From Rhodococcus sp. (in: high G+C Gram-positive bacteria) (GTDB taxonomy: Bacteria > Actinomycetota > Actinomycetes > Mycobacteriales > Mycobacteriaceae): a stretch of DNA of 32,763 nt. The DNA is taken from the NCBI GenBank assembly GCA_012514505.1, contig JAAZAD010000179.1, positions 1 through 32,763 of the forward strand, written 5' to 3'. Position numbers and translations under genes: made by a program. The first letter of the stretch is position 1; each line of letters opens with the position of its first letter. Below are positions 1 to 32,763 of this stretch, piece by piece. The notes beneath the pieces are model-generated. The model did not search any database. It saw nothing but the letters and a program-made list of their open reading frames with translations, and had not been told where the DNA came from.

Positions 1-577
1 ATTCCTGACCGTGCTGCGCCATCCGCAATTCGATCAGGGACGACACACTGCCGGGAATCTGAAGTTCACCCGTCCACCGGTGCTCTTCTTGGATCAGATC
101 CTTGTTGGTCGAGTGAGCTGTGAGGCCGAGGGGGCGCGTGTGGGGGACAGCCATCGGAATGGCGCTCAACCCGATGGTGCGGCGAACGTCGAGCTGTTCG
201 GCCAGCAATCGCACCGCCGTCGTGAACCGTTCCCACCGCAGATCGGGTTCGAGACCTGCCAGCAACAGGAACGGGGTGCCGTTCGTGTCCTTCAGCGCGT
301 ACAGGTTCAGTTCCGGCTGCTCGTAGTCCGAAAAATGGTCGGCCTTGAACGTCATGGTCGGGCGGCGTGACCGGTAATCGATCAACTCGTCGATCGCGAA
401 CGATGCGACCAGTTCGGATTCGAGGCTGTCTCGGAGGTGCTGTGTGGCGAGACGCACTGCGTGCCCGGCATCGGAGAAACCCTCCAGGCCGTGAACCAAC
501 ACGGGGCCGAGGCCATCGGCGGATGCCAGCTGCGGCGCCGGAAACTCCAGCTCGTACATCTTCGACTGCTCGGTCAT
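1..577 (-). CDS. PAC2 family protein (Rv2714/Rv2125-like), 3' end outside window
   Basis: The minus-strand frame is open from ATG at 577 to the window edge, so about 192 residues are seen and the C-terminus is missing. The protein begins MTEQSKMYELEFPAPQL and contains GPVLVHGLEGFSDAGHA, ELVASFAIDELIDYRSRRP and LLLAGLEPDLRWERF, which I recognise as the actinobacterial PAC2 (proteasome assembly chaperone fold) family, duplicated in mycobacteria as Rv2714 and Rv2125. Linkage to ideR and sigB suggests the Rv2714 copy. The start is supported by AGGGG seven bases upstream. The biochemical role is not established to my knowledge; the fold suggests a protein-protein interaction function. It is divergent from the formaldehyde dehydrogenase gene across 289 bp. 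Confidence 0.88.
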   Translation of the reverse strand, partial: MTEQSKMYELEFPAPQLASADGLGPVLVHGLEGFSDAGHAVRLATQHLRDSLESELVASFAIDELIDYRSRRPTMTFKADHFSDYEQPELNLYALKDTNGTPFLLLAGLEPDLRWERFTTAVRLLAEQLDVRRTIGLSAIPMAVPHTRPLGLTAHSTNKDLIQEEHRWTGELQIPGSVSSLIELRMAQHGQE

Positions 578-866
578 CGCAGGCCCCTATCTGTCCGTGT
601 CTGCTGTCCAGTGTCCCCTACACCCCTGCCGTATCGAAAGTTCGGTCCCGGGGCCGCCGACCGCATGGCCGGCCACTCTCGTGTGCAACGCGTCGGCTGC
701 CCTCGGTAATTCCCCGGGACGCGCCCTTTTGCTGTTCGCTCAGAGCGAGATGCACAGGTGATGTGTGGCAATGTGGGAACCTGGCGAACAGCGGATCGAT
801 TGCGTGTTCGACGGTGAGTTCGACCGGTGAATTCGCAGGACACAGAACCAAACGGCGGAGGTAAGC
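578..866. other. Divergent intergenic region between PAC2 gene and mscR
   Basis: These 289 bp hold the outward promoters of two divergent genes. The only clear signal is the strong Shine-Dalgarno GGAGGT at 857-862 for the plus-strand gene. A GGGAAC at 775-780 resembles an oxidative-stress ECF -35 element, but no convincing -10 follows at the right distance. I see no structured RNA, gene or long repeat here. Confidence 0.5.
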
Positions 867-1952
867 ATGTCGCAGGACGTTCGTGCAGTGGTAGCGAAAT
901 CGAAAGGTGCGCCCGTCACCATCGAGACCGTCACCATTCCCGACCCCGGGCCGGGTGAAGTGGTCGTCGACATCGCGGCATGCGGCGTTTGTCACACCGA
1001 CCTGCATTACCGGGAAGGCGGGATCAACGACGAATTTCCGTTCCTGCTGGGACACGAGGCCGCCGGCATCGTCGAACAGGTCGGCCCGGACGTGGATCAC
1101 GTCGCGGTGGGCGACTTCGTGGTGCTCAACTGGCGCGCGGTCTGCGGAAGCTGCCGTGCGTGCAAACGTGGCCGGCCCCAATACTGTTTCGACACCTTCA
1201 ACGCGAGCCAGAAGATGACACTGTCCGACGGCACCGAACTCACACCTGCACTGGGCATCGGAGCTTTCGCCGAGAAGACACTCGTCCACCAAGGGCAGTG
1301 CACCAAGGTGTCGCCGGACGCCGATCCCGCTGTCGTCGGGCTCCTCGGGTGCGGTGTGATGGCGGGTCTGGGCGCGGCGATGAACACCGGAAACGTCGGA
1401 CGCGGTGACTCCGTTGCGGTCATCGGTTGCGGTGGGGTCGGCGATGCCGCTGTTGCCGGCGCTCGCCTCGCCGGAGCATCGACCATCATCGGCATAGACA
1501 TGGACCCAGGAAAGCTCGAGTGGGCCAAAGACCTGGGCGCCACCCACACGATCGACGCGACACAGAGCGACGTGGTCGAGGCTGTGCGCGAACTCACCGG
1601 CGGCTTCGGCGCCGATGTGGTGATCGACGCCGTAGGCCGTCCCGAGACCTGGAAGCAGGCGTTCTACGCCCGCGATCTGGCCGGAACAGTGGTGCTGGTG
1701 GGAGTCCCCACCCCGGACATGACCCTCGAGATGCCGCTCATCGACTTCTTCAGCCACGGCGGATCTCTGAAGTCGTCCTGGTACGGCGATTGCCTGCCCG
1801 AGCGTGATTTCCCGATGCTGGTAGACCTCTACCAGCAAGGACGTCTGCCCCTCGACAAATTCGTCACCGAACGCATCGGGCTGGACGAAGTGGAAGCAGC
1901 GTTCACCACGATGAGCGAAGGCAAGGTTCTGCGTTCGGTGGTGGTCCTGTGA
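867..1952 (+). CDS. mscR: S-(hydroxymethyl)mycothiol dehydrogenase (mycothiol-dependent formaldehyde dehydrogenase)
   Basis: A 361-residue zinc-dependent medium-chain alcohol dehydrogenase. The catalytic zinc site is seen at C42 (ACGVCHTD) and H63-E64 (GHEAAG). The structural zinc lobe has C93, C96, C99 and C107. The NAD-binding glycine motif GCGGVG lies near residue 190. The overall sequence matches the actinobacterial MscR/AdhE2 group (Rv2259-like), which oxidises the spontaneous adduct of formaldehyde and mycothiol using NAD and can also reduce S-nitrosomycothiol. GGAGGT four bases before ATG fixes the start. The stop overlaps the GTG start of the next gene by four bases, so translation is probably coupled. 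The enzyme is cytosolic. The exact substrate assignment is from family knowledge, not from the sequence alone. Confidence 0.9.
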
Positions 1953-2575
1953 CCCTGCGGATCGAACAAGTTGTCACCTCCGGGACCTTCAGCCTCGACG
2001 GCGGTACGTGGGATGTGGACAACAACGTGTGGATCATCGGTGACGACAACGAGGTCGTCGTCGTGGATGCTGCCCACACCTCGGCGCCCATCGTCGACGC
2101 CGTCGCAGGGCGCACGGTCCGGGCGCTCGTCTGCACACACGGCCACGACGACCACGTCACAGTCGCCCCGGAGCTGTCGGCGGCGTTCGACACCCCGATC
2201 TTTCTGCACCCCGGTGACGACGTTCTGTGGCGGCAGACGCACCCGGACGTGACGTACCGCGACCTCGAAGACGGACAGCGGATCTCGGTGGCCGGTACCG
2301 ATGTTCAGGTGATCCACACCCCCGGCCACTCGCCGGGGTCGGTGTGCCTGTATCTCCCGGAGGCCGGCGAGATCTTCAGCGGAGACACGCTCTTCGAAGG
2401 GGGGCCTGGCGCCACAGGCCGCTCGTACTCCGACTTTCCCACCATCATCGAGTCCATCCGATCTCGGTTGCTCGAGCTGCCCGGCGACACGACCGTCCAC
2501 ACCGGACACGGCCCTGCCACCCGGATCGGTGCGGAATCGCCACACCTGGAAGAGTGGATTGCCCGCGGACACTGA
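1949..2575 (+). CDS. MBL-fold metallo-hydrolase coupled to mscR
   Basis: A 208-residue metallo-beta-lactamase-fold protein of glyoxalase II type. The metal-binding signature HxHxDH is H64-G-H66-D-D68-H69 (THGHDDHV). Later ligands are the His of HTPGHSPGS, the Asp of FSGDTLF and the His of VHTGHGPAT, so the two-metal site looks complete. It starts at GTG 1949 inside the mscR stop (GTGA overlap). The same pairing exists in mycobacteria (Rv2259-Rv2260 as I recall). A reasonable inference is that it hydrolyses the S-formylmycothiol made by the dehydrogenase, or another mycothiol thioester, completing formaldehyde conversion to formate. The substrate is not demonstrated by the sequence. Confidence 0.85.
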
Positions 2576-2620
2576 CCGCATTCTTCCCGCTTGTTCGAAT
2601 GGCTTACGACAGGAGAGCGC

Positions 2621-3301
2621 GTGGCGAACAGCCGTCGGACATCCATTGGTGCTGTGTGTTTGGCAGCCGGGTTGTTCACCATCCCTCTTGTCTCCTGTTC
2701 AACCACCGTCGACGGGCACGCCCGGCCGGAACAGCTCGTGGATCTGTCGAAACTGCTGTTGGCCCCGGCCGAGTTCCCGGAGGGTTTCGATGCAGTCGTA
2801 CTACCGCCCCAGGCAGTGTCGGTTGCTGCGCCGGATCTGACCGGTGTGCCGCAGAACGCTGCCGTGGAGCCGTCGGGATGTACTCCACCGCAACAGGATT
2901 ACGGACCGGTCACCACGGCCATGGCAGTGGGGACCGACAACGACACACGTGCAACGATCAGTGTCGAACTGACCAGGTCACAGGCCACCGTGGACGAACT
3001 CGAAGATCAAGCGATCGAGTGTGGCCGCTTCGCCGTCACGTCGAGCGGCACCGAATCGACAGTGACAACGCAGGTGATGCCGCCACCTCCGATCGATGCC
3101 GACGACACACTTGCGCTGCGTCGTACGGTCCAGTCGGGAGGCGGCAGAGAAGCTGTCGTGCAATCGATGACGACGTTGATCGCCTCGATCGGTGACGTGC
3201 GTGTTGCGGCGACCATGATGTCGTTCGGCCCCTCGCGACCGAACCTGGCCCCGCTGGACGAGACGTTCGTTTCCGCCGTTCAGAAGGTGCAACGCTCCTG
3301 A
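2621..3301 (+). CDS. Putative secreted lipoprotein of unknown function
   Basis: I chose GTG at 2621 because AGGAGA lies at 2611-2616; a longer frame from TTG at 2591 has no ribosome site. The resulting 226-residue protein has a basic N-terminus (MANSRRTS), a hydrophobic stretch and a lipobox LVSC with the lipidated cysteine at C26, so it should be anchored to the outer face of the cytoplasmic membrane. The mature part has three further cysteines at most (SGCTPP, IECGRF), which could form one disulfide. It loosely resembles the extracellular sensor-type lipoproteins common in mycobacteria and rhodococci, but I cannot name the family with confidence. It follows the MBL gene by 45 bp on the same strand and could be cotranscribed. 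No function is assigned. Confidence 0.8.
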   Translation: MANSRRTSIGAVCLAAGLFTIPLVSCSTTVDGHARPEQLVDLSKLLLAPAEFPEGFDAVVLPPQAVSVAAPDLTGVPQNAAVEPSGCTPPQQDYGPVTTAMAVGTDNDTRATISVELTRSQATVDELEDQAIECGRFAVTSSGTESTVTTQVMPPPPIDADDTLALRRTVQSGGGREAVVQSMTTLIASIGDVRVAATMMSFGPSRPNLAPLDETFVSAVQKVQRS

Positions 3302-3483
3302 TTCGTGAGCGAGGGCCGGGTGCATGCCACGCTAGCGCACCGGTCCGACACCTTCCCTGGAATGTGAACGCTGTACCCGGGTGGCCATGCTGGTTCCTCA
3401 CAACCGCAGCCTGATTCCCCAGGACGGTTTTTTCGTGGCTTTCGGGAGATTTCGCGGCGGTGGCGGCAGGCACAGTTCTCGTC

Positions 3484-4626
3484 ATGACAACCTCAGCGTC
3501 TTCGCACGGATCCACATCCGACTCCTCGAGCGCGTTCGGTCGAATCGCACACACCACGGTTCGGCTGTCCGAACCCGGCGACCTGATCGCCGCCATACCT
3601 GCACTGCTGGGATTCACACCAACGAGATCGATCGTCGCGATCTGCCTCTCGGGTGAGACCCGGCCCACGCTCGGCGCGGTGATGCGTCACGATCTGATTC
3701 TCGGTGAGGGCCACGGACTCTCGGACGTCATGCGGATGGCGGTGGATCAGTTCGCCACCGTGTGTGGTCGTGATGGTGCATCCGGGATGCTCGTCGTCTT
3801 CGTCGACGACCGACTCGGGTCCGAACGGCACCGGTCATCAGTGGTCGACGTGGTCGAGTATCTAGAAGATGCGGTGAATCGTCAGGGGGTCGAACTGATC
3901 GATTCCTATCTGACTGCACAGATCAGGGAAGGGTGTGAGTGGTTCAGCCTGTTGCCGGACGGAGAAAGTGGTCGACAGTCCGATCCCGTGGCATCGCGCG
4001 TCGCCCTCGCACAAGTACTGGGAGGCAGGGTGATCCGCGGCTCCCGCCGAGAACTCGAGCAGTTGGTCGAGGTGGACCCCACCGTGAACAGCGTCCGCAT
4101 CGGGGCACTCATCGATCAGGCCTACGACGGCTCCACGGGTTCGCGTGACCTCGAGTCGGAGCGGAACGACCCCCACAGCGGTCATCGTCGGGAACTGGCA
4201 TTCGTACTCGACGAGATCGCCGAGCTTGCGTCGGGTCACGACCCTCATCCGGAGACGAGCGCCCAGCTGGCGTTGGCCCTCGCCAATGTGACTGTGCGGG
4301 ACTGTTTGCTGGCTCTGGCAGTGGGCGATCGTGCCGAAGCCGCGGAGAGCATGTGGATGCTGTTGTGCAGGAGGTTGCCCGATCCCGAACGGGCGGGCCC
4401 CGCATCCCTCCTCGGGTTCAGCGCCTACGTGCGAGGGGATGGGCCACTGGCCGGCGTTGCATTGGCCGCGGCGCTCGATTCGGATCCCGACCACAACCTG
4501 GCACGAATGCTCGACGTTGCACTGCAGTCGGGGGTTCGGCCGACCGTGGTGCGTGAATTGGCGGACGTCGGATTCGGGTGTGCACGCACACTCGGTGTCC
4601 AGTTGCCCCCGCCTACGGACGTGTGA
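3484..4626 (+). CDS. DUF4192 domain-containing protein
   Basis: A 380-residue protein with the features of the actinobacterial DUF4192 family: an early LSEPGDLIAAIPALLGF segment followed by SIVAICLS, a central VLVVFVDDRLG-like strand, and a C-terminal alanine-rich helical part (AESMWMLLCRRLPDPERA, GVALAAALDSDPDHNLARML) with the look of helical repeats. The start is set at ATG 3484; a longer frame from 3460 is possible but has no better signal. There is no clear Shine-Dalgarno, and CACAGT ends seven bases before the ATG, which could be a -10 for a leaderless message. No transmembrane segment or signal peptide is seen. Its function is unknown. It converges on galE with only six bases between stops. 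Confidence 0.83.
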   Translation: MTTSASSHGSTSDSSSAFGRIAHTTVRLSEPGDLIAAIPALLGFTPTRSIVAICLSGETRPTLGAVMRHDLILGEGHGLSDVMRMAVDQFATVCGRDGASGMLVVFVDDRLGSERHRSSVVDVVEYLEDAVNRQGVELIDSYLTAQIREGCEWFSLLPDGESGRQSDPVASRVALAQVLGGRVIRGSRRELEQLVEVDPTVNSVRIGALIDQAYDGSTGSRDLESERNDPHSGHRRELAFVLDEIAELASGHDPHPETSAQLALALANVTVRDCLLALAVGDRAEAAESMWMLLCRRLPDPERAGPASLLGFSAYVRGDGPLAGVALAAALDSDPDHNLARMLDVALQSGVRPTVVRELADVGFGCARTLGVQLPPPTDV

Positions 4627-4632
4627 GCGGGA

Positions 4633-5628
4633 TCAGGACCGTGCAGCGTGTGAACGATCTCCGAGAGCCTGAAGGTAGATCCATGCGTCGGCCACGATCT
4701 CGTCGAGGTCGGTGTGCTTGGGTTCCCACCCCAGCTCGTCGATGGCGAGTTCGCTCGACGCGATCAGCACTGCCGGATCGCCGGCACGTCGGGGCGCGTC
4801 CTCCACTGCGATGGGCAGACCGGTGACCCGCTCGCACGCCGAAATGACTTCGCGAACACTGAAACCGGCGCCGCTGCCGAGGTTGTAGATGCGGTGGCGA
4901 CCGGGAACCGATGACTCCAACGCCAACAGGTGGGCATGGGCGAGGTCGAGAACATGGATGTAATCGCGGATCGCTGTTCCATCCGATGTGGGCCAATCGG
5001 TTCCGAAGACGGAAATCTTGTCGCGTTGACCCAGCGCGACCTGAAGCACGAGGGGGATGAGGTGCGTTTCCACCACTCGGTTCTCGCCGGCCGCCTTGTA
5101 GGCGCCGGCCACATTGAAGTACCGCAGACTTGTTGCGGCAAGCGAATGTGCGACCGAGTACGACGTGATGGCGTGGTCGATCGCAAGCTTCGTCGCCCCG
5201 TACGGATTGGTGGGACGTGTCGGGTCCGCCTCGGTGATCGGGGATCGTTCAGGCTCCCCATACGTGGCCGCGGTGGACGAGAAGACCAACCGCGGCGTGC
5301 CCGAATTCCGGATGGCTTCGAGCAATCGCAGTGTGGTGACGACGTTGCCCTGCCAATACTTCTCCGGCTTCTCCACCGACTCGCCGACGAGCGATTGGGC
5401 GGCGAAGTGGAGCACCCCGTCGAAACCGGCGGAGCTCTCCGCTGTCCCCAGCACGGAGTCGGCAAGCTCGGCGATATCTCCCTCGATGAACTCGGCACCG
5501 GCGGGCACTGCATCGAGATTGCCGGTGGACAGATCGTCCACCACGACGACCTCGTGCCCACGTTCCAGAAGCACTGTGGCGCAGACGCTACCCACGTAAC
5601 CGGCTCCGCCGGTGACCAGAAGTTTCAT
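4633..5628 (-). CDS. galE: UDP-glucose 4-epimerase
   Basis: A 331-residue short-chain dehydrogenase/reductase. The NAD-binding glycine motif TGGAGYVGS is at residues 6-14 and DDLSTGN at 31-37. The catalytic triad is visible as S117/S118 in [11 protein letters not shown] with Y143 and K147 in NPYGATK. The C-terminal [20 protein letters not shown] and [11 protein letters not shown] motifs are typical of GalE. It interconverts UDP-glucose and UDP-galactose, supplying galactose for arabinogalactan in mycolic-acid bacteria. It starts three bases after the ideR stop on the same strand, with AAGG about seven bases before ATG, so it is likely translated from the ideR message. The dtxR/ideR-galE linkage is also known in corynebacteria. 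Confidence 0.95.
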
Positions 5629-5631
5629 CGA

Positions 5632-6324
5632 TCAGCCTTGAACCCGCTTGACCTGAACCGCGTGCGCCATCTCCTCCGGAAGGTCGACGGCATCGTGACC
5701 TGGCACGGTGATCGTCACGGTGCCGGGCCGCGTTTCGACTGTGACACGGGCGTCGGGAACAACACCGGCTTCGCGAAGCTGCGAAATGATGTCCGGATCC
5801 GACTGGACGTGTTCGGCGAGCCGTCGAACGACCACCGCGGTGGGTTTTCCGGCAGGAACCTCGGTGAGACGGATCAGTGTTTCCGTCTGCGTGGCGCCCT
5901 GCTCGAGTCCGAGTTGATCCAGTCCGGGAATCGGATTTCCGTAGGGGGACGTCGTTGGATTGTTGAGGACGACGACGAGACGACGCTCGACCTCCTCGCT
6001 CATGACGTGTTCCCAGCGGCATGCTTCGGCGTGGACTTCTTCCCACTTGAGGCCGATGACGTCGACCAGGAGGCGTTCGGCCAACCGGTGCTTGCGCATG
6101 ACAGATACGGCCAGTTCACGGCCTTTTTCGGTCAGTTCGAGGTGGCGGTCACCCGCCACCAGGAGCAGCCCGTCGCGCTCCATTCGGGCCACCGTCTGGC
6201 TGACGGTGGGACCGCTTTGTTCGAGTCGTTCGGCGATACGTGCCCGCAGCGGAACGACGCCCTCTTCCTCGAGGTCGTAGATCGTTCGGAGATACATCTC
6301 CGTGGTGTCGACCAGATCCTTCAC
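5632..6324 (-). CDS. ideR: Iron-dependent transcriptional repressor IdeR (DtxR family)
   Basis: A 230-residue protein, the usual IdeR length, if GTG 6324 is the start. That start has AAGGGG seven bases upstream, whereas GTG 6330 has almost no spacing. With this start the known metal ligands fall on canonical numbers: H79, E83 and H98 of one iron site, and M10, C102, E105 and H106 of the other. The winged helix (ARIAERLEQSGPTVSQTV) is followed by the dimerisation domain (MRKHRLAERLLVDVIGL, CRWEHVMSEEVERRL) and a C-terminal SH3-like domain. The family represses siderophore and iron-uptake genes and activates storage genes when Fe(II) is bound. It is cotranscribed with galE and divergent from acuC. 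No IdeR box was recognised in this window. Confidence 0.97.
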   Translation of the reverse strand: MKDLVDTTEMYLRTIYDLEEEGVVPLRARIAERLEQSGPTVSQTVARMERDGLLLVAGDRHLELTEKGRELAVSVMRKHRLAERLLVDVIGLKWEEVHAEACRWEHVMSEEVERRLVVVLNNPTTSPYGNPIPGLDQLGLEQGATQTETLIRLTEVPAGKPTAVVVRRLAEHVQSDPDIISQLREAGVVPDARVTVETRPGTVTITVPGHDAVDLPEEMAHAVQVKRVQG

Positions 6325-6476
6325 ACTCACACCCCTTCGTCGTCCGTCAGTCTACCGGGCGCTGGCTGTTCCGGCCGTTCCCCGGGGCAGCGCCGAGTGT
6401 CGAACACGGAACGTGTGGCACGGGGCGGAATTGGCGGTCGCATGTGGTGTTGCTCGCACCGAATCGTTTCGGACAG

Positions 6477-6482
6477 TAGCGT
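6477..6482 (+). promoter_or_regulatory. Putative -10 element for leaderless acuC transcript
   Basis: TAGCGT fits the actinobacterial -10 consensus TANNNT and ends exactly six bases before the acuC ATG, which would place the transcription start on the start codon. No Shine-Dalgarno is present. The -35 region has no clear match. Confidence 0.5.
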
Positions 6483-6488
6483 GAGCGC

Positions 6489-7760
6489 ATGACCGCGTCG
6501 TCCCGACCCGCCGATGGAGCAGCCGGACCCGGATCCGAACACGTTGTGGTGTGGAGTCCCGATTACCTCGGGTATCGCTGGAGTTCGGAGCACCCGATGC
6601 ACCCGGGCCGCCTCGAACTCACCATGGCGCTGTCCGAAAGCCTGGGTCTGCTGTCCGGGACGGAAGTCCTGCGCCCCGAGTCCGCGACGGACGCGGATCT
6701 TCTCCGCATTCACACGCCTGCCTACATCGAAGCGGTGAAGCGGGCCGGTCACTCCGGTCGGCCGGGTATCACCAATGTGGATCCACCCCATGGCCTCGGC
6801 TCCGAAGACAATCCGGTGTTCGAAAGGATGCACGAAGCGAGCGCAACCCTTGCGGGCGGTTCTCTGGCCGCAGCAAAGGAGATCGCGTCGGGCAGAACGA
6901 GGCGTGCCGTGAGCATCGGCGGAGGGATGCACCACGCGATGCCTGATCGTGCGTCGGGATTCTGTGTCTACAACGATGTGGCTGTTGCAATCTCCTGGCT
7001 GTTGGACAACGGTTTCGATCGAATCGCCTACGTCGACGTCGACGCCCATCACGGAGACGGGGTGCAGCACGTGTTTTTGCACGATCCGCGAGTGCTGACC
7101 GTTTCTTTGCACCAGCACCCGGCAACGTTGTGGCCCAACAGTGGGTGGGCCGCCGAGATCGGCGAGGGGCAAGCGGAGGGGACAGTGGTGAATCTGCCGT
7201 TCCTGCCCGGCACCGCGGACAACCTGTGGTTGCGCGGATTTCATGCAGTGGTGCCCGCGGCGGTCGCGGCGTTCCGGCCACAGATCGTGATCAGTCAATG
7301 CGGGGTGGACAGTCATCGCGAAGATCCGCTGGCCGATCTTTCCCTCACCGTGGACGGCCAGCGGGCGGCATTCCTGGCAATGCGCGACCTTGCCGATCGT
7401 TACGCGGAAGGCCGCTGGTTGGCGGTCGGGGGCGGTGGCTACGGACTGGCGCGCGTCGTTCCGAGGGCGTGGACGCATCTGATCGGCGCCGCCCTCGACC
7501 GCGAGATCGAGCCTTCCCGGTCGATCCCCGCGGAGTGGGCGGACAAGGCTCGCACGGTCGTACCCGGCGTCGAATTGCCCACTACGATGGGCGACGGGGG
7601 CGACGTCGACTATGCGCACTGGGATGGTCCCGGCGGTGCGCCGGAAACCGGTGTCCCGGTGGTGGACAGGGCGATCACCCGTGTCGACGCCGCAATCATG
7701 GCGACGCGACGCGCTTGCTTCCCGCTGCTCGGCCTGGACCCGGAGGATCCACGTGACTGA
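6489..7760 (+). CDS. acuC: AcuC-type (class I HDAC family) protein deacetylase
   Basis: A 423-residue arginase/HDAC-fold enzyme. Zinc ligands align as D185 and H187 in DVDAHHGDG and D274 in QCGVDSHRED. The active-site histidine pair H148-H149 (GGGMHHA) and the catalytic-type tyrosine Y318 in GGGGYGL are all present, so it should be active. AcuC removes acetyl groups from lysines; in Bacillus it reactivates acetylated acetyl-CoA synthetase. There is no ribosome site before ATG 6489, but a -10-like hexamer sits six bases upstream, consistent with a leaderless message. Its last codons overlap the start of the adjacent GNAT/acyl-CoA-synthetase-like gene by eight bases. The pair therefore looks like a deacetylase/acetyltransferase operon. 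Confidence 0.9.
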   Translation: MTASSRPADGAAGPGSEHVVVWSPDYLGYRWSSEHPMHPGRLELTMALSESLGLLSGTEVLRPESATDADLLRIHTPAYIEAVKRAGHSGRPGITNVDPPHGLGSEDNPVFERMHEASATLAGGSLAAAKEIASGRTRRAVSIGGGMHHAMPDRASGFCVYNDVAVAISWLLDNGFDRIAYVDVDAHHGDGVQHVFLHDPRVLTVSLHQHPATLWPNSGWAAEIGEGQAEGTVVNLPFLPGTADNLWLRGFHAVVPAAVAAFRPQIVISQCGVDSHREDPLADLSLTVDGQRAAFLAMRDLADRYAEGRWLAVGGGGYGLARVVPRAWTHLIGAALDREIEPSRSIPAEWADKARTVVPGVELPTTMGDGGDVDYAHWDGPGGAPETGVPVVDRAITRVDAAIMATRRACFPLLGLDPEDPRD

Positions 7761-10452
7761 ACCTATCGACATCTCCAAACTGCAGGAGCGCATCGGTGAC
7801 GGTCCGCATCCGTTTCCGCGGGCATGGGTGGCAGACATCCTGGCGTCGGACGGTGGGGCGGTGTCGTTGCGGCCGATCATGCCGGACGACGCGGAGCGGC
7901 TCATCGCCTTCCACGGCAAGCTGTCCGAGCGCACCCGATATCTTCGGTACTTCGGTCCGTATCCGACGATGTCGCAGAGGGACGTCAGGAACTTCACGAC
8001 GGTGGACCACCACAATCGTGTCGCGTTCGTCGTCATTCTCGGTGACGAGATCATTGCGGTCGGGCGATACGAGCGTCTTCTCGGTGTCGGAGACGGCAAT
8101 TCCGCCGAGGTCGCGTTCGTGGTTGCCGATGCGCATCAGGGGCGCGGATTGGGACCGATCCTGCTCGAGCATCTCGCGGGAGCTGCCGCCGAGAATGGAC
8201 TGACGAAGTTCGTTGCGGAGGTGTTGTCGGAGAACCGGAACATGGTCACGGTCTTCCGGGAGGCGGGGTACCAGGTCAGCCGAACGTACGACGGTGGTGT
8301 GGTCAAGCTCGAGTTCGACATCGACCCCACCGAAGCCTTGGTGTCCGTGCGCAATTCGCGGGAACGCGCTGCGGAGACGCGCAGTATGAAGAACGTTCTC
8401 AATCCACGTTCGGTGGCTGTGATCGGTGCTTCCGGTGATCGTTCGAAGGTGGGAAGTGCTGTCCTCGTGAACCTGCTTCGGGGTGGATTCACCGGACCGG
8501 TCTACCCGGTCAACGCGGAGAGTCGGTCCATCCGCGGCGTGCGCGCATACAAGACCGTTCGGGAGATCCCGGACGAGGTCGATCTCGCGGTGGTCGCTGT
8601 TCCTGCCGAGGCCATCGATGCCGTACTCGACGACTGCCTCGACAAGGGCGTCAAGGCACTCGTGGTGGTGTCGGCAGGATTCAGCGAAACGGGGGAGGAA
8701 GGCCGAACGTCGGAGCGACGGTTGGTTCACGCTGCCCGCAAGCACGGCATGAGGTTGATCGGTCCCAATGCGCTCGGGGTCGCGAACAACGATCCGGCGA
8801 TCTCGTTGAATGCCACGCTGGCGCCCGTGTTGCCAGCGGCGGGAAATGTGGGGTTCTTCTGTCAGTCGGGCGCACTCGGGATCGCGATCCTGGACGAGGC
8901 CGCACGCAGCCGAATCGGCCTGTCGGTCTTCGTTTCGGCGGGGAACAGGGCGGATGTCTCCGGCAACGACCTACTGCAGTACTGGGATTCCGACCCCGCC
9001 ACCGAGGTGGTGTTGCTCTACCTCGAGAGCTTCGGCAATCCGCGCAAGTTCTCGCGGATCGCCAGGCGGGTGGCGCGAACGAAACCTGTTGTCGCCGTGA
9101 AGAGTGGCCGTCACGCGGTGCCGCCGGCGCTGGCGACCGGCACGGAGATGGACGATTCGATCGTGCGCGCCCTGTTCGAGCAGGCCGGGGTAGTGCAGGT
9201 CGGTTCCATCTCGCAGTTGTTCGACTGTGCACTGCTGTTCGCGTACCAGCCGTTGCCTGCGGGGCCGCGAGTGGCGGTGGTGGGCAACTCCACCGCGTTG
9301 GGGGTACTGGCCGCGGATGCCGCGCGTAGCGAGGGCCTGCAGGTCGGTGAGCCGGTCGACCTCGGCCCGCAGTCCGGGCCTGTCGAGTTCGCGAATGGGG
9401 TGCGGATGGCGTTGCAGTCGTTCGATGTAGACGCCGTGATCGCCGTCTTCGTGCCGCCGGTTGCGCTGGCCGTGGAACCTTACGCGGCAGCCTTGAAGGA
9501 GGCTGTTCGTGGAAGCGACAAACCGGTGCTGTCGACGTTTCTCGCGGCAGTGGGTGTTCCCGACGCGTTGGCTGTGCGCGGACCCGACGGTCGTCCGATT
9601 CGGGGATCGGTGCCGTCGTACCCCGGGCCCGAGCGAGCCGCCATGGCACTGGCACGTGCGTGGCGCTATGCGCAGTGGCAGCGCAAACCGATCTCGAAAG
9701 TCGTGCGACCATCGTCGCTCGACACCGACCGAGCGCAAAACCTGATCGCACGATGGTTGGGCGAAAATCCTGGCCCGGCGGGTCGGTGGCTCTCGGACTC
9801 GGAGGCCGCAGATCTGTTGGCCTGCTACGGCGTGGAGGTTCTGCCGTTCCGGTCGGCACGCTCCGAGGACGAGGCAGTCGCGGCCGCAGAACAACTGGGA
9901 TATCCGGTAGCGGTGAAGGCGACGGGGGAGCAGTGGCGGCACCGCCCCGACTTGGGTGGCGTCCGGCTCGACCTCGGCGGCCCGCATTCTGTGCGGGCTG
10001 CCTATCGTGACCTCGCGGCTGCGTCCGGTGAGCCGTTGTTGCACGTGCAGAGGATGGGCGCGAAGGGAATCGGGTGTGTCGTCGGTGTTCAGGACGACCC
10101 GTCGTTCGGTTCACTGATCTCGTTCGGGTTGGCCGGAGTGATCTCCGATCTACTCGGTGACCGGGCTTACCGCGTGCTCCCGTTGACGGAAGATGCCGCG
10201 GCCGAGTTGATCGATGCGCCGAAGGCTGCACCTCTGTTGTCCGGCTACCGCAGCTCGGTTCCCGTGGACAAGAATGCGTTGATCGAACTGGTGCAGAGAA
10301 TTTCGGCTTTGGCCGACGACCTCCCCGAGGTCCGCGAACTCGCGTGTGAACCGGTGCTCGCGTCCGCGACAGGCGCGCAGATCACGGATGCGCGGGTACG
10401 AATCGGTCCCGAGCTGGGCATGGCGGATCTGGGACCGCGCCGCTTGCGTTGA
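7753..10452 (+). CDS. Pat-like protein lysine acetyltransferase: N-terminal GNAT fused to NDP-forming acyl-CoA-synthetase-like domains
   Basis: The frame is open further upstream, but GTG 7753 is preferred: GGAGG lies just before it and it overlaps acuC by eight bases. The protein has 899 residues. Residues 36-190 form a GNAT domain with SLRPIMPDDAERL, E119 in AEVAFVV as a candidate catalytic residue, and the acetyl-CoA loop QGRGLG at 129-134. From residue 213 comes a CoA-binding Rossmann domain (NPRSVAVIGASGD), then succinyl-CoA-synthetase-like domains, then an ATP-grasp part near 695-890 (EAADLLACYGVEVLPF, LGGVRLDL, SFGLAGVISDLLGDRAYRV). The phospho-histidine position of the active synthetases (SHTG) is A461 in LATG, so the synthetase part is probably a sensor rather than an enzyme. 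The GNAT-first order matches Streptomyces PatA rather than Salmonella Pat. Likely targets include acyl-CoA synthetases. Confidence 0.88.
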   Translation: MTEPIDISKLQERIGDGPHPFPRAWVADILASDGGAVSLRPIMPDDAERLIAFHGKLSERTRYLRYFGPYPTMSQRDVRNFTTVDHHNRVAFVVILGDEIIAVGRYERLLGVGDGNSAEVAFVVADAHQGRGLGPILLEHLAGAAAENGLTKFVAEVLSENRNMVTVFREAGYQVSRTYDGGVVKLEFDIDPTEALVSVRNSRERAAETRSMKNVLNPRSVAVIGASGDRSKVGSAVLVNLLRGGFTGPVYPVNAESRSIRGVRAYKTVREIPDEVDLAVVAVPAEAIDAVLDDCLDKGVKALVVVSAGFSETGEEGRTSERRLVHAARKHGMRLIGPNALGVANNDPAISLNATLAPVLPAAGNVGFFCQSGALGIAILDEAARSRIGLSVFVSAGNRADVSGNDLLQYWDSDPATEVVLLYLESFGNPRKFSRIARRVARTKPVVAVKSGRHAVPPALATGTEMDDSIVRALFEQAGVVQVGSISQLFDCALLFAYQPLPAGPRVAVVGNSTALGVLAADAARSEGLQVGEPVDLGPQSGPVEFANGVRMALQSFDVDAVIAVFVPPVALAVEPYAAALKEAVRGSDKPVLSTFLAAVGVPDALAVRGPDGRPIRGSVPSYPGPERAAMALARAWRYAQWQRKPISKVVRPSSLDTDRAQNLIARWLGENPGPAGRWLSDSEAADLLACYGVEVLPFRSARSEDEAVAAAEQLGYPVAVKATGEQWRHRPDLGGVRLDLGGPHSVRAAYRDLAAASGEPLLHVQRMGAKGIGCVVGVQDDPSFGSLISFGLAGVISDLLGDRAYRVLPLTEDAAAELIDAPKAAPLLSGYRSSVPVDKNALIELVQRISALADDLPEVRELACEPVLASATGAQITDARVRIGPELGMADLGPRRLR

Positions 10453-10510
10453 CACTGCGTTCGGGTGACGAGCCTACGGTCTGCACCGAGAAAGGTCTGT
10501 CAACGAGAAA

Positions 10511-10552
10511 TCCGCGGGCATGCTTCCTGAGGGGAGGAAACATGCCCGCGGA
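10511..10552. terminator. Bidirectional hairpin between the Pat-like gene and sigB
   Basis: A perfect 12-bp inverted repeat (TCCGCGGGCATG at 10511-10522, its complement at 10541-10552) encloses a second inner stem TTCCT/AGGAA with a GAGGGG loop. It lies between two converging genes, 58 bp after one stop and 21 bp before the other. It lacks a long U tract, as is usual for actinobacterial terminators. Confidence 0.8.
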
Positions 10553-10573
10553 CGTATGAGGTGAGCTCAGCGA

Positions 10574-11545
10574 TCAGCTGGCGTACGACCGCAGACGTTC
10601 GGCGCGATCACCCTGACGCAGCTTGCCCATCACTTCGCGCTCGATCTGGCGGACACGTTCACGGGACAACCCGAAGAGCTTGCCGATCTGATCGAGTGTG
10701 CGCGGCTGACCGTCGTCCAAGCCGTAGCGAAGGCGAATCACCTGCTGTTCACGCTCGTCGAGGGTGGACAGGACGCTACGCACATCGGTGTGCATGAGAC
10801 CGGCAATGACGGCGCTCTCCGCGGACGTCGCCTCCGAGTCCTCGATGAAGTCTCCGAGCGGCGCCTCCTCGTCACTGCCGACCGGCATGTCCAGGCTCAC
10901 CGGGTCGCGGCTGTGGTCGAGGAGATCGGAAATCTTGTGCGCGGGGATACCCGATTCTTCTGCGAGCTCGTCATCGGTGGCCTCTCGGCCGAGCTGCTGG
11001 TGCAGTTCACGCTTGATGCGCGCGAGCTTGTTCACCTGCTCGACGAGATGCACTGGCAGCCGGATCGTGCGGCTCTGGTCGGCCATGCCGCGGGTGATGG
11101 CCTGGCGGATCCACCACGTTGCATACGTGGAGAACTTGAAGCCCTTGGCGTAGTCGAACTTCTCCATCGCGCGGATCAGTCCCAGGTTGCCTTCCTGGAT
11201 GAGGTCGAGCAGCGGCATGCCACGTCCCGTGTAGCGCTTCGCGAGCGAGACGACGAGGCGCAGGTTGGCCTCGAGGAGGTGTGCGCGTGCCGATTCGCCT
11301 TCCCGGATCACGGTTGCGAGATCACGCTTCTTTGCAGCGGTGAGCCGCTTACCGGTCGCCATCACGTGCTTGGCGTACAGCCCCGCCTCGATTCGCTTGG
11401 ACAGTTCCACTTCCTCCGCAGCGGTGAGCAGCGCGGTGCGACCGATTCCGTTCAGGTAGACGCGGACCAGGTCGGCTGCCGGGCTCTGCGCATCCATGTC
11501 GGCGGCACTGGGGCGAACGCGAGTAGTGGTGCTGGGGCTTGTCAT
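10574..11545 (-). CDS. sigB: RNA polymerase principal-like sigma factor SigB
   Basis: A 323-residue group 2 sigma-70 factor, the same length as mycobacterial SigB. Region 1.2 ([31 protein letters not shown]) leads to region 2 with [36 protein letters not shown] and [15 protein letters not shown]. Region 3 follows, then region 4 with [20 protein letters not shown]. It lacks the long N-terminal extension of SigA. The start is ATG 11545, with AGGAGG at 11557-11552 six bases upstream; the in-frame ATG at 11560 would have no ribosome site. It directs stress and stationary-phase transcription. A SigE/SigH-like promoter lies upstream. The position next to ideR, with acuC and the Pat-like gene inserted between, is like mycobacteria. 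Confidence 0.96.
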
Positions 11546-11581
11546 GACTTGCCTCCTCATCGGTGGTGTCTCATAAGGATC

Positions 11582-11609
11582 AACGCACCGTGACCCCGGA
11601 AAAGTTCCC
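11582..11609 (-). promoter_or_regulatory. SigE/SigH-type ECF promoter of sigB
   Basis: On the minus strand GGGAAC (11609-11604) is followed after 18 bases by CGTT (11585-11582). This matches the GGGAAC/CGTT pattern of mycobacterial SigE and SigH promoters, which are known to drive sigB there. It would start transcription about 30 bases before the sigB ribosome site. Confidence 0.65.
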
Positions 11610-11695
11610 GAGGAGACAACCGGACATCCGCTTTGACCTGCAGATTTACCTGCCCGGTCCTGAGAAGTTGCTGAGAAGATGCCCTCAGGGGCGAA

Positions 11696-13228
11696 TCAGG
11701 GAACCGGCGCAGCGGCCGCCAGATCGGCCGGCGTCACCAACCCGTGACGCACCAGTGAGTGGACGACCGGTACCGCTGCCTCGGCGATAGCTTCGGGGTC
11801 CTCGTCGTGCGCGTACGCCAGGATCTCGACGAGTTCGCCCAAGGGGAGTCCGTCTGCGCGCATCCCGGCGAGGAGTGCCGCCGTGAGGTCGTCCACCTCG
11901 TGTTGCCACAAGGGACCGTTTCCGCGATGTACCCGCACGACCACCTGCTCCCAACCGTCGTCACCTGGCAGATGGACGCGTTCGAGCGCTGTGTGCTCGT
12001 CGACCAGGAACCGTGCCGTGAGGACGTCGTGTTCGCGTAGCCATGCCACGCGATCGAAATAGTCGAGCGCCTCGGACCCCAGCGGATCTTCGAAGCCGTG
12101 CGTGAGGTCCTCGGCGAGCAGATCGGACGGTGAGTCGGTGCGGCGCAGGTACACGAATCCGAACCCGATTCCCTCGACGTCCGCGTCCTCCAGGTGGTTC
12201 AACCACTGTTCGGCGCGCTGTGCCGAATCCGGATCGCACGGATCGAGACCCCCGTCCCGCATCCAGGTGCCGACATACAGGGTCGGATCGGCAACGTCTC
12301 GTTGCACCACCCAAGCATCGACGCCGTGTGCGGGAATCCAAGACGCGACGCGCGCCCGCCAGTCCTCGTTCTCGACGTGCAGCCACGACGCGAGCAGAAC
12401 CGCGGTTCCGCCGGGCACGAGATGGTCGACCACCTGCGACACCATGAGCTCGCTCGCGCCGTCGAGGTTCAACCCCGAGTCGCGGTACGTATCGACCACC
12501 TTGGCCTCGCTGACGACGAAGGGTGGATTTGCGACCACCTGGTCGAACTGTCGGCCTTCGACCGGGGTGAACCACGAACCTTCCGCCAGTTCCATGTCCA
12601 GACCGTTGAGCTCGAGCGTTGCCGCGGTGAGTGCGAGAGCGCGCGGATTGATGTCGGTGGCGGTGATGCGCTCGGCGTAGGAGTCTGCATGGATCGCCTG
12701 AATACCGCAGCCGGTGCCCACATCGAGCAGAGTCTTCACCGGCTCCGTGGGAGTGGCCCGCAAAAGCGACAGGGAGGCGTGCCCGACACCGATCACGTGT
12801 TCCGGTCCGGTCGTCCGCGGTCGCATTCCGCCATCGAGGTCGGAGAAGACCCAGCGAACGCCTGCGCCCGTGTCGACCGGGCGCACATCGACGGCAGCTC
12901 GCATCCCTGGGGTCACGATGTCGTCGCCCACGAGATCCTCGCGCTCGAGGAGGCCGGCGGCAACTGCATCGTCCATCGTCAGTGGCGCGAGTGCTGCGGC
13001 GGCGTCGCTCTCGGGACACGTGTCGGCGAGCAGGAACAGACGAATCAATGTTCCGAGTTCGCCACACGATGCGCTCGCGCGCCGTACGGGAACCGGCTCG
13101 TTTCGCCCGAGAGCGGCGTGCACCTCGGGGCCGAGCACCTCGATCAGTGTGTCGGTGTCGTACCGGTTTCGGGTCAACGCCTCCCGAAGAGGAGAGCAGA
13201 TCGAGGTCAGTGGCTCACTGGTGGTCAC
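11696..13228 (-). CDS. Class I SAM-dependent methyltransferase with NPPF motif
   Basis: A 510-residue protein. The SAM-binding motif DVGTGCGIQAIH is at residues 169-180, the acidic ribose-binding motif ATDINPRAL at 190-198, and the NPPF motif at 234-237. NPPF is characteristic of methyltransferases acting on glutamine amides or on exocyclic amino groups of bases (HemK/PrmC, RsmC/D types). An N-terminal domain of about 150 residues and a C-terminal domain of about 170 residues flank it; this three-part build is typical of an actinobacterial family of unknown substrate. The start is GTG 13228; AACAAT lies six bases upstream and could be a degenerate -10, while no ribosome site is seen. It lies 150 bp upstream of sigB on the same strand. 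Confidence 0.85.
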   Translation of the reverse strand: MTTSEPLTSICSPLREALTRNRYDTDTLIEVLGPEVHAALGRNEPVPVRRASASCGELGTLIRLFLLADTCPESDAAAALAPLTMDDAVAAGLLEREDLVGDDIVTPGMRAAVDVRPVDTGAGVRWVFSDLDGGMRPRTTGPEHVIGVGHASLSLLRATPTEPVKTLLDVGTGCGIQAIHADSYAERITATDINPRALALTAATLELNGLDMELAEGSWFTPVEGRQFDQVVANPPFVVSEAKVVDTYRDSGLNLDGASELMVSQVVDHLVPGGTAVLLASWLHVENEDWRARVASWIPAHGVDAWVVQRDVADPTLYVGTWMRDGGLDPCDPDSAQRAEQWLNHLEDADVEGIGFGFVYLRRTDSPSDLLAEDLTHGFEDPLGSEALDYFDRVAWLREHDVLTARFLVDEHTALERVHLPGDDGWEQVVVRVHRGNGPLWQHEVDDLTAALLAGMRADGLPLGELVEILAYAHDEDPEAIAEAAVPVVHSLVRHGLVTPADLAAAAPVP

Positions 13229-13271
13229 CGAAACATTGTTGCAGGAGCCGCCGCCGATGCGACGTCAGAGC

Positions 13272-13631
13272 TCAGCTGTCGATTGTTCTGTCATGTGAAG
13301 GAGAGATCGCAGGCGCATTGCTCGGCCGATGGTCGTAGCGGCTCGGCTCGTCCTTCGTTCGCGGCGGGCGGTCGTTTGCGATGAGAACGGCGATCCAGGG
13401 GAGTGGAATCGAGATCCCGATGATCGCCATGGAGATCCACGGATTGGCCCAGACGCCGTAGGCGACCGCAGACAGAATGAGCGCAGGAAAGCGCACCGAC
13501 ATGATGAGCATGTACTTGCGTACGCGAGCACGATGCTGTGCCTCGACCGAATCAGCGGCCTCGGTGATGACAAAGGGATTCTCGGGGGATCCGACCTCGT
13601 GACTTCCGCCGAATCCTGCACTTCGTGCCAT
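13272..13631 (-). CDS. DUF3099 small membrane protein (Rv2709-like)
   Basis: A 119-residue protein with a short N-terminal segment carrying ENPFVITEAADS, then two close hydrophobic helices (KYMLIMSVRFPALILSAVAY and ISMAIIGISIPLPWIAVLIA) and a charged cytoplasmic tail. The VITEA start and two-helix layout fit DUF3099, which sits beside sigB in mycobacteria. ATG 13631 is chosen because MARSAG is followed directly by conserved sequence; the longer frame upstream (to 13712) is low-quality arginine/cysteine-rich sequence. A weak GTGGGG or a degenerate AACAGT -10 precedes it. It ends 43 bp upstream of the methyltransferase start. Function unknown. Confidence 0.82.
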   Translation of the reverse strand: MARSAGFGGSHEVGSPENPFVITEAADSVEAQHRARVRKYMLIMSVRFPALILSAVAYGVWANPWISMAIIGISIPLPWIAVLIANDRPPRTKDEPSRYDHRPSNAPAISPSHDRTIDS

Positions 13632-13734
13632 GACCCCACTGTTCCACTGTGAGCCTTCATTTGCACATCCGCGCGCGCGACGTGCGGCAAGACAGCGTGC
13701 GCAGCGCAGCAAGACACGGGCTGGGCCGGTACGG

Positions 13735-13740
13735 CATTAT
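13735..13740 (+). promoter_or_regulatory. Putative -10 element for leaderless DUF3039 gene
   Basis: CATTAT ends six bases before the GTG start at 13747, and no ribosome site is present. It shows the same spacing as the acuC, DUF952, DUF3093 and permease starts. The -35 is not recognisable. Confidence 0.45.
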
Positions 13741-13746
13741 TGAGAT

Positions 13747-13983
13747 GTGAGTACTCAGACGAAAGAACGTCCCGACGTCAACACCGACGAGTCGACCGAC
13801 GACGATGCCCCCAAGGTCTTCCACTACGTGAAGAAGAACAAGATCGCGGAGAGTGCGGTCATGGGAACCCACGTGGTCGCGCTCTGTGGTGAAGTGTTTC
13901 CCGTGACGAAGTCGGCGAAGCCGGGCTCGCCGGTCTGCCCCGACTGCAAGAAGGTTTACGAAGGCCTACGCAAGGGCGAGTGA
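13747..13983 (+). CDS. DUF3039 zinc-ribbon protein (Rv2708c-like)
   Basis: A 78-residue acidic protein starting at GTG 13747. The conserved core is VFHYVKKNKIAESAVMG followed by HVVALCGEVF and PVCPDCKKVYEGL. The histidine/cysteine set (H and C of HVVALCG with CPDC) suggests one zinc site. It is a single-domain DUF3039 protein, found across actinobacteria between sigB and the YihY gene. No enzyme motif is present; a nucleic-acid or protein-binding role is possible but only a guess. It converges on the YihY gene with 22 bases between stops. Confidence 0.88.
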   Translation: MSTQTKERPDVNTDESTDDDAPKVFHYVKKNKIAESAVMGTHVVALCGEVFPVTKSAKPGSPVCPDCKKVYEGLRKGE

Positions 13984-14005
13984 CCGGTCGCCTCCTGCGT
14001 CCGTT

Positions 14006-15100
14006 TCATCGTCCCTGTCGCACGCCCGCAGCGGGGCTCGCAGGTTCTTCCGGTTCGGTGCGGGCGTCGCTCGTGCGGATCGGTCCTGTGGCCAGTCGTC
14101 GTGTGATTGTCGTGACCGGACCATTGGACGAGTCGTCCAGCGCTGCCTGAGCTGCGATCCATTCACGCATCTGCTCGATGCGTGTGGCACGTGCAGGCCA
14201 GAATTCCTGCACCGTCGCGTTGAATTCGGCGCCGATCACGATCGAGAAGCCCAGCGAGAACGTGAAGAGCAGGAAGGCGATGGGCGTCGCCATGGCTCCG
14301 TATGTGTACCCGGTCTGGGTGACCCAGGTCAGGTACCACCGCAGGCCGGAACTGGCCGCAAGAAAGAATGCGCCCGCCACGAATGCCCCGCCGAGCAACC
14401 GGTGCCACGGCAGCGATTTGACCAGCGCAACTTTGTAGAGGGTGGTCAGTCCGACGATCAGAAGCAGCCCGACCGCGGGGTAATAGAACGTGTCGACCAC
14501 CTCGGCGCTCGTGTCGTGCCACGAAGTCGGCAGCACCTCGCCGATGAGTGTGGGGCCGAGCGCTACGAGTGGCAGCGTGAACACCGCCATGATGAGGAAC
14601 ATCACATACAGCAAGAGGGCGAACACTCGCTGCCACACCGGATGGCGAGCGTCCTGCTGGCCGTGCGCCTCGACGATGGAGTCGACGAATGTCGAGATTG
14701 CCGAGGACCCCGCCCACAGTGACAGCACGAAACTCAGCGACACGATCTGAGGTCGGCCACGAAGGAGCACATCCTCGACCGTGGGCGCGATGATCTGCTC
14801 GACGACGCTGTCGCTGAACACGCTCCCACTGAACGTGATGATTTTCGATTGGATGATCTCGACCGTATTGGGGCCGAACCATCCGCCCACGTAACCGAGC
14901 ATTCCGAGCAACCCGAGCAGCAGCGGAGGTAGCGACAGTGTCTGCCAGAACGCCGCGGTCGCCGCCTTGGCGAAGATCGAATCGTCCCACGCATTGCCAG
15001 CCGTGCGGCCGACGACGCGCAGTGCGGTTCGCAGCGGATGCCATGCGAATCTGCGTACAGCAGTCCCACCATTGGGATTCTTCGCAGGCGTTTCGCTCAT
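14006..15100 (-). CDS. YihY/virulence factor BrkB family membrane protein (Rv2707-like)
   Basis: A 364-residue inner membrane protein from ATG 15100 (alternatives ATG 15115 and GTG 15127 are in frame and cannot be excluded). Hydrophobic segments include LSLPPLLLGLLGMLGYVGGW, IVSLSFVLSLWAGSSAIS, FALLLYVMFLIMAVFTLPL, YPAVGLLLIVGLTTLYKV, LLGGAFVAGAFFLAASSGL and a final IAFLLFTFSLGFSIVIGAE, giving about six helices. The GSSAISTFVDSIVEAHG and GAEFNATVQE segments are typical of YihY/BrkB. Older annotations called such proteins ribonuclease BN; that is now regarded as wrong. Transport substrate and role are unknown. It is divergent from the helicase gene. Confidence 0.88.
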   Translation of the reverse strand: MSETPAKNPNGGTAVRRFAWHPLRTALRVVGRTAGNAWDDSIFAKAATAAFWQTLSLPPLLLGLLGMLGYVGGWFGPNTVEIIQSKIITFSGSVFSDSVVEQIIAPTVEDVLLRGRPQIVSLSFVLSLWAGSSAISTFVDSIVEAHGQQDARHPVWQRVFALLLYVMFLIMAVFTLPLVALGPTLIGEVLPTSWHDTSAEVVDTFYYPAVGLLLIVGLTTLYKVALVKSLPWHRLLGGAFVAGAFFLAASSGLRWYLTWVTQTGYTYGAMATPIAFLLFTFSLGFSIVIGAEFNATVQEFWPARATRIEQMREWIAAQAALDDSSNGPVTTITRRLATGPIRTSDARTEPEEPASPAAGVRQGR

Positions 15101-15278
15101 GATGGGTTCCAGCATTCCGTACGACACGCCCGAATGCCCACCGTCGGTGTCCCCGTGTCGCAAATCGTCTGCCAAGATCGGATGCGCGTCGTGACCGCGC
15201 GGACCGATATGCTTCCCGATTGACCTTCACGTACAGAGGAGCTCGAGGACCAAGTGCCATCTCAGCGCAGGACTGCTT

Positions 15279-17021
15279 GTGAGTGCTGAAACAGCGTCCG
15301 CAGACATCACACCGATCGTTACACCTGCCCAGGGGCGTGCTCTGCGCGCGTGGCAGCGGCGGGCACTCACCAAGTATCTCGCCAGCAACCCGAGGGACTT
15401 TCTGGCGGTGGCGACACCTGGCGCCGGTAAGACCACGTTCGCGCTTCGAGTGGCGTCGGAGCTGCTTCGGGACCGTACCGTCGACCAGATCACCGTCGTC
15501 GCTCCCACCGAGCACCTGAAGCATCAGTGGGCCGAGTCGGCCGCCAACTCGGGCATCGCGCTCGATTCCCGCTTTTCGAACTCCACAGGGCAAACCTCCA
15601 GCGACTACCAGGGTGTGGTGTTGACCTATGCGCAGGTCGCCTCTCATCCGTTCAAGCATCGAGTTCGCACCGAGGCCCGCCGAACCCTGGTCATTCTGGA
15701 CGAGATTCACCACGGCGGCGATGCGAAGAGCTGGGGTGAGGCCATCCGTGAGGCGTTCGACGGTGCGACCCGGCGTCTTGCACTGACCGGAACACCGTTC
15801 CGCAGCGACGACAGTGCCATTCCGTTCGTCACCTACGAGCCGGACCGTGAAGGCCTCATGCGGTCGAAGGCGGACCACTCGTACGGGTACTCCGACGCCC
15901 TGGCGGACGGTGTCGTGCGCCCCGTCGTGTTCTTGGCCTACTCGGGTGAGGCTCGGTGGCGGAACAACGCCGGCGAGGAGTTCACTGCTCGTCTCGGTGA
16001 GCCGCTGAACGCGGAGCAGACAGCCCGGGCGTGGCGCACCGCGTTGGATCCCGCCGGTGAATGGATACCGGCCGTGCTGCACGCCGCCAACACTCGACTG
16101 GGACAGTTGCGCAGCGGCGGCATGCCCGACGCGGGCGGTCTGGTCATCGCGACAGACCAGACCGTTGCTCGCGCTTACGCACAACTTCTCACCGCAGTCA
16201 CCGGTGAAGAACCTTGCGTCGTTCTGTCGGACGATCCCACTGCGTCCAAGCGCATCGCCGACTTCGGCGCCAGCGACCAGAAGTGGATGGTGGCGGTCCG
16301 AATGGTGTCCGAAGGTGTCGACGTACCGCGATTGGCGGTGGGCGTCTACGCGACCAGCGCATCCACGCCGCTGTACTTCGCGCAGGCGATCGGGCGATTC
16401 GTGCGGTCACGGGGCAAGGGCGAGACGGCGAGCGTGTTCTTGCCGTCGGTCCCCGTTCTCCTCGACCTCGCCAGCCAATTGGAGGCGCAGCGCGACCACG
16501 TTCTCGGCAAACCGCATCGGGAGAAGGAAGGGTTCGACGACGATCTCCTCGCCGATGCGAACAAGCAGAAGGACGAGCCGGGGGAGGACGAAAAGGCTTT
16601 CACCTCCATCGGCGCGGACGCAGAACTCGATCAGGTCATCTACGACGGATCGTCTTTCGGATCGGCCACGTTCTCCGGTAGCGACGAGGAAGCCGACTAC
16701 CTCGGTTTGCCAGGCCTGCTCGACGCCGAGCAGATGCGGGCACTGCTACGTCAACGCCAGCAGGAGCAGCTGGACAAGTCACCATCGGAGCCTGCGGCTC
16801 CCACCCCGCCGCCACAGGCGGCCGAGCGGGTGGCAGCGGCGGGCCAGCTGGCGCAGCTGCGACGCGAATTGAACTCTCTGGTGGCGATGCATCATCACCG
16901 CACCGGGAAGGCTCACGGAGTCATTCACGGTGAATTGCGGCGTACCTGTGGCGGACCACCGACTGCGATCGCGACCGTCGAACAGTTGACCGATCGGATT
17001 GCCACATTGCGAAAGTGGTGA
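15279..17021 (+). CDS. Superfamily 2 DEAD/DEAH-box helicase
   Basis: A 580-residue helicase starting at GTG 15279, with AGGA about eight bases upstream. An aromatic/arginine Q-like region (ALRAWQRRAL) precedes Walker A ATPGAGKTT with K51. Motif Ia is VVAPTEHLKHQW, motif II is DEIHH at 141-145, and motif III-like LTGTPFRSD is at 169-177. RecA domain 2 carries VRMVSEGVDVPRLAVGVYAT and motif VI QAIGRFVRSRG. A glutamine-rich coil and a C-terminal segment with HHRTGKAHGVIHGELRR and CGGPP follow. The order resembles RadD/XPB-type DNA helicases, pointing to DNA repair. No nuclease domain is seen and the flanks are housekeeping genes, so a defence role is not supported. It is followed by a strong terminator. 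Confidence 0.88.
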   Translation: MSAETASADITPIVTPAQGRALRAWQRRALTKYLASNPRDFLAVATPGAGKTTFALRVASELLRDRTVDQITVVAPTEHLKHQWAESAANSGIALDSRFSNSTGQTSSDYQGVVLTYAQVASHPFKHRVRTEARRTLVILDEIHHGGDAKSWGEAIREAFDGATRRLALTGTPFRSDDSAIPFVTYEPDREGLMRSKADHSYGYSDALADGVVRPVVFLAYSGEARWRNNAGEEFTARLGEPLNAEQTARAWRTALDPAGEWIPAVLHAANTRLGQLRSGGMPDAGGLVIATDQTVARAYAQLLTAVTGEEPCVVLSDDPTASKRIADFGASDQKWMVAVRMVSEGVDVPRLAVGVYATSASTPLYFAQAIGRFVRSRGKGETASVFLPSVPVLLDLASQLEAQRDHVLGKPHREKEGFDDDLLADANKQKDEPGEDEKAFTSIGADAELDQVIYDGSSFGSATFSGSDEEADYLGLPGLLDAEQMRALLRQRQQEQLDKSPSEPAAPTPPPQAAERVAAAGQLAQLRRELNSLVAMHHHRTGKAHGVIHGELRRTCGGPPTAIATVEQLTDRIATLRKW

Positions 17022-17043
17022 CGGGAGGAACCGACTGCACGAC

Positions 17044-17085
17044 GAAGCGGCGGGTGCATCACCTCGGTGATGCACCCGCCGCTTC
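17044..17085. terminator. Strong hairpin terminator after the helicase gene
   Basis: A perfect 19-bp stem (17044-17062 with 17067-17085) closes a CTCG loop, and TTCTGTTC follows. It sits 22 bp after the helicase stop and 56 bp before the 3' end of the converging DUF7455 gene, so it may serve both directions. Confidence 0.9.
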
Positions 17086-17141
17086 TGTTCGAGCGTCTTA
17101 CTTCAATGGTGAGCCCCGAACGGGTTCACCCGGGTGACTGA

Positions 17142-17336
17142 TCAGACGAGCTCTTCATTGTCGGAGACAACAGTTGCATTCATCTCGCGAAGGCGATCCG
17201 CGTGCTCGTTGGCGTGGTGATTGCAGAAGAGCAGTTCGCCTCCCGTGGGGAGAACTGCGCGTACGCGCGCTCCGGCTCCGCACCGGTCGCACCGGTCGGC
17301 TGCAGTCAACTGGGGGGTGGTCAGTGTTCCGGGCAT
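17142..17336 (-). CDS. DUF7455 zinc-ribbon-like small protein
   Basis: A 64-residue protein with GGAGGAG just before ATG 17336. It contains LTAADRCDRCGAGARVRAV and GELLFCNHHANEH, giving a CxxC plus CxxH pair that probably binds one zinc. This short family (LTAADRCDRCGA) is widespread in actinobacteria near sigA and is labelled DUF7455. No function is known. It stands alone between the helicase terminator and the DUF952 gene. On the minus strand TACAGT at 17481-17476 is a plausible -10, giving a leader of roughly 130 bases. Confidence 0.85.
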   Translation of the reverse strand: MPGTLTTPQLTAADRCDRCGAGARVRAVLPTGGELLFCNHHANEHADRLREMNATVVSDNEELV

Positions 17337-17553
17337 GACTCCTCCGTACTGGCTCTGGGCTCTTGCCTGTTGCCTGGGGCCTTGGTCCGCCGTGCCGGGA
17401 TGGCGCGGTAGATCTACTCTGTCAGACGTTCGGGCTTCACGCGTTGTTCCCGTCGGCGTTTCTTTCTGTTGCCACTGTATGGAAACTCGCAGTACAAACG
17501 AAAATGCGCCGAGCTGCGTTCGCTCACAGCTGATTCGCGGTGAACGTGAACGC

Positions 17554-17559
17554 TAGAGT
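17554..17559 (+). promoter_or_regulatory. Putative -10 element for leaderless DUF952 gene
   Basis: TAGAGT matches TANNNT and ends six bases before GTG 17566. No ribosome site is present, which supports transcription starting at the start codon. Confidence 0.5.
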
Positions 17560-17565
17560 GCACGT

Positions 17566-17931
17566 GTGAACCAGCACACAGAAGACTCGTCCGTGCTTCT
17601 CCACATCTGCTCGGATGCCGAGTGGGCGGTAGCTGTCGAGTCGGGCACGAGAGTGCCTGCTTCGTTTGCCGCGGAAGGGTTCGTACACCTCTCTGCACCG
17701 TCACAGGTCCACCTGCCCGCGAATCGGTTGTTTGCCGGCCGGACCGATCTCGTGCTCTTGCGGCTCGACCCGGACCGGCTCGGCTCTCCGGTGCGTTGGG
17801 AAGCGGGCGTGCCGGACGACCCCGATTCGATGCGTTTTCCCCACCTGTACGGGCCGTTGCCGGTCGATGCCGTGACAGCGGTTCTGGAGTACCGGCCGGA
17901 CGAATCAGGCCGGTTTCCGGCCTGGTCCTGA
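17566..17931 (+). CDS. DUF952 family protein
   Basis: A 121-residue cytosolic protein. The segments GFVHLSAPSQVHLPANRLFAGRTDLVLLRLDP and VRWEAG, FPHLYGPLPVDAV are diagnostic of DUF952, a compact fold related to ADP-ribose-binding or tRNA-phosphotransferase-like proteins, though no activity is established. The start GTG 17566 is supported by the family N-terminus (LLHICSDAEW soon after the start) and by a -10 hexamer six bases upstream. It stands alone between DUF7455 and sigA and ends at a hairpin. Confidence 0.86.
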   Translation: MNQHTEDSSVLLHICSDAEWAVAVESGTRVPASFAAEGFVHLSAPSQVHLPANRLFAGRTDLVLLRLDPDRLGSPVRWEAGVPDDPDSMRFPHLYGPLPVDAVTAVLEYRPDESGRFPAWS

Positions 17932-17938
17932 AAACGAC

Positions 17939-17970
17939 GTTCGCCCCACCGACGAGGCGGCGGGGCGAAC
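17939..17970. terminator. Bidirectional hairpin between DUF952 gene and sigA
   Basis: GTTCGCCCC at 17939-17947 pairs with GGGGCGAAC at 17962-17970, and an inner CCG/CGG extends the stem with one mismatch. It lies eight bases after the DUF952 stop and 23 bases beyond the sigA stop, serving both converging genes. Confidence 0.82.
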
Positions 17971-17992
17971 GGGTGTGAAGTTGGTGCGACTC

Positions 17993-19354
17993 CTAGTCGA
18001 GGTAGTCGCGCAGAACCTGGGAACGACTCGGATGGCGGAGCTTCGACATGGTCTTCGACTCGATCTGACGAATTCGCTCACGGGTGACGCCGTAGACCTG
18101 CCCGATCTCGTCGAGCGTGCGTGGCTGACCGTCGGTCAGGCCGAAGCGGAGGCGAACAACACCCGCCTCACGCTCGGAAAGCGTTTCGAGGACCGACTGC
18201 AACTGGTCCTGAAGCAGCGTGAACGACACGGCATCGACGGCGACAACGGCTTCGGAGTCTTCGATGAAGTCACCGAGTTGGCTGTCACCCTCGTCACCGA
18301 TGGTCTGGTCGAGCGAAATGGGCTCCCGGGCGTACTGCTGGATCTCCAGCACCTTCTCGGGCGTGATGTCCATTTCCTTCGCCAGCTCTTCGGGAGTCGG
18401 CTCGCGGCCGAGATCCTGCAGCAGCTCACGTTGGATGCGACCGAGCTTGTTGATGACCTCGACCATGTGGACCGGGATACGGATGGTTCGGGCCTGGTCG
18501 GCCATGGCGCGGGTGATGGCCTGACGGATCCACCAGGTGGCGTACGTCGAGAACTTGTAGCCCTTGGTGTAGTCGAACTTCTCGACCGCGCGAATGAGAC
18601 CCAGGTTTCCTTCCTGGATCAGGTCGAGGAACGCCATGCCGCGACCGGTGTAGCGCTTGGCCAGCGACACCACGAGACGGAGGTTCGCTTCGAGGAGGTG
18701 GTTCTTGGCGCGGTTACCGTCGCGACAGATCCAGCTGTAGTCGCGACGCTGAGCTGCAGGGAGCTTCTCGCCGGCGTCGGCGATCTCCTGCATGCGCTGA
18801 GTGGCGTACAAGCCGGCCTCGATGCGCTTTGCGAGCTCGACCTCTTCCTCGGCATTGAGAAGCGCAACCTTGCCGATCTGCTTGAGGTAGGCGCGCACGG
18901 AGTCGGCGGAGGCGGTGAGCTCGGCGTCCTTGCGTGCCTGACGCAGTGCTTCGGATTCTTCTTCGTCCCAGACGAAGTCTCCGGAGGCCTTGTCTTTCTC
19001 GGTGGGCTCGGACGTGCCGTCTTCCTCGTCGTCGGCGACGGCGACAACCTCCACCACATCGGACGCGGCAGCGGCCAGATCGCTCTCGCTGGCGTCCATG
19101 TCTTCGATGTCGGTCTCTGTGCCCTCGGCGTCGGGTCCCGCCTTGGTGGACTTCTTCGCAGCAGCCTTCTTGCCGGCGGCCTTCTTGGCTGGTGCCTTCT
19201 TCGCTGCGGCCTTCTTGGCGGGGGCTTTCTTCGCCGCCGCCTTCTTGGCAGGTGCCTTCCCTGCTGAGGCAGTACCGTTCACCGCATCTGCGGTGGGTGA
19301 TTCCGGCACTGACTCGGCGGAGTCAGCAGTCTGACGTGTATCCGTGGCTGCCAC
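17993..19354 (-). CDS. sigA: Primary RNA polymerase sigma factor SigA
   Basis: A 453-residue group 1 sigma-70. The N-terminal third is non-conserved: residues from about 33 to 68 are a lysine/alanine/proline repeat ([13 protein letters not shown]) followed by an acidic stretch ([17 protein letters not shown]). The core begins at [18 protein letters not shown] and includes [52 protein letters not shown], and region 4 with [30 protein letters not shown]. It recognises the main housekeeping promoters. The start is GTG 19354 with AAAGGG upstream. A minus-strand TACAAT at 19457-19452 is a weak candidate -10, and a small hairpin (19429-19443) would lie at the start of the message. It follows ppgK by 121 bp. 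Confidence 0.97.
19150..19262 (-). repeat. Lysine/alanine/proline codon repeat inside sigA
   Basis: About seven imperfect 15-base units encode [10 protein letters not shown] or KKAAG blocks in the SigA N-terminus. The repeat is histone H1-like in composition and changes length easily by slippage. Confidence 0.8.
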
Positions 19355-19475
19355 GTACGCCCTTTCGTGACGGTGTCGTGCGGCGTCACGCCAGAGTGAT
19401 CATCCGGCGGAGAGGTCTGTTGGTTTCGCCGGCTCGGAGCCGGGCCCCACCATTGTAACGACCGAATCGAAATAG

Positions 19476-20228
19476 TTAGGGAGCGATACCCTTATCTGCC
19501 GCCATTGCCGCCCCGACAATGCCTGCGGCGTTGAGCAGAGCAGCAGGTACGACCTCGGTTCGGTTCTTGAGATGCGGAATCCATTTCTCGTGTTTGCGGC
19601 TGATCCCGCCGCCGGCGATGAACAGGTCCGGCCACAGCAGCGCCTCGATCCGCTCGAGGATGCGCGTCACTTCCTTCGACCACGCCTTGTAGCTGAGATT
19701 CTTCGCTGTTTTGACCGATGACGCAGCCCGGTGCTCGGCCTCTTTGCCGTCGACCTCGAGATGCCCGAACTCGGTGTTGGGCAGTAGTTCGCCGTTGTGG
19801 AGTACGGCGGATCCGATTCCCGTGCCGAACGTCAGCAGGACCACCACCCCGTCGACGTCCCGACCTGCGCCGAGCGCATCCTCGGCGATACCGGCTGCGT
19901 CGGCGTCGTTGAGTACGACGACTCCACGGGAGCCCAGACGCTCGGTGAACAACGCTTTCGCGTCGGTGCCGATCCATGCCTTGTCCACGTTGGCGGCAGA
20001 AAAGGCCACCCCGGCCCGCACCACGCTGGGCAGGGTGATTCCGACGTCCCCCTGCCAACCCGCTCGATCGACGATTTCGGCGACGGTCTCGGCGACGGCC
20101 TCGGGGGTGGACGGTTGTGGTGTGGCGATCTTGATGCGGTCGCCGATCAGCGCGCCGGTGGTGAGATCGACTGTGCCGCCCTTGACGCTGCTGCCGCCCA
20201 CGTCGATACCGAAGCCTGTTTTCGTCAT
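19476..20228 (-). CDS. ppgK: Polyphosphate glucokinase
   Basis: A 250-residue ROK-type kinase. The N-terminal phosphate loop GFGIDVGGSSVKGG, the catalytic region VVLNDADAAGIAED, the LTFGTGIGSAVLHNGELLPNTEFGHLE adenosine/sugar motif and the C-terminal WPDLFIAGGGISRK are all present. It phosphorylates glucose to glucose 6-phosphate with polyphosphate (or ATP). The typical ROK zinc cysteines are absent, as in other PpgK proteins. GAGGAG is about nine bases before ATG 20228. It is divergent from suhB and upstream of sigA on the same strand, as in mycobacteria (Rv2702). A minus-strand TAGGGT at 20288-20283 is a possible -10. Confidence 0.95.
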   Translation of the reverse strand: MTKTGFGIDVGGSSVKGGTVDLTTGALIGDRIKIATPQPSTPEAVAETVAEIVDRAGWQGDVGITLPSVVRAGVAFSAANVDKAWIGTDAKALFTERLGSRGVVVLNDADAAGIAEDALGAGRDVDGVVVLLTFGTGIGSAVLHNGELLPNTEFGHLEVDGKEAEHRAASSVKTAKNLSYKAWSKEVTRILERIEALLWPDLFIAGGGISRKHEKWIPHLKNRTEVVPAALLNAAGIVGAAMAADKGIAP

Positions 20229-20443
20229 GTCGTGCGCTCCTCGTCGTTCGAACGGATCGTCGCGGCAAATCTTGTGTGTGCAACCCTAGCCCGCTCGACC
20301 GTGCGGGGTGGGTGGACGGGAATCGGTGACTCCACCGGTGGTGAAGATCGCGACGTGTGTGTTGCGATGGACGGGTGCAGGCACACGAGAACGTCGTCGA
20401 CGACGTGGAAGGCGCCTCGGCGGGCGCCGTCAGGAGTGGAGCG

Positions 20444-21334
20444 ATGGAGGGCGAAGCCGATGTGGTGGATCCGCGGGAGCTGCTCGAGGTGGCGCTCGAG
20501 ATCGCCTGGGAGGCGGCCGAACATGTGCGGTCTCGGCGCGTGGAGGTGTTCGGCAGCGTCGGTGCGTCGGTGGAGGCGAATTCGTCCGTGGAGTCGAAGA
20601 GCACGGTCACCGACCCGGTGACCGTTGTCGACACGGAGACGGAGCAGTTGATTCGTGACCGGCTGGCGCAGCTGCGTCCGAACGACACCGTTCTCGGTGA
20701 AGAAGGCGGGGGAGCGTCGGAACCGGTGGCCGGTGTGCGGTGGGTGGTCGATCCGATCGACGGCACCGTGAATTTCCTGTACGGAGTTCCCGCCTATTCC
20801 GTGTCCATCGCGGCTCAAGTGGACGGCGTGTCGGTAGCGGGTGTGGTGGCCGATGTCGCCGCCGGCGCCTGCTTCCACGCGGTGAAAGGGCGTGGCGCAT
20901 CACTGAGGGACGCGCGCGGAACGGAACATCCCTTGAGATGTAATCCCGTGACGAGCGCATCGATGGCACTGCTTGCCACAGGATTCGGGTACGCGAAGGA
21001 GCGACGACGGGCGCAGGGCCGCTTGATCGCCGAGATCCTGCCGCAGGTGCGGGATGTGCGCCGCATCGGTTCGGCCGCGCTCGACCTGTGCATGGTGGCG
21101 GCGGGGCGTGTCGACGCGCACTACGAGCACGGGCTCAATCCCTGGGACTGGGCGGCCGGTTCGCTCATCGCGGCCGAAGCCGGGGCTCGGGTACGGGTTC
21201 CTGCCCCGGATTCGAACGGTGCGGCGGGTGAGGTCGTGGTGGCCGCTGCACCGGGCATCGCGGACGAGATCGATGCCATCCTCGACCGGGCAGGTGCGCT
21301 CGAGCCGATCCCCGAGGGGCTGACCGCCGGCTGA
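20444..21334 (+). CDS. suhB: Inositol monophosphatase family protein
   Basis: A 296-residue magnesium-dependent phosphatase. Metal ligands are seen in LGEEGG (E86/E87), WVVDPIDGTVNF (D103, D106) and the late NPWDWAAG motif. ATG 20444 has AGGAG seven bases upstream; the frame extends further upstream to 20357 but that part lacks family similarity. The enzyme makes free myo-inositol for mycothiol and phosphatidylinositol, and may act on other sugar phosphates such as fructose 1,6-bisphosphate or histidinol phosphate. Its place divergent from ppgK matches mycobacterial Rv2701c (suhB). It converges on cei with 29 bases between stops. Confidence 0.9.
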   Translation: MEGEADVVDPRELLEVALEIAWEAAEHVRSRRVEVFGSVGASVEANSSVESKSTVTDPVTVVDTETEQLIRDRLAQLRPNDTVLGEEGGGASEPVAGVRWVVDPIDGTVNFLYGVPAYSVSIAAQVDGVSVAGVVADVAAGACFHAVKGRGASLRDARGTEHPLRCNPVTSASMALLATGFGYAKERRRAQGRLIAEILPQVRDVRRIGSAALDLCMVAAGRVDAHYEHGLNPWDWAAGSLIAAEAGARVRVPAPDSNGAAGEVVVAAAPGIADEIDAILDRAGALEPIPEGLTAG

Positions 21335-21363
21335 CCGAGGTGAACCTCATCGGCCTGCGTGGT

Positions 21364-22047
21364 TCAGCACGCTGCGGTGCGTGCGGCCTCGAGGAGTTCG
21401 ATGTCCAGTGCGGCAGGGTCGGAGCCAGGTGCGGTGTCCCGAAGGGAGCGCAGCGCCTCTTCGGCGTCCGGGTTCGGTGAAATGGACCGGAAGTAGGTAC
21501 CGAGGGCCAAGTCCACCGTGTTGTCGGTCCGTTCGTCCTGGATGAGCTCCGTACACGGCGCCACGAGCCACGCCGCGCTCGCGGCGGCCAAACCGTTCGG
21601 TCCGAAGCGAAGTTGACCCACACACTGCATGTTCTGATCGACGTACACGGGATCGTTGCCGGCCTGGATGTCGGGAGCGCTCGCGAAGCCGTAGTCGTTC
21701 AAGCGTGCGGCGACCTGCGTGGCCTGGCCGGATTCGCCGTTCGCGTTGAAGACACGAACCTGGACTGCCGAGAGCGCGGCAGGTTCCACGTCGCGCAATG
21801 CATCGCCATCGATCTTGTCACCGAGTGGTGCCGGAGCGGGGTTGTCGTCCTTCGGGTCGTCGGCCGGTGGTGCGTTGCACGCGACGGGTGCCGCAGTTCC
21901 TTCGGTCTTGGCCAAGACGCCGATCCAGACGAAGACCCCGAGCAACGCGAGAACAGAGAGCACCACGATGATCGGTGTCGCTCGGCGTCGGCGGAACGGA
22001 CGCCCGCGGTCATCGGTGGAACTACCGTCGGTGATCAGTGAAACCAC
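21364..22047 (-). CDS. cei: Envelope integrity protein Cei (LytR C-terminal domain)
   Basis: A 227-residue protein with an N-terminal cytoplasmic arginine-rich segment (RPFRRRRA), one transmembrane helix (TPIIVVLSVLALLGVFVWIGVLA) and an extracytoplasmic domain. The latter begins with VRVFNANGESGQATQVAARLNDYGF, the hallmark of the LytR_C domain, and carries several cysteines (VACNAPP, MQCVGQ, APCTEL, TAAC) that may form disulfides. It corresponds to Rv2700, required for cell-envelope integrity in M. tuberculosis. GTG 22047 is chosen, with GAGG six bases upstream; a longer frame starts at 22140 but a -10-like TAGGCT abuts it. It is divergent from the DUF4193 gene. Confidence 0.86.
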   Translation of the reverse strand: MVSLITDGSSTDDRGRPFRRRRATPIIVVLSVLALLGVFVWIGVLAKTEGTAAPVACNAPPADDPKDDNPAPAPLGDKIDGDALRDVEPAALSAVQVRVFNANGESGQATQVAARLNDYGFASAPDIQAGNDPVYVDQNMQCVGQLRFGPNGLAAASAAWLVAPCTELIQDERTDNTVDLALGTYFRSISPNPDAEEALRSLRDTAPGSDPAALDIELLEAARTAAC

Positions 22048-22546
22048 GGGTGCCTCGACCTCTCCTGCTGCGCTTGCAATATGTTGCGCACCGAAACTGT
22101 GTGACCGCGTAACTGTGATCGCGTGTCGGTGCCCGGCCACAGCCTATGCGGCACAGGTTCGCGACCTACCTTAGAGGGCCATCGCCTGGGTGCGTGCAGA
22201 CTCACCGGGCTGTGGAATGTCACAGGTTGCTGTGTTGTTGGTGACAATTAGCAGACAATTTGCGAGATCCGCCGATTCAGTTACCGGGTTCGGCCTTCTT
22301 TCGGCTACTGTCTGGCGGCCCGAGTCGTTCGGCACCGTGTACGGCGAGGGTTGATCGACGAGACGAATGAGGCGTAGATCATGGTTTCCGGATGCGATTC
22401 CGGGCACTTTTTCGGCAGCCGAAGCGTTGAGCAGCGACAGGGTGTGGTCTGCACCGAAGGCGGTTTTGTGCGGGCAGTCGACCGACTGGCGGTTCGACGC
22501 CCGGCATGGAGCCGGTTTACACGGAAGAGGATGAGGGGAAGACGAG
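22048..22546. other. Long divergent intergenic region between cei and DUF4193 gene
   Basis: These 499 bp are the largest gene-free stretch in the window. Minus-strand TAGGCT at 22146-22141 could be the cei -10. On the plus strand TTACCG (22281-22286) and TACTGT (22306-22311) form a weak promoter with 19-base spacing; its leader to DUF4193 would be about 230 bases. Small hairpins such as AGTCG/CGACT occur, but I recognise no known riboswitch. Short frames here lack ribosome sites and family similarity. Confidence 0.45.
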
Positions 22547-22849
22547 ATGGCTACTGATTACGACGCACCGCGTCGGACGGAGTCGGACGAGGTTTCGGAA
22601 GATTCGCTGGAGGAGCTGAAAGCGCGGCGCAACGAGGCGCAGTCTGCTGTTGTCGACGTAGACGAGTCGGACACCGCAGAGTCGTTCGAGCTTCCCGGTG
22701 CCGATCTTTCCGGCGAGGAGTTGTCTGTTCGGGTCGTTCCGAAGCAGGCGGACGAATTCACCTGTTCGAGCTGCTTCCTGGTCCATCACCGCAGCAGGCT
22801 CGCCAGCGAGGCCGGCGGGCAACCGATCTGCTTGGACTGCGCTGCCTAG
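22547..22849 (+). CDS. DUF4193 domain-containing zinc-ribbon protein (Rv2699c-like)
   Basis: A 100-residue acidic protein. The N-terminus MATDYDAPRRTESDE and SLEELKARRNEAQSAVVDVDE match DUF4193, and the C-terminus FTCSSCFLVHHRSRLA with PICLDCAA gives two CxxC pairs for one zinc. AGGGGAAG lies a few bases before ATG 22547. Proteins of this family are essential or highly expressed in mycobacteria as I recall, but no biochemical role is known. The zinc ribbon and acidic tail suggest a link to transcription or translation, which is inference. It converges on DUF3093 with two 12-base direct repeats between the stops. Confidence 0.9.
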   Translation: MATDYDAPRRTESDEVSEDSLEELKARRNEAQSAVVDVDESDTAESFELPGADLSGEELSVRVVPKQADEFTCSSCFLVHHRSRLASEAGGQPICLDCAA

Positions 22850-22882
22850 TTCGATCGTCACGAACTGAGTTTCGATCGTCAC
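22850..22882. repeat. Two 12-bp direct repeats in a convergent gap
   Basis: TTCGATCGTCAC occurs at 22850-22861 and again at 22871-22882, 21 bases apart (two helical turns). It starts immediately after the DUF4193 stop and contains the palindrome CGATCG. Confidence 0.85.
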
Positions 22883-22894
22883 CAGACGAGAACG

Positions 22895-23407
22895 TCAGGC
22901 AGGGGGGCGTGCATGACCGAGCGCGGCGAGGAGTTCGGCAGGACGCCGTGTGCTGACGAGCCAGTAGGGGGTCGGGTCGTCAGGGTCGTCGAGCACGACG
23001 AGGATCATCGTCTTGACCCAGGTCCGGTGTTGCACGAATGCGGCAGGATCGAGCTGACGACCGAGCGCGGCACTCTTGGCCGACGCCGGTACTTCGGCGG
23101 CCCGGGCGATGATGTCGACGGGGAGATGCGCGTCGCCGACACGAAGGTGCCGGCCATCTGCTTCGTCGACCACCTCCACCCTCAGGCGGCTCAGCCAGAT
23201 CATTCCCCAGATCGGCAGCGGCAGCAGGAGAAGGTAGGGAAGCCACGCCCGTAGGCCGGGCGCGCCCATGTGGATCTCGGCGGCAAGCAAACCGGCCACG
23301 AACAAGCCCGGCAACCACCACCACACCGGCACCCACAACCGTTCGGAATAGACGGTTGTCGGGGTGCTGTTGGAGGGCATTACTTCTGGGCTTGGCGATT
23401 GTGGCAC
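22895..23407 (-). CDS. DUF3093 membrane protein (Rv2698-like)
   Basis: A 170-residue protein with VYSERLWVPVWWW, the conserved DUF3093 entry, then two transmembrane helices (LPGLFVAGLLAAEIHMG and AWLPYLLLLPLPIWGMIWL). A cytoplasmic domain follows with RVEVVDEADGRHLRVGDAHLP and a YWLVSTRRPAELLAAL end that resembles a PH-like domain. GTG 23407 is preferred because TATCCT lies exactly six bases upstream on the minus strand; ATG 23380 is an in-frame alternative without a clear ribosome site. It is divergent from dut across 55 bp. In mycobacteria the same pair is Rv2698 and dut. Function unknown. Confidence 0.86.
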   Translation of the reverse strand: MPQSPSPEVMPSNSTPTTVYSERLWVPVWWWLPGLFVAGLLAAEIHMGAPGLRAWLPYLLLLPLPIWGMIWLSRLRVEVVDEADGRHLRVGDAHLPVDIIARAAEVPASAKSAALGRQLDPAAFVQHRTWVKTMILVVLDDPDDPTPYWLVSTRRPAELLAALGHARPPA

Positions 23408-23413
23408 GCACCC

Positions 23414-23419
23414 AGGATA
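23414..23419 (-). promoter_or_regulatory. Putative -10 element for leaderless DUF3093 gene
   Basis: TATCCT on the minus strand fits TANNNT and ends six bases before GTG 23407, deciding that start over ATG 23380. A plus-strand TAGGCT at 23449-23454, eight bases before the dut GTG, may be its divergent counterpart. Confidence 0.5.
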
Positions 23420-23462
23420 GTCCTAGGTCGCTCGTGTCGAGCTGAGAGTAGGCTCGGTGCAC

Positions 23463-23987
23463 GTGACGGACGTATCTACGACTCCTCTGCACGCCGACGG
23501 TCAATACTCGGGCGCGGTGCAGTCCATCCCACTTCAGCGGCTCGATCCCGGCCTTCCCGTACCTGTGCGTGCGCACGAGGGCGACGCGGGCGTGGATCTG
23601 TACAGCGTGACCGATGTGACAATTGCCCCAGGCAGGCGCACTCTCGTCGGCACCGGAATCGCGATAGCGCTTCCCATCGGCACTGTCGGTCTCATTCATC
23701 CCCGATCGGGTCTCGCTGCCAAGTCGGGGCTGTCGGTGGTGAACACGCCGGGCACCATCGACGCCGGCTATCGAGGTGAGGTGAAGGTGTGCCTGATCAA
23801 TCACGATCTGGATCAGCCGATCGACATTCGCCGAGGTGACCGGATCGCGCAGCTGCTCGTACAGCGAGTGGAACTGGTCCACTTCGAGGAAGTGGACACT
23901 CTTGACGAGACGACGCGTGGGTCCGGGGGATACGGCTCGAGTGGGGGCCACGCGAGTCTTGCCCAGCACACGACAGAAGGGGCGTGA
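23463..23987 (+). CDS. dut: Deoxyuridine 5'-triphosphate nucleotidohydrolase (dUTPase)
   Basis: A 174-residue trimeric-type dUTPase. All five motifs are visible: [11 protein letters not shown] (1), [12 protein letters not shown] (2), [20 protein letters not shown] (3), [14 protein letters not shown] (4) and the P-loop-like arm [11 protein letters not shown] (5). It hydrolyses dUTP to dUMP, keeping uracil out of DNA and feeding dTMP synthesis. The N-terminus is some 20 residues longer than in M. tuberculosis. GTG 23463 is chosen over GTG 23457 because TAGGCT ends eight bases upstream and no ribosome site is seen; the true start could be either. It ends two bases before the ATG of the DUF3710 gene, so the two are probably translationally coupled. 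Confidence 0.95.
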
Positions 23988-23989
23988 TC

Positions 23990-24913
23990 ATGTTCGGACG
24001 CCGAAAGAAGAAGGACGCTGACAACGGTTACGCCGAGGGCGGTTTCTTCGGCGACGAGGCGGGTGTGGACGAGGGGTACTACGCCGAAGGTGACTACGCC
24101 GACGGCGCCTACGGAGACGCTGGTTACGAGGACGCCGAAAACGCCGGCGGGGGCTATGTCGAAGGTGGCCATGACGACCTCGACCACGTAGAGGATTCGG
24201 ACGCCGGTCCTTACGACAGTGGCGACTTCGAGCCCGACGCCGACCTGTCGGTGGGGGTGAACGGGCAGCGACTCGACCTCGGTTCGGTGCTCGTACCGAT
24301 GCCGCCCGGGTCACAGTTGCAGGTCGAGATGGCGCCGAACGGAAGCCCACAGGCGGTGCACGTGGTGACGCAGCACGGCCGTGTGACCGTCGCGGCGTAC
24401 GCGGCTCCGAAATCCCCGGGTCAGTGGCGTGAGGTAGCCGGCGACTTGGCCGAGTCGCTTCGAGGCGACAATGCGAGCGTCACCATCGAGAACGGCCCGT
24501 GGGGGCGCGAGATCCTCGCGGTGACTCCCAACGCCGACCTGCGATTCATCGGTGTCGACGGATACAGGTGGATGGTCCGCTGCGTGGTGGCCGGGCCCAG
24601 CGGGTCGAATGCAGCAGATTCGTCGCTGGTGGCGGCTGCGCGGGAGATTTTGCAGGACACCGTCGTCAAACGTGGTTCCGATCCGCATCCAGTGCGCACA
24701 CCGCTTCCTGTCGTGCTACCGGCAGCTCTCGCCGAGCAGTTGGCTCAGGCTCAACAGCAGCAGATGGACCAGCAGCAGGGGGCTCCGCAACAGCAAGCAC
24801 AGCCGCCGCAGCCGCAACCGCAACAGCAAGCACAGCCGCAGCAAGCGCAGCCCCCGCAACCGCAACAGCAGCGGCGCGGGGAGTCCGGATCGGCGATGCA
24901 ACAGCTGGGCTGA
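23990..24913 (+). CDS. DUF3710 domain-containing protein (Rv2696c-like)
   Basis: A 307-residue protein from ATG 23990, with AAGGGG seven bases upstream; GTG 23984 overlaps the dut stop and is less well spaced. After MFGRRKKK comes about 75 residues of acidic, glycine/tyrosine-rich low-complexity sequence. The DUF3710 core follows (LDLGSVLVPMPPGSQLQVEM, VHVVTQHGRVTVAAYAAPKSPGQWREVAGDLAESL, GPWGREILA, IGVDGYRWMVRCVVAGP). The last 60 residues are proline/glutamine-rich. It is cytoplasmic with no membrane segment. Constant linkage to dut is known in actinobacteria, but the function is not. The disordered ends suggest a scaffold or a phosphorylated partner; this is inference. Confidence 0.9.
   Translation: MFGRRKKKDADNGYAEGGFFGDEAGVDEGYYAEGDYADGAYGDAGYEDAENAGGGYVEGGHDDLDHVEDSDAGPYDSGDFEPDADLSVGVNGQRLDLGSVLVPMPPGSQLQVEMAPNGSPQAVHVVTQHGRVTVAAYAAPKSPGQWREVAGDLAESLRGDNASVTIENGPWGREILAVTPNADLRFIGVDGYRWMVRCVVAGPSGSNAADSSLVAAAREILQDTVVKRGSDPHPVRTPLPVVLPAALAEQLAQAQQQQMDQQQGAPQQQAQPPQPQPQQQAQPQQAQPPQPQQQRRGESGSAMQQLG
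24745..24871 (+). repeat. Glutamine/proline codon repeat at the 3' end of the DUF3710 gene
   Basis: Runs of CAG/CAA and CCG/CCC codons encode blocks such as QQQAQPPQPQPQ. This is a simple-sequence tract likely to differ in length between strains. Confidence 0.8.
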
Positions 24914-24928
24914 CCTGCTCGATCAGGC

Positions 24929-25684
24929 CTACTGAATCAGGTCGGCGAGCGCGCCCAGCGCGGCCCTTCCCAGGGCAGAGGGGTCGGACCCGATCTCGTC
25001 GAGCGTCAGGCGGGACAGGGCCGCTCGGGGAATCCGGGTGGCCCAGTCCTGCGCCACGGTCAACGGGTGGACGGCGTCGTCCACCGCGGCGGCGATCCCC
25101 ACCGGGACCTCGAGGTCTGCCAGTTCGGCTTCGTCGAGGGCGCAGTAGTCGGCAGCTTCGTCGAGTGCGCTCGGCAGGTGAGGCCACTGCGATTTCCAGG
25201 ACTTTGCCAGTTCGTCACCGAGCCAGGACGGGCTCGATTCGGTCATCTCGGCTGTCACGGCCGCCAACCCGAGTTCACGCAGCCGGCCCGCAGTGAATCT
25301 GGCGCTCGCCGCTGCGGGAGCGTCGTGTGGCGCACCCGTCCAGGCGGGGAGTGCGGCGAGCACTCCGACAGTGGTGTGCGGGTGCTGCGCCGCCCACTGC
25401 AGAGCTATGGCTGCGCCGATCGATACGCCGCCCACGAGGATGGATCCGGAGCGGTCCGTGGCAGCGTGCATCGCGTCGCGGTAGCTCTCGACCACTCGGC
25501 GAGGGTCGGGTTCGACGGCGATGACGCGGACTCCCGAAGCGTTGAGCGATGGGCTGAATGCGCGGTCGACGAAGTCTGCGTCCGAGCCGGTTCCGGGCAG
25601 TATGACCGCGGTGGACGGCCAGGCTGAAGTGAGCGGGGAATCAGACCGAGATGTAGGCACGGGATCGATCTTGCCGGGTGTCAC
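24929..25684 (-). CDS. Alpha/beta hydrolase family protein (Rv2695-like)
   Basis: A 251-residue protein with an alpha/beta-hydrolase layout: strand STAVILPGTGSD with an oxyanion-type PGTG, the nucleophile elbow GGVSIG with S88, and a late acid/histidine region (VPVGIAAAVDDAVHPLTVAQDWA) giving candidate D and H of a triad. The substrate is unknown. GTG 25684 is used for lack of a better signal; GTG 25660 is in frame and possible, and neither has a ribosome site. It converges on DUF3710 with 15 bases between stops and is divergent from the OB-fold gene. Confidence 0.82.
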   Translation of the reverse strand: MTPGKIDPVPTSRSDSPLTSAWPSTAVILPGTGSDADFVDRAFSPSLNASGVRVIAVEPDPRRVVESYRDAMHAATDRSGSILVGGVSIGAAIALQWAAQHPHTTVGVLAALPAWTGAPHDAPAAASARFTAGRLRELGLAAVTAEMTESSPSWLGDELAKSWKSQWPHLPSALDEAADYCALDEAELADLEVPVGIAAAVDDAVHPLTVAQDWATRIPRAALSRLTLDEIGSDPSALGRAALGALADLIQ

Positions 25685-25822
25685 ACATCACGTCTGCACG
25701 GGGAGGTTGATCGCGCGCACGGTGGTGTGGTTGTCCGAGACGAATGGGTCTACAGTGGCGATCAGATGGCCCTACGATGTGGGCTCGAACTCTTGTACCC
25801 GCACATGCTCCAGGAGCGCGCA

Positions 25823-26200
25823 ATGGCACCCGCCACGGCAGGATATTTCCGTCGGCTCACCCGCAGGCTGACCGAGGATCTCGAAGATCTGGATGCCGAG
25901 GAGTTGGTCGAAACCTCGCAGGCATCCGGCGCCCAGCACGCCTGCGATTGCAGTCGCGGTGAAGAGGTGACGATGGTCGGTCGACTTCGGAGCGTCGAGG
26001 CCTGCCCCAAGTCCGGCAACGCCAGTATCGAAGCCGACTTCTTCGACGGAACCGAAGAAGTGCAGTTGGTCTGGATAGGCCGTCGTCGCATTCCCGGCAT
26101 CGAGACCGGTAAGACGCTTCTCGTCCGCGGGCGCATCGGTGATCGCGGTGGACGCAAGGCGATCTTCAACCCCTACTACGAGCTGCGCGAAGAGTCATAG
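25823..26200 (+). CDS. OB-fold nucleic-acid-binding protein (Rv2694c-like)
   Basis: A 125-residue protein. ATG 25823 has AGGAG six bases upstream; the frame is open to 25727 but lacks a ribosome site there. After an N-terminal helix (GYFRRLTRRLTEDLEDLDAEEL) comes an OB-fold: GEEVTMVGRLRSVEACP, ASIEADFFDGTEEVQLVWIGRRRIPGIETGKTLLVRGRIG and an end strand IFNPYYEL. This is the tRNA-anticodon-binding-like OB domain of a single-domain actinobacterial protein. It probably binds single-stranded nucleic acid; the role is unknown. A -10-like TACAGT at 25751-25756 could serve it. The DUF3159 gene follows within 25 bp, probably in one operon. Confidence 0.85.
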   Translation: MAPATAGYFRRLTRRLTEDLEDLDAEELVETSQASGAQHACDCSRGEEVTMVGRLRSVEACPKSGNASIEADFFDGTEEVQLVWIGRRRIPGIETGKTLLVRGRIGDRGGRKAIFNPYYELREES

Positions 26201-26225
26201 ACTTTGCATGTGGCACCCTTTATGG

Positions 26226-26918
26226 GTGACCGAAACGAAGAACGAATCGATCCTCGAACAGATGGGTGGGCTGAGCGGGCTCGCCTATTCCACGCTCCCC
26301 ATTCTGGTGTTCGTGCCGGTCAACAGTATTTTCAATCTGACCGTCGCCATCTGGTCCGCACTCGGCGTGGCCGTGGCGATCCTCGTCTGGCGACTGATTC
26401 GGCGGGAACCGATTCAACCCGCGATCTCCGGCTTCTTCGGTGTCGGCATCTCTGCGTTCATCGCCTATCGCACCGGTGACGCCAAGGGCTATTTCCTGTA
26501 CGGCATCTACATGAGCCTGCTTTACGGTGGGGTATTCCTCGTGTCCATCCTGGTTCGCTGGCCGGTGGTGGGCCTCATTTGGGGTTTCCTCAACGGTCAC
26601 GGCAACTCGTGGCGGCAGCACCGAGGTGCGGTGCGCGCGTACGACATCGCCACTGCGGCTTGGGCAGTGGTGTTTGCCGCGCGCTACCTGGTTCAGTCGC
26701 AGCTCTACGACTCGGATCTGACGGGTTGGCTGGCCTTCGCCCGGATTGCCATGGGGTGGCCGCTCGCTGGTGCGGCATTCGTGGTCACCGTGTGGGCGGT
26801 GCGGCGCGCCGACCGAATCGCTGCTCCGCACGCCGCTACTCACACCGAGGCCGACACCGATTCCGAGAGCGGTTCCGATGCCGAGGAAGTGTCAGGGAAG
26901 GCCGACAGCGGCGCGTAG
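26226..26918 (+). CDS. DUF3159 integral membrane protein (Rv2693c-like)
   Basis: A 230-residue protein with five to six hydrophobic helices, including LAYSTLPILVFVPVNSIFNL, VAIWSALGVAVAILVW, AISGFFGVGISAFIAY, LYGGVFLVSILVRWPVVGLIW and WAVVFAARYLV. The SILEQMGGLSGLAYSTLPILVFV start is diagnostic of DUF3159. GTG 26226 matches the family N-terminus; ATG 26208 is an in-frame alternative. Signals for both are weak, so it may be coupled to the OB-fold gene 25 bp upstream. The acidic, serine-rich C-terminus overlaps the end of ceoC on the other strand by 27 bases. No substrate or function is known. Confidence 0.85.
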   Translation: MTETKNESILEQMGGLSGLAYSTLPILVFVPVNSIFNLTVAIWSALGVAVAILVWRLIRREPIQPAISGFFGVGISAFIAYRTGDAKGYFLYGIYMSLLYGGVFLVSILVRWPVVGLIWGFLNGHGNSWRQHRGAVRAYDIATAAWAVVFAARYLVQSQLYDSDLTGWLAFARIAMGWPLAGAAFVVTVWAVRRADRIAAPHAATHTEADTDSESGSDAEEVSGKADSGA

Positions 26919-27551
26919 TTCGTCCTCCACCTCGGCGGAGGCGACGAACAGTAGTTCGTCACCGCCCTCGAGGGGATCGTCTTGCTGAGGCACGATCACC
27001 CGGCCGCCGCGCAGGATCGTGACGAGGGCGACGTCCCGGGGGAGGCGTAGCTTACGAACGGGCTTGCCCGCCAGGCCGGTGTTGTCGGGAAGCGTCACTT
27101 CCACGAGGTTCGCCTGGCCCTGCCGGAACGTCATCAATCGAACGAGATCGCCGACCGACACCGCCTCCTCGACCAGTGACGCGAGCATCCGAGGTGTCGA
27201 TACCGCCACGTCGACTCCCCATGACTCGTCGAACAGCCATTCGTTGCGGGGGTCGTTGACGCGAGCGACCACTCGTCGGACTCCGAATTCGGTCTTGGCA
27301 AGAAGACTGAGCACGAGATTCGCTTTGTCGTCGCCGGTGGCGGCGATGACCACCTCGTAGGTCTGGAGTTCGGCGTCCTCGAGATTGGTGAGCTCGCAGG
27401 CGTCTGCGTGCACCCAGTGCGCTTCTGGCACGGACTCCTGCTCGACATGTTCGAGTTTGCGCTCGATCAACATGATCTGGTGGTCGCTACGGACAAGCTC
27501 GCGTGCAATGGAACGGCCGACGGCACCGGCTCCGGCGATCGCAACTCTCAT
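26892..27551 (-). CDS. ceoC: TrkA/RCK-type potassium uptake regulatory protein CeoC
   Basis: A 219-residue protein with an N-terminal Rossmann RCK_N domain (MRVAIAGAGAVGRSIARELV, GxGxxG at 7-12, then the acidic E30 of LIERK) and a C-terminal RCK_C domain (VEVTLPDNTGLAGKPVRKLRLP, GGDELLFVASAEVEDELRA). Such proteins bind NAD(H), and in some relatives ATP or c-di-AMP, and gate cation channels or transporters from the cytosol. AGGGGG lies eight bases before ATG 27551. It follows ceoB after 56 bp on the same strand, as mycobacterial Rv2691-Rv2692. No TrkH/TrkG pore gene is present; the neighbouring membrane protein is KimA-like. Confidence 0.93.
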   Translation of the reverse strand: MRVAIAGAGAVGRSIARELVRSDHQIMLIERKLEHVEQESVPEAHWVHADACELTNLEDAELQTYEVVIAATGDDKANLVLSLLAKTEFGVRRVVARVNDPRNEWLFDESWGVDVAVSTPRMLASLVEEAVSVGDLVRLMTFRQGQANLVEVTLPDNTGLAGKPVRKLRLPRDVALVTILRGGRVIVPQQDDPLEGGDELLFVASAEVEDELRAAVGLP

Positions 27552-27607
27552 GGTTCGTTCCCCCTGCGGTTCGGTGGATGGGGTGGAAGGTGGGTGTTCG
27601 AGTTGGT

Positions 27608-28273
27608 TCAGTCGTCGCTCGGTGGGGGATTGCTCGCCAGCGCCAGCGCTTCTGCCACGGTCCCGGACACGGCCGCGATGTACACCTGGTCATCTGCCTG
27701 GATGACCGTTCTGCGATCGGGCAATACCCCGGATCCAAATCTGATGATGAACGCGACACGTGATGCGGTCACCGACTCGAGTGCGGTGACGCGCTTGCCC
27801 GCCCACTCTTCGTGGAGGTCCAGCTCGGCGACGGCGACCGTCCCGGAAGGGTCACGCCACTTTGCGGTCTGGCTGTCTCGAGTGAGTGTGTGCAGGAATC
27901 TGTCGGTCGACCACGGCACGGTTGCGACGGTGGGGATCCCGAGTCGCTCGTACACCGCAGCTCGTTTCGCGTCGTAGATACGCGCGACCACCCGCTCGAC
28001 GCCGAACGTTTCTCTCGCCACGCGGGCGGCGATGATGTTCGAATTGTCTCCGGACGAGACCGCGGCGAACGCGTCTGCACGCTCGATACCGGCTTTGATC
28101 AGGACGTCTCTGTCGAAACCCATCCCGACGACCTTCGTCCCCGAGAAGTCGGCGTCGAGGCGCAAGAACGAACTGGCATCTCGGTCGATGACCGCAACCT
28201 CGTGCCCGATCCGGGTCAGCGCGCTCGCCAGGGATGCGCCGACCCGACCGCATCCCATGATGACCACATACAC
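27608..28273 (-). CDS. ceoB: TrkA/RCK-type potassium uptake regulatory protein CeoB
   Basis: A 221-residue RCK protein, paralogous to ceoC. RCK_N starts VYVVIMGCGRVGASLASAL with GxGxxG, followed by the acidic D30-type VIDRDASS and GFDRDVLIKAGIERADAFAAVSSGDNSNI. RCK_C is around VAVAELDLHEEWAGKRVTAL and VIQADDQVYIAAV. GTG 28273 is chosen, with GGAG seven bases upstream; it matches the N-terminus of mycobacterial CeoB (MRVVVMGCGRVG), while the longer frame to 28474 lacks similarity. It is divergent from the KimA-like permease across 139 bp. Known data place CeoBC in potassium uptake and pH/chloride response in M. tuberculosis. Confidence 0.94.
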   Translation of the reverse strand: MYVVIMGCGRVGASLASALTRIGHEVAVIDRDASSFLRLDADFSGTKVVGMGFDRDVLIKAGIERADAFAAVSSGDNSNIIAARVARETFGVERVVARIYDAKRAAVYERLGIPTVATVPWSTDRFLHTLTRDSQTAKWRDPSGTVAVAELDLHEEWAGKRVTALESVTASRVAFIIRFGSGVLPDRRTVIQADDQVYIAAVSGTVAEALALASNPPPSDD

Positions 28274-28400
28274 CTGTGCACTCCATTTCTGATGGGCGAT
28301 ACCGGGAAGAACGCTACCGGTCCGGAGGGAAAGAACAAGCATGGTCCGGCCGAGAAGAGGACACTCCGTCGCCCGTGGAGTTATCCGACGGGGAGACGGA

Positions 28401-28406
28401 TACGCT
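28401..28406 (+). promoter_or_regulatory. Putative -10 element for leaderless KimA-like permease gene
   Basis: TACGCT fits TANNNT and ends six bases before GTG 28413; no ribosome site is present. I found no trace of the conserved ydaO/c-di-AMP riboswitch core in the 139-bp gap with ceoB. Confidence 0.5.
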
Positions 28407-28412
28407 TTGGCG

Positions 28413-30407
28413 GTGTCAAAGCTCTCGACCGCCACCAAGCGGCTACTACTGGGCAGACCGTTCCGGAGCGACACGCTCGGGCAGCGGCTGCTCCCGAAGC
28501 GGATCGCGCTCCCGGTCTTCGCGTCCGATGCGATTTCGTCGGTGGCCTATGCGCCCGAAGAGATTTTCCTGGTGTTGTCGGTGGCCGGAATCTCGGCGCT
28601 GGTCTACGCGCCGTGGGTGGGGCTGGCTGTCGTTGCGGTGATGATCGTGGTCGTCGCGAGCTATCGGCAGAACGTGCATGCGTACCCATCCGGCGGTGGT
28701 GACTACGAGGTTGCGACGGTCAACCTGGGTCAGTCGGCCGGTCTCACGGTCGGTAGCGCACTGATGGTCGACTATGTCCTCACGGTTGCTGTGTCGATTT
28801 CGGCGGCCGCATCCAACATCGGTTCGGCGATACCGTTCGTGGCTCATCACAAAGTTCTGTTCGCCGTCGTGGCGATCGCATTGCTCGCGGCCGTGAATTT
28901 GCGGGGTATCCGCGAGTCGGGCGCGGCCTTCGCGGCGCCGACGTACGCTTTCATCGGTGGCATGGCGGTGATGCTCGGCTGGGGCTTCTTCCGCATCTAC
29001 GTGGAGGGCGAAAACCTGCAAGCCGAGTCCGCGAGCTTCGAACTGCACGCGGAAGATGCGCACCTGTACGGAATCGCGTTCGCCTTCCTGATCGCACGGG
29101 CGTTTTCGTCGGGTTGCGCCGCACTCACGGGAGTCGAGGCCGTCAGCAACGGCGTGCCCGCATTTCGTAAGCCCAAGTCGAAGAATGCGGCATCGACGCT
29201 ACTCATGCTGGGTGCCTTGGCGATTGTTCTGCTGATGGGCATCATCATGTTGGCCCAGAAAGTGGGGATCAAGTATGCCTACGATCCGGAATCACAGCTG
29301 TCGAACACCCCTGAGGGGTATCAGCAGAAAACCCTGATCGCGCAGTTGGCGGAGACGGTGTTCGGTGGATTTCCGATCGGGCTGTACTTCATTGCCGTAG
29401 TCACCGCGCTGATTCTCGTCCTCGCGGCGAACACCGCGTTCAACGGTTTCCCTGTCCTGGCTTCGGTGCTGGCCCAGGATCGCTTTCTGCCGCGCCAACT
29501 GCATACGCGTGGCGACCGGCTTGCCTTCAGCAACGGCATTCTGTTCCTGGCAGGGGCTGCAATCGCCTTCGTGGTGATCTTCGGCGCCGAGGTGACCCAT
29601 CTGATTCAGCTCTACATCGTCGGGGTGTTCGTCTCGTTCGTGCTCAGTCAGACCGGCATGATCAAGCACTGGACCAGACATTTGAAGTCGGAGACCGACC
29701 CGGACCAGCGATGGAAGATGACACGATCGCGCATCATCAACTCCATCGGTTTGGGAATGACCGGTGCAGTGTTGATCATCGTGCTCATCACCAAGTTCGC
29801 AGCGGGCGCATGGATTGCAATCGTGGCGATGATCGCGATTTTCGTGGTGATGAAGCTGATTCGCAAGCACTACGACAGCGTTGCCGCCGAACTCGAGAAC
29901 GCGGAATGGGACGGGGTTTTGCCGTCTCGCACCCATTCGATCGTTCTCGTCTCGAAGTTGCACATGCCCACCCTGCGGGCACTCGCGTACGCACGGGCGA
30001 CACGACCGGACACACTCGAGGCGATCACCGTCAACGTCGACGAGCCGGACACACGAGAACTGGTGCGCGCCTGGGAGAAGAGCGACGTGACCGTGCCCCT
30101 GAAGGTCGTGGAATCGCCGTATCGGGAGATCACGAAACCCGTCTTGGACTATGTGCGCCGAGTGCGTCGCGACTCGCCTCGAGACGTGGTGACCGTCTTC
30201 ATTCCGGAGTACGTCGTGGGGCATTGGTGGGAGCAGATTCTGCACAACCAGAGCGCGCTGCGCCTCAAGAGCCGTCTGCTGTTCCAGCCCGGTGTGATGG
30301 TGACGAGTGTTCCGTGGCAGTTGAATTCGTCGGAGAAGACCAAACCGTTGACTGTCGATCACACCGCGGGGTCCACCCGCCGCGGTTACGACGCGAACGA
30401 TATGTGA
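28413..30407 (+). CDS. APC-superfamily permease of the KUP/KimA type, probable potassium importer
   Basis: A 664-residue membrane protein with twelve hydrophobic helices in the first 470 residues and a soluble C-terminal domain. It is commonly labelled amino-acid permease, but it closely follows Bacillus KimA (YdaO) as I recall it: RPFRS near the start, ASDAISSVAY, SYRQNVHAYPSGGGDYEVA, VDYVLTVAVSISA, SSGCAALTGVEAVSN, LAANTAFNGFP, RGDRLAFSNGI, LIQLYIVGVF, and the end ILHNQSALRLKSRLLF. The potassium-site residues reported for KimA (D36, Y43, Y118, T121, S125, T230, E233, Y377) align with D39, Y46, Y121, T124, S128, T239, E242 and Y401, all conserved. GTG 28413 is used, consistent with the family N-terminus and the -10 six bases upstream. 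It is divergent from ceoBC. Confidence 0.9.
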   Translation: MSKLSTATKRLLLGRPFRSDTLGQRLLPKRIALPVFASDAISSVAYAPEEIFLVLSVAGISALVYAPWVGLAVVAVMIVVVASYRQNVHAYPSGGGDYEVATVNLGQSAGLTVGSALMVDYVLTVAVSISAAASNIGSAIPFVAHHKVLFAVVAIALLAAVNLRGIRESGAAFAAPTYAFIGGMAVMLGWGFFRIYVEGENLQAESASFELHAEDAHLYGIAFAFLIARAFSSGCAALTGVEAVSNGVPAFRKPKSKNAASTLLMLGALAIVLLMGIIMLAQKVGIKYAYDPESQLSNTPEGYQQKTLIAQLAETVFGGFPIGLYFIAVVTALILVLAANTAFNGFPVLASVLAQDRFLPRQLHTRGDRLAFSNGILFLAGAAIAFVVIFGAEVTHLIQLYIVGVFVSFVLSQTGMIKHWTRHLKSETDPDQRWKMTRSRIINSIGLGMTGAVLIIVLITKFAAGAWIAIVAMIAIFVVMKLIRKHYDSVAAELENAEWDGVLPSRTHSIVLVSKLHMPTLRALAYARATRPDTLEAITVNVDEPDTRELVRAWEKSDVTVPLKVVESPYREITKPVLDYVRRVRRDSPRDVVTVFIPEYVVGHWWEQILHNQSALRLKSRLLFQPGVMVTSVPWQLNSSEKTKPLTVDHTAGSTRRGYDANDM

Positions 30408-30418
30408 GGCGAAGTGCG

Positions 30419-31687
30419 TTGAGCGAGAACTGGTTGGGGGAGACGTTCGAGATCGATCTCGGCAAGCCCGGACACGGTGGTTTCGTCGTCGGCCGACACG
30501 AGGGGCGCGTCGTGTTCGTGCGACACGGACTTCCCGGGGAGCGCGTCGTCGCCCGGGTGACCGAGGATCGCGGAGGCTCGTTCTGCCGCGCCGACGCCGT
30601 CGAGATCGTCTCCGCGTCGGCTGATCGCGTGCCTCCGCTGTGCCCGCAGTCGGGGCCACACGGAGCGGGATGCTGCGACTATTCCCATGCTTCTCTTCCG
30701 GCGCAACGGGCGATGAAATCGGCTGTCGTGGAGGAACTGCTCAGCCGGATCGGGGGTACCGACAGGACGGTTTCGGTAGAGGAGTTGCCGGGAACCGGAA
30801 ACGGGAGTGGATGGCGTACCCGCGTCCGTCTCGCAGTGGATGCCAACGGACGGCCAGGCTTTCACCGTCATCGCAGTGCCGAGATCGAGACAGACCTTTC
30901 GTGCCCACAGATGGTGCCAGACGCGTATGTGGGTCTGAGGGACATGGACTTTCGCCCTGGAGCCGAAGTGGCGATCGTGATGGATTCGGCCGGGGACCGG
31001 CACGTTGTCGAGATCGCGCCACCGAAGATGTCGAAGGCAGGCAGGGCAGGTGGCGGGCGTCGCGGTGCGACTGCGCGCCGGGCAGCTCGTGGCGGCGTGC
31101 GTGCGGAACGGGTCGTCTCGGGGACGGGGCGGCCGGTCGAGTATGTCGGGGACCGGGCGTGGACGTTGTCGGCGACCGGCTTCTGGCAGGCGCACCGCGG
31201 CGCGGCGAGCGCGTACTCGAATCTGGTGGCGGAATGGGCGCGAGTGTCGTCCGGCGATGTTGCCTGGGACCTGTATGGGGGAGTGGGGGTGTTCGCCTCC
31301 GCGCTCGCGGATCGTGTCGGTGTCGACGGTCTGGTCGAATCGGTCGAGTACTCGGTCGGTGCGGTCGCGGATGGTCGGGCCTCGCTGAGCGGTCTCTCTC
31401 AGGTTCGTTTCCATGCCGGACGAGTGGAGCGAGCGCTCGGCGAGTTGCAGGCAGGCGCGACGGTGGCGGTTCTGGACCCGCCGCGGGCCGGCGCAGGGCG
31501 GGACGTGGTGCACGCAGTTTCTGCATCGGATGTTCCCCGGGTCGTCCACGTCGGCTGTGATCCGGCGTCGTTCGCCCGTGACCTGGCGCTCTACCGTGAG
31601 TTCGGGTACGAGGTCGAGCAAGTGCGCGCGTTCGACGCCTTCCCCCTGACGCACCACGTCGAATGTATGGCTCTGCTCACCCGCTGA
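30419..31687 (+). CDS. TRAM-domain RNA 5-methyluridine methyltransferase (TrmA/RlmD family, Rv2689c-like)
   Basis: A 422-residue enzyme if TTG 30419 is the start (GTGAGG nine bases upstream); GTG 30404, overlapping the permease stop, is also in frame. An N-terminal TRAM domain (EIDLGKPGHGGFVVGRHEGRVVFVRHGLPGE) precedes a cysteine cluster (C75, C85, C86, C162). The SAM motif is AWDLYGGVGVFASALA. The catalytic set is LDPPRAGAGRD, nucleophile C380 in VGCDPASFARDL and general base E415 in LTHHVECMALL. It methylates C5 of a uridine in tRNA or 23S rRNA; which one is not decidable here. The usual CGGC iron-sulfur signature is replaced by AGCC. A lysine/arginine-rich insertion (KAGRAGGGRRGATARRAARGG) lies mid-protein. 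Confidence 0.9.
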   Translation: MSENWLGETFEIDLGKPGHGGFVVGRHEGRVVFVRHGLPGERVVARVTEDRGGSFCRADAVEIVSASADRVPPLCPQSGPHGAGCCDYSHASLPAQRAMKSAVVEELLSRIGGTDRTVSVEELPGTGNGSGWRTRVRLAVDANGRPGFHRHRSAEIETDLSCPQMVPDAYVGLRDMDFRPGAEVAIVMDSAGDRHVVEIAPPKMSKAGRAGGGRRGATARRAARGGVRAERVVSGTGRPVEYVGDRAWTLSATGFWQAHRGAASAYSNLVAEWARVSSGDVAWDLYGGVGVFASALADRVGVDGLVESVEYSVGAVADGRASLSGLSQVRFHAGRVERALGELQAGATVAVLDPPRAGAGRDVVHAVSASDVPRVVHVGCDPASFARDLALYREFGYEVEQVRAFDAFPLTHHVECMALLTR

Positions 31688-31722
31688 TTCGCTGAACTTA
31701 CGCCGGCGTCGCTGCAAACTAA

Positions 31723-31764
31723 TTGCTTAGCGCATGCAACTAGGTATATAGTTGGTTGCTGCAA
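31723..31764 (+). promoter_or_regulatory. marR promoter with overlapping inverted-repeat operator
   Basis: TTGCTT (31723-31728) and TATAGT (31747-31752) with 18-base spacing form a good SigA-type promoter. A 24-bp near-palindrome at 31736-31759, with GCAAC/GTTGC ends, an exact AACTA/TAGTT core (6-base gap) and a central TATATA, covers the -10. Further TTGC and GCAA half-sites lie at 31714, 31723 and 31756-31764. This suggests autorepression by the MarR protein encoded downstream. Confidence 0.65.
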
Positions 31765-31791
31765 GTACATATATGCCTGCAGGGAGTCGCG

Positions 31792-32268
31792 TTGTCCGTT
31801 CAGCCAGACACAACTCAAGCCCTCGTCGACGCCGTCTTCATGTTGGGGCGCTCGTTGCGGAGCCTTCTCGTCCATGAGGGGGGTGCAGTACTGCCCTCTG
31901 CGTTGATCGGAGTGCTCGTCGTTCTCGCGCGCAGGGGGGAGTGCCGGCAAAACGAACTGGCTTCGGAACTGTTCGTGAGCCAGTCCTCGCTCAGTAGGCA
32001 GATCTCCGAACTCGTCGAAGGCGGATACGTCATCCGGGAAACCGACCCGGAAGACAGACGTGCGTCCAGGGTGCAGGTGTCATCCGCGGGGACTGAAGTT
32101 CTCCGGGTAACCAAGGAACGTCGCGCGGCGCGCCTGCGCGAGATGCTCGAAGGCTGGTCGCAGGACGACGCGAAAGCGGCCGTCGACGCGGTGAACCGAC
32201 TCAACGAAACATTCAGTGCCGCTCAGCATCCACGTGAGTTCGCACACCATACAGATCTCGGGAGATAA
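31792..32268 (+). CDS. MarR family transcriptional regulator
   Basis: A 158-residue winged-helix regulator. TTG 31792 is chosen because AGGGAG lies at 31781-31786; a longer frame from 31756 starts inside the operator. The winged helix is QNELASELFVSQSSLSRQISELVEGGYVIRETDPEDRRASRVQVSSAG, with the DxDRR-type wing. The helical dimerisation parts lie before residue 50 and after 105. C51 is the only cysteine, so simple thiol sensing is possible but unproven. It precedes the MFS gene by six bases on the same strand, the usual arrangement for a drug- or phenol-responsive repressor of an exporter. The inducer is unknown. Confidence 0.9.
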   Translation: MSVQPDTTQALVDAVFMLGRSLRSLLVHEGGAVLPSALIGVLVVLARRGECRQNELASELFVSQSSLSRQISELVEGGYVIRETDPEDRRASRVQVSSAGTEVLRVTKERRAARLREMLEGWSQDDAKAAVDAVNRLNETFSAAQHPREFAHHTDLGR

Positions 32269-32274
32269 CCGCTC

Positions 32275-32763
32275 ATGTCAGTGTCCACTGGACAGAATCC
32301 CAACGAGGATTCGGTGACCGAAGAGGGCGGTGCCATGAGTCACCGCGAGATCCTCGAAGCTCTCACGGGATTGATCGCGGCGCTTTTCACCGCTCTCCTG
32401 AGTACGACCATCGTCGCCACCGCGCTACCCACGATCATCGGTGACCTCCAGGGCACCCAGACGCAGTACGCATGGATCATCACCAGCACCTTGCTGGCGA
32501 CCGCAGCGTCGACGCCGATCTGGGGCAAGTTTGCCGACCTGTTCAACAAGAAGATGCTGGTGCAATCGGCGATCGTCATCTTCGTTGTCGGTTCGATGAT
32601 CGCCGGACTGTCGCACAACGTGTCGCTGCTGCTGTTCGCACGCGTGATCCAGGGCATCGGAATGGGCGGCCTGACGGCATTGGTCGTCGCCATTATCGGC
32701 AGCATCATCCCACCGCGTGATCGTGGTCGATACCAGGGATATACAGGCGCGGCGATGGCGGTA
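32275..32763 (+). CDS. MFS transporter, DHA2 (EmrB/QacA, 14-helix) type, 3' end outside window
   Basis: The first 163 residues are visible from ATG 32275 (GGGAG ten bases upstream) and the frame is open at the window edge. An N-terminal acidic tail of about 20 residues precedes the first helices: EALTGLIAALFTALLSTTIVATALPTI (with the family motif TIVATALPTI), QYAWIITSTLLATAASTPIWGKFADLFNKK (motif A with D and K), LVQSAIVIFVVGSMIAGLS and LFARVIQGIGMGGL (motif B, RVIQGIG). These are typical of proton-driven drug exporters. The substrate cannot be told. It is cotranscribed with, and presumably repressed by, the MarR gene six bases upstream. Confidence 0.9.
   Translation, partial: MSVSTGQNPNEDSVTEEGGAMSHREILEALTGLIAALFTALLSTTIVATALPTIIGDLQGTQTQYAWIITSTLLATAASTPIWGKFADLFNKKMLVQSAIVIFVVGSMIAGLSHNVSLLLFARVIQGIGMGGLTALVVAIIGSIIPPRDRGRYQGYTGAAMAV

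What the first reader, a model, noticed from the sequence alone, without database searches (positions are those of the whole stretch)
26892..30407. KimA-like permease divergent from ceoBC: a possible potassium-uptake module without a TrkH pore
The large permease is of a type normally annotated as an amino-acid permease, yet it retains all eight residues that I recall as the potassium sites of KimA (D39, Y46, Y121, T124, S128, T239, E242, Y401 here) and the KimA C-terminal signature. Beside it are two RCK proteins, CeoB and CeoC, which usually gate a TrkH pore; no such pore is in the window. The proposal is that the RCK pair regulates, or is coregulated with, a KimA-type importer. CeoBC and KimA are each known; their partnership is the inference.
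Basis: partly seen in the sequence, partly recalled or inferred. Interest (0 to 1): 0.72.

Follow-up and report, generated by a model that had tools for sequence, protein, structure and literature searches.

The report
KimA potassium importer with RCK partner
A bacterial gene pair described as a potassium-uptake "Trk system", but lacking the usual channel, sits beside a likely proton-coupled potassium importer of the KimA type; the same pairing recurs in at least three bacterial phyla, so this importer is probably the missing membrane partner.

Summary
The permease (28413-30407 +) is KimA-like: KimA is its only convincing solved relative by sequence and by far the best by fold, and all eight named K+-site residues are present. 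It diverges, across 139 bp, from ceoC-ceoB, two single-RCK genes matching the N and C halves of TrkA. The window's draft genome has no TrkH/KtrB, KdpA or KUP gene. KimA and CeoB are adjacent in 110 of 119 class genomes with listed KimA places. Outside the class the pair persists in new orders, including same-strand KimA-CeoC-CeoB operons in other Actinomycetota and in Chloroflexota (gaps -4 to +60 bp). In a phylum draw the CeoB clade is never near TrkH, whereas lower-scoring RCKs often are. No TrkH is named in the four CeoBC papers that I searched for it; one screen reports ceoB and the adjacent Rv2690c sharing a mutant phenotype. Best reading: CeoBC is an RCK control unit for a KimA-type K+/H+ symporter. 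Direct gating is inferred, not shown. Against it: CeoBC survives without adjacent KimA in several lineages, and KimA of B. subtilis works without RCK.

The parts
28413..30407 (+). KimA-type permease, 664 aa: LeuT-fold membrane domain plus C-terminal cytosolic domain of KimA type
   Evidence: only convincing PDB sequence relative is KimA (6s3k, E 6.4e-116); best fold match 8b70, TM 0.77/0.89; all named K+-site residues and the c-di-AMP residues R337, H579, N580, Q581, S582 present
27608..28273 (-). CeoC, single-RCK protein (221 aa), TrkA N-half type, GCGRVG nucleotide motif
   Evidence: best match to residues 4-224 of TrkA 4g65; TrkA_N plus marginal TrkA_C
26892..27551 (-). CeoB, single-RCK protein (219 aa), TrkA C-half type
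   Evidence: best match to residues 237-438 of TrkA 4g65; TrkA_N plus TrkA_C
28274..28412 (.). 139-bp region between the divergent starts of ceoC and the permease; presumed shared regulatory region
   Evidence: no sigma-70-type consensus and no Rfam family at gathering score in the window
25727..26200 (+). OB-fold gene (match just under Pfam's cut-off) that stays near CeoB or KimA in many other-class loci; role unknown
26139..26918 (+). DUF3159 protein (mechanical ORF), conserved neighbour within the class
   Evidence: no match in the 40 non-class loci L095-L134
30404..31687 (+). TRAM-domain RNA (uracil-5-)methyltransferase, conserved neighbour within the class
   Evidence: in the 40 non-class loci only one 30-bit match (L124)

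Best explanation
The three genes are one potassium-uptake module. The permease imports K+ with H+ as KimA does. CeoC and CeoB are the N and C halves of a TrkA-like RCK regulator that no longer serves a TrkH pore; they sense cytosolic nucleotide (inferred: ATP/ADP or NAD(H)) and set the activity of the KimA-type transporter. The permease's own C-terminal domain probably adds c-di-AMP inhibition. Shown here: homology, residues, predicted fold, gene linkage across phyla, and no TrkH found in the draft genome. Inferred: K+ transport by this protein, physical contact, the ligand, and the direction of control.
For: (1) KimA is the only convincing solved relative by sequence and the best by fold; K+ and proton-coupling residues are kept. 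(2) Own genome: no TrkH, KdpA or KUP match; one KimA-like match, one 2-TM channel with its own TrkA_N domain, one diadenylate cyclase domain. (3) Class: 110 of 119 genomes with listed KimA places have CeoB within 5 kb, all divergent; in none of the 47 genomes with TrkH does it lie within 10 kb of CeoB. (4) Outside the class: 29 of 36 CeoB-clade genes lie within 8 kb of KimA (21 opposite strand, 8 same), 0 of 36 near TrkH. Of 70 genomes whose listed RCKs all score lower, 41 have one within 8 kb of TrkH and 0 near KimA. (5) Same-strand KimA-CeoC-CeoB in L096, L097, L107, L119 and in 12 of 24 evaluable Chloroflexota loci, and CeoC-CeoB-KimA in one Armatimonadota locus. (6) RCK pairs beside KimA form two strongly supported groups, apart from those beside TrkH. 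(7) Literature: M. tuberculosis ceoB and adjacent Rv2690c transposon mutants share enhanced survival under rifampicin (PMC12216072, section 13 read); [quoted passage not shown]
Against: KimA of B. subtilis restores K+ uptake in E. coli LB2003 with no partner RCK reported (PMC6994465, passages). No RCK lies within 3 kb of KimA in any of 21 evaluable loci of eight other phyla, nor in 2 of 3 unnamed bacteria, 11 of 24 Chloroflexota and 1 of 2 Armatimonadota. In 21 fetched class loci, picked because KimA was missing or not adjacent, CeoBC persists with an empty KimA slot; some of these genomes have KimA elsewhere, seven have TrkH and no KimA. Within the class the linkage may be partly passive synteny, since the methyltransferase and DUF3159 are kept in most fetched loci too. 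A tree-aware test of KimA loss against TrkH had only 5 independent pairs (on average 2.8 in the expected direction, 0.3 against) and is not significant. The M. tuberculosis ceoBC deletion had no growth defect in low K+ (PMC6375644, passages). The c-di-AMP pocket is poorly kept outside the class: the N580 position is N in 12 of 47 other Actinomycetota rows, and N is not among the four commonest letters in the 20 RCK-linked rows of Chloroflexota and Armatimonadota. No interaction or transport was measured.
Confidence: 0.68

Rival explanations
1. Co-regulation only: KimA and CeoBC share a divergent promoter region and serve K+ homeostasis side by side, but CeoBC acts on another membrane protein (such as the 2-TM channel) or in another way.
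For: Divergent arrangement over 139 bp; a separate 2-TM channel exists in the genome; CeoBC persists without adjacent KimA; KimA of B. subtilis works without RCK (PMC6994465, passages).
Against: Tight same-strand operons elsewhere, from a 4-bp overlap to a 60-bp gap; the channel carries its own TrkA_N domain; other RCK pairs of the phylum sit beside ion transporters, TrkH and P-type ATPases, the pattern of regulator and transporter.
Confidence: 0.2
2. Passive synteny: the genes are neighbours by descent with no functional link.
For: In most fetched class loci the block OB-DUF3159-ceoB-ceoC-kimA-methyltransferase is kept.
Against: Outside the class DUF3159, DUF3710 and the methyltransferase are not found beside the pair while KimA, CeoC and CeoB remain in new orders; Chloroflexota and Armatimonadota show other orders again. 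The OB-fold gene also remains in many loci, which weakens this argument a little.
Confidence: 0.05
3. The permease transports an amino acid or polyamine rather than K+, as its annotation suggests.
For: Pfam AA_permease_2; LAT2 chains give a weak profile hit at E 0.004; amino-acid transporters share the fold.
Against: KimA at E 7.4e-188 in the same search; D36, Y43, Y118, E233 and Y377 equivalents are the same in all 82 Actinomycetota rows of the two groups compared; none of the three other importer families searched is in the genome.
Confidence: 0.04
4. A divergent TrkH/KtrB-like pore, missed by Pfam or lying in an assembly gap, is the real CeoBC partner.
For: The genome is a 609-contig draft, 96.9% complete and 6.9% contaminated; 37 of 134 KimA-positive class genomes also have TrkH.
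Against: No TrkH in 10 drawn family genomes, nine of them at 100% completeness; where TrkH exists in the class (47 of 148 genomes) it is never within 10 kb of CeoB; S. venezuelae is reported to lack TrkH and KtrB (PMC10117811, passages).
Confidence: 0.04

Closest known systems
KimA (YdaO) of Bacillus subtilis, KUP-family K+/H+ symporter
   Same: Near-full-length homology, predicted fold, K+-site and proton-coupling residues, c-di-AMP pocket residues
   Different: Here it is divergent from two RCK genes, and in other bacteria in an operon with them; no c-di-AMP riboswitch reached Rfam's gathering score in the window
Trk system (TrkH pore with TrkA RCK ring); CeoBC is called 'Trk' in mycobacteria
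   Same: CeoC and CeoB match the N and C halves of TrkA
   Different: No TrkH found in the genome or in the drawn family genomes; the RCK halves are separate genes; the neighbour is a KimA-type symporter
KhtTU / CpeAB and KefC: RCK-controlled cation/proton antiporters
   Same: RCK control of a secondary transporter rather than a channel (PMC10117811, passages, for KhtTU and CpeAB; KefC recalled)
   Different: Those are antiporters, KhtTU an exporter; this is a likely importer of the KUP/APC fold. The c-di-AMP signature of RCK_C is absent from CeoB and CeoC

Membership tests
KimA subfamily of KUP transporters | Near-full-length homology to KimA including the cytosolic domain | tested here: met
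   residues 32-661 of the 688-aa ORF to 5-605 of 6s3k, E 6.4e-116
KimA subfamily of KUP transporters | K+-site and proton-coupling residues (D36, Y43, T121, Y377, E233 and others) | tested here: met
KimA subfamily of KUP transporters | Fold closest to KimA rather than to amino-acid permeases | tested here: met
   KimA entries rank 1-3 (best E 6.8e-34), rank 4 has E 2.0e-10; mean pLDDT 86.1
KimA subfamily of KUP transporters | Proton-coupled K+ uptake | not testable with these tools
   needs complementation or a flux assay
KimA subfamily of KUP transporters | Inhibition by c-di-AMP through the cytosolic domain | tested here: inconclusive
   R337, H579, N580, Q581, S582 and Y118/N237 equivalents kept in the window protein; a DAC-domain gene is present; binding not tested
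Trk (TrkH-TrkA) system | SKT-family pore TrkH/KtrB in the genome | tested here: not met
   no match in the draft genome or in the other nine drawn family genomes
TrkA/RCK regulators | RCK_N (TrkA_N, GxGxxG) and RCK_C domains | tested here: met
   CeoC's RCK_C is marginal
c-di-AMP-binding RCK_C proteins | (I/L)(I/L)X2DX1RX5N(I/L)(I/L) signature | tested here: not met
   signature from passages of PMC10117811

The most novel reading that the evidence does not exclude
RCK proteins directly gate a KimA-type proton symporter, a partner class that I saw in no paper of my searches. The split RCK pair is an interchangeable control cassette that has been matched with KimA in Actinomycetota, Chloroflexota and Armatimonadota, and within Actinomycetota also with TrkH and with P-type ATPases. 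The mycobacterial and streptomycete 'Trk system' would then be a KimA-RCK complex with two inputs: nucleotide through CeoBC and c-di-AMP through the transporter's own domain.
Probability: 0.5. Interest if true: 0.82.

Novelty: new variant of a known kind. Interest (0 to 1): 0.66.

Why it matters
CeoBC is treated as a K+-uptake 'system' although RCK proteins are cytosolic (recalled), and no TrkH is named in the four papers that I searched for it. A KimA-type partner makes the question of the missing membrane part directly testable, could explain the uptake left in a mutant without Trk and Kdp (PMC13163235, passage), and would add a new transporter class to those under RCK control.

Tried and rejected
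Rejected: plain amino-acid permease; a recognisable TrkH elsewhere in the draft genome; passive synteny as the whole explanation.

Not decisive: KimA against TrkH on a tree had too few independent pairs. Uncorrected counts are strong in the phylum draw (TrkH in 9 of 49 KimA-positive versus 71 of 88 KimA-negative non-class genomes) and weaker in the class draw (37 of 134 versus 10 of 14); relatedness is not removed. One common origin of the KimA-linked RCK pairs was not rejected (AU p 0.16), so I do not claim two independent recruitments. P-type-ATPase-linked pairs did not form one group. The scan found no promoter-like site and one terminator-like match, fewer than in shuffles. Of four plasmid-collection KimA loci opened, three had no RCK and one (Nonomuraea, an 11.9-Mb record) had RCK pair, KimA and methyltransferase together.

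Rows dropped or not seen. The KimA table was cut: 15 KimA-positive genomes had no listed place; for 11 of these I fetched the CeoB surroundings: KimA adjacent in 1, not adjacent in 8, contig end in 2. One search left out four weak second RCK rows and one TrkH fragment below cut-off. One search left out C-terminal KimA fragments, some TrkH fragments, and partial or second RCK rows; one search rechecked those RCK rows: G181 adds one genome near TrkH, and a CeoB fragment of G262 lies 740 bp from KimA, so G262, counted as 'KimA elsewhere', is probably a further adjacent case. Three genomes (G174, G189, G251) had no listed place. Trees left out L106, L114, L122, L131, L233 (taken as redundant), L203, L152, L153 (long or mixed) and loci without both genes at sufficient length. 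In one search a locus counts as evaluable if an RCK is within 3 kb or both flanks exceed 2 kb, which favours positives.
Full report
What is there. The stretch holds ceoB (26892-27551, -), ceoC (27608-28273, -) and a 664-residue permease (28413-30407, +). With the GTG starts that I chose, ceoC and the permease are divergent and 139 bp apart; ceoC and ceoB are 56 bp apart. CeoC best matches residues 4-224 of the TrkA structure 4g65 and CeoB residues 237-438, so together they resemble one TrkA cut in two. The flanks are an OB-fold gene, DUF3159 and an RNA methyltransferase.

The permease is KimA-like. By sequence the only PDB match at E 0.001 is KimA (E 6.4e-116); with a profile KimA scores 629 bits and the next chains, LAT2, under 19 bits. 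An AlphaFold2 model (mean pLDDT 86.1) finds the three KimA entries first. The D36, Y43, Y118, E233 and Y377 equivalents are the same in all 82 Actinomycetota rows of the two groups compared (35 class rows, the window included, and 47 others). Their roles come from passages of PMC6994465: D36 and Y43 are needed for uptake, E233 for proton coupling. The c-di-AMP residues R337, H579, N580, Q581 and S582 (from passages of PMC10284832) are kept in the window protein, but much less well outside the class. The genome has a diadenylate cyclase domain.

Other K+ importers. The draft assembly has no match to TrkH/KtrB, KdpA or KUP. It has one 2-TM channel with its own TrkA_N domain. The assembly is fragmented and 6.9% contaminated, so absence is strong but not final; none of the 10 drawn genomes of the family, the window's included, has TrkH.

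Adjacency within the class. In a draw of 148 genomes, KimA-like genes occur in 134 at E 1e-20 or better, CeoB in 143 and TrkH in 47. Of 119 genomes with listed KimA places, 110 have CeoB within 5 kb, always divergent; eight have CeoB elsewhere (three of them on other contigs of drafts where I did not look further) and one has no CeoB. In none of the 47 TrkH genomes is it within 10 kb of CeoB. Of 143 CeoB-positive genomes 140 have a KimA-like gene or TrkH; G004, G022 and G067 have neither. Exceptions are real: in 21 fetched loci, chosen as exceptions, CeoC faces the methyltransferase and the KimA slot is empty. They include the streamlined genomes of f26 and family f13, which keep a KimA-like gene elsewhere, and seven genomes with TrkH and no KimA.

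Adjacency outside the class. This set weighs most, because most class neighbours are gone there. Among 137 non-class genomes of the phylum draw, CeoB-clade RCKs (251 bits or more) occur in 36; 29 lie within 8 kb of KimA, 21 on the opposite strand and 8 on the same; 6 have KimA elsewhere and 1 has none; 0 lie within 8 kb of TrkH. Of 70 genomes whose listed RCKs all score lower, 41 have one within 8 kb of TrkH and none near KimA (a CeoB fragment of G262, which is counted among the 36, is near KimA). In 40 fetched loci, 18 hold CeoB or CeoC; in L096, L097, L107 and L119 the order is KimA-CeoC-CeoB on one strand, with 7 to 60 bp from KimA stop to CeoC start (starts chosen by script).

Other phyla. 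A capped scan of genome contigs kept the best 80 of at least 594 relatives; 20 hold RCK genes. By phylum: Chloroflexota 13 of 24 evaluable loci, 12 on the same strand; Armatimonadota 1 of 2; Actinomycetota 5 of 5, divergent; one of three unnamed bacteria (L162, same strand); and none of 21 in Nitrospirota, Acidobacteriota, Bacillota, Bdellovibrionota, Pseudomonadota, Rokuibacteriota, Cyanobacteriota and Nitrospinota. In the Chloroflexota operons the KimA stop and CeoC start overlap by 4 bp (L159, L189) or lie up to 30 bp apart.

Trees. With CeoB and CeoC rows joined, the KimA-linked pairs of Actinomycetota (20 rows, 100/99), those of Chloroflexota and Armatimonadota with the unnamed L162 (13 rows, 100/100) and the TrkH-linked pairs (7 rows, 100/100) are each one side of a branch; a single KimA-linked clade is not rejected (p 0.16).

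Mechanism proposed. K+ enters with H+ through the KimA-type transporter. The RCK pair binds a cytosolic nucleotide: each half keeps one GxGxxG motif, while neither carries the c-di-AMP signature of RCK_C. In S. venezuelae the RCK_C domain of Vnz_27460, whose locus number is next to the KimA-like Vnz_27465, did not bind c-di-AMP (PMC10117811, passages); that these two belong to this module is my inference from the numbering. So nucleotide control through CeoBC and c-di-AMP control through the transporter would be separate inputs. Contact and direction of control are inferred.

Literature. Searches inside PMC12136442, PMC6375644 and PMC13163235 found no Rv2690, TrkH or permease; KimA was searched in the first and third and not found. 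PMC4553272 has no TrkH or TrkG. PMC13163235 reports that a mutant without Trk and Kdp still takes up K+ and names Rv3200c and Rv3237c as candidates (passage). Of 12 papers naming Rv2690c I opened passages of four. PMC12216072 (section 13 read) groups ceoB and 'the adjacent Rv2690c' as mutants with enhanced survival under rifampicin, under a heading on potassium transport; this is the nearest to the present idea that I saw. PMC11878324 (passages) reports rv2690c and ceoC variants emerging in one late isolate. PMC8805019 and PMC10534295 list Rv2690c in screen tables, as a membrane protein (passages). That Rv2690c is the orthologue of this permease rests on position and recall; I did not align it. 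Searches for KimA with mycobacteria, actinobacteria, RCK, TrkA or Streptomyces and for CeoB with TrkH showed me no paper that pairs KimA with CeoBC; most subscription papers are not held.

Verdict. A well-supported partnership of two known parts, with direct gating still to be shown.

Noticed in passing
L135, L136, L137, L138, L143, L152 (genomes G180, G178, G164, G149, G274, G230): CeoC-CeoB-like RCK pairs lie directly downstream, on the same strand, of a P2-type cation ATPase (Pfam domains confirmed in all six), a possible further RCK-controlled transporter type.
   Followed up: partly
L095-L134, for example L107:7076-7510 and 11814-12254: Many KimA homologues outside the window's class carry a second copy of the C-terminal cytosolic domain.
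   Followed up: no
window:25727-26200 and its homologues in non-class loci: The OB-fold gene stays near CeoB or KimA in many other-class loci, so it may belong to the module.
   Followed up: no
G069:C294:133-3487; G012 and G035 (family f13): KimA and TrkH adjacent on one strand in G069 (284 bp), and tandem KimA genes away from ceoBC in its relatives G012 and G035.
   Followed up: no
L235:589-1923 (G000:C540): The window's genome has one 2-TM potassium-channel-like protein with its own TrkA_N domain.
   Followed up: partly
L031-L036 (family f26, genomes of about 1.2-2.2 Mb): Streamlined genomes keep ceoBC with no KimA in the slot and no TrkH found, while a diverged KimA-like gene exists elsewhere.
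   Followed up: partly
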